From: Alicyclobacillus herbarius DSM 13609
Lineage (GTDB): Bacteria > Bacillota > Bacilli > Alicyclobacillales > Alicyclobacillaceae
Assembly: GCF_000430585.1 (NCBI RefSeq)
Contig: NZ_AUMH01000006.1
Coordinates: forward strand, 1-64,000
DNA length: 64,000 bases
Reading direction: 5' to 3'
A program made the translations under genes and the position numbers. Below the pieces are notes generated by a model. The model worked only from the letters and a program-made list of their open reading frames with translations, was not told the DNA's origin and ran no database searches. Of the stretch, positions 1 to 64,000 are shown one piece after another (position 1 is the first letter of the stretch; every line of letters begins with the position of its first letter).

Positions 1-82
1 CCGGCATCACAAACACCTCTACTTCATCTTAACCCATCCCTTCTGTCTGGGTTGACTCTGGGGCAAGTATACGGACAAGCCT

Positions 83-1882
83 TCAGACACGGCTCAGAAG
101 CGCGGCTGGCTTACCAAGTACCTCCTTTGATTTCACGTCTATCACCCCGAGCGGTGTCAAACGCAAGCCGGGCAGAAAATCACAGGCTAGAAATAAAAAC
201 GAATACAGGATGTCATGAAACGCGTACCCACGCGCCCGTACGGCCGTGGCCAGTTGATTGTAGTAGGTAACCGCCTGAGCAAACGAGGGACTGGTCGTCA
301 TCATTCCGGTAAACGGCAGCGGGATTTCCACAACTGCCTTGCCCTGTTCCACAAGCACCACTCCGCCGCCCAATACTCGAACTCGCTGAGCCGCCTGCGC
401 CATGGCCTGAGGATTACGACCAATTACTAGCAAGTCGGTCGTGGTGTTATACGTGGAAGCCAACCCCTCGACACCCGGCATGAAGTCGTCCAGGATGGCG
501 TGTACAATCCACTCCCCATGGCGGTGAATCAAAGTGGCGTAGGATAAATTCGGGTGCTTGTCGATTACCGCGTAGCCGTTTGTCACAGGGAGCGTATAGT
601 CTTTCCGCTCAGTGATTGCAGCCAGACGAAAGCGGATTGCGGGCACGGTCACTTCGGACGCTCCTGCAGAAGCCGGGTAGCGAAACAAATCTGGTGTAAA
701 GTCAATGCCCAAGGAAGTCTCCGCCAGCGGTCTCTTTGTCAGATAGGAACTCCACTCAGGATTCGGCAGCGGACGGGTCAAGCGGCCTCCTCGTGCAGCT
801 ACCTCTCCCCCCGTCACGACCAGATCAGGAACGAAGTGCTCCAGGTCTGGTAAAAGCAACAAGTCTGCACGGCGCCCGGGCGCAATGCCACCAATAAAAT
901 CGTCCAGGCCAAGGTAAGTGGCCGCGTTTAGGGTTACCATTTGTATCGCCGTCATCGGGCTTACTCCGGCCATTACCGCCTTACGCAAAAGCCCATCGAT
1001 AAACCCTTCCGTATCAATAAAGCCGGGATTGGGGCCATCGACAGTCATCATAACGCGCCGGGTATCGATTCCATGCTCCGTAACAGCCCGAATCACCTCA
1101 TCCATGTCCGGCCGCAGGGAACTGTTTCGCAAAACCGTCCACAAGCCCAGTCGCAAACGATCCAAAACTTCCTGCGCCGTGATGGCCTCGTGGCATGCAC
1201 TTATGCCCGCCGCCGCGATAGCATTCAGGCGCTCATAGGAACACCCGGACGTATGACCATCCGAAACTTTACCGCGTCGCTTCGCTTCTTCAATGACTTC
1301 TAAGACGCGTGAATCGGCATCATAGATAATTGGCCAACGCGTAACCTCGGCGGTTCCAATCACATCCCACATATCAAGGAGGACGCGCAGCTTATCAGGA
1401 TGAAAATCCTCGTACTCGCCCGGATAGGCAGCTTGCGATACGATTCGCGCCAGCCATAAATGCAAACCGGGTAAAACACGCAGGTCTTTGACCATGCGCG
1501 CGAATCCTTCCACGCCCATATGCATGAAGAAAAAAAGGTCATCATGGGCAAACGTGGTCGTGCCCAGGGGCAGGACCTTCTCCGTCAAACTCACCGGGTT
1601 GTACAAGACCCACGGGTGGGAGTGGGTCTCAATCCAACCGGGGGAAATATAGCATCCATCCGCATCCAGAACCTCTGTGCGCTCACCAATACAGTCCTCG
1701 CGTTGGCCCACGTACGCAATGCGGTCCTTATACACAGCGACGTTGGTATTCAAAATTTCCCCAGAATATACGTTCAAAACGCGGCCGTCGCGAATATATA
1801 AATCTGCCTTTCGCTTACCTTTCGACACTTCAATCAATTCTTCTCGAGTCGCCGCGAAGGGAAGCCAATTCCGTCGTCCCAC
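83..1882 (-). CDS. yerA: YerA-like adenine deaminase family amidohydrolase
   Basis: Probable metal-dependent deaminase of purine salvage (adenine to hypoxanthine), cytosolic; activity is inferred from the family. The 599-residue protein has the amidohydrolase metal motif as THSHPW near residues 86-91 and a C-terminal domain typical of adenine deaminases. The variant motif ETHSHP and the following GTTTF segment resemble B. subtilis YerA more than classical Ade, which usually reads THVHIES. The start is a GTG at 1882 with a GGGAGG ribosome site 8 nt upstream. It follows the acyl-CoA ligase by 18 bp, so it may be co-transcribed with the aromatic cluster. In B. subtilis yerA lies just past purD, which fits the purine operon further up this strand. 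Confidence 0.85.
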   Translation of the reverse strand: MGRRNWLPFAATREELIEVSKGKRKADLYIRDGRVLNVYSGEILNTNVAVYKDRIAYVGQREDCIGERTEVLDADGCYISPGWIETHSHPWVLYNPVSLTEKVLPLGTTTFAHDDLFFFMHMGVEGFARMVKDLRVLPGLHLWLARIVSQAAYPGEYEDFHPDKLRVLLDMWDVIGTAEVTRWPIIYDADSRVLEVIEEAKRRGKVSDGHTSGCSYERLNAIAAAGISACHEAITAQEVLDRLRLGLWTVLRNSSLRPDMDEVIRAVTEHGIDTRRVMMTVDGPNPGFIDTEGFIDGLLRKAVMAGVSPMTAIQMVTLNAATYLGLDDFIGGIAPGRRADLLLLPDLEHFVPDLVVTGGEVAARGGRLTRPLPNPEWSSYLTKRPLAETSLGIDFTPDLFRYPASAGASEVTVPAIRFRLAAITERKDYTLPVTNGYAVIDKHPNLSYATLIHRHGEWIVHAILDDFMPGVEGLASTYNTTTDLLVIGRNPQAMAQAAQRVRVLGGGVVLVEQGKAVVEIPLPFTGMMTTSPSFAQAVTYYNQLATAVRARGYAFHDILYSFLFLACDFLPGLRLTPLGVIDVKSKEVLGKPAALLSRV

Positions 1883-1900
1883 ATTGTAACCCTCCCTGCC

Positions 1901-3532
1901 TTAATTGACGGTCGGTGAGTAACTGCGTTCTCGAAGCTTGAATCGCTGGATTTTCCCAGTCGCGGTCTTTGGCAGGTCATCCATGAAGATGAACCGTTTT
2001 GGACATTTAAAGTGAGCTAAACGGGCTCGAACGTACGCACGCAACTCTGCTTCCATTTCTTCTACAGAGTCTGGCTCGAAACGCAGTACCACGTAAGCGA
2101 CCGGTTTTTGAATCCCATTTTCATCTTTTTCCCCTACGACCGCGGCTTCCAATACCGCCTCATGGTCCAAAATGACACTTTCCACTTCAATGGGTGAGAC
2201 CCAAATTCCGCCCGACTTCAACATGTCATCTTCACGGCCACAATAGAAGAAGAACCCATCTTCATCCTGGTAGTACCGATCGCCCGTGCAGTACCATTCG
2301 CCGTTAAATCTGGATTTGGACTGCACATGCAGGTTCCAGTAGCCTTGCGCTAAGCAATCTCCCTTCAGGAGCAGCTGCCCCGGTTCGTTGGCAGCCACTG
2401 TTTCTCCATACTCATTCACGATTTTCACGTCAAACCCCGGCACCACTTTACCCGTGCTTCCAGGACGGATATCTCCAGGACGGTTGGACAGGTAGATATG
2501 CAAGGCTTCTGTCGAGCCTATGCCATCCAGGATATCTACGCCAAACCTCTCCCGAAACCGCCGATAAATGGCCGCAGGTAGTGGCTCTCCAGCCGAAACG
2601 CATAACCGTACGGATGAAAAGTCGGGATTCTTGCCCGTCTTGTCCATCCAATCTAACATGGCAGCATATAAGGTTGGAACACCAAAGAACAGCGTCGGCC
2701 TATATCTTTCCACCGTATCGCAGACGTTCTCGGGAGAAACCCGTCGACGCCGAAGGACCGTAGAACCCCCGGTGCCTAAGGCAAAGTACATACCATTCCC
2801 CATGCCATAGGCAAAGAACAACTTGGAGGCGGAAAATGTTCGGTCGTGTTCATTGATGTTTAGCACGCTCCGCGCATAGTTGTGAAAAGCCACCTCCATA
2901 TCGTGCTGCAGATGAACAACGCCTTTAGGTTTACCGGTGCTTCCAGATGTATATAACCAGAAGGCCGTATCGTCATAGATGGTGGCTACAGGTTCCAATT
3001 CGCATGGTTGCGCTTTCATTATTTCATAAAAGTTTCCGATGCGGATGCCCGCATTTTCCATACTGTCAACTGCTGCAAGTTCGCCTTCGCGTTCCAAGTA
3101 CAGCACGTGTTTCAGGTAGGGCAACGCCGCACGCTGCCTTGCAATCTGACGCCATAATTGAGCTTCAATAATCAGCACCTGAGCGCGGCTGTCGTTTAAT
3201 ACATAGATATAGTCGGCCGGACTCCACATCGTATTCAGTGGCACAGGCACTGCTCCAATTTTGATGGCCCCAAAGAAACTAGCAACAAATTCGACCGAAT
3301 CTTCACATACCAGCGCAATCCGGTTCTCGACCTGTACCCCTAACGCACGCAAACCGTTGCCGACCCGATTCACCCATTGGTACAACTGTTCATAAGTAGT
3401 CTCCCCATCATCGTGGTAGATGGCGACTTTGTTGCCCAGTCCGAGTTCCATGTTCCTATCGATGAATCGAACCGTCGCATTGTAACGACTGCGCGGAAGC
3501 AGCTGCGGTTCATCAGGCACGTTGATGGACAT
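1901..3532 (-). CDS. Benzoate-CoA-ligase-like acyl-CoA synthetase
   Basis: AMP-forming enzyme that should activate an aromatic or other carboxylate to its CoA thioester. The ANL-family P-loop YTSGSTGKPKG lies near residue 195, the acid/adenylate motif GSTEALH near 330, YCTGDR near 400, and the catalytic-lysine motif PKTATGK near the C-terminus. The segments LFFAYGMGNG and IGSTEALHIYLSN are typical of the benzoate-CoA ligase subgroup rather than PaaK. I chose the ATG at 3532, preceded by GGGGAGTGAGGGAAGG, over an upstream in-frame start at 3631; this gives 543 residues. It lies downstream of the enoyl-CoA hydratase in the same direction. Substrate is inferred only. Confidence 0.85.
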   Translation of the reverse strand: MSINVPDEPQLLPRSRYNATVRFIDRNMELGLGNKVAIYHDDGETTYEQLYQWVNRVGNGLRALGVQVENRIALVCEDSVEFVASFFGAIKIGAVPVPLNTMWSPADYIYVLNDSRAQVLIIEAQLWRQIARQRAALPYLKHVLYLEREGELAAVDSMENAGIRIGNFYEIMKAQPCELEPVATIYDDTAFWLYTSGSTGKPKGVVHLQHDMEVAFHNYARSVLNINEHDRTFSASKLFFAYGMGNGMYFALGTGGSTVLRRRRVSPENVCDTVERYRPTLFFGVPTLYAAMLDWMDKTGKNPDFSSVRLCVSAGEPLPAAIYRRFRERFGVDILDGIGSTEALHIYLSNRPGDIRPGSTGKVVPGFDVKIVNEYGETVAANEPGQLLLKGDCLAQGYWNLHVQSKSRFNGEWYCTGDRYYQDEDGFFFYCGREDDMLKSGGIWVSPIEVESVILDHEAVLEAAVVGEKDENGIQKPVAYVVLRFEPDSVEEMEAELRAYVRARLAHFKCPKRFIFMDDLPKTATGKIQRFKLRERSYSPTVN

Positions 3533-3639
3533 CCTTCCCTCACTCCCCTTTGGTGGGCATGACTCCGGATATGTCCCACCCAAAAACAGGCGGGACTCTC
3601 GCACTGTCACCGTTATGTCCCGCCTGTACATCGAATCGA

Positions 3640-4416
3640 TTAAACTCCCTGGAACGAGGGCTGCCGTTTCTCCAGGAACGCAGATAACCCTTCTTTTGCG
3701 TCCTGAGAACGGAACAACAGGTTTTGCAGCTCACCTTCATAACGAATGGCCACGTTCAGCGGCATCTCTTTGCCGTTCATGATGGACAATTTGATGTTGG
3801 AAACCGCGTAGGTGGCACCACTCGCCAGCTTCTGTGCGTACGCAAACGTCTGCTCGCGAATTTCCTCAGCCGGGAATACCTTGTCCACCAAACCGTAGTC
3901 AAGTGCTTCTTTTGGCTTCAAGGTACGTCCAGTGATGCAAAGGTCCAGCGCCTTCGATGGGCCAATTAAACGCGCCATACGCTGCGTACCACCGGTTCCT
4001 GGCAACACGCCCAAGGTAACTTCCGGCAAACCAATCTGGTAGTCCCCGTCCGCAGCAAACCGCAAGTCGCAGGCCATCGCCATCTCAAGTCCGCCACCAA
4101 CCGTGTGGCCTTCCAGCATGGCGATGTAAACCTGAGGAGAACGAGCGATTTTGTCCAGCGTCTCATTACAGAAGAGACAAAACTGCGTTTTAAACCGCGG
4201 ATCTGCACTGCGCAGGAAGTCAATGTTGGCACCGACGGAGAAAAACTTGGGGACATCGCTCATTAATACGACCGCGTGGATATCGTGATTGATACGAATC
4301 TCGTCAATGGCCGCGTTCAACTCACGATAGACATCAAAGTCGTACGAATTCCCTTTCCCAGCATGTAGATGAATTTCTGCCACACCGTCACCAGTGTTAA
4401 CCGTCACGTATTGCAT
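3640..4416 (-). CDS. Enoyl-CoA hydratase/isomerase (crotonase family)
   Basis: Crotonase-fold enzyme expected to hydrate or isomerise an enoyl-CoA in the degradation of the aryl-CoA made by neighbouring genes. Both glutamates of classical hydratases can be seen, in GGGLEMA (about residue 111) and GLPEVTLGVLPGTGG (about 131). The length of 258 residues is normal for the family (PaaF/PaaG size) and far shorter than BoxC. The second ATG (4416) is preferred because AGGAG sits 9 nt before it and only 1 nt before the first ATG (4425). It could act as PaaF, PaaG or a general beta-oxidation enzyme; sequence alone does not decide. Confidence 0.87.
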   Translation of the reverse strand: MQYVTVNTGDGVAEIHLHAGKGNSYDFDVYRELNAAIDEIRINHDIHAVVLMSDVPKFFSVGANIDFLRSADPRFKTQFCLFCNETLDKIARSPQVYIAMLEGHTVGGGLEMAMACDLRFAADGDYQIGLPEVTLGVLPGTGGTQRMARLIGPSKALDLCITGRTLKPKEALDYGLVDKVFPAEEIREQTFAYAQKLASGATYAVSNIKLSIMNGKEMPLNVAIRYEGELQNLLFRSQDAKEGLSAFLEKRQPSFQGV

Positions 4417-4594
4417 TCCTATCATCTCCTGTACGATTTATATTATCCATAGATTGGATTTCTATGGAATGCGTAATACAGTCGCTGGACGCAGCAGACG
4501 CTACAATCCGTGTTCGTCACGATATGGGTCTGACGAGGCGCCACCTAGGCAGCCAACCCGAGCACCACCTCCCTTTCCGCGAAGGGAAATGCAC

Positions 4595-6100
4595 TCACCT
4601 CACGCCGAGCGGATTCAACGGTTGGGTGCCGATGTAGGAGACCACACTCTTGGTCTCTGTGTACAAGTTCAGCGTTTCCACCGCCAATTCACGGCCAAAA
4701 CCAGATTGTTTGAAACCTCCAAAGGCTACTCCTGGGAAAGCGGAAATCGGCGAGTTCACCATGACTATCCCCGACCGAATCCGACTGGCAACGCGATGCG
4801 CACGTGCGTGATTGGTCGTCCAAACGGCACCAGCCAATCCATACATGCTGTCGTTGGCCAGTTGAATCGCTTCCTCCTCGCTGGAGAACTTCATCACGAC
4901 CACAACAGGCCCGAAAATTTCCTCCTGAGCCACGCGCATCTCGTTCCTAACACCTTCAATAACAGTCGGCAGATACCAGTATCCGTTTTCATACGCGGTG
5001 CCTTCAGGCCGTCTTCCACCATAGGTGACCTTGGCTCCTTCTTGCTCCGCCAGCCGGACATATCCGTCGATCACTTCAAGCTGCGACTCGGAGATGATAG
5101 CTCCCATGTGCACCGCCGGATCAAACGGGTCTCCGACCTGAATTCGTTTCACCTTATCCAAGAACCGCGACATAAACTCTTCATAAACGTCTTCGTGGAC
5201 GAACAGACGCGACCTCGCTTCACAGGACTGACCCGAGTTATAGAAAATGCCATGTAGCGATCCGTCGACTGCAGCGTCCAGGTCCGCATCCGAAAAGATA
5301 AGATTGGCGGATTTCCCTCCAAGTTCCAAGGACACACGTTTGACGGTGCCAGCGGCCATGCTCATAATCCCACGGCCGGTTTCCGTGTCCCCGGTAAAGG
5401 CGACCTTATCGATGCCAGGGTGCTCACACATGTAGGCACCGACCTCCGCCCCACTTCCAGTGATGACGTTAACCACTCCGTCCGGTACTCCCGCTTCCTT
5501 GCAGATGCGAGCCAGTTCCAAAGCGGTCAGCGGCGTGTAACTGGCTGGCTTAAGAATCACGGTGCAGCCTGCCGCTAAGGCGGGGGCCAATTTCCACGCT
5601 GCCATCATCAGCGGGTAGTTCCACGGGATGATCTGCGCACAGACCCCTACCGGCTCCCGCAGGGTGTAAGTGAAAAACCCATTGGGCATGGGAACCGTTT
5701 GCCCCGCCAGCGTGACCGAAGCCGAAGCGTAAAACTCGAAATCCTCAATCGCCTGAAGAATTTGCCCCTTCGCCGTGTTGACGGTTTTGCCTGTATTGAG
5801 CACTTCCAGCTCGACCAAATCATTGAGCCTTTCCCTCATCAGGCGCGCCACTTCATTCAAGACGCGAGCCCGTTTGGCCACCGTAAAGCGGGACCAATTT
5901 CCATCTTCAAAGGCTTGACGAGCGGCCTGAACAGCCTTGTCCACATCGGCCTTGGTGGCCTTGGCTACCTTCGCAATCGGCTGCCCCGTGGCTGGGTTAT
6001 AGACCTCAAAGTACCTTTCCTGGTCGGCCGGTACAAACTCTCCGCCGATGAACAGCCCGTACACCTTGTCTTCGACCTGTGTTACTACCCGTTCCGTCAC
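4595..6100 (-). CDS. NAD(P)-dependent aldehyde dehydrogenase
   Basis: Oxidises an aldehyde to a carboxylate in the cytosol. The general-base glutamate is in LELGGKSANL (about residue 264) and the catalytic cysteine in SGQSCEARS (about 298). The length of 501 residues fits a single-domain ALDH, so it is not PaaZ, which is fused to a MaoC hydratase. The start is a GTG at 6100 with GGAGGTG 5 nt upstream. It lies 26 bp downstream of paaX. In context it could oxidise a semialdehyde released after ring cleavage, or arylacetaldehyde upstream of the pathway; both are inference. It is followed by about 180 bp without a gene before the hydratase. Confidence 0.88.
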   Translation of the reverse strand: MTERVVTQVEDKVYGLFIGGEFVPADQERYFEVYNPATGQPIAKVAKATKADVDKAVQAARQAFEDGNWSRFTVAKRARVLNEVARLMRERLNDLVELEVLNTGKTVNTAKGQILQAIEDFEFYASASVTLAGQTVPMPNGFFTYTLREPVGVCAQIIPWNYPLMMAAWKLAPALAAGCTVILKPASYTPLTALELARICKEAGVPDGVVNVITGSGAEVGAYMCEHPGIDKVAFTGDTETGRGIMSMAAGTVKRVSLELGGKSANLIFSDADLDAAVDGSLHGIFYNSGQSCEARSRLFVHEDVYEEFMSRFLDKVKRIQVGDPFDPAVHMGAIISESQLEVIDGYVRLAEQEGAKVTYGGRRPEGTAYENGYWYLPTVIEGVRNEMRVAQEEIFGPVVVVMKFSSEEEAIQLANDSMYGLAGAVWTTNHARAHRVASRIRSGIVMVNSPISAFPGVAFGGFKQSGFGRELAVETLNLYTETKSVVSYIGTQPLNPLGVR

Positions 6101-6126
6101 TTGTGCACCTCCACGGCCAGAGTCAA

Positions 6127-6954
6127 CTACGCCTCGTCCAATATCTCCAGATGTTGATAGAAATACTTTTCCGCCAAAGGTGACAACAGTTGGTGGTACT
6201 CACGGAACAACTTCCGAGCCTGATCGCCAATCCACTGGTCGGGTAGCAGCTCCTTTGGTAGACGCGGATCGACAAAAAGAAACTTGCGGTATTCGTGCAC
6301 GAGCAACGTTCGTTCGACAAACGCCTGCTCTTCTGTCAACTGTCCCAGGACGTAGAGTTGGTGCGCCTTCTGATACTTGGTGCCGAACTCGTTGATAAAC
6401 CCTTCATACTTCCTTTGAATTTCTTCTAAGTTCCAGGCAGCGGAAACCAGGTCCAGAACCGACAGCATCCCTTCGTACGTCCCAGTAAAGACGTGAACAT
6501 CGGCGGCAATCTGATACTCCTCAATCATCGGCTTCAATGAGGCAAAGCGCTGATGCGGACTAATCCAAGTCGTGCGGTTTATCTGACCAAACCCCATCCA
6601 CTGCAGCTCGCGCCGAAACCGTTCCCGACGGTCCTTTTGGATGCTTGTCAAGTCGCAACAGACGATTTGCCACTGTCGGTCCCAGGTTGAAACGACGTCC
6701 CAATCGTAGACCCGCATGACTCCATCAATAATCCGCCGCTTGCCTTCACTCGATAAGGCGTAGTAACTTTTTTGACCCACTCGACGCGAGTGCAACCACC
6801 CCTGCTGCATCATACGGGAAAAGGTGACCCGTGCCGCGTTTTCGGTAATGCCGAGCGCCCCGAGGTATTTGATCAGGCTGCCCACCCATACCTCCACGTT
6901 CAAGTCACGAAAGTAATCGCCAAATAGCGTGAAGCTTAAGGAAGCCGGCCGCAT
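6127..6954 (-). CDS. paaX: PaaX-family transcriptional repressor
   Basis: GntR-like winged-helix repressor that in known systems binds phenylacetyl-CoA and releases paa promoters. The N-terminal helix-turn-helix region includes LGITENAARVTFSRM; the PaaX middle and C-terminal domains follow, for 275 residues in all. I chose the ATG at 6954 with GAGGGG 7 nt upstream rather than the first possible start at 6984. It lies within the cluster between the oxygenase genes and the aldehyde dehydrogenase, so it probably regulates the whole operon including itself. The inducer here might be benzoyl-CoA or phenylacetyl-CoA; this is not resolved by sequence. Confidence 0.88.
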   Translation of the reverse strand: MRPASLSFTLFGDYFRDLNVEVWVGSLIKYLGALGITENAARVTFSRMMQQGWLHSRRVGQKSYYALSSEGKRRIIDGVMRVYDWDVVSTWDRQWQIVCCDLTSIQKDRRERFRRELQWMGFGQINRTTWISPHQRFASLKPMIEEYQIAADVHVFTGTYEGMLSVLDLVSAAWNLEEIQRKYEGFINEFGTKYQKAHQLYVLGQLTEEQAFVERTLLVHEYRKFLFVDPRLPKELLPDQWIGDQARKLFREYHQLLSPLAEKYFYQHLEILDEA

Positions 6955-7076
6955 ACGCAATCCCCTCAATCCACATGGCTGCATATGATGTCCTCATACT
7001 AGCATCTCAAGGCAACTGGACCAATTGGCATGGATGTGGGACTGCGAGAATCAGTCGCTAGCGGCCCGGCTGGTTG

Positions 7077-7256
7077 TTACCAGCGGACCCGTTCAAACAC
7101 GCTCCGACAGGTGTTGCAGTAGTACTGTCGCACCAGCTGCGCTCGCCCTACCGGTGATTGGATCCGTACGTCCTTCGATCCGCAAAACGGACAGACGGCC
7201 GGTCCGTCCTTGCGCGAATTGGGGTCTATACCTGTTCCGCCACCGGAGTTACGCAT
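7077..7256 (-). CDS. Stand-alone PaaD zinc-ribbon domain (split PaaD C-terminus)
   Basis: A 59-residue protein with two cysteine pairs, CPFCGSKD and YCNTC, in the arrangement seen at the C-terminal end of full-length PaaD. The N-terminal MIP18/DUF59 part of PaaD is a separate gene two positions upstream (8054-8365), so PaaD appears to be encoded in two pieces flanking paaB and paaC. The start ATG at 7256 lies inside the end of paaC (31-nt overlap) and has AAGGAG 11 nt upstream, which suggests translational coupling. The probable role is help in iron-sulfur or diiron maturation of the oxygenase, by analogy. The longer reading frame up to 7427 is out of frame with paaC and unlikely. Confidence 0.72.
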   Translation of the reverse strand: MRNSGGGTGIDPNSRKDGPAVCPFCGSKDVRIQSPVGRAQLVRQYYCNTCRSVFERVRW

Positions 7257-7828
7257 AGGAGATCCATCTCCTTCTGACACGCGCTGGCCAGTTCGAGCGA
7301 CGAGCCACCGAATCCACGCTGATCGACCCCTGCGAGCCAATCCAAAGCCTCTTGACCCTGCCTTTGTACGGACTCCCGAAACAACCGCGGAATGGCTCCC
7401 GTCTCCAGCGCAAAACGCTTGCACCATTCACTTGCAAAGGTGATGTGTTCCTCCACCTCGCGCAGCATCTTTCCCGTCTTCGCCAACACTTCCGGGACAT
7501 CGCGATCCCGCAGCGCTTGGAGGATCAGCCGGGCTGTGGTGTTTACCATGAAGACAGATACCATCAAATCAATCCAATTACGGTTCTCGCGCATCGCTTG
7601 CAAACCCGTTGTGGCTTCCTGAGGAATTTCAACCTCCTGGTTGGATAGAGAAGCCGACCAATTGTACAAGTGCCGCGCGTGCCCCAGTTCAGCCTGCGCC
7701 ATGGCGACCGCGGACAGGGCTGAGGTGAGTTCGGGAGCGCTGACCCCTTCCTCGACCAACTGATCCCCAAGCGAAATCTTTGAGTCTGCGAGAAACTGTA
7801 GGACCTCAATCAAGACGGTCTTATCCAT
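7226..7828 (-). CDS. paaC: PaaC-like oxygenase structural subunit
   Basis: Ferritin-like subunit of the ring-1,2-epoxidase complex that partners PaaA. At 200 residues it is clearly shorter than E. coli PaaC (about 248), and the C-terminal part is missing. It retains one ExxH motif (AELGHARH, about residue 47); the second site reads VEEH instead of ExxH, so a catalytic diiron centre is unlikely, as in known PaaC. The start ATG at 7828 follows the paaB stop by 1 bp. The zinc-ribbon ORF starts inside its 3' end. Assignment rests on fold motifs and on the A-D-B-C neighbourhood. Confidence 0.8.
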   Translation of the reverse strand: MDKTVLIEVLQFLADSKISLGDQLVEEGVSAPELTSALSAVAMAQAELGHARHLYNWSASLSNQEVEIPQEATTGLQAMRENRNWIDLMVSVFMVNTTARLILQALRDRDVPEVLAKTGKMLREVEEHITFASEWCKRFALETGAIPRLFRESVQRQGQEALDWLAGVDQRGFGGSSLELASACQKEMDLLCVTPVAEQV

Positions 7829-7829
7829 T

Positions 7830-8057
7830 TCACGCCCCCTCCACCGCGGGTACGTCATCTCGCCCGTTGCGGGTCACCCAACGAATGTTCTCGGCACGCA
7901 CTACTGCAAAGTCGAACCAGTTTTCTTCGTCATAAATGTGGCTCGCCAAAATCTGCGCTAGATTGTCGGAAAACGCCTCCACGACTCCGATGTGATAGAA
8001 TGGCTCGCCTCGACGCCCGCGCGCAAACACTTCGTAACGCTTCAGATTCGTACTCAT
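7830..8057 (-). CDS. paaB: PaaB-like oxygenase small subunit
   Basis: Small subunit (75 residues) that in known systems bridges PaaAC units of the phenylacetyl-CoA epoxidase. The core KRYEVFARGRRGEPFYHIG is characteristic, and the tail contains DFAVVRAENIRWV. The start is the ATG at 8057, which overlaps the TGA of the upstream paaD-like gene as ATGA, indicating translational coupling; an upstream in-frame start at 8075 is less likely. The stop at 7830 is 1 bp from the paaC start. Length is typical for PaaB. Confidence 0.85.
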   Translation of the reverse strand: MSTNLKRYEVFARGRRGEPFYHIGVVEAFSDNLAQILASHIYDEENWFDFAVVRAENIRWVTRNGRDDVPAVEGA

Positions 8058-8365
8058 CGACTGGATACCCCCCACTGGGCCAGCATGGACCTCCCTTTAC
8101 TCGTCAGGCGTTGCACGGTCCATGGCGGATCCCAAACGACGTTAATGTCCACCCGCTTCGCTCCAGCCGCAAGAATGGCATTGCAAATGTCTTCTTCTAT
8201 CCACTGCATACAAGCGCATCCAACCGACGTGTAGGTCATGGTCACGGTGACGGAGCCATCCGCTGCTTCTGTGATGTCATAAATGAGTCCCATGTCCACC
8301 ACCGAAATCGGAAACTCAGGGTCAATCACCTGGTCCAAGGCTGTCCAGTACGGCTCCACTGCCAT
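8054..8365 (-). CDS. paaD: PaaD N-terminal half (MIP18/DUF59 domain)
   Basis: A 103-residue MIP18-family protein, thought to help load metal into the oxygenase. The family motifs DPEFPISVVDMGLIYDI (about residues 15-31) and the cysteine-containing TSVGCACMQW (about 46-55) are present. Full-length PaaD is about 165 residues and carries a zinc ribbon at its end; here the protein stops after the DUF59 domain and the ribbon is encoded separately at 7077-7256. The start ATG at 8365 has AAGGTGA 6 nt upstream. It lies 38 bp after paaA and overlaps paaB by 4 bp. Confidence 0.83.
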   Translation of the reverse strand: MAVEPYWTALDQVIDPEFPISVVDMGLIYDITEAADGSVTVTMTYTSVGCACMQWIEEDICNAILAAGAKRVDINVVWDPPWTVQRLTSKGRSMLAQWGVSSR

Positions 8366-8403
8366 CGCGATTCACCTTCTTCACGGCCTTGACACCGGCA
8401 ACC

Positions 8404-9348
8404 TTACGACGTCTTGCGGAGTTCTTGATAGTCGTGATATCCTTTTTGCAAACGTTTGACGAATTCTTGGTTCCGTGGTCCCCGCGCCTTGAAGCGACGA
8501 ATCACATTTTCCCACGTGTCAGGCTGGTCCAACAGCCACTCCCGTTTCTCGACATCGAACTTACAAGGGAAGGGAATGTCCAGGACATACCGATTCGTTT
8601 CGTCGTCATAATGCGCAGGAACCGCTATACCAATCGATTCGAAGAAAGGAACCACTTTCGAAAGCCACGTCTGCCGCAGCTCGTCATTGGTCTTACCCTT
8701 GAGACGATAGTCAAGCTGCCGCGTACGGGACTTCACCTCATCGGCCACGCCGAAAAACTCGAGTCCCATGATGAACATCCTGAGCAGCGCGCGCTCCAGT
8801 TGTTTCTTTTGCACCTCGTTTTTGACGGCCTCGCGCAGAATCGATTCTCCGTTGCGCAAGTGAAACAATTCTTCCTTATCGACTTTTACGAGGGCACGCC
8901 GCCACGGTCCATACGAAGTGTTCTGGCCAATGTCGGACAACAATGTATATCCGGCGCGGTCATACAGTGCGTTGAACAGGCCGATTTCCACAAAGTTGTC
9001 CAGGTCAAAGTCGAAGGCATACGGGTTCTTCCACTTCTCCGGCGGGCGCTCATATAACAGCGTTTCCAGGTCCATACCAAGTTCGCGTAATAGAATGTAG
9101 GCAATGTGGGCGTGACCCAGTTCATCCTGCATAATGGCCAAGATGGTGATTTTGCGATTCAGTGTAGGCGCTTGCTTATACGCCGTCAGCAACGCCGGAA
9201 CACTCATCAACTCCGTGTCCCCTGTAATCGTAAGCGTTTGCACCAACGCCTGTCGGTACTCCTCTGTCATGTCCTCCGGAGTTTCGACAATAAAACCCCG
9301 CTGAATCTTTTCTGCCAAAGGGTCCACAGCAAGGGTGCTCGTTGCCAC
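8404..9348 (-). CDS. paaA: PaaA-like diiron oxygenase catalytic subunit
   Basis: Probable catalytic subunit of an aryl-CoA ring epoxidase (phenylacetyl-CoA 1,2-epoxidase type). Two ExxH diiron motifs are visible, DELGHAHIAY (about residue 85) and KEELFHLRNGE (about 167). The protein is 314 residues, the usual PaaA size. The start GTG at 9348 has GAGGTGA 5 nt upstream; the first possible start, 9357, overlaps this ribosome site. It is the first gene of the operon, just below a strong sigma-A-type promoter. No PaaE-type reductase gene is in the window, so electrons must come from elsewhere. Since the linked ligase resembles benzoate-CoA ligase, the substrate may not be phenylacetyl-CoA. Confidence 0.86.
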   Translation of the reverse strand: MATSTLAVDPLAEKIQRGFIVETPEDMTEEYRQALVQTLTITGDTELMSVPALLTAYKQAPTLNRKITILAIMQDELGHAHIAYILLRELGMDLETLLYERPPEKWKNPYAFDFDLDNFVEIGLFNALYDRAGYTLLSDIGQNTSYGPWRRALVKVDKEELFHLRNGESILREAVKNEVQKKQLERALLRMFIMGLEFFGVADEVKSRTRQLDYRLKGKTNDELRQTWLSKVVPFFESIGIAVPAHYDDETNRYVLDIPFPCKFDVEKREWLLDQPDTWENVIRRFKARGPRNQEFVKRLQKGYHDYQELRKTS

Positions 9349-9427
9349 GAATCTCACCTCACTTGTATGGTGTCTCGATGTCCCGCCTTATCGTATTACG
9401 TTTTTTATTCTGTTTTATTTTATCTGT

Positions 9428-9457
9428 AATATATAACCCCGCACCCCCGATTGTCAA
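9428..9457 (-). promoter_or_regulatory. Sigma-A-type promoter of the paa operon
   Basis: On the minus strand TTGACA (9452-9457), an 18-bp spacer and TATATT (9428-9433) stand about 80 bp before paaA. The A/T-rich stretch immediately downstream contains a short palindrome, CGTATTACG (9392-9400), that could be a PaaX operator; that last point is inference. Confidence 0.65.
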
Positions 9458-9498
9458 TACTCTGTCTCGTCAAATATTCTGTGTAGTCGAAAAGGCCA

Positions 9499-10410
9499 TT
9501 AAGGCTCCAGTGCCGGGGTCTTTGATTTCGTTCTGCGTCGCCCTCCGCCAGGCCACTCGCTCACGCAGATTCCCAGCAAAATCAGAACCACGCCAAGCCA
9601 GCGCAGCCAGCTAACCGGCTCACCGAGAACAAGGTGGGCAGACAGAACGGCTACAGGCAGTTCCACGGAAGCCAGCACTCCGGCCATACGGCCACCAATC
9701 CGAGGAATCGACAACAGCATGCACAACATAGGCAGGACTTGGCCGAATAAGGCCACCAGGCCGCCCCAAAGCCAGAGCCCGCGCGGAATCGATCCGTCCC
9801 AGAGAAAGCTGGGTGGAAAAAACGGCAGGATGACCAAACCGGAAAAGGTCACCGTCACAGCGGATCGGGTCACTGGAGGTGTGGCTTCATCAACATAGCC
9901 CGACAGGTAAAGGGTCAGGGCGTAGAACAACCCACCCAAGAGACCTAATCCGACGGCCCACATTGGAAATCGCGGCAGCCGCTCACCGAGGATGCCGACC
10001 GCCAAGATGGTGCCCAGAACAATCATCAGCAGGCCGAGCCACTTTTGTGTGGCCGGTAAACGGTGTGTGACAAGAATGTCGATGACCATGACCATCCAGG
10101 CAAATTGAAAGAGCATGATAATGCCGAGAGACGCCGGGAGACGTGTAAGGGACAAATAGTAACACAAGCTCGTACCCGCCCCACTGGCGCCGAGTACCGC
10201 CAAAAGCAGCCATTGACGCAGCGGCAGACGCAGGCGATGTGCCTGCCAAACGCCCAGTGCCCAGAGGAGGACGACGGCAAACCCGTATTGCGCGTCCGTC
10301 ACTTGCTGGGCCGTAAACCCGTGCGCGTACGACAACTTCATCAGGGGAGAGATGACGCCAAAACAGCTGCCCGCAACCAGCATGAGAACGACAAACACAG
10401 TCTGTTGCAC
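9499..10410 (-). CDS. EamA/DMT-family transporter
   Basis: Drug/metabolite transporter with about ten hydrophobic helices in two EamA repeats, in the membrane. The first repeat covers roughly residues 5-135 and the second 145-295; the C-terminus is basic (GGGRRRTKSK). The substrate cannot be told from sequence. The start is uncertain: I take a GTG at 10410 (adjacent TTG at 10413), 12 nt after an AGGGGG, placing it just before the first helix; the frame remains open up to a GTG at 10491. It lies between the purine operon terminator and the paa promoter and reads in the same direction. It may be a later insertion, as yerA adjoins purD in B. subtilis. Confidence 0.8.
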   Translation of the reverse strand: MQQTVFVVLMLVAGSCFGVISPLMKLSYAHGFTAQQVTDAQYGFAVVLLWALGVWQAHRLRLPLRQWLLLAVLGASGAGTSLCYYLSLTRLPASLGIIMLFQFAWMVMVIDILVTHRLPATQKWLGLLMIVLGTILAVGILGERLPRFPMWAVGLGLLGGLFYALTLYLSGYVDEATPPVTRSAVTVTFSGLVILPFFPPSFLWDGSIPRGLWLWGGLVALFGQVLPMLCMLLSIPRIGGRMAGVLASVELPVAVLSAHLVLGEPVSWLRWLGVVLILLGICVSEWPGGGRRRTKSKTPALEP

Positions 10411-10508
10411 CAATTTTTTCTGGCCCCCTGTCTGGATACGTTTCTTATTGAGAGATTCCCATGTTCTTCCGACTTTCGTGCCGTTGCCCACGCGGTCCTA
10501 TGGCATGC

Positions 10509-10532
10509 AAAAAGACCGGGCAAAACCCGGTC
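10509..10532 (-). terminator. Rho-independent terminator of the purine operon
   Basis: On the minus strand a perfect 7-bp stem GACCGGG/CCCGGTC with a 5-nt loop (10514-10532) is followed by TTTTT (10513-10509). It stands 70 bp past the purD stop. Confidence 0.85.
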
Positions 10533-10601
10533 CCGTAGTATACTGCCCTTTTCCCCTAGGTGCAAACCCTGGCGCAAATTCTCTAGAGGTTCTCCGTTCA
10601 C

Positions 10602-11966
10602 TTACAGTCCGCGAGCAATGTCCCGGCGCAAGTACTTGCCGGCAAACTGCACCCCGTCGGCGCCCGCGTAGGCGGCGTCGCGCGCCTCTGCCAGCGTCTT
10701 GCCGACGCCGGTCACGGTCAACACCCGGCCCCCGGCGGTTTTCAGGGTGTCCCCGTCTTGCCGGGTTCCGGCGTGGAAAATGGTGTAGGAAACTCCTGCC
10801 GATGCCCCGACTAAGCCGGCCAAAGTAGTCTCCGCGTTCGCCGAAGCGTCCAGAACCCCCGCGCGAGGGCGGCCTGCCGCCCCCGGCAACTCAATCACAT
10901 CCCCCTTGCGGGGAGAGTCCGGATATCCTGCGGCGGCCAGCACCACGCACACCGCGGCTTGCTCCGAGTGCCAAGCGATGTTGGTGTCCGCCAGCCGGCC
11001 TTCGCTGACCGCCCAGGCAATCTCCAGCAGGTCGGAGGCCAGCAACGGCAGAACCACCTCCGCCTCCGGATCGCCAAAGCGGACGTTGAACTCGACCACC
11101 TGCGGGCCCTCGGCCGTCAGCATCAGGCCGACGTAAAGCACCCCACGATACTGAATGCCCTGCTTAGCTAGGCCATCCAACGTGGGGCGCACGATACGCC
11201 GCTCCACCTCTTCCGCCAGAGCCCTGCTGTCTGCGTCCGGCAGCGGCGCGTAGGCGCCCATACCGCCTGTGTTCGGGCCCGTGTCCCCTTCGCCAATCCG
11301 CTTGTGATCCCGCGCGGGGATCATCGGCACGACGGCGCTCTCGTCAATGAAAAACATCAGTGACGCCTCGCGTCCCGCAAGGAACGATTCGACCACGACA
11401 CGCCGCCCGGCCGCGCCGAAGCGGCCGCCTTCCATCATCTCGTCCACCGCGCGGCAGGCTTCCGCTACCGTCTTTGCAACGGTAACCCCCTTGCCGGCCG
11501 CTAAACCGTCCGCCTTGACGACAATCGGCGCGCCCTGCTCGCGGATGTAGGCCTTGGCCGCCTTTGCATCGGTAAACGTCCGGTGCGCCGCCGTGGGCAC
11601 CCCTGCTTTCTGCATCAGTGACTTGGCGAACGCCTTCGAGGTCTCCAGCTGGGCCGCTGCCTCTGTCGGCCCAAAGGCGCGGATGCCCGCTTGCGTCAAG
11701 GCGTCCACCAACCCGACGGACAGCGGTTGCTCCGGCCCCACCACGACCAGCTCAATGGCGTGCGTGCGGCAAAACGAGACCAATCCGTCCACATCATCCG
11801 CTGCCAGCGGCACACATTCCGCAACCTGCGCCAGCCCTGGGTTGCCGGGTGCCGCAAACAGCTCTGGGCGATGTGGGCTTTGCGCCAGTTTCCAGGCCAG
11901 GACGTGCTCGCGGGCGCCCGAGCCCACGACTAAGACCCGGGGCTTGTTGGGAATCTCGAAAGCCAT
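10602..11966 (-). CDS. purD: Phosphoribosylamine-glycine ligase (GARS)
   Basis: Second step of de novo purine synthesis: ATP-dependent joining of glycine to phosphoribosylamine. The N-terminal motif VLVVGSGAREH (about residues 10-20), the ATP-grasp segment VVKADGLAAGKGV (about 140) and the metal/ATP motif FNVRFGDPEAE (about 285) are all present; 454 residues is slightly longer than usual (about 420). The start ATG at 11966 has AGGAGA 7 nt upstream and follows purH by 13 bp; the frame stays open upstream but overlaps purH. It is the last gene of the pur operon, followed by a terminator. Confidence 0.95.
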   Translation of the reverse strand: MAFEIPNKPRVLVVGSGAREHVLAWKLAQSPHRPELFAAPGNPGLAQVAECVPLAADDVDGLVSFCRTHAIELVVVGPEQPLSVGLVDALTQAGIRAFGPTEAAAQLETSKAFAKSLMQKAGVPTAAHRTFTDAKAAKAYIREQGAPIVVKADGLAAGKGVTVAKTVAEACRAVDEMMEGGRFGAAGRRVVVESFLAGREASLMFFIDESAVVPMIPARDHKRIGEGDTGPNTGGMGAYAPLPDADSRALAEEVERRIVRPTLDGLAKQGIQYRGVLYVGLMLTAEGPQVVEFNVRFGDPEAEVVLPLLASDLLEIAWAVSEGRLADTNIAWHSEQAAVCVVLAAAGYPDSPRKGDVIELPGAAGRPRAGVLDASANAETTLAGLVGASAGVSYTIFHAGTRQDGDTLKTAGGRVLTVTGVGKTLAEARDAAYAGADGVQFAGKYLRRDIARGL

Positions 11967-11979
11967 CGTGACTCTCCTC

Positions 11980-13638
11980 TCAGTGCAAGAAGTGGCGCCG
12001 GCCGGTGAACACCATGGCAATGCCGTGCTCATCCGCCGCCTCAATGCTTTCTTTGTCTTTAATCGATCCGCCCGGCTGCACGATGGCGGTGACGCCGGCT
12101 GCGGCGGCGGTGTCGACCGTGTCGCGCATCGGGAAGAACGCGTCCGACGCCAGGACGCTCCCCTTCGCGCGCGATCCCGCCTGTTCAATGGCAATCTTGG
12201 CGGCACCGACGCGGTTCATCTGCCCCGCGCCGATGCCCAGGGTCATTTCCGAATTGGCCAGGACAATTGCGTTCGACTTCACGAAGCGGACAATCCGCCA
12301 GCCAAAGCGGAGGGCCTCCCACTCGGCCTCGGTCGGCTGCCGGCGCGTGACCACCTGCCACTCGTCCGCACCGATGTCCCCGACGTTGACCTCCTGCACC
12401 AACAGTCCGCCCGACACCCGCCGCAGCAGATGGTCTCCGGGCCGCCATAACGGCTGCTCCATGTCCACTTCCAACAGGCGCAGATTCTTCTTGCGCGCCA
12501 GCCGTTCGAGCGCCTGGGCAGTAAACCCTGGGGCCAAGATGATCTCCAGGAACATCCCTGCCAGCCGTTCAGCCAGTTCCGCTTCCACCGTCCGGTTGAG
12601 AGCGATGATACCGCCAAAGATGGATACAGAATCCGCCTCAAAGGCGCGCGCAAACGCCTCGTCCAAAGTCGCGCCCAAGCCGACGCCGCACGGGTTCATG
12701 TGCTTGACCGCGACCGCCGCTGGACGCTCCAAATCGTCCAGGGCGCGCAGAATCTGCAGTGCCGCGTCCGCATCCTGGATGTTGTTGTAGGACAGCTCTT
12801 TCCCCTGCAGTTGGCGGGCGCCGGCAATCGTCGCCGGGCTGGCGTCCGCATCCGCGTAAAAGTGCGCCTGCTGATGCGGGTTCTCGCCGTAACGCAGGGC
12901 CTGCTTGTGGACAAACGAGACCTGGTAAAGAGGCGGCCATGTGACCGAAGCCTCGGCCTGAGCCGGTGTGTCGGCCTTCGCCGCTGTCTCGGCCTGAGCG
13001 CCACCGGCCTGAGCTTTTCCCGCTTCCGTAGCGGCCCGCGTGGCGGCCGCCTCTAGGTAGGCCGCGATGGCCGCGTCGTAGGCCGAAGTCTCGGCGAACA
13101 CCTTGGCCGCGAGGCGGGTCCGTTCAGCAGCCGTCAACTCGCGCCCACTCGCGAGCGCATCGCCCAACCAGGCGTAGTCGGCCGGATCGACCACCGGCAG
13201 ACAGCCACGATGGTTCTTGGCTGCTGCCCGCAGCAGAGACGGCCCACCGATGTCAATCATCTCAATTGCTTCGGCAAACGTGACGCCCGGGCGGGCGATG
13301 GTCTCGCGGAACGGGTACAGGTTGACCACCACCACGTCAATGCGGTCGATGCCGTGTTCGGCAATCGTCGCCATGTGACTTTCATCCTCCCGACGCGCCA
13401 GTACCCCGGCGTGGATGCGCGGGTGTAGGGTCTTCACCCGTCCCTCAAGCATCTCCGGAAACCCGGTATAATCGGACACCTCGGTGACCGCAATGCCGGC
13501 CTCCCGCAGGTGCCGGGCGGTTCCCCCGGTGGACAGGATGCCGTAGCCGGCCGCGACCAAACGGCGGCAGAAGTCGGCCACGCCTTCCTTCTTAAAAACG
13601 CTGACCAGTGCCCACTTGTTCACCCAACTCCGGCGCAT
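11980..13638 (-). CDS. purH: Bifunctional AICAR transformylase/IMP cyclohydrolase
   Basis: Last two steps to IMP. The N-terminal IMP cyclohydrolase domain begins WALVSVFKKEG and contains STGGTARHL; the AICAR transformylase domain has RYGENPHQQAHFY, VKHMNPCGVG and, near the C-terminus, IVQPGGSIKDKE. The protein is about 552 residues, longer than the usual 510-530, because an Ala/Thr/Glu/Gln-rich low-complexity stretch (about 12948-13057) sits just before RYGENPHQ. The start is the ATG at 13638 with AGGGG 5 nt upstream; another in-frame ATG at 13659 is possible. It lies 62 bp after purN. Confidence 0.94.
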   Translation of the reverse strand: MRRSWVNKWALVSVFKKEGVADFCRRLVAAGYGILSTGGTARHLREAGIAVTEVSDYTGFPEMLEGRVKTLHPRIHAGVLARREDESHMATIAEHGIDRIDVVVVNLYPFRETIARPGVTFAEAIEMIDIGGPSLLRAAAKNHRGCLPVVDPADYAWLGDALASGRELTAAERTRLAAKVFAETSAYDAAIAAYLEAAATRAATEAGKAQAGGAQAETAAKADTPAQAEASVTWPPLYQVSFVHKQALRYGENPHQQAHFYADADASPATIAGARQLQGKELSYNNIQDADAALQILRALDDLERPAAVAVKHMNPCGVGLGATLDEAFARAFEADSVSIFGGIIALNRTVEAELAERLAGMFLEIILAPGFTAQALERLARKKNLRLLEVDMEQPLWRPGDHLLRRVSGGLLVQEVNVGDIGADEWQVVTRRQPTEAEWEALRFGWRIVRFVKSNAIVLANSEMTLGIGAGQMNRVGAAKIAIEQAGSRAKGSVLASDAFFPMRDTVDTAAAAGVTAIVQPGGSIKDKESIEAADEHGIAMVFTGRRHFLH

Positions 13639-13700
13639 AAAGCCCCTGCCTTTCGGCATGGGGAGGACTGCGCCTTCTCTCCTTTCGTGGTACAAATTAT

Positions 13701-14294
13701 CTATTCTTCGCGAAGCCATCCAGCGACCGCCAAACTCACCGCCAACGGATACAATTTGTGCTCCACCTTGTGAATGCGCGCGAGTAAGTCCTCTTCTGTG
13801 ATGCCGTCTGGGATGGCGACGCGCGCCTGGAGCAGAATCGGTCCGGTGTCGATGCCGTCGTCCACCAGGTGCACGGTGACGCCCGTCTCTTTCGCCCCCG
13901 CGGCCAGCGCGTCCTGCACCGCGTGGCGACCCGGAAAGTGCGGCAACAGGGACGGATGGATGTTGAGGATGCGGTTGGGATAGGCCGTCAGCAGCACGTC
14001 CCCGACCAGGCGCATATAACCAGCCAAGGCAATCCACTGCACGCCGTGCTCGTGCAAAAACCGCAAGACGTCCCGTTCAAACGCCGGCTTGTCCGGATAC
14101 GTACGGGGACTTTTGGCAAACACCGGCACCCCGGCCTTTTCGGCGCGCGTGGCGGCCAACGCCCCGGGTTTATCCGAAACGACCGCCACCACCCGTGCCG
14201 GCCAGTCCGGGTTGCGCCTGGGCTCATCCAACAACGCCTGCAGGTTACTGCCGTGCCCGGAAGCGAAAACGGCCAGACGCACCGGCTCCATCAC
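13701..14294 (-). CDS. purN: Phosphoribosylglycinamide formyltransferase
   Basis: Transfers a formyl group from 10-formyl-THF to GAR. The conserved N-terminus FASGHGSNLQALL (about residues 10-22), the catalytic segment NIHPSLLPHFPGRHA (about 110-124) and GVTVHLVDDGIDTGPI (about 137) match PurN; 197 residues is typical. Start codon is the GTG at 14294, which overlaps the purM stop, or the adjacent ATG at 14291. Operon position between purM and purH is the usual Bacillus order. Confidence 0.95.
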   Translation of the reverse strand: MMEPVRLAVFASGHGSNLQALLDEPRRNPDWPARVVAVVSDKPGALAATRAEKAGVPVFAKSPRTYPDKPAFERDVLRFLHEHGVQWIALAGYMRLVGDVLLTAYPNRILNIHPSLLPHFPGRHAVQDALAAGAKETGVTVHLVDDGIDTGPILLQARVAIPDGITEEDLLARIHKVEHKLYPLAVSLAVAGWLREE

Positions 14295-15361
14295 GCCCCC
14301 GCCTCCACCAGCCGCGCGTCTCCCGTGCCCGGCACGATTCGGCCAATTCGATACGCGCGCTCACCTTGCGTCGTCAACCAGGCAAGCGTCTCTTCCGTCC
14401 GCTCTGCCGGCACCACCAGCGTAAAGCCGATGCCCAGATTCCAGACGCGCGCCGCTTCGATTACGTCCATGCCACTCTGCTGGAGCAACCACGAAAAAAC
14501 GGGCGGCTTGGGCCAGGCGCCGAGGGTAATCTCCGCCGTCAGGCCGTCCGGCAGGGAGCGCGGCACGTTTTCCACCAGGCCTCCGCCGGTGATGTGCGCC
14601 ATCGCCCGGATGTCCAGACCCGCCGCCAATGCCGTCAACACCGGCCGCACATAGATGCGCGTGGGTCTAAGGAGCTCATCCGCCCACGTCCAGGCACGCC
14701 CCGCATGGGTCGATCCGCCTGGCGCTGCAAACGGCGTCTCGTCCGTCAGCTTGACCCCGGCCTCGGCAATCAGCTTGCGCACCAGCGAGTAGCCGTTGGA
14801 ATGCAGGCCATCGCTGCCGAGCCCGATGAGCACGTCCCCAACCTGAGCGCGGCGGCCGTCGATTAGGTCCGGCTGATTCGCTACACCGACCGCAAAGCCA
14901 GCCAGGTCGTACTCCCCGTCCTCGTACATCCCGGGCATCTCCGCCGTCTCGCCGCCAATCAGCGCACACCCGGCCTCGGCACAGCCCGCAGCGACCCCGG
15001 CCACGACCGTCTCGGCGACGCTCACGTCCAGTTTGCCGGTCGCCAAGTAGTCGAGGAAGAACAGCGGCTCCGCCCCGGAGGTGAGGATATCGTTGACACA
15101 CATCGCCACGCAGTCGATACCCACCGTATCGTGACGCCCACTGGCAAAAGCCAGCTTCAGCTTCGTGCCGACTCCGTCCGCGCCCGAGAGCAGGACCGGC
15201 TGGGGGAATCGGGCCGTATCCAGACGAAAACCGCCGGAAAAACCGCCGATGGCGGCCATCACCTCCGGCCGGCGAGTGGCCTGGGCAAGGCGCGCGTAAC
15301 GGCGGGCCGCCTCATTCCCCGCCGCGATGTCCACCCCCGCCTCGCGGTACCAATCGCTCAT
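14291..15361 (-). CDS. purM: Phosphoribosylformylglycinamidine cyclo-ligase (AIRS)
   Basis: Closes the imidazole ring of AIR using ATP. Visible motifs are SGADGVGTKLKLA (about residues 59-71), VNDILTSGAEPLFFLDY (about 88) and GGETAEMPGMY (about 136); 356 residues is a normal length. The ATG at 15361 overlaps the purF TGA as ATGA, pointing to translational coupling, and its stop overlaps the purN start. Confidence 0.95.
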   Translation of the reverse strand: MSDWYREAGVDIAAGNEAARRYARLAQATRRPEVMAAIGGFSGGFRLDTARFPQPVLLSGADGVGTKLKLAFASGRHDTVGIDCVAMCVNDILTSGAEPLFFLDYLATGKLDVSVAETVVAGVAAGCAEAGCALIGGETAEMPGMYEDGEYDLAGFAVGVANQPDLIDGRRAQVGDVLIGLGSDGLHSNGYSLVRKLIAEAGVKLTDETPFAAPGGSTHAGRAWTWADELLRPTRIYVRPVLTALAAGLDIRAMAHITGGGLVENVPRSLPDGLTAEITLGAWPKPPVFSWLLQQSGMDVIEAARVWNLGIGFTLVVPAERTEETLAWLTTQGERAYRIGRIVPGTGDARLVEAGA

Positions 15362-16791
15362 CTGACTTCAACCCCCTGCCGACTGACGTCATACTGCTCT
15401 TTGCTGACGGCGTACACCTCGGTTGGGTAGCGCCCGGTGAAACAGGCGTTGCAGAACGGGTACGGCCCGTCTTTGGCCACACCGAACGCCTCCATCAACT
15501 CCTCGACGGTCAAAAACTCGAGCGAATCCGCTTCAATCAAACGGCAAATCTCTTCTGGGGAGTAATCCGCTGCAATCAGCTGCCCTTTGGACGAGGTATC
15601 GATGCCGTAGTGGCAAGCGTGTTTGTACGGCGGACTGGAGATGCGCAGGTGCACCTCGGTGGCCCCCGCCTCACGCAGCAGCTGCACCAGGCGACGGCTG
15701 GTGGTGCCGCGGACAATCGAGTCGTCGATGAGCACCACGCGCCGGCCTTCCACGACTGAGCGGACCGCGTTCAGTTTCAGCCGCACCCCCAGGTCGCGCA
15801 GCTCTTGGGACGGCTGGATGAAGGTGCGCGCCACGTACTTGTTCTTCACCAGCCCCATCTCCAACGGAATGCCGCTGGCCTCGGCAAAGCCGGTCGCGGC
15901 CGAGACGCTGGAGTCAGGGACCCCGATGACGATGTCCCCGACCGCCGGGTGTCGCGCGGCCAGGATGCGGCCTAACTTCTTCCGTACCGCGTGCACGTTC
16001 CAACCGTCGATGTCGCTGTCCGGGCGGGCAAAGTAGATGTGCTCAAAGGTGCACATGGCCCGCCGCGTCGGCTGGGCCGGCGGAATGGCCGTAAGCCCCT
16101 CCGCATCGATGACCAGCGCCTCCCCGGGCTGCACATCGCGGATGAACTCAGCGCCAATCGTCTCAAACGCGCACGACTCGGACGCCACCACGTAGGCCTC
16201 CCCCAAGCGGCCCAGCGCCAAAGGGCGAAGCCCGAACGGATCGCGCAGGGCGATGAGCCGATCATCGGTCAAAAACACAAACGCGTAGCCGCCCTTGACC
16301 ATGCTGACACTGGTGCGTACCGCCTCGATGAAATCGGTCTGTACGGAACGGACAATCAGGTGCGCCACCACCTCGGTGTCGCTGGTGGACTGAAACAGGC
16401 TCCCCTGACGCTCGAGCAGCACGCGCAGGGCGGGCGCGTTGACTAGATTCCCGTTGTGCGCCAGGGCCAGGCTGCCGCGGTGCGTGCGGAAGGTGAGAGG
16501 CTGGGCGTTTTCCACCGTGTTGTGGCCGGCGGTCGAATAGCGCACATGACCAATCGCCGCGTGGCCCTTGAGGCGCTCTAGGTCCTCCCGGGAAAACACG
16601 TCGGAGACCAGGCCCAGTCCCCGGTGGTTGTACATTCGCTCCCCGTCCACGCTGGCGATGCCCGCCGCCTCCTGTCCGCGATGCTGGAGGGCAATCAGAG
16701 CGATGTGCGTGATTTGCGCCGCGCTCGGGTGCCCGAAGATGCCGAAGACACCGCACTCTTCCTGGGGGTGATCCGTCCGTTCCAGCCTCAT
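15358..16791 (-). CDS. purF: Amidophosphoribosyltransferase
   Basis: First committed step of purine synthesis, using glutamine and PRPP. The class II glutaminase nucleophile is in the N-terminal ECGVFGIFG after an 11-residue propeptide. The PRPP loop [16 protein letters not shown] lies near residue 355. C-terminal cysteines (FCNACFTG) are consistent with the Bacillus-type enzyme that carries an iron-sulfur cluster; cluster binding is inferred. It is 477 residues long. Start and stop overlap purL and purM by 4 bp each. Confidence 0.95.
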
Positions 16792-19085
16792 TCTCCGTCG
16801 ACCTCCCCGCGTCCACTGGGTGTCTGCATGCTCTTAGGCAGCGCCGTTTCATACGCATCGCGGGCCGCCGCCACGGTCACCGACAACCAGGTGCCGTTCG
16901 GGTCCCCGATGGTCACCGCATCCCCGCCTGTGTGGCCGAGGCGAACGGCCGGCACCTGAGCCTTACGGGCGGCCAGGAGCACGCTCTCGGCTTGGTCTCG
17001 GTCGACCTCGAGCAGGACGCGACTCTGCGCCTCTGAGAACAACACACCGGCCCTGCGCGGCGCATCCGTCACTGTCTCCGGCAGGACCGCAATCACGCCG
17101 ACGTTCCCCGCGATGGCCATTTCCGCCAGGGCGACAGCGAGGCCGCCTTCGGAGACGTCGTGGGCGGAGCGGACCTGACCGCTGTGAATCAACCGCAGCA
17201 CGAGGTCCTGCACTCGCTGCTCCAACGCCAAATCAAGGCTTGGCGCATCGCCCGCCGGCTGCCCGGCAAGCACTTGGGCAAACAGGCTGCCGTCGAGCGA
17301 GTCGTCGATGGGGCCCAACAGGATGACCGCCGAATCGGCCTTTGTAAACGCGGCCTCGGTGACGTGCGCCAGGTCTTCAATCAGGCCGACGGCGCCCACG
17401 ACCGGGGTCGGGAAGATGTCTTGACCTTGGCTTTCATTGTAGAAGCTGACGTTGCCGCTGACGACCGGCGTGTCGAGGGTGCGGCAGGCCTCGGCCATCC
17501 CCTCCACCGCGTCGATGAACTGGCGCATCACAAACGGCTTCTCTGGGTTGCCAAAGTTCAGGCAGTCGGTGATGGCGAGCGGCTTGGCCCCGCTCACAAC
17601 CAGGTTGCGTGCCGCTTCCGCCACCGCAATCGCGCCGCCCTGGCGCGGGTTGAGGTAGACGTACCGTCCGTTGCCATCGGTCGTAAGCGCGACAGCCCGC
17701 TCTACACCCGGCAGCCGCACCACGGCCGCATCGCTTCCCGGCCCGACCTGGGTGGACGCGCGGACACTGGTGTCATACTGCCGATAGACCCAACGCTTGT
17801 CGGCGATGGACGGGTGCGTGAGCAAGTCCAGCAGGTGCTGCTCCCAGTCTTTAGCCGCAACCTGTTCCGCCGTCGGCAGGGTCACCGCCAGGCCGGGCGA
17901 TGGGTACTCAGGGTCCGCCGGGCGGTCATAGACCGGCGCCTCGTCGACCAAGGCGGCCACCGGCACGTCCGCCACCACTTCCCCCGCGAAGAACAACCGC
18001 AGTTGGCCATCATCGGTGACGCGGCCGATTTCCGCCACCTCCAGGCCCCACTTGCGAAGGATAGAGAACGCGAGGTCCTCTTTCCCCTTTTCCATCACGA
18101 CCAGCATCCGCTCCTGCGACTCGGAGAGCATCATCTCGTACGGGGTCATGCCCTCCTCGCGGACCGGCACCTTGTCGAGGAACAGCTCCAATCCGCCGCC
18201 GGCGCGGGCCGCCATCTCGGCCGACGACGAAGTCAGCCCGGCCGCGCCCATGTCCTGGATGCCAACCACGGCACCCGTGCCGATAAGTTCCAGGCAAGCC
18301 TCCATCAAGAGCTTGCCGAGGAACGGATCGCCCACCTGCACGGCGGAGCGTTCTTTCTCCGTCGGGTCTTCGGCCGATGCAAACGTGGCGCCGTGGATAC
18401 CGTCGCGACCGGTGCGGGCGCCGACCACAAACACCGGATTGCCGACGCCTTTGGCTACGCCTTTTGCCATCTTGTCCGCCTCGAGGACTCCGACGCACAT
18501 GGCGTTGACGAGCGGATTGTGCCGATAGCGCTCGTCAAACACCGTCTCGCCGCCGACGGTTGGGATGCCGACGCAGTTGCCATAGCCGCCGATACCTGCG
18601 ACTACGCCCGCGAACAGGTAGCGCGTCCGCTCATCGCTCAAGGGGCCAAAGCGCAAGCTGTCGAGGAAGGCAATCGGACGCGCCCCCATCGTGAACACGT
18701 CGCGCAGGATGCCGCCGACGCCCGTGGCCGCCCCCTGGTAGGGCTCCACCGCGGAGGGGTGATTATGGCTCTCCATCTTGAACGCCACGCCAAGCCCGCC
18801 GCCGACATCGACCACGCCCGCGTTTTCTCCCGGCCCCTGCAAAACCTGCGGCCCGCTGGTAGGAAACTTGCGTAGGTGGATTTTCGAGCTCTTATAGCTG
18901 CAGTGTTCCGACCAAAGGACGCCAAATAAACCGGCTTCGACGTAGTTGGGCAGGCGCCCCAGGCGATCACAGACGCGCTGGTACTCGACCTCGGACAGGC
19001 CCAATTCGAGATACCGGCGCTCATCACGAATCTCCTCGGGCGTCGGCTGCCCGGCCGCTTTCGTCGCTACGCGCTGCTCAGCCAC
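16788..19085 (-). CDS. purL: FGAM synthase large subunit (small PurL type)
   Basis: ATP-dependent amidation of FGAR, working with PurS and PurQ. At about 765 residues it is the short PurL that lacks the glutaminase domain. Motifs include [11 protein letters not shown] (about 60), the repeated AIRS-like ATP domains, and [19 protein letters not shown] (about 120). I prefer the GTG at 19085, 6 nt after GGAGGGG-AT, over the ATG at 19091 that touches the ribosome site. It overlaps the end of purQ by 8 bp and purF by 4 bp. Confidence 0.94.
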
Positions 19086-19791
19086 GCCCATCCCCTCCTT
19101 CCGTGGCCACACCCACGAGCGATTTCTGCTCCTTTACATACCGGTGCATGGAGGTAAACATGCGCGATCCGTCCGTTGACCGCATCCATTCTGCGACCGC
19201 CCGCTCCGGATGGGGCATCAGGCCGAGAACGCGGCCGTTTATCCCGAGTACGCCCGCGATATCGTCTTTCGATCCGTTCGGGTTCTGCTCATAAGTGAAA
19301 GCAATGCGCTGTTCTGCATGCAGCTCTGCCAGCGTCCCGGCGTCGGCGTAATAGCGCCCGTCCCGGTGCGCGATAGGGATACGAATCTTCTCGCCAGCCT
19401 GATAGTCGAGGGTGAACGGGGTCTGGTTGTTGACCACACGCAGCTTCGTCATTTCACAGCGAAACTGCAGGTGGTCGTTGACAAGCAAGGCGCCGGGCAG
19501 GAGCCCCGCCTCGGTCAGCACCTGAAACCCGTTGCAGATACCGAGCACCAACGCCCCTCGCTGCACGGCCTCGCGCACCCCGTTCAAGGCTGGGGCGAAA
19601 CGGGCAATCGCGCCGCTGCGCAGGTAGTCGCCGTACGAGAACCCGCCAGGCAAGATAATGGCGTCGTAGGCCGCGAGGTTGTCCTGGTCGTACCAGACCA
19701 GGTCGACTTCATCCCCCAGCACCCGGTCAATCGCCAGCGCCGCGTCCTGGTCGCAGTTAGAGCCTGGAAAGACGATGACCGCCCACTTCAT
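19078..19791 (-). CDS. purQ: FGAM synthase glutaminase subunit
   Basis: Class I glutamine amidotransferase that supplies ammonia to PurL. The nucleophile motif [11 protein letters not shown] (about residue 85), the oxyanion region [12 protein letters not shown] (about 47) and the His-Glu pair in LMPHPERA (about 197) are visible. Length is 237 residues. The ATG at 19791 overlaps the purS stop as TGATG. Confidence 0.95.
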
Positions 19792-20048
19792 CAGGCTCCC
19801 TCCTCGACTTGATACGCGTACGTCTCCATCACCGGGTTGCAGAGCAGCTCGTCACAGGCGCGACGCACCTTGGCCTCCGCCTCCGCTTTGTCTTTCGCCG
19901 TGACCGTCAACTCCATCGACTTGCCGATGCGCACGTTCTCCACTCCGTCGTGACCGAGGCTGGTGAGTGCCTGCAAGACCGCGTGGCCCTGCGGATCGAA
20001 CACGCTTGGCTTCAACCATACCCGTACCGTGGCGCGCCACTTCGTCAT
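19791..20048 (-). CDS. purS: FGAM synthase small subunit
   Basis: An 85-residue protein that holds the PurL-PurQ complex together in Bacillota. The typical PurS pattern [19 protein letters not shown] and [15 protein letters not shown] is present. The start ATG at 20048 overlaps the purC stop (ATGA), and the stop overlaps purQ, so the three genes are translationally linked. Confidence 0.94.
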
Positions 20049-20767
20049 ACCTGCATCCCCTCTTCTACGCGGCTTAGGATTTCTTGATACGCCGCCTCGA
20101 TATCGCCCAGGTCCCGGCGGAACCGGTCTTTGTCCAGCTTCTTCTGCGTCTTCGCGTCCCAAAACCGACAGGTATCCGGAGAAATCTCATCCGCCAAGAG
20201 CAGGCGGTTATCCGCGTCCAAACCGAACTCCAACTTAAAGTCGACCAGCGTGACGCCAATCTGGCGTAAAAACGCGGACAGGGTGTCGTTGACGCGCAGG
20301 GCTAACTCACGCATCTCGTCCCGGACCGAAACGGGGGCCAAGCCCAGCACCTCCACGTGGTCATCGGTGACGAGCGGATCGCCCAGGTCGTCGTTTTTAT
20401 AGTAGAACTCCACAATCGGCCGGGCGAGCGGTGTTCCTTCCGTGAGCCCGAGCCGCTTCGCCATACTCCCGGCGGCCAGGTTGCGGACGACGACCTCCAA
20501 GGGCACAATGCGCACCGCCTCAACCAGCGTCTCGCGGTCGCTCAGGGGCTCCACCAGGTGAGTGGGAACCCCATGCGCGGCTAAAAGCTGCATGAACAGA
20601 TTGGAGAGGCGGTTATTCACGATGCCCTTGCCGGCGATGGAACCGCGCTTCTGGCCGTTGAACGCGGTCGCGTCATCCTTGTACTCGACAATGTATTGGC
20701 GTGGATTCTCGGTTCGATAGACCTTTTTCGCCTTGCCTTCATAGAGCAGCTCAAGTTTGGCGACCAT
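20045..20767 (-). CDS. purC: SAICAR synthetase
   Basis: ATP-dependent joining of aspartate to CAIR. The N-terminal [11 protein letters not shown] (about residues 7-17), [12 protein letters not shown] (about 32) and the C-terminal [12 protein letters not shown] (about 195) are diagnostic; 240 residues is typical. The ATG at 20767 is preceded by GGGAGA at 7 nt. It is the first gene after the guanine riboswitch leader and heads the purC-purD operon. purE and purK, usually upstream, are not in the window. Confidence 0.95.
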
Positions 20768-20797
20768 GGTTTTCTCTCCCTCTGCTTGATGTGTCGA

Positions 20798-20818
20798 GGG
20801 CCGGTACAATAACGGCCC
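20798..20818 (-). other. Hairpin just upstream of purC
   Basis: A 6-bp stem GGGCCG/CGGCCC with a 9-nt loop lies 30 bp before the purC start. A second hairpin (20919-20947, GGCCGAC/GTCGGCC arms) lies further upstream in the leader. Neither is followed by a clear U-tract, so their role in the riboswitch response is open. Confidence 0.4.
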
Positions 20819-21030
20819 GCACCCCCGACCTACGCGGGGAATGCGAGCCGTGCTGGCTGGCGGCACCGGACTGGCCTTTGGACCGAGCAACCCTCCGGCG
20901 CGGATACGGTCCGGTGAAGGCCGACCCTGGTTCTACGGGTGTCGGCCTACCGATTCCGAATCTCGGTTGCCGGAGCGGTCCAAGCCATCGGTCTGGTCCC
21001 GAGACAGTTCTTCCGGTGCCTCGGATTCCC

Positions 21031-21097
21031 CTCGTAGTCCGGACCTTTCCGGGGTCCGGGTAGAAACTCTCAGGCCGTATTCCTGAGGATATACGAG
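21031..21097 (-). promoter_or_regulatory. Guanine riboswitch aptamer of the purC operon
   Basis: On the minus strand the closing helix CTCGTA/TACGAG, the J1/2 region, the loop-junction AGTTTCTACC and the J3/1 segment GGACTACGAG match the purine riboswitch consensus. The C in GACTA (position 74 of xpt numbering) indicates guanine rather than adenine. It lies about 264 bp before purC and after purB, so it should control purC to purD but not purB. In known cases guanine or hypoxanthine binding lowers expression. A terminator in the long leader is not obvious. Confidence 0.92.
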
Positions 21098-21166
21098 AGT
21101 GAGCAGTATTCCATTTTGCCGTGGCAACTTATACGGCCGTGGCGAACGTCTCCGGACGCCGAAGCC

Positions 21167-22459
21167 TCAGATGCCCAGGCGGGCCAAAATCTCGTCCACC
21201 CGGCGCAGGTGCCAGGACGGATCGAAGCAGGCCTTCAGTTCGTCTTCGCTGAGCTTTTCCTTGACGAGCGGCGCCTCGCGAATGATCTCGTAGAACGGGC
21301 GTTCCTCTTCCCAGGCCCGCATCGCGGCCGGTTGGACGGTGTCATACGCCTCTTCGCGCGCTACCCCTTTGTCGATGAGGGCGGTCAGGACGCGCTGGGA
21401 GAACGTCAGGCCGTGCGTACGCTCCATGTTGCGCTTCATGTTTTCCGGATAGACGTTCAGGTCTTTTAGGATGCGATTCATACGGTGCAGCAGGTAGTCC
21501 ACCAGAATCGTCGCATCCGGCAGCACAACGCGCTCGACGGACGAGTGGCTGATGTCCCGCTCATGCCACAAGGGCACGTCTTCCAGCGCCGGTACGACAA
21601 ACCCACGCAGGACACGGGCGAGGCCGCTGATTTGTTCGCAACCTACAGGATTGCGCTTGTGCGGCATGGCGGACGATCCTTTTTGACCTTTGTAGAATGG
21701 CTCCTCGACCTCGCGGATCTCCGACTTTTGCAGACCGCGGATTTCCGTCGCGATTTTATCCAAGGTGGTCCCGATAAGGCTGAGCACGAAGATAAACTCG
21801 GCGTGCCGATCCCGCTGTAGGGTCTGCGTGCTGATGGGCGCCGGCTTTAACCCCAGGCGTTGGCAAACGTAGCGTTCGACAAACGGATCGACATTGGCGT
21901 AGGTGCCGACGGCCCCGGAGATCTTGCCATAGCGTACGCGCTCAGCGGCCGCTTCAAAGCGCTCCAGGTTGCGCTCCATCTCGGCGTACCAGAGCGCCGC
22001 CTTGAGTCCGAACGTGGTCGGCTCCGCATGCACCCCGTGCGTCCGGCCCATCATGATGGTGTGCCGATATTTATCCGCCAGGGTCCGCAGGGTATCGAGC
22101 ATCACCTGGAGGTCATTCCGGATGATGGCGATGGCCTGCTGCAACTGCGCCGACAGTGCGGTGTCGACGACATCGGTCGACGTTAAACCATAGTGGACCC
22201 ACTTGCGTTCCGGGCCGAGGGACTCAGACACAGCGCGCGTGAAGGCTACCACGTCATGGCGGGTGGTCTCCTCAATCTCCAGCACCCGTTCGACGGAAAA
22301 GCGCGCCTTCTCGCGGATGGCCGCCGCGTCTTCCTCTGGAATAACGCCGAGCTGAGCCCACGCTTCACAAGCCAAAATCTCTACCTGTAGCCACCAGTGG
22401 TACCGCTGTTCCAGCGTCCAAAGCCTGCCCATCTCCGGGCGGGTATAGCGGTCAATCAC
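21167..22459 (-). CDS. purB: Adenylosuccinate lyase
   Basis: Cleaves SAICAR and adenylosuccinate, releasing fumarate. The signature [10 protein letters not shown] near residue 260 and [10 protein letters not shown] near 85 are clear, with the [11 protein letters not shown] active-site segment near 140. The GTG at 22459, 8 nt after GGAGGAG, gives 430 residues, the usual length; the earlier in-frame start at 22504 adds a non-conserved leader. In many Bacilli purB lies directly in the pur operon; here a riboswitch separates it from purC. Confidence 0.95.
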
Positions 22460-22769
22460 GGGGTTCGCTCCTCCTCCAGCCAGCGGTGGACAGCGTACGT
22501 CCACCTGTATCCGTTGCCAGTGTACCCCCGACCCGCTAGGGTGTCAACCAAAATCCCGAACGATGGAATAAAGTTCGCATAGAATGTTCGCATGCGTAGG
22601 CCGAATCCCTTGCCCATCGGCACGATTCCTGATATCCTGAGAAGCGAATTGCATACGGGGTTTTGTCGAGGAGGAGCCTGTCACCCAGGCTCCTCTTTTG
22701 CGTCTTTTGCGTTTTCGCCCGGCGCCGCGCCGGTTGACGCTTACAGCTTCTATTGCAGGAGGTTCTGCC
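22460..22769 (+). other. Intergenic leader of the antiporter gene
   Basis: Divergent region between purB and the antiporter. It holds a possible plus-strand promoter, TTGCCC (22612-22617) with a 17-bp spacer and TATCCT (22635-22640), followed by a strong terminator-like hairpin before the antiporter start. No known riboswitch class was recognised. No coding sequence is supported. Confidence 0.4.
22671..22699 (+). terminator. Intrinsic terminator/attenuator in the antiporter leader
   Basis: A perfect 10-bp stem GAGGAGCCTG/CAGGCTCCTC with a 5-nt loop is followed by TTTT on the plus strand. No plus-strand gene lies upstream, so it would end transcripts that start in the short leader of the antiporter gene, suggesting attenuation. 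Confidence 0.7.
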
Positions 22770-24002
22770 ATGCACTCACACGCCGTAGAATTCGCCCAAG
22801 ACTTGTTGACAACGCTGCTGCTCATCTTTGTCGTCGGCACAGCGGGTGGCAAGCTGGCGCAAAGACTACACATTCCCGATGTGGTTGTGTTCGTCCTGCT
22901 TGGTATGCTCCTTGGGCCCTCGGCTCTGCATTGGATTGATATTGAACCGCAGTCCCTTATCAACCCAGTCATCCTGTTGGCAGGCGCTTCGTTTATTCTG
23001 TTTCACGGCGGCATGGTCACGGAACTTCGCGTCCTGGGGCGTGTGTGGCCCAGTATTGGGCTTCTGTCCACCGCCGGAGTAGTGGTGACCGCCCTGATAG
23101 TAGCGGCTGCGACGCACTGGATGGTTCACGTGCCGTTTTTGCTGGCCCTGCTCCTGGGCGCAATTGTCGCCTCGACCGATCCCGCCTCATTGGTGCCGAT
23201 TTTCGGGCGGTTTCCGATCCGCCCGCGCGTAGCACAGACGGTCATCTCGGAGTCTGCCTTCACGGACGCCACTGGGGCCATCCTAACCACAGTGGTCTTC
23301 GGCATTCTCTCGCACACCACAAAGGCCAGCGCTGGGTCTATCCTGCTTGAGTTTCTCCAGCTGGCGGTGGGTGGCATCGTCGTGGGAGGCGTGATTGGCG
23401 GCGTCACGGCGTTTCTGATTTCCGAAAACGACCGAGGACTGCTGCGGGAGTTCACTCCGATGGCGGTGGTCATCAGTGTCCTGGCCAGCTATCTGATTGC
23501 CGAACACCTGCACGCCAGCGGCTTTATGAGCGTCTTCACAGCCGGCTTGGCGGTCGGCAACGCGAAGTCCTTCCGGTTGACCATTCTGCCGGAACAAGAG
23601 CGGGCGGCGCATGAATTTATTGAGGCGGTCGGTTTAAAGTTTCGGATGCTCATCTTCGTCCTGCTGGGCAGTCAGGTGGACTTTGGCATCCTGCAAAAGT
23701 ATGGCTGGCAAGCCGTCGTGCTCGCCATCGTGTTCATGTTCATCGCCCGGCCGCTGACCGTCATGAGTTCGCTGCTTCCGGATTGGCGTGCCAAGTGGCA
23801 GCGCAACGAGCTTCTGTTTTTTTGCTGGACACGGGAAACCGGCGTCGTGGCAGCCGCGCTAGTAGGCATGGTGACCAGTTCAGACTTGCCCCAGGCTTCC
23901 TTTTTATCCGCCGCCGTCTTTGTCATGATCCTCGCGACCTTACTGGTTCAGGCCAGCACCACCCCGACGCTGGCAAAACGCTTGCACCTCCTCGAGGAGT
24001 GA
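22770..24002 (+). CDS. CPA-family cation/proton antiporter
   Basis: Integral membrane exchanger of Na+ or K+ for protons, with about 12 hydrophobic helices. The family core IVASTDPASLVPIFGRFPI (about residues 130-148) and the SESAFTDATGA motif (about 160), containing the acidic residues expected for transport, are visible. The start ATG at 22770 is preceded by AGGAGG at 7 nt and gives 410 residues; the frame is open upstream to 22698 but overlaps the leader terminator. No C-terminal TrkA domain is present. Ion specificity is not determinable. Confidence 0.88.
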   Translation: MHSHAVEFAQDLLTTLLLIFVVGTAGGKLAQRLHIPDVVVFVLLGMLLGPSALHWIDIEPQSLINPVILLAGASFILFHGGMVTELRVLGRVWPSIGLLSTAGVVVTALIVAAATHWMVHVPFLLALLLGAIVASTDPASLVPIFGRFPIRPRVAQTVISESAFTDATGAILTTVVFGILSHTTKASAGSILLEFLQLAVGGIVVGGVIGGVTAFLISENDRGLLREFTPMAVVISVLASYLIAEHLHASGFMSVFTAGLAVGNAKSFRLTILPEQERAAHEFIEAVGLKFRMLIFVLLGSQVDFGILQKYGWQAVVLAIVFMFIARPLTVMSSLLPDWRAKWQRNELLFFCWTRETGVVAAALVGMVTSSDLPQASFLSAAVFVMILATLLVQASTTPTLAKRLHLLEE

Positions 24003-24120
24003 GTGTCAAGCCCGGATGACAGCGTTCATAATCCAGTCCAACCTGTCCGCCATCCACTTTGCCACGCTAGAATGGCGCGGTAAGATAAATGGGTGTCGAT
24101 GCGAAAGGGGATGAGCCAAG

Positions 24121-24747
24121 GTGAAAGAACCACTTGTGGAAGGACTCACAGAACAGGTAGCCGCCCATCGCCAGCCCCAACATAAAGTGCCGGCCGTATT
24201 TGTCAATCGCTGGTCGCCGCGGTCCTTCGCCGAGCGCCCGGTCGACGAGGAGACCTTATTTGCCGTGCTGGAAGCAGCCCGTTTTGCCCCATCCGCCGCA
24301 AACGTACAGCCGTGGCGGTTTATCCTCGCCCGCACGGATGTGGAGCGGGACCTGTTTTGTCAGTTTATTAACGCCCGCAATGTCGAGTGGTGCCACAAGG
24401 CGCCCGTACTCCTGCTGCTGGTTTCCGAAACGACGATGGCAGACGGCCGCCATAACCGGGCGCACGCTTTGGACGCCGGAGCCGCCTGGATGTCGCTTGC
24501 CTTGGCCGCGCAGATGAAAGGCCTCGTGACACACGCCATGGGCGGTTTTGACCGGGATAAAGCGCGGGAAATGCTGAACATTCCAGAAGGCTTTGAGCCT
24601 CAGATTGTCATTGCCCTCGGGTATCTGGGAGACATCAACGACCTCCCGGCCGACTTTCAGGAACGCGAGCATCCATCCGTGCGCAAACCACTCTCAGAAA
24701 CCGTGTTTGAAGGTCGGTTTGGCAACCGAATCGCTGGATTGGCGTGA
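24121..24747 (+). CDS. Nitroreductase-family flavoprotein
   Basis: FMN-dependent oxidoreductase of the nitroreductase fold, 208 residues. The N-terminal FMN phosphate-binding segment NRWSPRSF (about 29-36) and the middle AARFAPSAANVQPWRF (about 52-67) are typical. The start is a GTG at 24121 with AAGGGG 11 nt upstream. It is followed by a strong bidirectional terminator. A close paralogue with the same layout lies at 50717-51340. The substrate is unknown. Confidence 0.87.
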   Translation: MKEPLVEGLTEQVAAHRQPQHKVPAVFVNRWSPRSFAERPVDEETLFAVLEAARFAPSAANVQPWRFILARTDVERDLFCQFINARNVEWCHKAPVLLLLVSETTMADGRHNRAHALDAGAAWMSLALAAQMKGLVTHAMGGFDRDKAREMLNIPEGFEPQIVIALGYLGDINDLPADFQEREHPSVRKPLSETVFEGRFGNRIAGLA

Positions 24748-24776
24748 CGAATCTAGGGAAGAACACGCGCTTGAAA

Positions 24777-24820
24777 AACGACCGCCCTCAGACAGTAGCC
24801 TGAGAGCGGTCGTTTTTTGA
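24777..24820 (+). terminator. Bidirectional terminator
   Basis: Long hairpin with arms ACGACCGC...GCGGTCGT plus an inner CTCAG/CTGAG stem, flanked by AAAAA on the left and TTTTTT on the right. It separates the nitroreductase from the convergent small gene. Confidence 0.85.
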
Positions 24821-24827
24821 CAATCCT

Positions 24828-24965
24828 TTAAGGCCGATAACGGTCCCCAGATTGTGGGTAACGAATCAACGTAGTCACAATCCAGCCGATGACTCCAAAC
24901 ACGACCACGGCCAGTGGGAAGCTGACCGCCAGCCGCTCAGCTGCTGGAGATTTCCCGCGAGCCAT
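24828..24965 (-). CDS. Small single-helix membrane protein, unknown
   Basis: A 45-residue ORF with a basic N-terminus (MARGKSPAAERLA), one predicted membrane helix (about residues 14-31) and a basic tail. The ATG at 24965 has a GGGGGG 7 nt upstream. It ends 11 bp before the bidirectional terminator, which supports it as a transcribed gene. I do not recognise a family. Confidence 0.5.
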   Translation of the reverse strand: MARGKSPAAERLAVSFPLAVVVFGVIGWIVTTLIRYPQSGDRYRP

Positions 24966-25098
24966 TGCGAATCCCCCCAACGTGTCCCTTTCGCCCTCAG
25001 TATGAGCCGCCAAGGACAATCCTATGAGAGGTTGCCCGCTGAGGAGTGCCCCGCAAACCTGGTTGAACCCTGAGCTTAAGCGGCCGCGCGTCCCGCAA

Positions 25099-26478
25099 TT
25101 ACACGTAGAAAATGTATCGCCACAAGGCCAAAATGACGATGATAATCATCAGCCAGTGGATGCGCGTGTATTCCTCTCTGCGCCCAAATAGCCACAAAAT
25201 GGCGTTGATGATGACAAACGCGGTAAAACCTACGGCGATGCCGTTCGAGATGCTGTAGGTCAAGGGCATCGTGACAATCGTCAGGAAGGCCGGGATGGCA
25301 ATCCCCATGTTGTCCCAATCGATGTTGCGCACCGCCTGCATCATCAACACGCCGACAATCACCAGCGCCGGTGCGGTCGCCTGCGCCGGAATGACGAGCG
25401 CAATCGGCGCGATGAACAGCGACAACAGGAACAAGATGCCCGTAGTGACCGCGGTCAAACCAGTACGACCGCCAGCGGCAATGCCCGATCCGCTTTCGAC
25501 AAAGGCGGTGATGGTGCTGGTGCCAAACAGAGCGCCGAGGCTGACACCGGTGGCGTCGACGAGCATAGCGCGGCCGAGCCGCTTCTCGCCCTCCTCGCCT
25601 TCCAAGAGCCCTGCCTTGTTGGCGGTCCCGACCAGGGTGCCAAAGGTGTCAAACAGCTCGACAAACGTAAACGTGAACAAGGCACTGATGAGCCCATAGT
25701 GGAAGACCGAGGCTAGGTCGAACGCGGCAAAGTTCATCTTTGAGAAGTCGGGCACCCAGGACGCCTGGCTGAGCCCGGACAGGTCGGTCACCCCCATGGG
25801 AATGCCAATGAGGGTCGTGACCAGGATGCCGATGATGATGGCTCCTGGCACCCGGAGCGCCATGAGCACGGCAATCAACAGAAGACCTATCAGCGTCAAA
25901 TCCACGCCCGGATTGCGCAGGGAACCGAGTCCCGGCAGCCAATCCGCTCCCTGGATAAGCGCCCCTGGGGTGAACTTGGTCGGTGCCGCACCGACAAACT
26001 GCATGGTCATCACGCCGCCGTCCTTGAGACCGATGATGGTAATAAACAGGCCGATGCCGACGGTGATGGCCAGCTTGAGGGAATCCGGCACCGCCACTAC
26101 CAATAATTGGCGGATTTTTGTAACCGTCAAAATAATGAACACGATGCCAGAGATGAACACGCAGCCAAGCGCGGTCTGCCAGCTCATCTGCCCGCCGTGC
26201 AGAGCCGCCACGGTGGCAAAGTAAGCGTTCAGACCCATGCCGGGAGCCAAGGCAATCGGATAATTGACAAATAGACCCATCAGCAGCGTGACGATGCCCG
26301 CCCCGAGCGCCGTCGCCAGAAACACGGCGTGCGCGTTCATACCGGTACCGCTCAAAATCTGCGGATTGACAAACAAAATATACGCCATCGTGACAAACGT
26401 CGTAATGCCAGCCACGATTTCACGACTAACCGTCGTCTGATGCTGGCCTAGGCGAAACAGGTTTTCCATGTCCCCCAT
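25099..26478 (-). CDS. pbuG: Hypoxanthine/guanine permease (AzgA/NCS2-type)
   Basis: Membrane purine importer with about 12-14 helices. The N-terminal GITTFVTMAYILFVNP, the APGMGLNAYF motif (about residue 82) and FVELFDTFGTLVG (about 275) are typical of the AzgA/PbuG group. The start ATG at 26478 overlaps the guaA stop (TAATG); a second ATG at 26469 is also possible. Co-transcription with guaA under a guanine riboswitch fits guanine or hypoxanthine uptake and matches the guaA-pbuG order of B. subtilis. The distinction from pbuO is not firm. Confidence 0.88.
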   Translation of the reverse strand: MGDMENLFRLGQHQTTVSREIVAGITTFVTMAYILFVNPQILSGTGMNAHAVFLATALGAGIVTLLMGLFVNYPIALAPGMGLNAYFATVAALHGGQMSWQTALGCVFISGIVFIILTVTKIRQLLVVAVPDSLKLAITVGIGLFITIIGLKDGGVMTMQFVGAAPTKFTPGALIQGADWLPGLGSLRNPGVDLTLIGLLLIAVLMALRVPGAIIIGILVTTLIGIPMGVTDLSGLSQASWVPDFSKMNFAAFDLASVFHYGLISALFTFTFVELFDTFGTLVGTANKAGLLEGEEGEKRLGRAMLVDATGVSLGALFGTSTITAFVESGSGIAAGGRTGLTAVTTGILFLLSLFIAPIALVIPAQATAPALVIVGVLMMQAVRNIDWDNMGIAIPAFLTIVTMPLTYSISNGIAVGFTAFVIINAILWLFGRREEYTRIHWLMIIIVILALWRYIFYV

Positions 26479-28013
26479 TACTCCCATTCAATCGTCGCCG
26501 GAGGCTTCGATGTGATATCGTAAACGACCCGGTTGATGCCGGGCACTTCGTTGACGATGCGCGTGGATACCCGCTCTAGAACCGGGTAGGGCACACGCGC
26601 CCAGTCCGCCGTCATGCCTTCTTCCGAAACCACCGCCCGCAGGGCAATGGCGTTCGAGTAGGTCCGCTCGTCGCCCATAACGCCGACGCTCTGGATGTTG
26701 GTCAAAACGGCAAAGTACTGCCAAATCTCCCGCTCCAGCCCGGCTTTGGCCACCTCTTCCCGGAAGATGGCGTCCGCCTCGCGCACCTTGCAAAGCTTGT
26801 CCTCCGTCACTTCGCCAAGGATGCGAATCGCCAGCCCGGGGCCTGGAAACGGCTGTCGCCAGACGAGCTCCGGAGGCAGGCCCAAGGCCTCGCCGAGCGC
26901 CCGCACCTCGTCCTTAAACAGCTCGCGCAGCGGCTCCACCACCTGGAACTGCATGTCTTCCGGCAAGCCGCCGACATTGTGGTGAGACTTAATCGTCTGT
27001 GCCGTCGCCGTCCCACTCTCAATGACGTCCGTGTACAGGGTTCCCTGCGCGAGGTACGCAAACGGGCCCAACTCCGCCGACGCCGACTCGAAAACGCGGA
27101 TGAACTCCTCACCGATAATCTTGCGCTTCTGCTCCGGATCGACCACACCACGAAGGCGGGTCAAAAACCGCTCCGCCGCGTCGATACGCACCACCTCGAC
27201 GCCGAGGCGGCCCTTGAGGGTATCCATCACCGCCTCGCTTTCTCCCTTGCGCAGGAGGCCGTGATCGACAAACACCGCGGTCAATTGCGATCCGATGGCG
27301 CGGTGCATCAGTGCGGCGGTCACGGACGAGTCGACGCCGCCCGACAGGGCGCAGAGTACCCGTTCCCGGCCCACCGTGGCGCGAATCTTGGCCACCGCCT
27401 CGTCAATCATCGAATCCATCGTCCAGTCGCCTCGGCAACCGCAGATGCGGAAGAGAAAGTTGGCGATGAGCGCCTGACCGTGTTCGCTGTGCCGGACCTC
27501 CGGATGATACTGAACGGCGTAGACGCGCCGGCCAGCATCGCTCATGGCCGCAATCGTCCCATCTGGGGTCACCGCATCCGCGGAAAACCCAGCCGGCACC
27601 TGGACGACCGCGTCGCTGTGACTCATCCACACCGTCTGCTCGGCGGGCTGGTCGGAAAACAACGGCTGCCTGTCGTTAATCACCTCAAGGCGCGCGCGTC
27701 CGTACTCGCGGACGTGCCCCCGTTCCACCCGGGCGCCAAACCGTTTGGCCAAAAGCTGCATGCCGTAGCAGATGCCGAGCACCGGCACCCCTAGCTCAAA
27801 GATGCCTGCATCCACGTCGGGCGCTCCCGGTTGAAAGACGCTGTTGGGTCCGCCACTGAAGACGATACCCTTGAGGTTTCGTTTCCGGAGTTCATCTGTC
27901 GGCGTGTTATACGGCAATAACTCGGAGTAGACGTGCTGCTCGCGAATCCGCCGGGCAATCAATTGGTTGTACTGGCTTCCAAAATCGAGCACAACCACCG
28001 TTTCGTGCTGCAA
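26478..28013 (-). CDS. guaA: GMP synthase (glutamine-hydrolysing)
   Basis: Amidates XMP to GMP. The N-terminal class I glutaminase has [14 protein letters not shown] and [10 protein letters not shown] (nucleophile cysteine about residue 80); the synthetase domain has the P-loop [14 protein letters not shown] (about 222) and ends with a GMPS dimerisation domain ([12 protein letters not shown]). The start is uncertain: a TTG at 28013, 10 nt after AAGGGG, or a GTG at 28022. About 511 residues, normal length. A guanine riboswitch and terminator precede it. Confidence 0.95.
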
Positions 28014-28096
28014 GCCCCCCACACCCCTTTGTCCACCTGGTATTCTTCAGCAAACTCGACGGTTTCAACCAAGGCCGCGGTTTGGACAAAAGAAAA

Positions 28097-28154
28097 CCCC
28101 GTCCCCTCACGAATCGCGCACGGCCACACGGTCGGCCTGGTGAGGCTGACGGGG
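28097..28154 (-). terminator. Terminator in the guaA leader (riboswitch platform)
   Basis: On the minus strand a long hairpin with arms CCCCGTC...GACGGGG, extended by CCTCAC/GTGAGG, is followed by TTTTCTTTT. It lies between the guanine aptamer and guaA, as expected for a riboswitch that turns the operon off. Confidence 0.85.
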
Positions 28155-28219
28155 AAAACAAGCCAAACGGGTGCGCCAAACAAGACGGCGCATCCGTTCC
28201 AGCATGTCTACACATCGGC

Positions 28220-28285
28220 CTCGTAGTCGGACGATTTCCGGTCGTCCGGTAGAAACTGCCGAGCCGATTCCCGGCATTATACGAG
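28220..28285 (-). promoter_or_regulatory. Guanine riboswitch aptamer of guaA-pbuG
   Basis: On the minus strand it reads CTCGTATAAT at the 5' side, CAGTTTCTACCGG in the middle and GTCCGACTACGAG at the 3' side, matching the purine aptamer. The C in GACTA indicates guanine. The terminator 65 bp downstream supports ligand-induced termination before guaA. Confidence 0.93.
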
Positions 28286-28554
28286 ACAAACGATACGAGA
28301 GAACACGACAAACTCCGACACAATTCTACTCATGGAATCAAACCAGGTCAATAATAGTAGGAGATATGGATATTCTCTTTTTCCAGAGCAAGTCCTGGCT
28401 CAAGGTACATCCACATGGATTTCCGATACCTTACCAGTTGCTTTGGATAGACACTGCGGTGCAATAGTCGGTGGGCAGAAGAGAATCATGATGGATAACA
28501 TGACGCCAGCCAGAGCCGGGAGCGCTTTTTCACCTTATAGTCTTGGCGTCAATC
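28286..28554. other. Intergenic region between the guaA leader and tgpA end
   Basis: About 270 bp upstream of the guanine riboswitch. It should hold the guaA promoter, but I could not pick out a convincing -35/-10 pair or a gene. Confidence 0.3.
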
Positions 28555-30849
28555 TCAGCGTTTCTTTCGCCGAGCCAAACGAAGTCGCGCCCATAATGAA
28601 GCAGTTCTTGTTACCCATCCCCCTCTCTGTCGGACTATAGCCCCCAACCAATCCTTCCATACGGCGCGCGCTCTGGACAACTCTTGCTGGGTTGGCGTGA
28701 TGCCCCCGTACCAGTAGGACTCGGCAATCCGGAGCAAGCGCACGCCGTCTTCGTGCGCAACAGGATACCGCTCGAGCTCCACAGCAAGGTCGCGGAGTGT
28801 CCGTTGGCGGTAGAGGAAACTTGTGTCGTTATCCCTGATGCCCGAGGCCCCGGATGCGTCCAAAGCACGCACCAGTCTCAGCATCGCTGGAGTGAACCCG
28901 GCCAGCGGCGCCGCCTTCGGCCAGCGCCAGAGCCACCAGGCCAGGCGCAGGCGCCGATAGAACAAAACAGCGAGGCACACGAGAAGGACACCGAGCGCCA
29001 TGAGCACCTGGTTCGCCCAGCCCGGCCAGTAAAAGGTCCAGACGCGGCCGGCCCCTCCGCTCTTGGCGTCCGAGTCGGCAGTAGTAGACGGCTTTGTCTG
29101 CGGCTTGCTCTCCGGAGCGGGCTGTTTCGGTGCCCTCTCGCTCCCGATCGCTGGCTGAGTGGCCTTCGGGGGCGCAAACGGCATGACAAACCCTGGGGTG
29201 GGATCAAACGGAACCCAGCCGGCGCGGGGAAAGTACACCTCAACCCAGGAGTGGGCATCCGAATTGCGAACGATGTAGCGAGAGCCCGGACCCGAATAGT
29301 TCGGGTCCGTATCCCCCACGGCGAAACCGGTGACAAACCGCGTCGGAATGCCAACCGTACGCAGCATCACGGCCAAGGCGGAGGCAAAGTTGTCACAGTA
29401 CCCCCGCTTCGAGTCGAACAGAAACTGATCGACATAATCGTGATTGGGCCCAGGCACCGGAACGTCCGCAATCTGGTACGTATAATTGTTCTGCAAATAA
29501 TCGATTAACCGCTCGACGATGTCGTACTCATTCTTATCCTTGCGAACCACCATCTCGGTTAACTTCTGCACGCGCGGCGGCAACGGGCTGGGGAGTTGCA
29601 AACCGTTCGTTCGCACGTCCTCAGGCCATAGCTGTACCCGCGCGCCCAGGTCGCTCGGCAAAGGCGGCAGCTTCGCCAGGATGCTGGACGGATCGACCAA
29701 CTCCTGGCTGGTCACCGTATACGTCTTGCCCGGTTCATCCCAGGGTCCGACCACCGTCCCGGTTTCCGGGTTGGCCGCTGCGAACGCCGCTTCCTCCCGC
29801 TGACTCGGTCCGGTGACACGGACCAATTGATACGCCCCGAAGACCACGGCCGCATGCAACGACTTACTGAGGATATGCACAGCTTGTTTGACCGTCCGCG
29901 TCGGCAGGGACGCGGAGAAAGAGGCGTTCTGCAACCGTGGCACCGTACCATCCGACTCGAGCGGTTGGTGGGTCGAGACGCCCGGTATCCAGCCCTTGCC
30001 CGTGTAGTCGTACAGCACCTGGCCGCGCAGATAAGCCGGATAGGGCGTGACAACGGAGAGCACGGGGGCGTTGTTCATGCTGAACGATCCGCCCAAATGC
30101 GAGCTGTCGGTCTGATAGCCGATGACCTTTTCTGTCGATCCGCCCCTAGTACCGGCCTGCTGCGCCTGAAACGGGTTGGCCCAGACGGCGCCCGGTTTGG
30201 GAATCACCCAGGCAAACGTCGTCAAGAGCCCCGTTACGAGGGCCAGCGGGGCCAATACCCGCAAGGGCGACCCGAGGATGGGCGCGCTCTGCTGCGCGCT
30301 CTGCAGCAAAGGCCGTAGCCCGCCCACCAAAAGCGCGATGAGGCAGATCCCTATCAGGGCGGCGTCCGGGTGAACTGTTGTGTTTCCGTCCATCACCGCG
30401 AGCACCGCGAGGCCGAGTACGTTATACAACCACCACAGGCGCGGGCGGTGAGCGGCATACGCGACGAGCCAGTACAAGACCGCCAGCACCCATAAAAACA
30501 GGTGAGTGACGAGCGGATCGGCCACAGGGAGGCCGGAGAGCAGGGCGTGCAGCTGTGCCGCATCGGCACGGAGTAGCCAGGCGATGCTGGCCAGCGGAGA
30601 AGCCACGGGACTGAAATAGTGCGTCATGTACCAGGTACTGGCGACGAGCGCGGCGACGAACCGGAGCCACTTCCAAGGCAAGCACTGGGGGATCACCAGC
30701 GCCGCCAAAATGGGGTAGAAGGTTGGTACCCCCTGCAGCAGGCGCAGGTCCTGCAGCGGTGGCAAAAACAGCCACAGCCAGACGCCAGCGGCCACGGCCA
30801 AAAGGACTTGCAGGGTAAACGAAAAAATCCGGTTAGAGGTGATTTGCAC
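28555..30849 (-). CDS. TgpA-type membrane transglutaminase-like protein
   Basis: A 764-residue protein with an N-terminal block of about seven membrane helices (DUF3488/TgpA_N), an extracytoplasmic transglutaminase-like domain and a further helix before a C-terminal DUF4129 domain. The catalytic Cys, His and Asp are visible in RGYCDNFASALA, SDAHSWVEVYFP and PFDPTPGF (about residues 490-560). The start is a GTG at 30849 with GGAGGG 8 nt upstream, overlapping the DUF58 gene by 17 bp. It corresponds in position to B. subtilis yebA. The substrate is unknown; a protein-modifying or proteolytic role is inferred from the fold. Confidence 0.88.
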   Translation of the reverse strand: MQITSNRIFSFTLQVLLAVAAGVWLWLFLPPLQDLRLLQGVPTFYPILAALVIPQCLPWKWLRFVAALVASTWYMTHYFSPVASPLASIAWLLRADAAQLHALLSGLPVADPLVTHLFLWVLAVLYWLVAYAAHRPRLWWLYNVLGLAVLAVMDGNTTVHPDAALIGICLIALLVGGLRPLLQSAQQSAPILGSPLRVLAPLALVTGLLTTFAWVIPKPGAVWANPFQAQQAGTRGGSTEKVIGYQTDSSHLGGSFSMNNAPVLSVVTPYPAYLRGQVLYDYTGKGWIPGVSTHQPLESDGTVPRLQNASFSASLPTRTVKQAVHILSKSLHAAVVFGAYQLVRVTGPSQREEAAFAAANPETGTVVGPWDEPGKTYTVTSQELVDPSSILAKLPPLPSDLGARVQLWPEDVRTNGLQLPSPLPPRVQKLTEMVVRKDKNEYDIVERLIDYLQNNYTYQIADVPVPGPNHDYVDQFLFDSKRGYCDNFASALAVMLRTVGIPTRFVTGFAVGDTDPNYSGPGSRYIVRNSDAHSWVEVYFPRAGWVPFDPTPGFVMPFAPPKATQPAIGSERAPKQPAPESKPQTKPSTTADSDAKSGGAGRVWTFYWPGWANQVLMALGVLLVCLAVLFYRRLRLAWWLWRWPKAAPLAGFTPAMLRLVRALDASGASGIRDNDTSFLYRQRTLRDLAVELERYPVAHEDGVRLLRIAESYWYGGITPTQQELSRARAVWKDWLGAIVRQRGGWVTRTASLWARLRLARRKKR

Positions 30850-32074
30850 GAGCCAACCCTCCCCGGCCGAGATGCCTCAGCGTATCGGTTGAACCAAGCA
30901 GGTATACCCGCACGCTGGCCTGCTGGAGCAGCCGTAGGCCCTCCTGCTCCGCCACCGAGAGCACGGTTTTCGCCAGCGGGGCAAACCATTCCACAGTCAC
31001 CCGACCTTGCAGCACGCCAGCGGCGATGGCCGTTTCTCGGGCGAGCGCAGGGGAAATGACGACCAAGGTCGCTCCGCTGGGCGCCGCTTGTCCCACTCGA
31101 CGTAGGCTCTCGGCGAAAGGGGTGCTCCCTTCTGGTTTGGCGCGAGCCAAGCTCTCCAGACAGTTTCGATACTGGGCCTCATCCCCACTGCGCGCAAAGG
31201 CCACGAATTCCCGTCCGTGCATGACCCAAGCAAAGGCACGCCCAAGGTCGTAAGTGTGTTTGGCGAGAGAGGCGGCCACGTCCATGGCCAGTTCAAACTG
31301 TACGGTGCCGAGTTCGGATTCGTAGCTACCGCCTGAAACATCGACGATGAACAAGATATCTTCGCTGACGTGGCGTTCAAACTCTTTAGACTGTAGGTGA
31401 CCGCGGCGGGCGCTCGCGCGCCAGTGAATGCGGCTGAATCTATCGCCTGGCGTATAGTCACGAACGCCGAGGACGGTGGTCGAGTCCTCACTGCGCTGCC
31501 GCGTCGGTTCACGCAGGCCCAAGGTCTCCGGGCGCATTCCCGCCCACCCCTGCACCGGCAGGGGCTTGGGATAGACGAGCAGCTCGCAGGCTTCCGATGC
31601 TTGCCAGCGCCTGCGAACGAGACCAAACAGGTCGACCGTGGTGACGGTCGTGGGCCCCAGGGTATAACACCCGCGCGGCAGTCTGGCAATCTCGTACGTA
31701 AACGCAAACATAGAGCCCCAGAGTGGGACAAACCGGCGACGGGCACCAGACGCTCGGGCACGCAAGGCACTCGGCGTATGGTCTTCCACTTCAATCCAGA
31801 CGAACGGCCAGAGTCGGACATGCCGGCGCACGACGACTTCTACACGCAGGGACTGCCCGGCGGGGAGGCGGGTTGCGGACGGTTTGCGGGAGACCGTCAA
31901 ACCGTGCAGAGCCAACGCCCAACAACCCCATTCATACAGGCTCAGCGCCAGACAAAACGAAAACAGGAACCAGGGAAAAAACCCGCCCTGCACGCGGGCG
32001 AACACCAAGAGGCCGACCAATACAGCCACTGCGCCAGGGTAGACGACAACCTGGCGCCATCGGCGAAACCCCAT
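30833..32074 (-). CDS. DUF58-domain protein
   Basis: A 413-residue protein with two N-terminal hydrophobic segments followed by the DUF58 core, which includes VRDYTPGDRFSRIHWRASAR (about residues 205-224) and a VWA-like IVDVSGG. It sits between the MoxR ATPase and the transglutaminase gene, the classic MoxR-DUF58-TgpA triad (yeaC-yeaD-yebA in B. subtilis). The ATG at 32074 overlaps the moxR stop as TGATG. Probably a MoxR client or adaptor at the membrane; the exact role is unknown. Confidence 0.87.
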   Translation of the reverse strand: MGFRRWRQVVVYPGAVAVLVGLLVFARVQGGFFPWFLFSFCLALSLYEWGCWALALHGLTVSRKPSATRLPAGQSLRVEVVVRRHVRLWPFVWIEVEDHTPSALRARASGARRRFVPLWGSMFAFTYEIARLPRGCYTLGPTTVTTVDLFGLVRRRWQASEACELLVYPKPLPVQGWAGMRPETLGLREPTRQRSEDSTTVLGVRDYTPGDRFSRIHWRASARRGHLQSKEFERHVSEDILFIVDVSGGSYESELGTVQFELAMDVAASLAKHTYDLGRAFAWVMHGREFVAFARSGDEAQYRNCLESLARAKPEGSTPFAESLRRVGQAAPSGATLVVISPALARETAIAAGVLQGRVTVEWFAPLAKTVLSVAEQEGLRLLQQASVRVYLLGSTDTLRHLGRGGLARANHL

Positions 32075-33057
32075 CACCAGGCGGCCCCTTTCGGTATCGG
32101 TACCGGTACAGAGTCGACGCACTCTTGAATCACGTCTTGGGTGCTTACGCCGGCCAGCCGGGCATCGGCGTTTAAGAGCAAGCGGTGCTCCAGGACGTAG
32201 GGGGCCAGGTAACGGATGTCATCCGGGATGACAAACGACCTGCCAGACAAAAGTGCCAGGGCCTGCGAGGCTTTGAATAATGCCAGACTGGCGCGGGGGC
32301 TGGCGCCCAGGTACACGCTCGGATGAGTCCGGGTGGCCTGGACGATGCGCACCAGGTACTCGCGCAGAGCCGTTTCCACGTATACATCGGCTGCCTGACG
32401 CCGCCACTCCAGGACGTCTTCTGGTCCGGCAACCGCCGCCAGCTCGTCCACCGGGTGCGTCTTTTGCTGCCGATCCAGAATCGCCATTTCATCCTCCACA
32501 CTCGGATACCCCATGGCCAACTTCATTAGAAACCGGTCCAACTGGGCTTCCGGGAGCGGGAACGTGCCTTCAAAATCAATGGGGTTTTCGGTGGCCAATA
32601 CAAAAAACGGATGCGGCAGTTCATGTCGCTGCCCGTCGGCCGACACCGCCCGCTCCTCCATCGCCTCCAGGAGGGCGGATTGGGTCTTTGGAGAGGTCCG
32701 GTTAATTTCGTCCGCCAACACCACCTGGCCAAAAACGGGTCCGGGACGAAACTCAAACTCTTGCGTCTTTTGATTGTAAATGGAGGCACCCGTTACGTCC
32801 GAGGGCAGGAGATCGGGCGTGAATTGAATCCTGCGAAAGCTGCAGCCGAGTGTCCGTGCGACCGCTCGCACGAGCACCGTCTTCCCGACCCCGGGGACGT
32901 CCTCGAGCAAGCAGTGACCGCCAGCCAACAGGGAGACCAAGACCAGACGAATGACCTCTTCTTTTCCAACCATAACCTTCGTGATGTTTTCAAAGAGAGG
33001 CAAAAAGGCTGAATTCCACTCATGAATCACGGATGTCCGAGCGGGTGGTTTTGACAA
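32074..33057 (-). CDS. MoxR-family AAA+ ATPase
   Basis: Chaperone-like ATPase, 327 residues. Walker A is GGHCLLEDVPGVGKTVLVRA (about 46-65), Walker B is VLADEINRTSPKTQSAL (about 112), and the sensor segment FVLATENPIDFEGTFPLPEA follows (about 150). The start is a TTG at 33057 with GGAGGG 6 nt upstream; a GTG nine codons further in is an alternative. First gene of the three-gene MoxR/DUF58/TgpA operon. Confidence 0.92.
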   Translation of the reverse strand: MSKPPARTSVIHEWNSAFLPLFENITKVMVGKEEVIRLVLVSLLAGGHCLLEDVPGVGKTVLVRAVARTLGCSFRRIQFTPDLLPSDVTGASIYNQKTQEFEFRPGPVFGQVVLADEINRTSPKTQSALLEAMEERAVSADGQRHELPHPFFVLATENPIDFEGTFPLPEAQLDRFLMKLAMGYPSVEDEMAILDRQQKTHPVDELAAVAGPEDVLEWRRQAADVYVETALREYLVRIVQATRTHPSVYLGASPRASLALFKASQALALLSGRSFVIPDDIRYLAPYVLEHRLLLNADARLAGVSTQDVIQECVDSVPVPIPKGAAW

Positions 33058-33182
33058 GGGCGTCCCTCCATCCCCCAGTTTCCAAGTATCAGGATACTAC
33101 ATGGGGACCTTCATGGACAGGGGGCGCGTCCAAGAGATGGCTGGGGAATCGCGAACACGCGTCCCCCAGCGTCATCACAGAT

Positions 33183-34538
33183 CTATGGATGGACGTAGTT
33201 GAGAGGATTGGTCGGAACCGGCAACCCATTACTGCCGGTCAGATTCGTGGACACCTCAAAGTGCAGGTGCGGGCCGGTGGATTCGCCCTCGTTGCCGATG
33301 CTGGCAATTTGCTGGCCAGCGTGCACGGTCTGTCCCGGCGACACAAGAATGGACGACCCCGCCATGTGACCGTAGATCTCATACAGTCCCTTCGCCGATT
33401 CGATAACCACCCAGTTGCCGTAGCCGCTCGCCGGTCCAGCGTAAACGACAGTGCCGCTGGTGGCCGCCACAATGGGGGCCCCGTACGCGCCGGGGATGTC
33501 AATTCCCGGATGAAAATCCGGTTTGCCGTTTAAGATGCGGTAGCCGTAGCTGGAGCTGATGCTGTGGCAGCTTGGCACCGGCCACACCCATCCGGATGCG
33601 CTCGGTGCAGACCCGGTGGACGGCGCGGACGCCCCAGCTGATGCGCCCGTTCCCGCGGACGATCCGCTCGACGCCGAGGGTCCGTTCGCTGCCGCAGCAG
33701 ACTTAGACGGCGCGGTGACTGGAGTCGACGAACGCGAGGCCGCTTCTTGACGTGCCCGCTGTTCCGCCTCGGCCCGTGCCTTCGCCTCAGCCTCCGCCTT
33801 TTGCTTTTGCTCTTGCTGCATCTTCTCAATGGCGGCGGTGATGGTCGCCAAAGCCGATTGCTCATCCGCGAGGTCCTTCTCCGCCGCGACGCGGGATGCG
33901 TGCACCTGCTCCAAAAGCTTTTGTTCCTGCGCTTGTTTGGCCTTTTGTTCCTGCTGTTTTTCCTGGAGGGCTTGATAGACTTTCTGCTGCGCGCGCTGTT
34001 GGGCCTGCAGGTCCTCCTGCTGGGCGTCCAGCTCTTCCTTTTGCTGCTGAATCTGCGCCATCATCTGTTGATTTTGCTCCGCGATGCCAGAGAGCAGCTG
34101 CAAGCGGGTAACAAGCTCTGAAAAGCTGGTCGACTGAAACAGTACCGTAAGGTAACTGGTATGATCGGTCTCGTACATCACCTGCACGCGTTCCTTGAGC
34201 TGCTGATACTGCTCCTCAAGTTCTGCCTTTGTCTTCGCAATCTTGGTTTGCAATTCTTGGATTTGCTCATTGCGTTGTGCGAGGTCCTGTTGGAGCGAGG
34301 CGATGCTATGATTCAAGGAGACTAATTGGTCTTGCAGGGAAGCCAGTTGTTCCTGTATCGCCTGTTCTTTGGAAGCCAATTTGGTGATTTTCTGTTTCGT
34401 CTCCTGTTGCTTCTGCGTCAATCCTGCCGCCTTCTGCTTGGCGGCAGACAGTTCGTCCGCCTGAGCCGCGGCCGACCCCAGTAGGGCCGTGGTCATGGCG
34501 GCGGCGGTCAACATCAATAGGCATTTGCTGCGCGCCAT
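33183..34538 (-). CDS. M23 peptidase with coiled coil (EnvC/CwlO-like)
   Basis: A secreted cell-wall hydrolase or activator. The N-terminus is a signal peptide with a likely cleavage near AAAQA-DE (about residue 28). A long Gln/Lys/Glu-rich coiled coil (about 30-260) is followed by a Ser/Ala/Pro-rich linker and a LytM/M23 domain. The zinc ligands of an active M23 enzyme are present: HPGID (about 342) and HLHFE (about 425), with the YGHM segment between them. Start ATG at 34538 with an AGGTGG 10 nt upstream. It follows groEL in the same direction but behind a terminator. Confidence 0.9.
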   Translation of the reverse strand: MARSKCLLMLTAAAMTTALLGSAAAQADELSAAKQKAAGLTQKQQETKQKITKLASKEQAIQEQLASLQDQLVSLNHSIASLQQDLAQRNEQIQELQTKIAKTKAELEEQYQQLKERVQVMYETDHTSYLTVLFQSTSFSELVTRLQLLSGIAEQNQQMMAQIQQQKEELDAQQEDLQAQQRAQQKVYQALQEKQQEQKAKQAQEQKLLEQVHASRVAAEKDLADEQSALATITAAIEKMQQEQKQKAEAEAKARAEAEQRARQEAASRSSTPVTAPSKSAAAANGPSASSGSSAGTGASAGASAPSTGSAPSASGWVWPVPSCHSISSSYGYRILNGKPDFHPGIDIPGAYGAPIVAATSGTVVYAGPASGYGNWVVIESAKGLYEIYGHMAGSSILVSPGQTVHAGQQIASIGNEGESTGPHLHFEVSTNLTGSNGLPVPTNPLNYVHP

Positions 34539-34662
34539 TGCCGCGAATCCACCTCTCCAATCTCACGCTCTCACTTTCCAGCGCACTGGCTCTCAATCCA
34601 GTCGTCTGGTCGACGTACCTGACTTTAGTTCGACGTGGATAGGTGGATTCCTTCCCGTTTCG

Positions 34663-34709
34663 ACAAAAAACAACGCCCAAGCGAGGGTGAGCACCACCCA
34701 CACCTGGGC
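34663..34709 (-). terminator. Terminator after groEL
   Basis: On the minus strand arms GCCCA...TGGGC with inner GTG/CAC pairing (34675-34709) are followed by GTTGTTTTTT. It lies about 50 bp past the groEL stop. Confidence 0.7.
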
Positions 34710-34759
34710 GCTGGCGGGCAGACACAGCCGCCCGCCACAGTTCCCAAGGAGAACTTGAA

Positions 34760-36403
<1,644 letters not shown>

Positions 36404-36427
36404 CTATGTAGGTTTCAACCAACCGGC

Positions 36428-36712
36428 TTACTTCTGTACGACAGCCAGAATGTCGCTCTCACGCAGGATGAGCAGCTCTTCGTTGTCTACCTTGACCTCA
36501 GTGCCCGCGTACTTCGAGTAAATGACGCGATCGCCAACTTTGACTTCCAGCTCAACACGCTTTCCGTCCTCGACGCGGCCCGGGCCAACGGCGATGATTT
36601 CGCCTTCCTGCGGCTTCTCCTTAGCGGTGTCCGGCAGCACAATGCCGCTCGCGGTCTTTTCTTCCCGCTCCAGCGGGCGCACCACGACGCGATCTGCGAG
36701 TGGTTTAAGCAT
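36428..36712 (-). CDS. groES: Co-chaperonin GroES
   Basis: 10-kDa lid of the GroEL chamber, 94 residues. The N-terminal [12 protein letters not shown], the mobile loop [15 protein letters not shown] and the C-terminal [13 protein letters not shown] match GroES. Start ATG at 36712 with an AAGGAGGG ribosome site. First gene of the groESL operon. Confidence 0.98.
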
Positions 36713-36799
36713 GTGAAACCCTCCTTGAAAGTGTCATGAAGGATGCTGCGACCGGCTGAACGCCGCTGTGGACGTGGGCAGGCTGGCCGGCCACATTTA

Positions 36800-36826
36800 T
36801 TAGCACTCAAAGCATCCGAGTGCTAA
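36800..36826 (-). promoter_or_regulatory. CIRCE operator (HrcA-binding)
   Basis: Perfect inverted repeat TTAGCACTC-N9-GAGTGCTAA, the HrcA operator, 88 bp before groES and just downstream of the promoter. It marks heat-shock repression of groESL. Confidence 0.98.
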
Positions 36827-36837
36827 TGCCACTGACT

Positions 36838-36866
36838 ATATTAAAGGGTCTACGTGGGGAATGCAA
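36838..36866 (-). promoter_or_regulatory. Sigma-A promoter of groESL
   Basis: On the minus strand TTGCAT (36861-36866), a 17-bp spacer and TAATAT (36838-36843). CIRCE begins about 11 bp past the -10 box, the usual arrangement. Confidence 0.8.
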
Positions 36867-37064
36867 GCGGGGAAAATGAGCGTTTTGGACCGACCAGCGT
36901 ATTCAAGTATGTTTGACCGGAAACAGGGGGCCTGATCGCCAGTGGGGCCTGGCCGCCAGGACAACAGTTCACTGGACTGTTTTCCTGGATAGGCCGGCGA
37001 CAGCCCGGGGACCGTTTAGGCCGGCGAATAGTCCCAGAGTTCTGTCCCCATTCCGGACAACCTC

Positions 37065-37178
37065 TTAAAGCCAGCCAGCCGCTTTCAGCCCAAGATACAC
37101 CCCATAGCCGATGAACGTTAAGCCAATCATGACACGGAGCCAACCATCTTGTCCACCATACATTTCGGACCGTCCCAT
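37065..37178 (-). CDS. Small membrane protein of 37 residues, unknown
   Basis: The ORF starts at the ATG at 37178 and stops at TAA 37065. It begins MGRSEMYGGQDGWLRV, followed by one hydrophobic stretch, MIGLTFIGYGVYLGLKAAG, compatible with a single membrane helix. An AAGGA stands 12 nt before the start, somewhat far. The surrounding DNA has no other gene. I do not recognise the family; the clean amphipathic-then-hydrophobic layout argues that it is real, but length makes this tentative. Confidence 0.5.
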   Translation of the reverse strand: MGRSEMYGGQDGWLRVMIGLTFIGYGVYLGLKAAGWL

Positions 37179-37271
37179 CGCGTTTGCTTGTCCTTAGCAT
37201 ACGGAGGATACATTTCCCACGCGCAGGACAAGCGTCCCAACAGATTGGCCCATTGTGTTGATGGACCTGCA

Positions 37272-38132
37272 TTACTCCCGTAGGTGCGGCGTGAGTTTGT
37301 CAATCGTCTCCTGCAGCGTTTTCGCCATCTCGGCGTACTGCTGCTTGGCCTCTTCGTTTTGCGTCTGCAGCGCGAACATCTCCAGGTCGGCCTGTATCTT
37401 CTTCAGGTTGGCGAGCACCAGGGGTTTCGCCTTGACCTGGGGTTGGGCCACGGCGTCATGGTACAAATCCACGACCAGATTGCCGGCCGAATCAAATTGC
37501 GCGATGGCAACATCGGCAAAGTTGTTGGCCCCTTGCTTACGAATCTCCGCCAACAGCCAGTCTTTGCTGTAGCCCATATGATGGAGCGTTTTCTCCAACA
37601 CCTTACCATTACGGATGACCATCTGCGGCAGAACTTCCGGCGGCTTTATCATACCCAGGTCACGTGGTGTTAGCGGATTGAGATCCGGCTTTTTCATCAC
37701 ACTCAGTCTTCCATTGTTCTCCATTACAGCGTATTCGACATCCGACAGGTTAAAGATGTCCTTTTCCCGCAACAGCAACAGCATCTCTTCATGCGATAGG
37801 TTAATCTTCTTTAGATTCTGCTCCTGGACCTGTCCATTCTTAATGATAACAATGGGCTTACCGTCCAACAGTAAACCCACGCGGTACCACTTGCGCTGAA
37901 CGACGGCCAGCAAGATCGTCAAAGCCGTCCAGATGATGAGACTGATGACGGCATGCTCCACCTTCGTATCGTCCAAGGAGAAACTGGCGGCGATGTTGCC
38001 AATCGTTATACCAGCGACATAGTCGAAGAAAGTCAGCTGAGCAATTTGCCGTTTGCCCATGAGACGGGCGAGGATAAACAAAACAATGAACGCGACAATC
38101 GACTGAGCAGCAACTTCAATCACCTGTGGCAT
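37272..38132 (-). CDS. DUF421/YetF-like membrane protein
   Basis: A 286-residue protein with three N-terminal helices carrying the family motif LARLMGKRQIAQLTFFDYVAG (about residues 20-40, given in part), followed by the soluble DUF421 domain with GKPIVIIKNGQVQEQNL. The start ATG at 38132 has GGGGGAG 6 nt upstream. The B. subtilis YetF group is linked to spore germinant membranes or envelope functions; the role here is unknown. It lies between tatC and groES. Confidence 0.85.
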   Translation of the reverse strand: MPQVIEVAAQSIVAFIVLFILARLMGKRQIAQLTFFDYVAGITIGNIAASFSLDDTKVEHAVISLIIWTALTILLAVVQRKWYRVGLLLDGKPIVIIKNGQVQEQNLKKINLSHEEMLLLLREKDIFNLSDVEYAVMENNGRLSVMKKPDLNPLTPRDLGMIKPPEVLPQMVIRNGKVLEKTLHHMGYSKDWLLAEIRKQGANNFADVAIAQFDSAGNLVVDLYHDAVAQPQVKAKPLVLANLKKIQADLEMFALQTQNEEAKQQYAEMAKTLQETIDKLTPHLRE

Positions 38133-38213
38133 GTTGTCTCCCCCGTAACACGGACAAATTTTGCCCACATAGTGTGTCCGGAGGAATCCCAAATGATAAT
38201 GGCGCTGAAAAGA

Positions 38214-38960
38214 TTACGACCAGGCCTGTTCTACGGCCTTGCGTCGGTGTTCCTGCCGGCGTTGAACCAACGCAGACAGGCCGATGCTGACTTCATACAA
38301 CGCAATCATCGGCAAGACCACGGACAGATGCGACACCAGTTCCGGGGGGCTGATGAGGACACCGAGAACGGCACACACAAAATACGCATAGCGACGGATG
38401 CGCCGCAAAAAGGCAGGCCTGACGAGGCCGATGCGCGTCAGGAACACAACCACAATCGGCAGTTCGAAAATAAACCCAAACGGCAGACAGATGTCGGTAA
38501 TAAACCCGAAGTACGCCTCGGCCCGCAGCTGAACATTGAAGTTGACCTTGCTGAGGTGAATTAGAAAGTGGAAAATGGTGGGGAAGATGAGGAACCAGGC
38601 GAACAGCACGCCGAGTACAAACATCAGCAGAGCGGTCGGCAGCAGCCGCAGCGTATACCGGCGCTCGGTCGGGGTGAGTCCTGGGGAAACGAAACGCCAG
38701 ACATGATACAGGGCAAACGGAAGCGTCAAGCCGACGGCGACCAGAATGCTGATGAGAAAATAGACGGCGATGACTTCACCCGGAGAAATCACCATCAAAC
38801 GCAGCCCTTCACGCGCCACTGGCCGGGTCAGATAGCGATAAATGTAGGATATGAACGTCAAGCTGGCCGCAAACATGACAGCCAGCGTGATGAGGATATA
38901 TATGAGTCGTTTGCGCAGGTCGGCCAGGTGTTCGACAAACGTCATTTTTTGCACGGTCAT
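38214..38960 (-). CDS. tatC: Twin-arginine translocase subunit TatC
   Basis: Core membrane receptor for twin-arginine signal peptides. Six helices are visible, with the conserved N-terminal FVEHLADLRKRLI (about residues 8-20), the periplasmic-loop motif FVSPGLTPTERRY (about 90) and FGFIFELPIVVVFLTRIGLV (about 160). 248 residues, typical. It follows tatA by 89 bp. Confidence 0.96.
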   Translation of the reverse strand: MTVQKMTFVEHLADLRKRLIYILITLAVMFAASLTFISYIYRYLTRPVAREGLRLMVISPGEVIAVYFLISILVAVGLTLPFALYHVWRFVSPGLTPTERRYTLRLLPTALLMFVLGVLFAWFLIFPTIFHFLIHLSKVNFNVQLRAEAYFGFITDICLPFGFIFELPIVVVFLTRIGLVRPAFLRRIRRYAYFVCAVLGVLISPPELVSHLSVVLPMIALYEVSIGLSALVQRRQEHRRKAVEQAWS

Positions 38961-39049
38961 AGCCTCCGGCGCTGTACTTAGGCCATAAGTAAGAGGGGCA
39001 TCGGCCTGTCCGGGTTAAGCCCCTAGGACCGAGATGACGAAAGGGAAGG

Positions 39050-39334
39050 CTAAGTCTCTCCTCCATCGCCTGGCAGACGGGTCACTTTAATCGGTTCTAC
39101 GTGCTTCATCGACGAACTGGAACCAGCATGCCCGTCTCGATGGGATACCGAATCGTGTTCATCGTCCCCCTTGCCTTCGCGAAACCCCTCCGCCATGCCG
39201 TTGGTGGCGTTGCGAAACTCACGCAGGGAACGGCCGAATGCACGTCCGATTTCCGGAAGCTTGCTGGGGCCAAAGATCAGCAACAAGGCGACGAGAATGA
39301 TAACCAACCCTGACCATCCGATGTTCGACAGCAT
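39050..39334 (-). CDS. tatA: Sec-independent translocase TatA/TatE
   Basis: Pore-forming Tat subunit: one N-terminal membrane helix, the [20 protein letters not shown] hinge and amphipathic helix (about 22-41), and an acidic polar tail. 94 residues, slightly longer than usual. It marks the last backbone gene before the accessory island on the plus side. Confidence 0.94.
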
Positions 39335-39567
39335 ACCGTTTCACCTCCGAGCGCAGTCTGCACTCGAGAATGTACGAAAACTCCGTCAGGGACACCTTAC
39401 CTTCATCATACACTGGCGAGAAATGACCAGCAAGTGCCTACAATCATTGAATTCTGTTAATGCAGACTTTAGAGGGTATGGCGATCCGTTCGTTCATGCT
39501 CCCCATTCTCTATCGCCATCCCCTACCGCACCTGGCCAGAGCGGGCAGACAACCCATGGCGCGCCAT

Positions 39568-40560
39568 CTAGCGCAGCAGCGTCGAGTGGCTGAGCTGAAG
39601 GGCGGCAGCAGCTTGGCGGATACTGCTTGCAGACGCTAGCGCTTCCAGTAAAATTCGTTTCTCCGCGGCAGCGATGGCTACCGAATAAGGTTGCGTGCCA
39701 CGACCAACACCACTCCCTGATGCCGATACGAGCGCCGCATTCTCACCACCGTCGATAGAGACGACCTCAATCCGTTCATCCATCCGTTCTGCAGAAGCAT
39801 CCGGAGGAAGCTCCGGTAAGACGGTCAACACGTCCTCTCGGTCAATCCATTCCGTTTCTACAGTCACGCACAGCCGCTCCATCACGTTGCGCAGTTGACG
39901 AACATTCCCTGGCCACGTATAGGCCTCCAGGGCTTGCAGGGCGGCGCCAGAAAGCCGCCGCGTGAAACCGTAGGCGTGGCAAAACTCAGCCACAAAGGCG
40001 CGGCATAGAGGAATGATGTCTTCCCGGCGCGCGCGGAGCGGCGGAACCCGTAGGTGCACCACCTCCAGGCGGTAATACAAGTCTTCGCGAAACCGCCCCG
40101 CCTCCACAAGGGAACGAAGGTCCCGGTTGGTCGAGGCCACCACCCGTACGTCAATGGCTTTCGACCAACTCCCTCCCACGCGTCGAATCTCCCGGTCCTG
40201 CAGGACGCGCAGCAGCTTCGCCTGCAGGGTTGGGGAAAGCTCCCCTACCTCGTCTAATAAAAGCGTCCCTTCATGGGCCAGCTCAAACAGACCGGAATGC
40301 CCCTCTCGCTTCGCACCGGTGAAGGCTCCCCGTTCATACCCGAACAATTCCGACTCAAACAATTGTTCCGGAATGGATGCGCAGTTCACTTTAATGAAAG
40401 GGAGGTTGCGCCGGGGGCTGTGCTGATGGAGGTAATCGGCCACGACCTCTTTCCCGCTGCCCGTTTCCCCTTCAATCAACACCGTGGTCGGAAACAAAGC
40501 CACACGGCGGACCGTTTTAAACAACGACTGCATCTCTTCACTCACTGCGACAGGTTCCAT
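39568..40560 (-). CDS. Sensor-less sigma-54 activator (PspF-like)
   Basis: Bacterial enhancer-binding protein that should open sigma-54 promoters by ATP hydrolysis. The AAA+ domain starts almost at the N-terminus: Walker A GETGSGKEVVA (about residue 33), the sigma-54 contact loop FTGAKREG preceded by GYERGA (about 80), Walker B GTLLLDEVGE, and the R-finger region. A C-terminal HTH (about 305-330) ends abruptly at HSTLLR, a few residues shorter than usual. No GAF, PAS or receiver domain precedes the AAA+ core, unlike the AcoR-type protein at 54594. The start ATG at 40560 has GGAGG 9 nt upstream. It is divergent from the operon it probably controls. Confidence 0.9.
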   Translation of the reverse strand: MEPVAVSEEMQSLFKTVRRVALFPTTVLIEGETGSGKEVVADYLHQHSPRRNLPFIKVNCASIPEQLFESELFGYERGAFTGAKREGHSGLFELAHEGTLLLDEVGELSPTLQAKLLRVLQDREIRRVGGSWSKAIDVRVVASTNRDLRSLVEAGRFREDLYYRLEVVHLRVPPLRARREDIIPLCRAFVAEFCHAYGFTRRLSGAALQALEAYTWPGNVRQLRNVMERLCVTVETEWIDREDVLTVLPELPPDASAERMDERIEVVSIDGGENAALVSASGSGVGRGTQPYSVAIAAAEKRILLEALASASSIRQAAAALQLSHSTLLR

Positions 40561-40701
40561 CCAGAGCGTCCTCCCCGCAACGCGTTCGTTGGCCCATGTT
40601 ACCATCCGTCTGCCAGACGTACTATGGCACCGTCCGTCCGCCGGGCGTGCTCTACGACCGAGATGCGCCTGACAGCCGCGCGCTGACGGAGCATGCTACA
40701 C

Positions 40702-40746
40702 GGTGCGATACTGCACCAAATGCTCCACTTTTGGACCATACTGTCC
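40702..40746 (+). promoter_or_regulatory. Paired enhancer-like inverted repeats
   Basis: Two related dyads, GGTGC-GATACT-GCACC (40702-40717) and GGAC-CATACT-GTCC (40733-40746), share the centre ATACTG and are 30 bp apart centre to centre, about three helical turns. They lie 100-145 bp upstream of the sigma-54 promoter, a usual place for activator sites. Confidence 0.6.
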
Positions 40747-40846
40747 TGAACTATTGCATAAGGCGCCCGGTTTGTAAAGCCCGTGCACCCGCGAAAAATG
40801 TGCCATTTGCTTCGAAACACCGTCGACATGCCGGTGCGGCACTTCA

Positions 40847-40861
40847 TGGCACGATTCTTGC
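40847..40861 (+). promoter_or_regulatory. Sigma-54 (-24/-12) promoter
   Basis: TGGCACGATTCTTGC fits the sigma-54 consensus TGGCAC-N5-TTGC, with exactly 10 nt between the GG and GC elements. It stands about 25 bp before an AGGAGG and drives the GS-permease-amidase operon. Confidence 0.9.
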
Positions 40862-40962
40862 TTATGTACGAAATGGACGAACGATGAAGGAGGTGAATCT
40901 CCATATTTGCCACGAGCAAACCCACTACACGGGAAGAATGGCGTAACCATGTACAGACCCTG

Positions 40963-42267
40963 ATGCGGGATGAGCAAATTCAGTCTGTACGCGTCTGCGT
41001 GCAGGACTTGGCCAATGTCGCACGAGCCCGCTACGTCACCAGCCGCCATTTTCTCGACGCCCTGGAGGGGGACCCCCTATCCTTCCCATCTGCACTTTTC
41101 GGGTTGCCCGCTTCGGCACAAATTGTGGACGGGCCCGGCGGCGCGAGTTTCGCAGACGGGTTCCCCAGTTGGCCGATGTTCCCCGACTTGAGCACGTTTT
41201 CCGTGCTCCCCTACGCGCCAGGGATAGGCCGGGTCATCGCCGACGTAGTCGACAGCGACGGCCAGCCCCTGCCCTACGCGCCGCGGGCCGTCCTGCGCCG
41301 GGTACTAGAGCGGTTTGCCGAACAGGACTGGCGCGTGTGCGGATCGTACGAGTACGAGTTTTACTTGCTGCAGCTTGAGGACGGCAGCTGGAAACCCGCG
41401 TGGAGCGGTCTACAGTGTTTCTCTGAGGCGGCGCAGGCACCCATGGAACCGGTGCTACTCGATATCCTGCAGACGCTCCAGGAACTAGGCGCCGGACCGG
41501 AAGTCGCCAACAGCGAGTACGGATCGGGCCAGTTTGAGGTGTCGAATGCCCCCTTCTGGGACCTGGAAATCGCCGACATGGCGTTCTACTACCGCACCAG
41601 TATCCGCGAAGTGGCGGCAAAACACGGGTATCGGGCCACGTTCATGAGCAAGCCGCTGACGGGTATGAACGGCAGTGGTGCACACCTGCACCACACCCTC
41701 TACGATGCGGAGGGCGCCAATTTGTTCGCGGACGCCAAGGCCCCGGACGGTTTGTCCAATCTCTGCCGGTGGTTCATCGCTGGACAACTGGCGCATGCAG
41801 AGGCCATCACCGCGATAACCTGCGGGACCATCAACTCGTATAAACGCATGCAGCCCCATTCGTTCGCACCCACCCGGGCCTGTTGGGGCTATGAACACCG
41901 TGGCGCCTTCATACGTATTCCGCGCGCGCGGGGCCACAGCACCCGACTGGAGAACCGGGTCCCAGGTGCGGATGCCGATCCGTACCTGACCCTGGCGGCC
42001 ATTCTGGCTGCTGGACTCGACGGCATCGAGCGACGCCTGGCCCCTCCGCCGCCTGTGCAGGTCAATCCGTATACGGCCACGGATCTGCCACGGCTACCGC
42101 GCACCTTCGAACAAGGCCTAGAGGTTTTACAGACGGACACCTGGCTGCAGGAGGTGTTGGGGGAGAGCACCGTCCACCAGTTAGTCTCCCTGCGGGAAGC
42201 CGACTATACAGCCTATCAAAACACGGTGACCGACTGGGAAACCCGCACGTATCTGGACTTGTACTAA
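40963..42267 (+). CDS. Glutamine-synthetase-like gamma-glutamyl ligase
   Basis: ATP-dependent ligase of the glutamine synthetase fold. The metal-binding glutamates are in SYEYEFYLL (about residue 128) and SEYGSGQFEVSN (about 188); the ATP/glutamate region MNGSGAHLHHTL (about 234) and LENRVPGADADPYL (about 329) are present. The relation to PuuA/GlnA-like enzymes that glutamylate amines seems closer than to housekeeping GlnA. The first canonical start is the ATG at 40963 but it has no ribosome site; the frame is open back to 40897 and encodes plausible GS sequence (TREEWRNHVQTLM), with AGGAGG 9 nt before an in-frame ATA at 40903. First gene of a sigma-54-driven operon. Confidence 0.88.
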   Translation: MRDEQIQSVRVCVQDLANVARARYVTSRHFLDALEGDPLSFPSALFGLPASAQIVDGPGGASFADGFPSWPMFPDLSTFSVLPYAPGIGRVIADVVDSDGQPLPYAPRAVLRRVLERFAEQDWRVCGSYEYEFYLLQLEDGSWKPAWSGLQCFSEAAQAPMEPVLLDILQTLQELGAGPEVANSEYGSGQFEVSNAPFWDLEIADMAFYYRTSIREVAAKHGYRATFMSKPLTGMNGSGAHLHHTLYDAEGANLFADAKAPDGLSNLCRWFIAGQLAHAEAITAITCGTINSYKRMQPHSFAPTRACWGYEHRGAFIRIPRARGHSTRLENRVPGADADPYLTLAAILAAGLDGIERRLAPPPPVQVNPYTATDLPRLPRTFEQGLEVLQTDTWLQEVLGESTVHQLVSLREADYTAYQNTVTDWETRTYLDLY

Positions 42268-42288
42268 ACGAAAGGAGGCGTTCCGAGC

Positions 42289-43668
42289 ATGAATCCGTCC
42301 GTCCAAGGTCCAACCGATTCACTTTCGTCTGTGGAACAGTACGGTTATAAACAAGAACTGAAACGTTCGCTCTCGTTTTGGGATTTGGTGGTGTATGGCC
42401 TTATTTTCATGGTCCCCATCGCGCCGATGGGCATCTACGGTCAGGTCGTGCAGACGGCCCACGGGATGGTCGTGTTCGCGTACTTCATCGGACTGGTGGG
42501 GATGATTTTCACGGCCTACAGCTACGCGCGCATGTCCGAGGCGTTTCCGATCTCGGGATCGGCGTACGCGTATGTGCAACGCGGCTGGAATCCGTACATC
42601 GGCTTTTTGGCCGGTTGGATGATTCTGCTCGACTACATCCTGATTCCTTCGCTGCTGTATTTGGTCTCAGCCTCGTGGCTGGCCGAGCTCGTGCCCGGTA
42701 TCCCGACGTGGCTGTGGATTGTCGTGTTTGTCGCCATCAACACCATCATCAACATCCTTGGCATCCAGCTGACCAGCCGTGCCAACTGGATTATCTTGGT
42801 GTTCGAACTGGTGACCTTCATCTTGTTCTGCGTCATGGCGTTTGCCTACGTCGCTGGCGGGCACGGCCACACGACGTTCACCGCGGCGCCCATTTACCAA
42901 GCGCACGCGTTCAGCTGGAGCATGGTTGGGGCCGCCACGTCGATTGCGGTGCTCAGCTTCCTCGGCTTCGACGGCATCAGCACCCTGGCTGAGGAAACCC
43001 GCGGCGGCCGGCGCACGGTGGGTCGTGCGACCGTCACTGCCCTGATTGTGATCGCGGTGCTGTTCATGGTCCTCACGTACCTGGCCGCCTGCGCATACCC
43101 AGACTTCATGCACTTTCCAGACCCAGACGTGGCCTTTTACTTTGTCGCTGAGCGGGTCGGCGGAACGTGGCTGAAAGTGCTCTGCCTGGCCGCCACCGTT
43201 ATCGCCTGGGGCATCGCCAACGCGCTCGCGGCCCAGGCCGCCATTTCGCGCCTCTTGTTCAGCATGGGACGGGATAGGGCCCTGCCCGGGTTCCTCGCCA
43301 AGGTCCACCCGCGCTTTCAAACCCCTTACACGTCCACCCTGCTGGTGGCGGTAGTGTCGGTCATTGTGAGCGTTGCGTCGTCCATCGGCACGCTCAGCTC
43401 GCTCGTCAATTTCGGCGCGCTGACCACATTTTTACTGCTCAATCTGACGGTGGTCATTTATCATTTCATCAAACGCCGATCCGGCCGTTGGTTTACCCAC
43501 CTGGTCATGCCGCTGCTGGGATTCGCGGTGCTTCTGTACGTCTGGTTGAACTTTGATCGGTTGACGCTGCGCCTCGGGGTCGCCTGGGCCATCATTGGTG
43601 TGATTGTACTCGCCATCCGCACCCGTGGTTTTCGCCGTGCGCCGCAGCCGATGCAACTCGAGCAATAA
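42289..43668 (+). CDS. APC-superfamily amino acid/amine permease
   Basis: Membrane importer of 459 residues with about 12 helices. The N-terminal family segment LSFWDLVVYGLIFMVPIAPM (about residues 25-44) and the conserved AFPISGSAYAYVQRGWNP (about 84) are typical. The start ATG at 42289 follows AAAGGAGGC at 9 nt and is 21 bp from the GS stop. It probably brings in the amine, amide or amino acid used by the flanking enzymes; the substrate is inferred from context. Confidence 0.9.
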   Translation: MNPSVQGPTDSLSSVEQYGYKQELKRSLSFWDLVVYGLIFMVPIAPMGIYGQVVQTAHGMVVFAYFIGLVGMIFTAYSYARMSEAFPISGSAYAYVQRGWNPYIGFLAGWMILLDYILIPSLLYLVSASWLAELVPGIPTWLWIVVFVAINTIINILGIQLTSRANWIILVFELVTFILFCVMAFAYVAGGHGHTTFTAAPIYQAHAFSWSMVGAATSIAVLSFLGFDGISTLAEETRGGRRTVGRATVTALIVIAVLFMVLTYLAACAYPDFMHFPDPDVAFYFVAERVGGTWLKVLCLAATVIAWGIANALAAQAAISRLLFSMGRDRALPGFLAKVHPRFQTPYTSTLLVAVVSVIVSVASSIGTLSSLVNFGALTTFLLLNLTVVIYHFIKRRSGRWFTHLVMPLLGFAVLLYVWLNFDRLTLRLGVAWAIIGVIVLAIRTRGFRRAPQPMQLEQ

Positions 43669-43722
43669 TTTTTTGCCCACGCGCCGTCGCGCGCGAGTTG
43701 TAATGCAAAAGGAGGATACCCT

Positions 43723-44628
43723 GTGACAACCCGCTTAGCCAACCACCACCTCATCTACACCATGGCCGCCGATAACCCGCCAGCCCTTCGGGTGGCGGAC
43801 GGATCGACCGTGGAGATTGCGACCTGCGACTGTTTCGAAGATCAAATCACGCATGAAGGTCAAGATTTTGGCACCCTCGACTGGGAGCGCATTAACCCGG
43901 CCACCGGTCCCATCTACGTGGAGGGGGCGGAACCGGGTGACCTGCTGGTGGTTCACATAAAGGACATCCGCGTCGCCGACCGCGGCGTCATGACCACAGG
44001 TCCGAATTTGGGCGTCTTTGGCGACGAACTCAGCCAGAACGTCATTCGCATGGTCCCGATTGTCAATGGCGAGGCCGTGTTTTCCGAGCGCGTGCGGCTT
44101 CCTCTGCGACCGATGATTGGGGTTATCGGCACCGCCCCGGCCACGGACCGAGTGCCTTGCGGTACGCCTGGCGATCACGGAGGAAACATGGACTGCACCC
44201 GCATCACCACCGGAGCCCGGCTGATTCTCCCGGTCAACGTCCCGGGAGCGCTGTTTGCCCTGGGCGACCTGCACGCCGCCATGGGTGATGGTGAGGTGGC
44301 CGTCTGCGGCATCGAGATTGCAGGTACGGTGAAGGTGCAGCTGCACGTGCTCAAGGGCCGCACTTGGCCGGTGCCGATGCTCGTCAACGACGACACGGTG
44401 ATGACGATTGCTTCCGCCCAGCTGCTCGACGAGGCCGCGACCCTGGCCACCAAGCGCATGGCGCACTGGCTGGCTCAGGAGTTTTCCCTCGACTTGGCCG
44501 AGGCCGCCCTGTTGCTCAGTGCAACTGGGCAACTGCGCGTCTGCCAAGTGGTCGATCCGCTCAAAACCGCGCGCATGGAGGTGCCGCGCGGCGTTCTGGA
44601 AGGTCTAGGATTCACGTTCCCGTATTGA
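43723..44628 (+). CDS. Acetamidase/formamidase family hydrolase
   Basis: Hydrolase of the FmdA/AmdA family that releases ammonia from short amides, 301 residues. Conserved family features include HGGNMDC (about residue 146) and GDLHAAMGDGE (about 182), and an N-terminal HLIYTMAADNPPAL. The start is a GTG at 43723, 9 nt after AAAGGAGG. Last gene of the sigma-54 operon; with the permease and GS-like ligase it suggests scavenging of nitrogen from an amide or amine, which is inference. Confidence 0.9.
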   Translation: MTTRLANHHLIYTMAADNPPALRVADGSTVEIATCDCFEDQITHEGQDFGTLDWERINPATGPIYVEGAEPGDLLVVHIKDIRVADRGVMTTGPNLGVFGDELSQNVIRMVPIVNGEAVFSERVRLPLRPMIGVIGTAPATDRVPCGTPGDHGGNMDCTRITTGARLILPVNVPGALFALGDLHAAMGDGEVAVCGIEIAGTVKVQLHVLKGRTWPVPMLVNDDTVMTIASAQLLDEAATLATKRMAHWLAQEFSLDLAEAALLLSATGQLRVCQVVDPLKTARMEVPRGVLEGLGFTFPY

Positions 44629-44672
44629 TGTTCACGTGTTGAACTCTGCATGCTTGATCTCATGCCCAGTCC

Positions 44673-44692
44673 AGGCGCCCTCTGTGGCGCCT
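44673..44692 (+). terminator. Hairpin after the amidase operon
   Basis: A 7-bp stem AGGCGCC/GGCGCCT with a 6-nt loop lies 45 bp past the amidase stop. It lacks a U-tract, so termination is likely weak or not intrinsic. The rest of 44629-44888 holds nothing else I can support. Confidence 0.4.
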
Positions 44693-44888
44693 GCGATGCA
44701 GGGACCTTGTCAGGAAAGCAGCTGTCACCACCATGGCGGTCAAGCGTTTGCTTTTGCTCCCCGCTCTACGAAAGATTGGGTGTACAGGAATAGATGACCG
44801 GAGCACAGCAACAAAATCGGTGCCATTCCGCCAAAATCGGCGCAGTTTGCCGGTTCGAAGGTAAGGGCGTGGTCACACCGAAACACAT

Positions 44889-45443
44889 TTATGCCTCGTG
44901 TGAATCAATCACCAGATAGTACTGGCATTCCTCATCACCTACATTGATAAAGCGGTGAGATACATCCGCTTCGAAATACATCGAATCACCTTCTGCCAAT
45001 TCGATCGTCATTTCGGTGTCACCAATAACTACCCGTAGTTTCCCTTTTGCGATTACAATAAACTCCTTAACACCGGCTCGATGTGCGGGGAACGTACCCG
45101 ATTCTTTACCCGGTGGAACGATGTTCAGAATGAACTCAACCCCTTTGGATGGAAATGCCGGTGACAGAAGATGGCGTTCAAATCCAGACGACTCATCCCT
45201 ATACACAAGTCTCTGGCCCTTACGAATGACGATTGTTTCCCGACGCTCATGTTCTCCAAGAAGCTCAGATAATGTAGTATCGAGTGCTTCGGCGATTTGG
45301 CAAGCAACCTGTATGGTCGGATTCTTTTCTCCTCGCTCGATTTGGGAGAGCATGGATCGACTCACCCCACTTTTCTCCGACAGCTGTCCCAGCGTAAGTC
45401 CCTTTTGTTTTCTCATTCGCTTCACGTTTGTTCCAAACTCCAT
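44889..45443 (-). CDS. XRE-cupin transcriptional regulator
   Basis: DNA-binding protein of 184 residues with an N-terminal HTH_3 domain (LTLGQLSEKSGVSRSMLSQI, about 15-34) and a C-terminal small cupin (FPAHRAGVKEFIVIAKGKL, about 115). Such proteins (PuuR/SutR type) usually repress a divergent transporter or catabolic gene. The start ATG at 45443 has AAGGTGG 7 nt upstream; an earlier frame start at 45473 lacks one. It faces away from the lactate-permease-type gene, across an array of palindromes. DNA here is visibly more AT-rich than the backbone, suggesting transfer. Confidence 0.9.
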   Translation of the reverse strand: MEFGTNVKRMRKQKGLTLGQLSEKSGVSRSMLSQIERGEKNPTIQVACQIAEALDTTLSELLGEHERRETIVIRKGQRLVYRDESSGFERHLLSPAFPSKGVEFILNIVPPGKESGTFPAHRAGVKEFIVIAKGKLRVVIGDTEMTIELAEGDSMYFEADVSHRFINVGDEECQYYLVIDSHEA

Positions 45444-45468
45444 AGATACACCACCTTTGGCCCTTGAG

Positions 45469-45541
45469 TCCATTATAGTGGAATTTTGTCTTGTACGATG
45501 GAATTACGCATTCTATAATGGATTTAAATTCACTATAGTGA
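45469..45541. promoter_or_regulatory. Array of three related operator palindromes
   Basis: TCCATTATAGTGGA (45469-45482), TCTATAATGGA (near 45512-45522) and the perfect TCACTATAGTGA (45530-45541) share the pattern CACTATAGTG or its close variants. They lie between the divergent XRE-cupin and lactate-permease-type genes and overlap the promoter. Binding by the neighbouring regulator is inferred. Confidence 0.65.
45491..45519 (+). promoter_or_regulatory. Sigma-A promoter of the lactate-permease-type gene
   Basis: TTGTAC (45491-45496), a 17-bp spacer and a perfect TATAAT (45514-45519). The -10 box lies within one of the operator repeats, which would allow repression by occlusion. Confidence 0.7.
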
Positions 45542-45656
45542 TTAAACGCGCATAGATAACTTGAGAGCAACGGACCTTCAGCAACACCTTGAAAAATCCA
45601 AGGGGTTCAAAGTGAGTTACTGAGAATCCAATACACATGGTAGGGAGGAGTGGTCC

Positions 45657-47177
45657 ATGTCCACCGTATATACGGTCATTGCAGTTTTACCCATTCTTTT
45701 GACCCTGATCTGCTTAACGGGGCTTCGAATGTCCAGTGTTAAGACTGCCGGCTTGGCATATGTCGTTGCAGTTGTTATTGCAGAAATTCCGTGGAAATTC
45801 CAAACATCTGTAAAGTGGATCATGTTAGCTTCAGTCAAGGGCTTGTTGATTGCGCTCATTGTGATATATGTCCTCGTATTTGGACTGTTTCTATACAACA
45901 TTCTGCGTGAAGGACGGGCTATAGACGCGTTTTCCAACCTATTTGCGCGTTATGTACAAAGCCCTGTACAACAAGCATTACTCGTATCTGCTGCTTTAGG
46001 GCCGTTTCTTGAAGCGACAACGGGCTTTGGGATCGGTATCGTTATCGCAGCCCCATTATACCTCGCTATGAGATTTCAGCCGCAAAAAGTGGCGATCCTT
46101 TCGCTGCTTACGCAATCAGCTGTGCCGTGGGGAGCCTTGGCGGTCGGGACCGTTCTTAATTCTGAACTTTCTGGTGTCCCGCTCAGGGCTTTAGGGGTAG
46201 GAAGTGCTATCGTCACAATTCCGCTTTATTTGTTGTATACGATTGTAGCAGTTTGTGTAGCTGGGGGATGGGGAGCGGTGTGGAGGAATGTGCCCATAAT
46301 TCTTTTGGTGTGGGCGTTTCTATGCGTATTTACTTGGGCCGCGAATGATTATGTATCCCCACAATTGGCTGGTGTACTCTCCGGGTTTGTTACGGCTGTA
46401 CTGTTGCTGATTTATTTTCGATTTACTTCGCCGAAAATAAATCAACCGATTCAGAAAATGGCAGTAAGTGATGAAGAAGAGAAGGCGGTCTTGCCGTTTT
46501 GGAAATCTGTGTTCCCCTATAGCATTCTGATTGTGTTCAGCTTAGCAGCAAACCTGTGGCCTATATTGTATCGATGGCTGCATACGGTCCTTGTATGGAG
46601 AGTGCCATCACTCCAGTTTCAGCTTGAACTACTTTATAGTCCAGGGTTTACTCTACTTCTGGCGTCCATTGCAGGTATTGTGATGTATCGGCTTTCTTGG
46701 ACCCAAGTCTGTGACTGTGCAATCAGAACCATCAAGCAAGTGTATCCGGCTGCACTATCTACGGTTGGATTCGTCGCGATGTCTACAGTGATGCAACAGG
46801 CCGGGATGACGGACTTTTTCTCTCATCATCTAGCACAATGGGTTGGAAAAGGATTCCTCTTCGTATCACCAGTCATCGGTGGACTGGGAGGGTTTATTAC
46901 CGGTAGCAACTCGGCTTCTAACGCAATGTTTGCTCCGTTTCAAAATGCAATGGCGCATCAATTGCATCACTCACCTTTGCTGTATGCGATAGTACAGAAC
47001 GTGGCGGCTTCGAATTTGACGATGGAGTCTCCTTCGCGTATTGCGCTTGCAGCTTCCATCGCCAACTTACCCGGAAAGGAAGGAGACCTAACACGTAGAA
47101 TGATTCCGTTAGGATGTTTGGTTATTGTGATAATCGCCATCTATTCAACGATTATGGAGACCCTCGTTTGGAGTTAG
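45657..47177 (+). CDS. L-lactate permease family transporter
   Basis: Membrane carrier of the LctP/GlcA family, 506 residues with about 13 helices. The signature LGPFLEATTGFGIGIVIAAP (about residues 110-129) and the paired glycine-rich GGLGGFITGSNSASNAMF (about 415) are family features. The start ATG at 45657 is preceded by GGGAGGAG. Lactate or glycolate import is the usual role; the divergent XRE-cupin regulator suggests it is inducible. The gene is AT-richer than the rest of the window. Confidence 0.88.
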   Translation: MSTVYTVIAVLPILLTLICLTGLRMSSVKTAGLAYVVAVVIAEIPWKFQTSVKWIMLASVKGLLIALIVIYVLVFGLFLYNILREGRAIDAFSNLFARYVQSPVQQALLVSAALGPFLEATTGFGIGIVIAAPLYLAMRFQPQKVAILSLLTQSAVPWGALAVGTVLNSELSGVPLRALGVGSAIVTIPLYLLYTIVAVCVAGGWGAVWRNVPIILLVWAFLCVFTWAANDYVSPQLAGVLSGFVTAVLLLIYFRFTSPKINQPIQKMAVSDEEEKAVLPFWKSVFPYSILIVFSLAANLWPILYRWLHTVLVWRVPSLQFQLELLYSPGFTLLLASIAGIVMYRLSWTQVCDCAIRTIKQVYPAALSTVGFVAMSTVMQQAGMTDFFSHHLAQWVGKGFLFVSPVIGGLGGFITGSNSASNAMFAPFQNAMAHQLHHSPLLYAIVQNVAASNLTMESPSRIALAASIANLPGKEGDLTRRMIPLGCLVIVIIAIYSTIMETLVWS

Positions 47178-47503
47178 TCTGGGAGTCGGAGTTAGCCATT
47201 CGTAGGTGGCGAGAACATACGAGACACCGAATAGCCCAGAAACTTGGTCGGGAGATATGGTACGAACATTACGCCGTGAGAGTATGTAAGGTTGAACGAG
47301 CATGCATGTTCGAAAGATAAGAGTGGCGATACGCCTGCTTGGCGCTAAATGCCTGCTTGGCGTGTAATTGCGTAGAAAGCCTCTTCTACGTCACGGCCAA
47401 CAACTACAGCGAGACGAAGGAGATAGATTCCTTCAAGACAGCCTGCGGAATAGCGATGTAGGCCTTCTCGCTGGTGGTGCTATGTGGCACTGCTGCTCCA
47501 GCA
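47178..47503. other. Gene-poor region after the permease
   Basis: About 325 bp without a supported gene. The 12-mer GCCTGCTTGGCG occurs twice (near 47332-47361). The DNA looks like decayed sequence at the edge of the pseudogene cluster. Confidence 0.35.
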
Positions 47504-47879
47504 TCAAGAGACGCTGTCAGTTATAGGCCGGGTGAACGGGCGGTATGACACCGGAGATGACAGAACTACGGATGAGTTCACTGTGCCGAACGGAGAGAGT
47601 TGTTGGATAACCTGCTCCAAGTGCCTGACCGACGAGACGGCAACTTTCATCAGCAGGCAGTCTGTTCCGGTGAGCCTGTGGCACTCCAGGACCTCTTCCA
47701 TCTCCTGGATGGTGTCGATGAGTCGCTGATACTGCCCGCTGGTTGCGGTCATGCGTATCATGACTAGCATTGCTGCCCCGACTTTGTACGGATCCACCAC
47801 CGCACAATACCCCTTGATGATTCCTGCTTCCTCCATACGCCGCACACGCTCGGCAACGGCTGGCGCTGTGTAACGAGCC
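47504..47879 (-). pseudogene. Lrp/AsnC regulator, 5'-truncated
   Basis: The frame carries the C-terminal half of the Lrp HTH (APAVAERVRRMEEAGIIKGY) and a complete RAM domain through PFTRPITDS. The N-terminal part of the HTH is missing: homology stops at about 47879, where the sequence joins an MFS fragment on the opposite strand. No start codon with a ribosome site serves it (first GTG 47845). Probably inactive. Confidence 0.7.
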
Positions 47880-48214
47880 AGAGCATTGCCATGTTCCTTG
47901 TGGCACGAGCCTTGTCTGGCTTGGCAGCAGGCGGTATCGTGCCGTCCACGTATGCGTATGTCGGGGATATCGTCCCAGCTGAGCAGCGAGGGCGGGTGAT
48001 GGGTGTCGTCATGTCCGGATGGTCGTTGGCTCTGATCCTTGGGGTACCCTTTGGGGGCTGGCTGGGAAGCCGCTTGGGTTGGCGATTGGCGTTTGTCGCC
48101 CTTTCCGGTCTTGCTTTGCTAGCCGTAGTAATCCTCGGACTCTTGCAACCTGAGTACACGAGGCAGGCTTCGGCGCCCAAGAGTGCCGCGCCGAGCCGCC
48201 TGCCTGAGCATTAA
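47870..48214 (+). pseudogene. MFS transporter fragment
   Basis: About 115 codons covering roughly helices 4-6 of a DHA1-type MFS carrier: FLVARALSGLAAGGIVPSTY, then the loop motif AEQRGRVMGVVMSGW and FGGWLGSRLGWRLAF. The first three helices and the whole C-terminal half are missing; the frame ends at a stop within the central loop. It is fused end to end with the truncated Lrp gene, pointing to a deletion that joined two genes. Confidence 0.75.
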
Positions 48215-48229
48215 AGGAAACAATCGATC

Positions 48230-49129
48230 CTAGTGCGCCCTGCCAGCCAGCGGATTGGTCCGTGCGACCTCCTCTGCGAATTTCTCGGGGTCCACGACGT
48301 AGCGCTTGAGGAACGACGCGACGACCGTGGCGCTGGCCTCGGTCAAACTCGGTGTGATATCGAATTCGTGGTTGACCCCTGAGAAAAGGTGCAGTTCGGA
48401 CGGTACCTGCGCCGCCTGGAGCTTCTCGAAGAGGCTCAGAGAGCCAGCGTGCGCCACCAGCATGTCAGCGGTGCCGTGCAAGAGGATCGTGGGAGGAAAC
48501 ACCTCGGTGACATAATTGATGGGGCTTGCCGACGCAGCCTCTTCATCTGTGGCCGCTTGCCCTAAGAGCATCGCCGCAGGAATCGAACCATCGGCCCCTC
48601 GAATCGCCTGGAGGGCCTCCGGCTCCAAATGCCCGGCGCTCAAGTCGGGCATCGCCCGGCCCGCATCGAGACGCACTATTGGGTAATAGGCGACGACGGC
48701 AGAGATCGGGCCAGCCGGAGGCGAGCCAGCAAAATCGGGATCGAACTCTGGCCTGCCAGAGGTGCCCGCGGCCATCAGGGCCAGGTGGGCACCTGCGCTG
48801 TGGCCTTGTAGCACGAGCCTGTTTGGATCAATGCCGAGTTCACTGGCATGGGCGCGTGTCCAGCGAATGGCCGTTTTGACATCGTGGAGCTGGCCTGGCC
48901 ATGGGATCTCGTTGAGCAACCGATACTCGACGGCCAGAACGCTAAACCCACGATTGGCCAGGGCTTCGCAACGAGACTGCATCAACTTTCTATCACCTAC
49001 CCTCCACCCACCGCCGTGAAGGACGAGAACGGCCGTGCGGTGGTTCAGGGAGCCTGTCGGCTGGTAGATATCGACGTGCATTTCGCGATCCTTACGGGTC
49101 CCGTACAAGACGTCAAATCGAATGCTCAT
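48230..49129 (-). CDS. Alpha/beta-hydrolase esterase (HSL/BD-FAE-like)
   Basis: A 299-residue serine esterase. The oxyanion motif HGGGWRVGD (about residue 40), nucleophile elbow GHSAGAHLA (about 112), an Asp in HGTADMLVAH (about 220) and the His in SGVNHEFD (about 252) make a full catalytic triad. The ATG at 49129 has GGAGGG 7 nt upstream. It lies just downstream of the flavin oxidoreductase remnant in the same direction; the two were probably an operon. Substrate unknown. Confidence 0.88.
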   Translation of the reverse strand: MSIRFDVLYGTRKDREMHVDIYQPTGSLNHRTAVLVLHGGGWRVGDRKLMQSRCEALANRGFSVLAVEYRLLNEIPWPGQLHDVKTAIRWTRAHASELGIDPNRLVLQGHSAGAHLALMAAGTSGRPEFDPDFAGSPPAGPISAVVAYYPIVRLDAGRAMPDLSAGHLEPEALQAIRGADGSIPAAMLLGQAATDEEAASASPINYVTEVFPPTILLHGTADMLVAHAGSLSLFEKLQAAQVPSELHLFSGVNHEFDITPSLTEASATVVASFLKRYVVDPEKFAEEVARTNPLAGRAH

Positions 49130-49176
49130 AAATACACCCTCCTTCGTTGTGCATGCTCCAAATGTGGCGAGCGTCG

Positions 49177-50245
49177 TTAAAGGGCAGTTGTGCCAACCTC
49201 TGCGGCGCGCAGGATTGGGGCAACACGGGTGCCCAGCAGTTCATGAGAGTGAGTGAGATCGTCGTGAGAAAACATCGCGAAATCGACCCAGGCCATGACG
49301 ACGCCGTAACCACCCGCGCGGCACTGCTCAATCAGTTGTTCGGCAACCGTTTCAGGTGAACCGATGACAAAGTCGTCCGGGTGCATCAACATGCGCTGAA
49401 TATTCGGGTCAGCCGTCTCGAACGCCGTCGCACCGTCGTTGCGCGTCCGGTTTGCGATAGCCGCACCGTCACGAATCAGGTCAAATGAGGCTTCGTACTT
49501 CTCCCGGGCTTCGGCGTCAGAATCTGCGACGAAGACCCTGCGTCGCAGACCCAGCATGGAGGGACTGGTCGGCTTCCCTGCCGCCTCGGCCGCTTCGCGG
49601 TAACGGGCGGCGAGCGCGGCAGCTACCGGCGTGGGCGACCACGCGGTACACAGCTTGTAGCCGCGTTCGCCGCACCAGGCCGCCGAATCCGGCGACGTGA
49701 CCGTCACCCACACTGACTGCCCCGGATGCAGGCGCGGGCGGGGCACGATCGGGACTTGTTCAAGGTTGGAGAAGGCGTCGTGATGGGTGACGAGAGGCTC
49801 TGCGAGCGCCTTGGCGAGCACCTCAATGGCACTGTAGTAGCGCGGGCGAACCTGCTCCGCTGGAACACCGGCCATAACGGCCTCGCTTGGTCCGGCACCT
49901 GGGCGAAACCCCAGGCTCAAAGCGACCGTGAGTGAGGTAGTTGAGCATGCCACACTCTTCGGCATACCGCCTGCCGTCGTGCATCGACAGCACACTTCCC
50001 AGCGTCGTGAACCGGAGCCTCTGGGTCCGCGCCGCGACCATTGCGACGAACAGGTGTGGTGAGGGCAAGAGGACCGGGCCGAAGTGGTGCTCGCCCCAGG
50101 CAAGGCCGTCAAAACCCCAGCGCTCGCAATTCACCCAGAGGTCCAGGTAGCGGTCATACGATACCTGAATGTCATCTGGTGTGAGTTCAGTGATTGGTGC
50201 ATACCTTTGCGGAAGGGGCAAGTAAAAACCCCAGGTTTCAATCAT
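49177..50245 (-). pseudogene. LLM-class flavin-dependent oxidoreductase, frameshifted
   Basis: The N-terminal part (from ATG 50245, good AAAGGAG site) reads MIETWGFYLPLPQRYAP and continues to the family motif YLTHGRFEPGVSP; the rest, GAGPSEAVMAGVPAEQVRPR to the end, is in another frame. The switch lies near 49899-49910, consistent with a one-base change. Together the two parts make a luciferase-like protein of normal length (about 355 residues). Either a recent pseudogene or a sequencing error. Confidence 0.75.
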
Positions 50246-50716
50246 ACCGTTTCTCCTTTCTCATTCAATGGCATGTCGATCATTGACAGCGCTTTCACGC
50301 AGGATGACCCCCACACGATGGATAGGGGTCGCTCGTTCCTGCAATTCCACGCTGCTTTACTGTGAAAGTGCAAACAGGTTCGGAATTGCTGACCCACTAA
50401 CTCTTGGTCTAAAAGTAAAGGTAAATCTAGCATCGCTAGTTTGTCAAAACTTTTCGGATCTCCTTTCGGCTATTGTATCGGGGAACGCTGTCATAGTAAT
50501 TGACGGCGCGTCCGCCGGCACTCCTTACGTCCTCAGGCAACATGCTGTGCGCAGAAGTCCACTTCTACGACAGATGGGGTTGTGAGTGTTCGGGAGTAAA
50601 AAGATTCCTCATCACGGTTCCATTACTTTAGAGCAACGCGCAATTACGTGTATGATTGAGGTTGGTTCGACCGCTCATCCGATCAGAGAGATACTTCGTC
50701 AATGGAGGGACGACCG
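50246..50716. other. Divergent intergenic region with a candidate promoter/operator
   Basis: Between the flavin oxidoreductase remnant and the nitroreductase. On the minus strand TTGACA (50442-50447) is followed by a perfect palindrome CTAGC-ATC-GCTAG (50427-50439) in the spacer, which would suit a repressor. No gene is supported in this stretch. Confidence 0.45.
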
Positions 50717-51340
50717 ATGCAGAAAGTAGTGGATGGTCTGACAGAAGAGGTGGCTCAACATCGCAAGCCATCATATGAAGTTCCTGCCGTCTTTCTAAAC
50801 CGATGGTCACCGCGGGCGTTTGCCGAACGACCGGTGGCCGACGAGTTGCTGTATCAGGTTCTCGAGGCGGCGCGTTGGGCGCCGTCGAGCTACAATGAAC
50901 AGCCGTGGCGCTTCATCATCGCGCGCACGGAGGAAAACCGGAGGTTGTTCTGCGAGTTCATCAACCCGCGTAATGTCGTCTGGTGTCAAAACGCGCCGGT
51001 ACTGGCCCTGCTCGTATCGTACACACGTATAAAGGATGGGCTCCCCAATCGCAAGCACGCCTTTGACGCTGGAGCGGCTTGGGCATCGTTGGCACTCGCA
51101 GCGACGGAACTGGGACTGACTACACACGCGATGGGCGCCTTTGACACAGACAAGGCCCGCACAGTGTTGGGAATTCCCGAGGAGTATGAACCGCAGATTG
51201 TGATTGCCATCGGCTATCGAGGTGATGCTAAAAACCTGCCGGAGGAGTTTCGGGAACGCGAAAAGCCGTCCGACCGGCGGCCACTGGCAGAGACGGTGTT
51301 CGAAGGCCGCTTCGGTGTTGCAGTCGCCGGCTTGAAGTGA
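50717..51340 (+). CDS. Nitroreductase-family flavoprotein (paralogue)
   Basis: A 207-residue FMN oxidoreductase very similar over its whole length to the gene at 24121: shared segments include VPAVF-NRWSPR-FAERPV and TVFEGRFG near the end. The start ATG at 50717 is 7 nt after GGAGGG. The copy lies in the accessory island, the other in the backbone. It may share a detoxification role; the substrate is unknown. Confidence 0.87.
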   Translation: MQKVVDGLTEEVAQHRKPSYEVPAVFLNRWSPRAFAERPVADELLYQVLEAARWAPSSYNEQPWRFIIARTEENRRLFCEFINPRNVVWCQNAPVLALLVSYTRIKDGLPNRKHAFDAGAAWASLALAATELGLTTHAMGAFDTDKARTVLGIPEEYEPQIVIAIGYRGDAKNLPEEFREREKPSDRRPLAETVFEGRFGVAVAGLK

Positions 51341-51493
51341 CCGCAGGTCTCCGGTCCGGTCGCTCACATATACCAAGCTGGCAAGATGGCCGTTCGGCTT
51401 AGGCAATTTCAAGGGTGAAATAAACGGGCTGCGCCCGCCTACCAAAACGTCTGCGTTGAGAATCATGAGAAGAGAGATGCTATAGTGTTCTAA

Positions 51494-51505
51494 AAACGAT
51501 CGTTT
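51494..51505. repeat. 12-bp perfect palindrome
   Basis: AAACGATCGTTT with outer ATAGT/ACTAT arms lies between the nitroreductase gene and the IS remnant. It could be a weak terminator or an insertion target; no further support. Confidence 0.35.
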
Positions 51506-51528
51506 CTGATACTATCCGCTCTAGGTGT

Positions 51529-51732
51529 TCAATTATTGGCACCTATCACCATATGGAGTCGCCGCTCCAAGTTCATCACTAGCATTTGCTGCGCGATAAC
51601 CGTCTCGCTCGTTGCCCGCAGGCGCACCCGAATCAAGCCTAGACCGTACAGACGCTTGCCTTCGCCGAACTTCCCTTCAATTTCGTTTCGTTCCACTGCG
51701 TCCTGTCTCTTAATCCGTGTCTGTTCTGCCCT
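51529..51732 (-). mobile_element. IS1182-like transposase 3' remnant
   Basis: The last 67 codons of a DDE transposase: ERNEIEGKFGEGKRLYGLGL (with the final catalytic Glu) and ATSETVIAQQMLVMNLERRL are typical of IS1182 elements. The rest of the transposase is missing: homology stops near 51735, where a metF fragment begins on the opposite strand. No terminal inverted repeat was recognised. Confidence 0.78.
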
Positions 51733-51741
51733 CGCCGTCTT

Positions 51742-52219
51742 TGAGGGCCGACCGCAACCGTCGCGATTTATCGTCGGGACCTCGTTTAACCCCCACGTGC
51801 TGCACTTCGACAAGGCCATCGACCGCTTGCGGCGCAAACTGGACGCCGGCGCCGACTTCGTGATGACGCAGCCGATGTTCGATTCGAGGATGTTCGAGCG
51901 CATAGCCCGGGCGACGGAGGCGTTTGGCGTGCCAGTGTCTGTTGGCGTGATGCCCTTGACGAGCGCCCGCAACGCCCAGTTCCTGCACAACGACGTGCCT
52001 GGAATCCGCATCCCAGAGCACGTGCAGGAACGGATGAACGCCGCTCCGCCAGAGGCGGCCGCCGACGACGAGGGGCTGCGCATCGCAGAGGCGCTGACTG
52101 CCGAGGCCTTGCTCCACTTCAACGGCATTTACCTGATTACGCCGTTTCTGCGTTACGAGTTGACGATCCAGTTGACCGAGTTCATCCGCGCGGCAGAGGG
52201 AGCGCGGCGGCGAGCGTGA
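51742..52219 (+). pseudogene. Methylenetetrahydrofolate reductase (MetF/YitJ) C-terminal remnant
   Basis: Encodes about 155 residues matching the end of the MTHFR domain: FIVGTSFNPHVLHFDKAIDR, LDAGADFVMTQPMFD, VGVMPLTSARNAQFLHND and GIYLITPFLRYELTIQL. The N-terminal two thirds (and the homocysteine methyltransferase part of YitJ-type proteins) are lost at the junction with the IS remnant near 51735. No own start signal. Not functional. Confidence 0.8.
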
Positions 52220-52326
52220 TCAAGAGGACAGGACCAGGCTCTCTGTTGGACAACTCGTCCTTCGAGAGTGATGTTGAACCGATTGGGGATCAATGGTCCC
52301 CGTGGGGGACGGGTTCACCCGTTGTT

Positions 52327-52341
52327 GTTCCAAGATGGAAC
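52327..52341 (+). promoter_or_regulatory. Candidate AcoR-type enhancer site
   Basis: Perfect 6-3-6 inverted repeat GTTCCA-AGA-TGGAAC, about 85 bp upstream of the sigma-54 promoter of the aldehyde dehydrogenase. Binding by the regulator at 54594 is inferred. Confidence 0.6.
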
Positions 52342-52425
52342 TTATGTACCGGATTGGCGCACTGCTTGTTGAAAGCGCTCCCCCCATCCAAGTGAGAAGC
52401 CCCTGGACGGTCCGTATTCAGCCAT

Positions 52426-52440
52426 TGGCACGGATCTTGC
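52426..52440 (+). promoter_or_regulatory. Sigma-54 (-24/-12) promoter
   Basis: TGGCACGGATCTTGC matches the sigma-54 consensus with 10 nt between GG and GC. It lies 44 bp before the aldehyde dehydrogenase start. Confidence 0.9.
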
Positions 52441-52483
52441 ATAAACAGATCTACGTGAAATTCTCCCAAGGAGGTATGTAACC

Positions 52484-54004
52484 GTGCTTTATGAACAACC
52501 CGGACAACCAGGCAGCAAGATCACCTTCAAGAGCCGCTACGACAATTACATTGGTGGAAAATGGGTGTCACCAGTCAAGGGGAACTATTTTGTCAATATA
52601 TCTCCGGTCAACGGCAAGCCATTCTGTGAGGTGGCAAGGTCAACAGCGGAAGACATCGAGTTGGCTCTCGATGCTGCCCATAAGGCCAAAGAGGCGTGGG
52701 GCCGGACATCAGTTGCCAAACGGGCCGAGGTTTTGAACAAGATTGCGGATTGCATGGAAGCGAACCTGGAGATGTTGGCGGTCGCGGAAGTATGGGACAA
52801 CGGAAAACCCATTCGTGAGACATTGGGGGCTGACATTCCGCTCGCCATTGATCACTTCCGGTATTTTGCCGGGGTTATTCGCGCTCAAGAAGGGGCTATC
52901 AGCGAAATTGACCACGATACTGTTGCCTATCATTTTCATGAACCTATCGGCGTGGTCGGCCAGATCATCCCGTGGAATTTCCCTCTTCTCATGGCCGCAT
53001 GGAAGCTCGCTCCCGCTCTTGCTGCGGGGAACTGCGTCGTGTTGAAACCGGCGGAACAGACGCCCGCCAGCATCATGGTTCTCATGGAACTCATCGGCGA
53101 CCTCCTTCCGCCTGGCGTTGTCAACGTGGTCAACGGATTCGGAGTCGAAGCAGGCAAGCCTCTGGCACAAAATCCGCGAATTAACAAGGTGGCTTTCACC
53201 GGTGAAACGACCACGGGGCGACTGATCATGCAGTATGCTTCCGAAAACATTATTCCGGTCACATTGGAGTTGGGCGGTAAGTCGCCGAACGTCTTCTTCG
53301 AGGACGTCTTAGCTGAGGAGGATGAGTTTCTCGATAAAGCGCTTGAAGGATTCACCATGTTTGCCTTCAACCAAGGAGAGGTGTGCACCTGCCCGTCTCG
53401 AGCCCTTATCCAAGAAAGTATCTACGATGATTTCCTGGACCGTGCCATCAAGCGCACCCAGGCGGTGAAGCTAGGCAACCCGTTGGATACCGAAACAATG
53501 GTTGGCGCTCAGGCCTCGACGGATCAGCTCGAAAAAATCCTGTCCTACATCGATCTCGGAAAACAGGAAGGCGCACAGTTGCTTCTTGGTGGCGAGCGAA
53601 ATTACCTGCCCGGAGACCTCGCCGACGGATATTACGTCAAGCCGACCATTTTTGCGGGTCATAACAAGATGCGAATCTTCCAGGAAGAAATTTTCGGACC
53701 GGTCTTGTCGGTGACTTCCTTCAAGGATATGGACCATGCACTAGAGATATCCAACGATACGCTATACGGACTCGGTGCAGGCGTCTGGACGAGAAACATC
53801 AACACGGCGTACCGCATGGGCCGTGGCATCCAGGCAGGCCGGGTATGGGTGAACACGTATCATATGTATCCTGCACACGCCGCCTTTGGTGGATACAAAC
53901 ACTCCGGCTTCGGTCGCGAAAACCACAAGATGATGCTGGAACACTACCAGCAGACGAAAAATTTGCTGATCAGCTACAGCACGAAAAGCCGCGGCCTGTT
54001 CTGA
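52484..54004 (+). CDS. Aldehyde dehydrogenase (acetaldehyde type, ExaC/AcoD-like)
   Basis: NAD-dependent oxidation of acetaldehyde or a similar aldehyde. The glutamate motif [12 protein letters not shown] (about residue 263) and a cysteine-rich catalytic segment [15 protein letters not shown] (about 298) identify the ExaC/AldB-like group; 506 residues. The start is a GTG at 52484, 9 nt after GGAGG. It is followed 41 bp later by a DUF779 gene, a common pair, and preceded by a sigma-54 promoter with an enhancer-like repeat. Regulation by the convergent AcoR-like protein is likely. Confidence 0.92.
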
Positions 54005-54045
54005 CAGCGAATTGGCACCGGCTCCAGAAAGGAGAGTCAAGAGCG

Positions 54046-54414
54046 GTGGATACACGGAGAGTCGTCGCAACAGACGCCGCCCTATCCCTGATCAACAAAC
54101 TCAAATCCATCCACGGTCCGCTCATGTTCCATCAGTCAGGCGGGTGTTGCGACGGCAGTGCCCCGATGTGTTATCCACTTGGAGAGTTTAAGGTAGGCAG
54201 CCAAGACGTGCACCTGGGAGACGTCGGTGGCTGCCCCTTTTACATGAGCAAGGCGCAATACATGTACTGGCGCCACACGCAACTGATCATTGATGTGGTG
54301 CCAGGACGAGGCAGCGGATTTTCTTTAGAGAGTCCAGCAGGCTTGCGATTCATCACCCGTTCGCGAGCGTTTACTGACGAAGAGTGGGATGCTGTCCGAA
54401 ACCAGGCAGAGTGA
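54046..54414 (+). CDS. DUF779-domain protein
   Basis: A 122-residue protein that commonly follows acetaldehyde dehydrogenase genes; its function is not established. The conserved Cys-rich HQSGGCCDGSAPMC (about 27-40) and DVGGCPFYMSKAQY (about 62) suggest metal binding. The start is a GTG at 54046, with AAAGGAGAG upstream. The frame stays open to 53845 but that overlaps the dehydrogenase. Confidence 0.88.
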   Translation: MDTRRVVATDAALSLINKLKSIHGPLMFHQSGGCCDGSAPMCYPLGEFKVGSQDVHLGDVGGCPFYMSKAQYMYWRHTQLIIDVVPGRGSGFSLESPAGLRFITRSRAFTDEEWDAVRNQAE

Positions 54415-54504
54415 TGGCCCACGCCAACGGCGTATGTTCGATGCCCCTTTTAGTCACCTTCTGGGGGCCTTCTTTTTTTTTCGCGGCGTGGGTGAGAACG
54501 CGGC

Positions 54505-54549
54505 GCCCCGCCCGGGGAGCTTCGGCAACAGAACCGGGCCGGGCGGGGC
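54505..54549. terminator. Strong GC hairpin between convergent genes
   Basis: A perfect 11-bp stem GCCCCGCCCGG/CCGGGCGGGGC with a 23-nt loop lies between the DUF779 gene and the convergent sigma-54 regulator. It has no direct U-tract; a run of T (54473-54481) stands on the DUF779 side. Probably helps end both transcripts. Confidence 0.5.
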
Positions 54550-54593
54550 ACATTCGGCCTATAGGGGAAACATAGGTGGAAATCCACCAATAC

Positions 54594-56489
54594 CTACTCG
54601 AGGCCGGCTGAAGCCTGTTGCCCCTCCAACTTCCGCAATCGGCGGTATAGAGTATTACGACCGATACCAAGAAGGCGTGCGGCGCGGCTGATATTGCCCT
54701 CCGTGGTCCGCAGCGCTTGTAAGATGGCCGCATATTCTACCTGCTGCAAAGATGGCAGCCTGGTCGCAGACTCTTTCGGTTCAAGTTCCTGCTTACGCTG
54801 GTTGACGACGTGTGCTGGGAAGTGTTCGAGGCGTATTTCGCCGTCTTCCGCAAAAAACGCAGCTTGACGGAGCACCGCATAGAGCTCGCGCACGTTACCT
54901 GGGAACGCATATGATTCAACCCAACGCTTAGCCTCGGAAGAAAGTCTGAGACCGGACGTTCCTCGTTCGTCCCCAATGCGCTCTAGAAAATGCTCCGCAA
55001 GTTCCACGCGGTCCGTCCGCTCTCGCAAGGCCGGTAGCCTCAGTTCAACACCGAGCAGTCGGAAATAGAGATCTTCGCGGAAACGGCCCTGTTGCACTTG
55101 TTCCCACAGGTCTCGATTCGTTGCGGCGATGATGCGCACATCGACCGGAGTCGATTTGGTCCCTCCGAGTCGGGTGATTACTTTTTCCTGGAGGACGCGC
55201 AGCAGCGCGACCTGCATGTCTTCCGGCATTTCCGCCACTTCGTCCAAGAACAAGGTCCCGCCATGTGCGAGCTCGAATTTACCCGGTCGCCCAGAACGGC
55301 CCGCGCCGGTGAAGGCTCCAGGCTCGTATCCAAACAACTCACTGTGTAGAAGCGTAGGGGCTATCCCTCCGCAGTTGATGGCGACAAAAGACCCATGCCG
55401 CCTGAGGCTTGCCGCGTGAATCGCCTGACTTAACATTTCCTTGCCTGTGCCACTCTCACCAGTGATGAGTACAGTATAATCGGTTTCAGCCACCCTACGC
55501 GCCGCCTCCAGAGTAGCGGACAGCGCAGGATCACGGCAGTAGATGTCAGCAAATGTGTAATGAAGTTCCTTGGACGGCATTCGGCGAGCCGCGTGGGTTT
55601 TACGCTGTTTTTCCCGTACGGTTACCCCAGTCGGCAGCTTCATCGGCCGATTGTCCAAAAAGACTGAAACCGTCCACCACTGCGGTTCACGTCCAGACGC
55701 TTCCAGATAGATGCGCTTTGAATCCATGGCTCGACCATGAACGGAGTGAAAGATCAATTTCAGCTCTCTCAAATGGTACGGTATCTCGCATGGATATGTC
55801 GGCTCGATAAGGTTCAACACACGACGTCCTTCCCGGTTGGCGCCGATCACCTGCCAGTCTTCATTGAAGGCAATGAGGCCTCGCACCGTGCGATCCTCGT
55901 CAGGGCGCAGTTCAAGGATGACCGCACGCTCCGTATTCCGCACGAGGAGTTCGTCCTCGACTTGTCGCGAGACGAAATCGACGAGATGTACCACGGAAGG
56001 GTGATATTCCTTACAGTAACCGCTAACATCGATGACCGCCGCAAGCTCACCCGAGATGTCAAAGACAGGGGACGCGGCACAATACAGGAATCGATTGACC
56101 GCGCAGAAGTGTTCATCACCAACGACAGAAACGGGTTCCTGGACGGCGATAGAGGTGCCAATCGCATTTGTTCCCCTCGAATGTTCTGACCAACCGGCGC
56201 CTTCTCGCAGATGAACCTTCTCCGCGTCGTTCATAAACTGAGGATCGCCGATACTGCAAAGGATGTGGCCATTCGCATGAGAAATGATAACCGTCGAGTG
56301 TTGGGAGCGTACCCATCCGTAGAGTCGTTCAACAGTCGGCGTGGCGACTTGCAACAGCCACTCGTTCTCTTTCTTAAGGATCCTCAATTGCGTTGGTTCC
56401 AGGATATCTTCCACCAAAACCTCGGCATCGACGCCATATTGCCGGCTTCGCAACCAGGATTCGTGGATGACGAGTTCTCGGTGGGACAC
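54594..56489 (-). CDS. AcoR-like sigma-54-dependent regulator
   Basis: Full-length enhancer-binding protein of 631 residues: N-terminal GAF-type sensor region (about 70-200), a PAS-like middle (about 205-300), AAA+ domain with Walker A GESGTGKEMLSQ (about 350), the contact loop EPGAFTGAGR (about 400) and Walker B GTLFLDEVAEMP, then a Fis-type HTH (NISRAARLLGIGRNTLYRRL, about 600-619). Start GTG at 56489 after GGAGGTGATG. It is convergent with the aldehyde dehydrogenase-DUF779 pair and most likely activates it in response to acetoin, ethanol or a related compound; the inducer is inferred. Confidence 0.92.
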   Translation of the reverse strand: MSHRELVIHESWLRSRQYGVDAEVLVEDILEPTQLRILKKENEWLLQVATPTVERLYGWVRSQHSTVIISHANGHILCSIGDPQFMNDAEKVHLREGAGWSEHSRGTNAIGTSIAVQEPVSVVGDEHFCAVNRFLYCAASPVFDISGELAAVIDVSGYCKEYHPSVVHLVDFVSRQVEDELLVRNTERAVILELRPDEDRTVRGLIAFNEDWQVIGANREGRRVLNLIEPTYPCEIPYHLRELKLIFHSVHGRAMDSKRIYLEASGREPQWWTVSVFLDNRPMKLPTGVTVREKQRKTHAARRMPSKELHYTFADIYCRDPALSATLEAARRVAETDYTVLITGESGTGKEMLSQAIHAASLRRHGSFVAINCGGIAPTLLHSELFGYEPGAFTGAGRSGRPGKFELAHGGTLFLDEVAEMPEDMQVALLRVLQEKVITRLGGTKSTPVDVRIIAATNRDLWEQVQQGRFREDLYFRLLGVELRLPALRERTDRVELAEHFLERIGDERGTSGLRLSSEAKRWVESYAFPGNVRELYAVLRQAAFFAEDGEIRLEHFPAHVVNQRKQELEPKESATRLPSLQQVEYAAILQALRTTEGNISRAARLLGIGRNTLYRRLRKLEGQQASAGLE

Positions 56490-56752
56490 CCACCATCACC
56501 TCCACAAGCTGCACCGCCATTTGTAGGCGATACGTAGTGTGCGGTGGCAGGAAACTAGCGGTCCTGGATTCTGGAATAGATATATTATATATGAATTCCC
56601 GAATGTCCAACCAATGCGACCCTCTAAGGGTCCATTAGCTGCCCCGAAAATAGTCTCTCCGAGCTTGTTGCCGCCGGTCCCTGGGTTTCTTCAGCTTTCC
56701 TTTGTGTAGCCGATGGAGAGTGTCAATGATGTCTTCCAACTTCTCACGGGCC

Positions 56753-56890
56753 TCATTCAGCAGGCTTAACCCTAGGGACTTTCTCTAGTCGATCAACCCT
56801 GGCCCAAAACGATTCAATAAACTTCTCCTTATCGACGGTGTGGGGTGGAAATTGGGATTTTGCTTGCTTTAACTTCTCCTCGATATTCAT
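56753..56890 (-). CDS. Possible anti-sigma-like small protein, probably frameshifted
   Basis: A 45-residue ORF starts at ATG 56890 with an excellent GGAGGGAAGAGG site, inside the 3' end of the ECF sigma gene (62-nt overlap). It begins MNIEEKLKQAKSQFPPH and has DKEKFIESFWARVDRL. A second reading frame continues from about 56775 to a TAA at 56635 with good coding character (NEAREKLEDIIDTLHRLHKG), so the original protein may have been about 85 residues and is now split by a frameshift. The position just after a sigma gene suggests a cognate anti-sigma factor; this is inference. Confidence 0.45.
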   Translation of the reverse strand: MNIEEKLKQAKSQFPPHTVDKEKFIESFWARVDRLEKVPRVKPAE

Positions 56891-57406
56891 CCTCTTCCCT
56901 CCTTTTCAGTTCGGCTGCAAAGCGCTCCCTTGCGCGCGTCAGGCGTATTCTGACAGCTCCGTCACTGATACCGATTACGTGCGCAATCTCCTTAGTCGGC
57001 ATTTCTTCAAAGTAATATAGATACAGCGGCGTTCTCAATGATTCCGGAAGTGCCATGATTGCATGATGAATAGTGCTCGTTTTTTCCTTGGTGAGCAACG
57101 TGTCTTCTGTGCCTAAGGTCATCCGCTCTGGAAGAAGGTCCGTGATCACTTCTCTCCATGTTTTTCGGTGAAGTGTCTTGCATTGGTTGACAACAATCCG
57201 GGCGAGCCATGGAAATGGATTTTCAGCATTTCGTAGTTGGCTTCTAGATTCATAAGCCCTGATGAAGGCCTCTTGAACGACATCTTCAGAAGCAGACCAG
57301 TCTCGAAGGTAGGTGTATGCCAATCTAGTAAGCCGATCAACAGCCGATCAACGTACTTGTGAATCCATTGCTCAAATTCCAAACGATGGTCCAAGTGATC
57401 GGTCAC
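56829..57406 (-). pseudogene. ECF-type sigma factor gene with 11-bp duplication
   Basis: From 57323 down the frame encodes a good sigma-70 region 2 (AYTYLRDWSASEDVVQEAF) and region 4 (EIAHVIGISDGAVRIRLTRA). The N-terminus, starting at GTG 57406 with EFEQWIHKYVDRL, is in another frame. The switch is due to an exact tandem repeat of AGCCGATCAAC (57331-57341 and 57342-57352, plus strand). Removal of one copy would restore the continuous reading KYVDRLTRLAYTYLRD. The gene is thus off as read; the change could be reversible. The start is preceded by AAAGGGG close to the GTG, so a TTG four codons later is an alternative. Confidence 0.75.
57331..57352. repeat. 11-bp perfect tandem duplication
   Basis: AGCCGATCAAC occurs twice in direct succession within the 5' part of the ECF sigma gene and shifts its reading frame. 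Confidence 0.95.
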
Positions 57407-57965
57407 CCCCTTTCTTCACCGATAGATGCGGTCAATGGTAAAAATGTTTCATCGTTGTTCTCTGAGACTCAACTCGCATGAAAAGCTGTAGCAGACGCAC
57501 AGGTGCAGGCTTCGCGGGAGAAAGAAGACATGTCAATGCGTTCGCGTCCTTGATGCTGCTGTCCTTACTGCTGTATAGCACGGTAGGATATCTGATCTCG
57601 AAAACGGGCGTTTCGATTCTCGAAACGCTCGACGAGATGACCGTGGCCCACGTTAAACTGGGGGACTCATGGCACAGACCGCCGATTTCCTGAGCGGCAC
57701 ACAGATCGAGCGCATCTTAAGACTGTTCGACATGGATTTGCCATCTACGTGGAGGATCAAAAAACCGCTTAATGGACGTAGAGTTGAACATCGCGAATGA
57801 CTTCCTGTTCATAAAATCATTGCAAATCTTATTGCCTGTTCTATTCCTTTCATTCTGTCGTCACCTGTATCTGCGCCTCCAACATAATCGCCGCGTTTCT
57901 AGTTCGTTGGATAGAACTAGGCACGACACAACTAGACTGTTCTATTCTAGAAACGTATGCAATTG
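57407..57965. other. Gene-poor stretch with an inverted repeat
   Basis: Between the sigma gene start and the IS1595 remnant. It has a perfect 9-3-9 inverted repeat, GCGTTTCGA-TTC-TCGAAACGC (57608-57628). Short plus-strand frames at 57478 and 57669 were considered but have no ribosome site and no recognisable product. The stretch looks like remnant DNA. Confidence 0.4.
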
Positions 57966-58524
57966 ATACGTGGATGCATTTCATGTGGTCCGGGTTGTTG
58001 TCGGGATCAAACTTCATGGTCAACGTGCTTCGCGTCTCAGCCAACTTTTTGTACGCGCTGAATCCATCGTTCACAATCGTGACATCCGAAGCGAAGGATT
58101 GCTTGACGAACTGTGTGAGCGTTTCACTTTTCACATTTTCCGTAGCCCGCATCTTTAGGTATTTGGGATTGCCTTGTGGCGTGAGTGCCATCGCTACGAG
58201 GACGGGCGTTTTGTTCGTTCGTCGACCACTTCACGGGAGAGTGCCAGGGCAGAAATGCCTCGCTTGTCATGGGCAACAAGAAACAATGCCCAAAACCAGA
58301 CCGTCAGTGGTGTCCGCGTCTTATGAAATATCTTACCTGCCGTCAATGAATGATGTCTGGTGCCGACAGGCAGTGCACTGGAACAGCAGTCGATTAGAGA
58401 TCTTGTAATACCGGTCATGCCCACATGCCGGGCAACGGAATCCATCCGGCCAGCGCAGAGCAAATAGGTGCTGTTGGCACGCCTCTTCTGTTTGGAACCT
58501 CCGTTGAAACAGTCTAAGGTTCAT
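57966..58524 (-). mobile_element. IS1595-family transposase remnant
   Basis: The start (ATG 58524) encodes the zinc-ribbon domain of an IS1595 transposase, MNLRLFQRRFQTEEACQQHL, with FRCPACGHDRYY and LFQCTACRHQTS. The next part (TAGKIFHKTRTPLTVWFWAL) is in a second frame, and the DDE part (NKTPVLVAMALTPQGNPKY, ATENVKSETLTQFVK) in a third. The segment that should hold the first catalytic Asp is missing near 58230. Frameshifted and internally deleted, so inactive. It marks the right edge of the accessory island. Confidence 0.8.
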
Positions 58525-58582
58525 GTACTGCACGCATTCATTCCTGAGACGCGGCCGGACTGGGGCCGCGTCTCGACTCGAT

Positions 58583-59569
58583 TCACGCGTACAACCAGCC
58601 GCCCACCCCGAGCTGGGCGATGTCGTCCTCGGTGATACGAAGTCCGGCCAAAACGCGCGGCAAGAGTACGTCAAAGGCGGTGCGGGCGTCGTGGATGACG
58701 GCGCCGGGCAGGCCGAAGATGGCGGTCTCGCCACGGTAGGCGAGCATCGTCATGGAGCCAGGCAACAGTGGCATGCCGTAGCGAACGACCGTATCCGCCG
58801 CGCGGCGAATCGCCCCCGGCGAGCGGTCGTCCGGATCGACCGACATACCGCCAGTCACACAGACAATCGTAGCACCGCGTTCGCACGCCTCCACAATCGC
58901 GGCGACAATCGCCTCCACCTCGTCGCCGGGGAACACCTGGCTCAACACCTCGACGCCAAAGTGGGCGAACTTTTCGCGCAGGACGGGACCCGATTTGTCT
59001 GCCACGCGGCCGCTCTGAATTTCGCTGCCGGTGGTGACAATCGCCGCCTTGTGCGGCTGATAGGGGAGAACGTCAATCACGGGCATATCCGCTCGCGCGG
59101 CCAACGCCTCCACCCGCTCAATCTTCGCGCGCTCAACCAGCAGCGGAATCGGTCGCACTGCGCCAATTGAGGCGCCTTGGGCCACATCGATAAACGGCGC
59201 GCGGGTGATGATGGCGATGTCGGGGATGCGGTTCATCTCCGTGACTGTCCCTGCATCCACCCACAACAGTCCGCGCCGGGCTGCCTTCAGGTTTACCTTG
59301 CCTTCGTGCACCTCGGTTAACTGCACGCCAGGTCCGGCCACCGCCTTGGCCATCCGCTCGGCGCCCTCGTTCTCGTGTAGCTCATTTTCATCCGGTTCCA
59401 ACACGTAAACGTGACGCTTGCCCATGTCGAGCAGGCGCGGGATGTCCTCCTCGCGGATGATGTGGCCGAGCTTGAATGCCACCCCTTTGAACTCGCCTGG
59501 GATAATCTGCGTCAAATCGTGTGCCAGCACCATCCCCACTGCCTTCTCAACTGGTACCTCCCGCTTCAT
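58583..59569 (-). CDS. Molybdopterin-binding protein (MoCF_biosynth domain)
   Basis: A 328-residue protein with a C-terminal MoaB/Mog-like molybdopterin-binding fold: IVTTGSEIQSGRVAD (about residue 170) and CVTGGMSVDPDDRSPGAIRR (about 235) are the classical motifs. The N-terminal region is not the MoeA domain I and looks specific to a group of putative molybdenum-cofactor proteins in Bacillota and Clostridia. It overlaps the mobA-like gene by 4 bp. Probably acts in molybdenum insertion or sensing, or in making a cofactor variant; this is inference. Confidence 0.85.
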   Translation of the reverse strand: MKREVPVEKAVGMVLAHDLTQIIPGEFKGVAFKLGHIIREEDIPRLLDMGKRHVYVLEPDENELHENEGAERMAKAVAGPGVQLTEVHEGKVNLKAARRGLLWVDAGTVTEMNRIPDIAIITRAPFIDVAQGASIGAVRPIPLLVERAKIERVEALAARADMPVIDVLPYQPHKAAIVTTGSEIQSGRVADKSGPVLREKFAHFGVEVLSQVFPGDEVEAIVAAIVEACERGATIVCVTGGMSVDPDDRSPGAIRRAADTVVRYGMPLLPGSMTMLAYRGETAIFGLPGAVIHDARTAFDVLLPRVLAGLRITEDDIAQLGVGGWLYA

Positions 59570-60363
59570 CTGCGGTCACCTCCCTGTTGACTCATCCACT
59601 GCCGCCAGTCCGCCAAATCCTCTGGGGTATGCAGGGGCCGCGTCCACCAATCCGGCCAGCGCGCGCGGTCGGCATCAACGGCCACCAGGCGCAGACCGGC
59701 CAACGCCCGCATGAGTCGCGTCTCCCCTGCACGGGTGGCCGCCTGCCAGACCGCGCCGGCTCCTGAGCTGTAACACCCAAGTAACGGCTGCCAGCGCCCG
59801 TCGCGCACCACCAGTACCGCGTCGCGATCCGCTCGACAGACCTCCTGAAAACGCTGAACCAGGGCCTGCAGAACGCGCGGGTGTATCCCCGGAAGGTCGC
59901 CCGCCAGCACCAGTACCGGACGGTCAGAAGTCAATTCGCCAGCAGGCGCGAGGGCCGACGTGCCGCCTTCGCTTCCGCCAGCCGCCTCTCCGCCGCCAGC
60001 TGCTGCCTCTTCGCGCCCCGTTGCAGCACCGTCCTCGTCGGCTGTACCGGCTTCGCCCCGGACATCGTCAGCCAAGAGACGCGGCCAAACTGTGGCCAAC
60101 GCGGCCAAAGGCCCCTGGTATGGAGACAGGTCCTCGTAGACGCGAACCTGGGCGAGGCCGGCGAACTGGGCTTGTTGCCACACGGTCTCCCTGTCCGCTC
60201 TGGGCGCCACCAGGACGGATACGTCCGGTGTAACCGAGTGCGCCGCCGCCAGCACCGCGCCCAGCACGGTCAAGGAATGGCCCGGCTGCGAGGGCAAAGA
60301 CAGTTTGTTGGTCCCCATGCGCCGACTCGCCCCACCGGCCAGGATTAACGCCTTTGGCTGCAT
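59566..60363 (-). CDS. mobA: MobA-like molybdenum cofactor nucleotidyltransferase
   Basis: Transfers GMP or CMP onto molybdopterin. The N-terminal nucleotide motif LILAGGASRRMGTNK (about residues 6-20) and LVLAGDLPGIHP (about 151-162) are typical of MobA/MocA. About 45 residues rich in Gly, Ala and Glu (about 100-145) interrupt the fold between these motifs and are not normally found. The ATG at 60363 overlaps the cyclo-ligase gene end by 19 bp. The choice between MobA and MocA is not certain. Confidence 0.8.
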   Translation of the reverse strand: MQPKALILAGGASRRMGTNKLSLPSQPGHSLTVLGAVLAAAHSVTPDVSVLVAPRADRETVWQQAQFAGLAQVRVYEDLSPYQGPLAALATVWPRLLADDVRGEAGTADEDGAATGREEAAAGGGEAAGGSEGGTSALAPAGELTSDRPVLVLAGDLPGIHPRVLQALVQRFQEVCRADRDAVLVVRDGRWQPLLGCYSSGAGAVWQAATRAGETRLMRALAGLRLVAVDADRARWPDWWTRPLHTPEDLADWRQWMSQQGGDRR

Positions 60364-60962
60364 ACGATGACCTCTTCCTCCGTGATAACGAAATCCACAG
60401 GTTCGTCAAACGGATCGACCAGCCACTGGGGTGTCTCCACGACCATCTCGGAAAACGCAACGCCAATGCGCACGGCACGGACGGCTGGCTGAGCGAAAAA
60501 CGTATCATAGAAGCCTCCGCCGTACCCGAGCCGCCAGCCGGCTTGGCTGTACGCCAGCGCGGGGACGACGATGATGGCCAAATCTGCCGGCGCGACCTCT
60601 GGCGCGGTGGGCGGCGGCTCCAGGATGCCAAACCTGCCGGGCTGCAGCTCATCCTCCCCCGCAACGGAGAGAAACTGCATCTGCCGTTTGCCGCACACGC
60701 GCGGGTAGGCGCTGATGCCACCCATCCGCCGCCACGCGGCCGCCGCCGGCGTAACGTCCAGCTCACCGCGGACGGCCGCATAAAAACCGGCGACACGAGG
60801 AACGGAGTGCGGCCCATACATGTCTTTCATCATCTGCACGAGCCGCGCCTGCACGCGAGATTCGGCATCTGCACGGTGCGCGTCCGCGAGGCCCTGCCGC
60901 AGATGGAGAAAATGGGCACGGGCCGCTGCCTTATCCGCCCAGACTCCATCGGTTTTCGCCAT
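60345..60962 (-). CDS. 5-formyltetrahydrofolate cyclo-ligase
   Basis: Converts 5-formyl-THF to methenyl-THF with ATP, in the folate pool that feeds purine synthesis. The signature RLGYGGGFYDTFF near residue 142 and the C-terminal FDEPVDFVITEEEV are typical; 205 residues. Its end overlaps the mobA-like gene, so it heads a three-gene operon with the molybdenum-cofactor genes. Confidence 0.93.
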   Translation of the reverse strand: MAKTDGVWADKAAARAHFLHLRQGLADAHRADAESRVQARLVQMMKDMYGPHSVPRVAGFYAAVRGELDVTPAAAAWRRMGGISAYPRVCGKRQMQFLSVAGEDELQPGRFGILEPPPTAPEVAPADLAIIVVPALAYSQAGWRLGYGGGFYDTFFAQPAVRAVRIGVAFSEMVVETPQWLVDPFDEPVDFVITEEEVIVCSQRR

Positions 60963-61116
60963 TGGCCGTCTCCTTCACGCATCAAACTTCCTTTCCATTG
61001 TACCGTAAACCGGACGCGGGTTGTCCGGCGGGCCGAAAACTGATTAAGTAGAAGAGAAGCGCCGTCGGCGACCGCCGGACGCAACGGGGCCGGAGAAAGA
61101 GGATGAGAAGACGACG

Positions 61117-63108
61117 ATGATTGTCCTACAAGCAAACCAGATTGAAAAACAGTACGACGGGCACCCGGTGCTAAAAGGAGCCAACCTACTCGTACAGGAA
61201 CGGGACAGGGTGGCGCTGGTGGGTCGCAACGGGGCCGGTAAAACCACCTTCCTGCGCATCCTGTTGGGCCTGGAGCCGTACGATGCGGGCAGCGTGAGCA
61301 CGGCGCGCGGGGTGACCCTGGGCTACGTGGCGCAGTACGTGGACACGGATGGCGAGCAGACTGTGTTTTCGTTTGTGGCCGGCGCCTTTGCTGACCTTCG
61401 GGAACTGGAGGCCGAGATGCGCAAGGCCGAAACCGATATGGCCGATCCGTCCGTGTACCAAGACCCGCTGCGTCTGGAGACGGTGAGCCGCCGCTACGCG
61501 CAGCTACAGCAACAGTTCGAGGAGAAGGGCGGATATGCCGTAGAGGCGCGGGTACGGCGGGTGTTGGACGGGCTGGCGTTCCCGCCGGAGATGCACGGAC
61601 TGCCGGTGAAAAACCTAAGCGGCGGACAGAAGACGCGACTGTCCCTAGCACGGTTGCTCGCGACAGAGCCCGACATTCTGGTTCTCGACGAGCCGACCAA
61701 CTACCTGGATACAGAGCGGCTCGACTGGCTGGAGTCCTACCTGGCTGGCTATCCCGGCGCCGTGCTCGTGGTCTCCCACGACCGGTACTTCCTGGACAAG
61801 GTGACGACGGTAACCTACGAGCTGGCGAATGGGCGGACCACCCGCTATGAGGGAAACTACTCGCAGTACGTGGAGCTGCGGGCCGAATCCCTCGCTCGGG
61901 CGCAACGCCGGTACGAAGCGCAACAGCAAGAAATCGCCCGCCTCGAAACGTTCATCCAGAAGAACATCGCTCGCGCCTCGACCACGAAGCGAGCGCAAAG
62001 CCGGCGTAAGCTGCTTGAACGCATGGAACGCCTCGATCCACCCCGCGGCGATGAGCGACGCATGGGGATACGCTTTTCTCCGACCCGGCCGAGCGGGCGG
62101 GACGTATTGCGATTGGAGAGGCTCGTTGTGGGGTTTCCAGAGCGGGTGCTGGCGGGGCCCATCGACCTGCACCTGATGCGCGGACAGCGGCTCGCCATCA
62201 TTGGCCCAAACGGGATCGGCAAATCAACGCTGCTCAAAACCTTGGTCGGACAGGTAAAGCCGTTGTCCGGGCGGATTGTCTGGGGACAACACGTGGAAAT
62301 CGGCTACTATGACCAGGAACAGGAGGGCCTCGACGACACGAAGACGGTCATGGAACAAATCCACGATGAATTCCCCAGTCTCGACGTGACAACGGTGCGC
62401 ACCGCCTTAGGCCGCTTTTTGTTCCGCGGCGAGGAGGTCAATCGCCCGGTGTCAGGCTTAAGCGGCGGGGAGCGCAGCCGCCTGGCCCTATGTCGGCTGA
62501 TGCTGCGTCAGGCCAACGTGTTGGTCTTCGATGAGCCCACCAACCACCTGGATTTGGACAGCCGCGAGGCCCTAGAGGAGGCGCTGGCCGAGTACGACGG
62601 AACCCTCTTGTTCGTCTCGCATGACCGGTATTTTATCGATGGGCTAGCCACCCATGTCCTGCGCGTGGACGAAGGCGGCGTACGGTTGTACCTGGGTAAC
62701 TACAGCGATTATGTGGAGAAGGTGGCGGAAGAAGCGCGCTGGGCATCCGAATCGGAGGACGGGCAGGCCTCGAAGGAAGAGGGCCCCGGTCCCGGTAGGG
62801 ACCGTTCTGCCGCCGATAAGTCAGCCCCCACGGGGCGCAGCCCAGCCCCGGTCCGATCCGCCGATCTCCGCAAGCTGCGAGCACGAGTGGAACAGCTGGA
62901 ACAGGAGATTGCCGAGTTGGAGGAACAGATGGCGGCGCTCAGCGAACAGATGCTGAGGGCGGCGCAGGAACAGGATTACGAGGCTGGGCAGCGCCTGCAG
63001 GCCGAACACACACGGCTGGAGGCGGAGCACGCGGAGCGAATGACCGCGTGGGAGGCTGCGGCGGCCGAACTGGAGGCCCTTGAGTGGCAAGCAGCGGGGC
63101 CAAAGTAA
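61117..63108 (+). CDS. ABC-F family ATPase (YdiF-like)
   Basis: Soluble ABC-F protein of 663 residues with two nucleotide-binding domains: Walker A GRNGAGKTTF (about 36) and GPNGIGKSTL (about 365), signatures LSGGQKTRL and LSGGERSRL, Walker B ILVLDEPTNYLD and VLVFDEPTNHLD. A linker of about 80 residues (ARAQRRYEAQQQEI region) separates them and a C-terminal charged coiled coil (about 585-660) follows a Pro/Ser/Gly linker. Such proteins act on the ribosome. It is divergent from the cyclo-ligase gene and corresponds to B. subtilis ydiF near tat and groES. Confidence 0.92.
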   Translation: MIVLQANQIEKQYDGHPVLKGANLLVQERDRVALVGRNGAGKTTFLRILLGLEPYDAGSVSTARGVTLGYVAQYVDTDGEQTVFSFVAGAFADLRELEAEMRKAETDMADPSVYQDPLRLETVSRRYAQLQQQFEEKGGYAVEARVRRVLDGLAFPPEMHGLPVKNLSGGQKTRLSLARLLATEPDILVLDEPTNYLDTERLDWLESYLAGYPGAVLVVSHDRYFLDKVTTVTYELANGRTTRYEGNYSQYVELRAESLARAQRRYEAQQQEIARLETFIQKNIARASTTKRAQSRRKLLERMERLDPPRGDERRMGIRFSPTRPSGRDVLRLERLVVGFPERVLAGPIDLHLMRGQRLAIIGPNGIGKSTLLKTLVGQVKPLSGRIVWGQHVEIGYYDQEQEGLDDTKTVMEQIHDEFPSLDVTTVRTALGRFLFRGEEVNRPVSGLSGGERSRLALCRLMLRQANVLVFDEPTNHLDLDSREALEEALAEYDGTLLFVSHDRYFIDGLATHVLRVDEGGVRLYLGNYSDYVEKVAEEARWASESEDGQASKEEGPGPGRDRSAADKSAPTGRSPAPVRSADLRKLRARVEQLEQEIAELEEQMAALSEQMLRAAQEQDYEAGQRLQAEHTRLEAEHAERMTAWEAAAAELEALEWQAAGPK

Positions 63109-63164
63109 CGGACGATCGACGTTGATACACTGGCACCGCACCAGCCATACGTGAAAGGCGGTGT

Positions 63165-63464
63165 CGATGCCGCGACGTAGTACACATTGTCACAGCCGCT
63201 GGCCGTCAGAGGCTGGCGCGCGGTGGCCAACATGGTCGGCGTCAAGTCGGTGGCAAATACCCTTTTGACGTGTGGAGCCAACGCTTTCGCCGTATGCCCG
63301 CCGCCTGTGGCCACATCGAGGGCAATCTGGCTGGCTTGCGGCTGGAGCCATTCGATGAATTGAACGAGATCACGGCCTTGAGCGTGCGTCGCACTGCGCA
63401 CGTATTTTTCCGCGTTTCGGCCGAATTGCTCCTTAACCAACGACTTGAAGTCTTGATTCGGCAT
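63165..63464 (-). pseudogene. SAM-dependent methyltransferase, 3'-truncated
   Basis: From ATG 63464 with an AAAAGGGGGG site, about 100 codons encode the start of a UbiE-like class I methyltransferase: QFGRNAEKYVRSATHAQG, then the SAM motif IALDVATGGGHTAKAL and VFATDLTPTMLATAR. Homology ends at about 63170 after NVYYVAA, and the frame runs on antisense to the ABC-F gene until 62976. A usual family member has about 260 residues, so more than half is lost. Confidence 0.75.
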
Positions 63465-63642
63465 GGGGGAACCCCCCTTTTACGCGATGGCGCATTCTTA
63501 CTCACTTCCTACGATGTATCGAGGGGCTCGGTTATCCCGGAGCCCCTCGCCGAGTTTCAAGCTCCAACGCGTAGAACAGGCGCGAAATGTGGAATATAAA
63601 ACCGCCAGGCGGTTTTTCCCAGACGGTTTTTCTTAATAATGA

Positions 63643-63843
63643 TTAGTAGGGTTTACATTGTCCAGGACAACCAGGGTCTATAACTACGTCCCTTGCCTCA
63701 GGTTGAGTATAGTACTTTGGTACGTTTACAATGATGTGTCTTCTAACTCTGACGACTGGCTGAACGATTGGGACTTCGCGATAACTGTAACAATCTTCAT
63801 ACTCATATACCGGTGGACATACAATCGGCGGACACCTGTCCAA
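63643..63843 (-). CDS. Small Cys/Tyr/Pro-rich protein, possibly CotD-like spore coat
   Basis: A 66-residue protein beginning MDRCPPIVCPPVYEYEDC and ending GCPGQCKPY, rich in Cys, Tyr, Pro and Val, in the style of CotD-type spore coat proteins. The start is a TTG at 63843, 7 nt after AGGAGGG. A palindrome GTCCT-GAATT-AGGAC (63862-63876) lies just upstream. Only composition and end motifs support the family, so the coat assignment is tentative. Confidence 0.55.
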   Translation of the reverse strand: MDRCPPIVCPPVYEYEDCYSYREVPIVQPVVRVRRHIIVNVPKYYTQPEARDVVIDPGCPGQCKPY

Positions 63844-63876
63844 TTAATAGCCCTCCTCCCGGTCCTGAATTAGGAC

Positions 63877-64000
63877 TTACCTAATTTTGTTACAGATCGT
63901 TGATTTCACTCGGTGATTTGAGGCGATGGAAGTCGCTCTCAACTGCTCTCACATTAATACCCTGCCCCACCGCCCCAATAAGGAACAAGCAAGATGAACA
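63877..64000. other. Window end, no gene seen
   Basis: AT-rich upstream region of the small coat-like gene. A sporulation-type promoter might be expected here but I could not identify one with confidence. Confidence 0.3.

Follow-up and report, generated by a model that had tools for sequence, protein, structure and literature searches.

Gene content of the locus

The stretch analysed (hereafter, the window) comprises 64,000 nucleotides, positions 1-64,000 of contig NZ_AUMH01000006.1 from Alicyclobacillus herbarius DSM 13609 (GCF_000430585.1). It carries a minus-strand operon that begins with a paaA-like gene for a catalytic diiron subunit (8404..9357; PF05138, 191 bits, diiron-site columns conserved), followed by a stand-alone DUF59 half of PaaD of 103 residues, hereafter D (8054..8365; PF01883, 52.2 bits against a cut-off of 23.5), a short paaB-like bridging subunit (7830..8057; TIGR02157, 33.7 bits, below the cut-off of 85.45), a short paaC-like structural subunit (7226..7828; PF05138, 50.8 bits; TIGR02158, 40.4 bits, below the cut-off of 133.35), and a stand-alone PaaD-type zinc ribbon of 59 residues (7077..7256). 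The open reading frames and their Pfam matches bear out what the sequence-only reading had proposed, namely the order A-D-B-C-ribbon with the two halves of PaaD encoded by distinct genes that flank paaB and paaC.

The same strand also encodes a PaaX-like repressor (6127..6984; PF07848, PF20803, and PF08223 all above cut-off; TIGR02277, 239 bits, below 264.55), an aldehyde dehydrogenase (4595..6100; PF00171, 612 bits), an enoyl-CoA hydratase family protein (3640..4425; best NCBIfam match 191 bits, below its cut-off), and a benzoate-CoA ligase family protein (1901..3631; TIGR02262, 585.9 bits, above the cut-off of 375.25). An adenine-deaminase-like amidohydrolase (83..1882; TIGR01178, 236.5 bits, below 472.5) is found again in many related Bacilli clusters. 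No reductase gene is present among the 11 window genes scanned with Pfam and NCBIfam profiles.

The NCBIfam models that A, B, and C match best describe subunits of phenylacetyl-CoA epoxidase, though all three proteins fall well short of the equivalog cut-offs: PaaA reaches 136.3 bits against 280 (TIGR02156), and the PaaB and PaaC scores are those given above. Such distances suggest a divergent second system. The operon probably encodes not the phenylacetate enzyme, but an epoxidase of a separate clade.

The two small genes as the domains of PaaD

PaaD of E. coli K-12 is a single chain of 165 residues, in line with the earlier statement that PaaD is normally one chain. For haloarchaea, NCBIfam models already cover a split form: PaaD (NF041868) and PaaE (NF041869) are likewise a DUF59 protein and a ribbon of about 56 residues, encoded by two genes in one operon. 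Split PaaD itself is consequently not new, being curated in haloarchaea. The window proteins score below the cut-offs of these models (D, 86.1 bits against 180; ribbon, 32.7 against 100) as well as below that of the PaaD equivalog TIGR02159 (D, 68.7; ribbon, 26.4; cut-off 108.15).

Aligned with fused PaaD (seven proteins), D extends up to the interdomain linker, and the part past the linker corresponds to the ribbon, which identifies the two genes with the two domains of PaaD. Both domains are homologous to those of the TIGR02159 family, and in both cases the operon includes homologues of PaaA, PaaB, and PaaC; the difference lies in one gene there against two here. D genes of the A-D-B-C-ribbon clade (hereafter, the split clade) uniformly stop 18-20 residues past a PPW-like motif (34/34), as opposed to 67-82 residues in the measurable fused rows. 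A broken fused PaaD as the source of the pieces was rejected, given a break at the linker, a uniform D length, and a split state common to several phyla.

The ribbon gene starts with ATG 31 nt within the paaC-like gene and has an AAGGAG 11 nt upstream; the sequence-only reading had noted this AAGGAG and the start inside paaC. Searched against the PaaD zinc-ribbon family, as that reading had suggested, the 59-residue product matches Zn_ribbon_PaaD (PF23451) with 43.4 bits, above the cut-off of 27. It carries four zinc-type cysteines (CPFC...CNTC, i.e., CxxC...CxxC), which are retained in all 12 aligned rows; phenylacetate-type ribbons have a fifth cysteine, which the ribbon here lacks. Among six close pairs, five gave dN of 0.09-0.34 and dS of 0.67-1.76, that is, dN/dS of about 0.11-0.19; in the sixth, dS was saturated. 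Presence in all 25 clade genomes (see below) and low dN/dS excluded a chance open reading frame.

The structure model of the ribbon comprises three strands (mean pLDDT 75, pTM 0.54; 75-95 per ten-residue block from residue 21 onwards). Its structural matches are weak (E >= 0.05 across the 50 listed) and include zinc ribbons of NrdR and of the VdcCD decarboxylase (small chain/VdcD region); none of these 50 matches is described as a rubredoxin. No solved structure of PaaD was found, stand-alone DUF59 chains being the only matches.

The matches of the ribbon bear on the possibility that it plays no part in maturation and instead carries electrons or is built into the epoxidase as a structural subunit, having a rubredoxin-like Cys4 site and taking the place of the reductase. 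The lack of a reductase among the 11 scanned genes would fit this role, as would the name of the haloarchaeal ribbon in NCBIfam, which is that of the reductase (PaaE). Nevertheless, in phenylacetate operons that have a reductase too (paaD and paaE of E. coli), such a ribbon and the DUF59 domain form one covalent chain, the listed structural matches include zinc ribbons and no described rubredoxin, and most haloarchaeal loci of the clade have a better carrier nearby in the form of a 2Fe-2S ferredoxin (11/12 annotated loci, see below). A carrier or structural role of the ribbon is thus rather unlikely.

Conservation in Bacilli

The arrangement A-D-B-C-ribbon was seen in four relatives from the class of the window organism that encode the same PaaA clade. 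A set of 25 loci was assembled from the window, two relatives, and 22 loci with clade PaaA from a contig scan, all 22 from Bacilli; two of the scanned loci match, by contig, two of the four relatives. The order A-D-B-C occurs in 25/25 loci counted, and the ribbon was detected in 25/25 Bacilli genomes carrying this PaaA clade (E <= 8.5e-17). Its placement varies: directly after paaC in ten genomes, upstream on the same contig in another ten, and on another draft contig in five. The complete order A-D-B-C-ribbon is thus found in 10/25 Bacilli genomes, the ribbon lying elsewhere in the other 15, while the view of the ribbon as a conserved gene that overlaps paaC in the window is well founded.

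Among 121 relatives, clade PaaA was found in five (E <= 6.9e-116), and a strong ribbon match in those same five. The other 30 ribbon matches, spread over 28 further genomes plus second matches in two of the five, are weaker (E >= 1.2e-8) and lie within open frames of at least 158 codons, as expected for full-length PaaD. In a survey of 398 genomes of the phylum, in which one search scored at most 16 candidates per genome and was hence less sensitive, the ribbon was found at E 1e-8 solely in the own genome, and canonical PaaA in ten others.

Genomes with and without a fused PaaD

A full-length PaaD is encoded in the same genome on another contig (178.5 bits, cut-off 108.15), together with a second PaaA/PaaC pair. 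The sequence-only reading had regarded a full-length PaaD elsewhere, combined with poor conservation of the small ORF, as evidence against a two-part PaaD; the former exists, whereas the ORF is conserved in 25/25 genomes. Across the clade, full-length PaaD above cut-off is present in 20/25 genomes, which would be expected if the small genes were decaying remnants and the fused PaaD of the other operon did the work. In five genomes (Domibacillus antri, D. epiphyticus, Paenibacillus validus, Aeribacillus composti, and Brevibacillus fulvus; completeness not given), however, full-length PaaD above cut-off is absent, and each of them has exactly two matches to the PaaA_PaaC family, one PaaA and one PaaC, both of the split clade. 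There, D and the ribbon are the sole PaaD-like pair found. With neither fused PaaD nor another PaaA or PaaC in these 5/25 genomes, D and the ribbon are probably sufficient by themselves. The low dN/dS of the ribbon in five of six pairs and its retention across Bacteria and Archaea likewise argue against decay, a reading that is largely refuted and highly improbable. Genomes with separate halves and no fused copy found open the role of each half of PaaD to direct test.

Plasmid and haloarchaeal loci

The clade extends beyond Bacilli. A tblastn search of plasmids with window PaaA, for which 60 of 200 records were listed, returned at least 24 clade-like records among the matches listed (7 Thermus, 13 haloarchaea, and 4 Agrobacterium; 37-50% identity), the remaining listed matches having at most 31.5% identity. 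Sixteen of the 24 loci were read (two from Thermus, all 13 from haloarchaea, and one from Agrobacterium), and all 16 show the order A, D, B, C with the ribbon right after paaC; the annotated Thermus locus L083 has one extra small gene between B and C. At the site of the ribbon, the annotation gives no gene in nine loci and a hypothetical protein in six, and one record is unannotated, the PLSDB gene tables being incomplete. A Microbacterium plasmid locus (L090) contains a Suf-type DUF59 gene and was left out of all counts. Viral contigs queried with PaaA encoded no relative.

A second split type, with the order A-B-C-D-ribbon, was found in 6/6 haloarchaeal loci read that have a phenylacetate-type PaaA. 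These loci, to which the PaaD/PaaE models belong, differ from the window not only in gene order, but also in a PaaA with E49 and K68 and a ribbon with five cysteines; in two of them (L165 and L166), PaaK is in view. The ribbon is called PaaE in 2/6 (L084, 8319-8486; L166, 5294-5461). In E. coli, PaaE denotes the reductase, and such a label invites wrong pathway calls.

In 11/12 annotated haloarchaeal loci of the clade (e.g., L082, 5907-6688; L175 is the exception), genes for a 2Fe-2S ferredoxin and a GNAT acetyltransferase lie adjacent to each other near paaA. It is possible that this ferredoxin serves as the electron donor of the epoxidase.

Phylogeny and the origin of fused PaaD

An earlier, quick PaaA tree was followed by a careful one of 42 chosen rows, midpoint-rooted and with phyla sampled unevenly. 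In the latter, the A-D-B-C-ribbon loci form one clade (100/100), deep sister of the phenylacetyl-CoA epoxidases, and the longest branch of the tree separates the two sides. On the other side, a single clade unites the rows with fused PaaD (95/93), the haloarchaeal A-B-C-D-ribbon loci having diverged earlier in two steps (98/92 and 97/88). The fused label was checked: full-length PaaD above cut-off is present in 33/33 genomes searched behind fused rows of both PaaA trees, and for the rows of the careful tree that were not read directly, it lies on the PaaA contig within about 3 kb in 8/9. In row L160, the full-length PaaD adjoins other PaaA copies of the genome; in row L152, the PaaD match falls within one long frame of 318 codons.

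A tree of the D domain, rooted on two DUF59 paralogues and based on few columns, also groups the fused proteins into one clade (SH-aLRT 95); the haloarchaeal D of the split clade does not group with D of Bacilli and Thermus. The spacing between the DPE and LG motifs is four residues in 40/40 split D and in both DUF59 paralogues. Among the 26 fused rows, it is five residues in 23 as counted by script and in two more by eye. As two rows (L058 and L125) represent one gene, 24 of 25 distinct fused PaaD carry this one-residue insertion, which split D lacks. The row with a spacing of four, L141 (from a Paenibacillus naphthalenovorans genome), has a very long branch.

Taken together, the trees and the insertion suggest that a single fusion of such a D and ribbon pair probably gave rise to fused PaaD. 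The simplest reading of the branching order would be that the split state came first, the A-B-C-D-ribbon arrangement followed, and a single fusion occurred late. Two-part PaaD is the hallmark of a branch of ring-opening enzymes that is old and has hardly been described.

Active site and probable substrate

Solved PaaABC (PDB ID: 3PVR and 3PW1) shares with the window both its A-B-C make-up and the diiron-site columns, E42, E72, H75, D126, E155, and H158 (E. coli numbering), which are identical in 42/42 rows and presumably include the iron ligands. It differs in its position across the longest branch of the tree, in gene order (A-D-B-C in the window clade), and in residues around the site. E49 and K68, which form an active-site network in E. 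coli PaaA, are present in 22/22 phenylacetate-type rows and in 0/20 split-clade rows. In turn, the split clade has D40, R127, and G129 in 20/20 rows and T41 in 19/20, as opposed to S41, G127, and A129 in 22/22 phenylacetate-type rows.

The residues of the split clade resemble those of BoxB, the benzoyl-CoA epoxidase family (TIGR03225; PDB ID: 3PER and 3Q1G). In a HMMER alignment, BoxB of the PDB shows GDTE and DRDG at the diiron site, corresponding to the GDTE and DRxG of split-clade PaaA, and, read by eye, neither E49 nor K68. Window PaaA itself scores below the cut-off of the BoxB model (17.1 bits, cut-off 499.1), and BoxB is one chain of about 480 residues, unlike the multi-subunit A-B-C of the window; as also described in a review, BoxB is not known to require B, C, D, or the ribbon. 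BoxB was found in 0/25 clade genomes, in a search that had no control genome scoring above the BoxB cut-off.

The neighbouring genes point in the same direction. The benzoate-CoA-ligase-like and aldehyde dehydrogenase genes near the window operon recall the Box route. A CoA ligase with at least 48% identity to that of the window is encoded in 19/25 Bacilli loci, the window counted. The six loci without such a match comprise four on contigs of 4.9-10.4 kb and two on longer ones (L068 and L077), which have full flanks and no benzoate-CoA-ligase-like gene nearby. Besides the window ligase, 5/5 further Bacilli ligases scanned exceed the TIGR02262 cut-off, and this is the best-matching model for three ligases of haloarchaeal clade loci as well (370.3, 389.7, and 372.0 bits, one of the three passing 375.25); the family also includes ligases for other substrates. 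The BoxB-like residues, a benzoate-family ligase, and the absence of a detected BoxB together point to benzoyl-CoA, and the split clade probably acts on benzoate rather than phenylacetate.

Alternatively, the operon could encode a variant of phenylacetyl-CoA epoxidase with the same two-part PaaD, i.e., a second isofunctional paa copy in the genome. The adjoining PaaX-like repressor is consistent with it, and so are PaaA as the nearest solved relative of window A and the best NCBIfam matches of the three subunits. On the other hand, A, B, and C each fall well short of their equivalog cut-offs, another contig of the same genome carries the second PaaA/PaaC pair together with the full-length PaaD, the split-clade rows have BoxB-like residues and lack E49 and K68 (20/20), and the window ligase belongs to the benzoate family, that of a phenylacetate-type haloarchaeal locus being PaaK. 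An isofunctional copy therefore appears doubtful, about as doubtful as the carrier role of the ribbon.

Proposed function of the operon

The reading we favour, and consider somewhat more probable than all others combined, is that the operon encodes a diiron epoxidase of PaaABC type from a clade distinct from phenylacetyl-CoA epoxidase, likeliest acting on benzoyl-CoA, with a two-chain maturation factor made of D and the ribbon. The CoA ligase would make benzoyl-CoA, the putative substrate judging from active-site residues and gene neighbourhood; A would epoxidise the ring, with B and C as a scaffold; and ring opening and oxidation of the aldehyde would fall to the hydratase and aldehyde dehydrogenase, following the Box route. 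D, a SufT-like DUF59 protein, and the zinc ribbon would act in trans as two halves of the maturation factor, associating, probably transiently, at the A/C complex, where they might help to load the diiron site of A or else protect it.

The latter steps are modelled on PaaD. According to reviews (among PMC13186573, PMC9493321, PMC4498308, PMC9416434, and PMC6449761), PaaD is needed in vivo, has no effect in vitro, and resembles SufT, while two reviews of this group list its function as unknown. It is this combination of need in vivo and dispensability in vitro that suggests a role in maturation; by extension, D and the ribbon may mature or protect the diiron site. Contact between the two chains, and hence a D-ribbon complex, is predicted by analogy with fused PaaD.

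In broader terms, the chances are about even that the clade constitutes a further aerobic benzoyl-CoA epoxidase of PaaABC type, whose active site resembles that of BoxB and whose maturation factor has two chains, distributed over Bacillota, Deinococcota, Pseudomonadota, and haloarchaea, in which the split is ancestral and from which PaaD arose by one fusion; this could explain aerobic benzoyl-CoA metabolism in bacilli that lack BoxB. The route of Zaar et al. reportedly runs via benzoyl-CoA, yet neither the Geobacillus nor the Parageobacillus genomes searched yielded a BoxB, and the split clade is a candidate for the missing enzyme. Among the open-licence papers listed, no biochemical data or assay on the split PaaA clade were found, nor anything on a split PaaD or a PaaABC-type benzoyl-CoA epoxidase, which does not imply absence from print.

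Two loci show further variation. Genome G081 (L058) has, in addition to the split-D operon, a second paaA-paaB-paaC set that adjoins the canonical one. In Domibacillus antri (L114, minus-strand frame 616-1710), the ribbon reads without a stop into a 3-hydroxyacyl-CoA dehydrogenase, so named by eye (365 codons from stop to stop); the frame is either a true fusion or a draft error.
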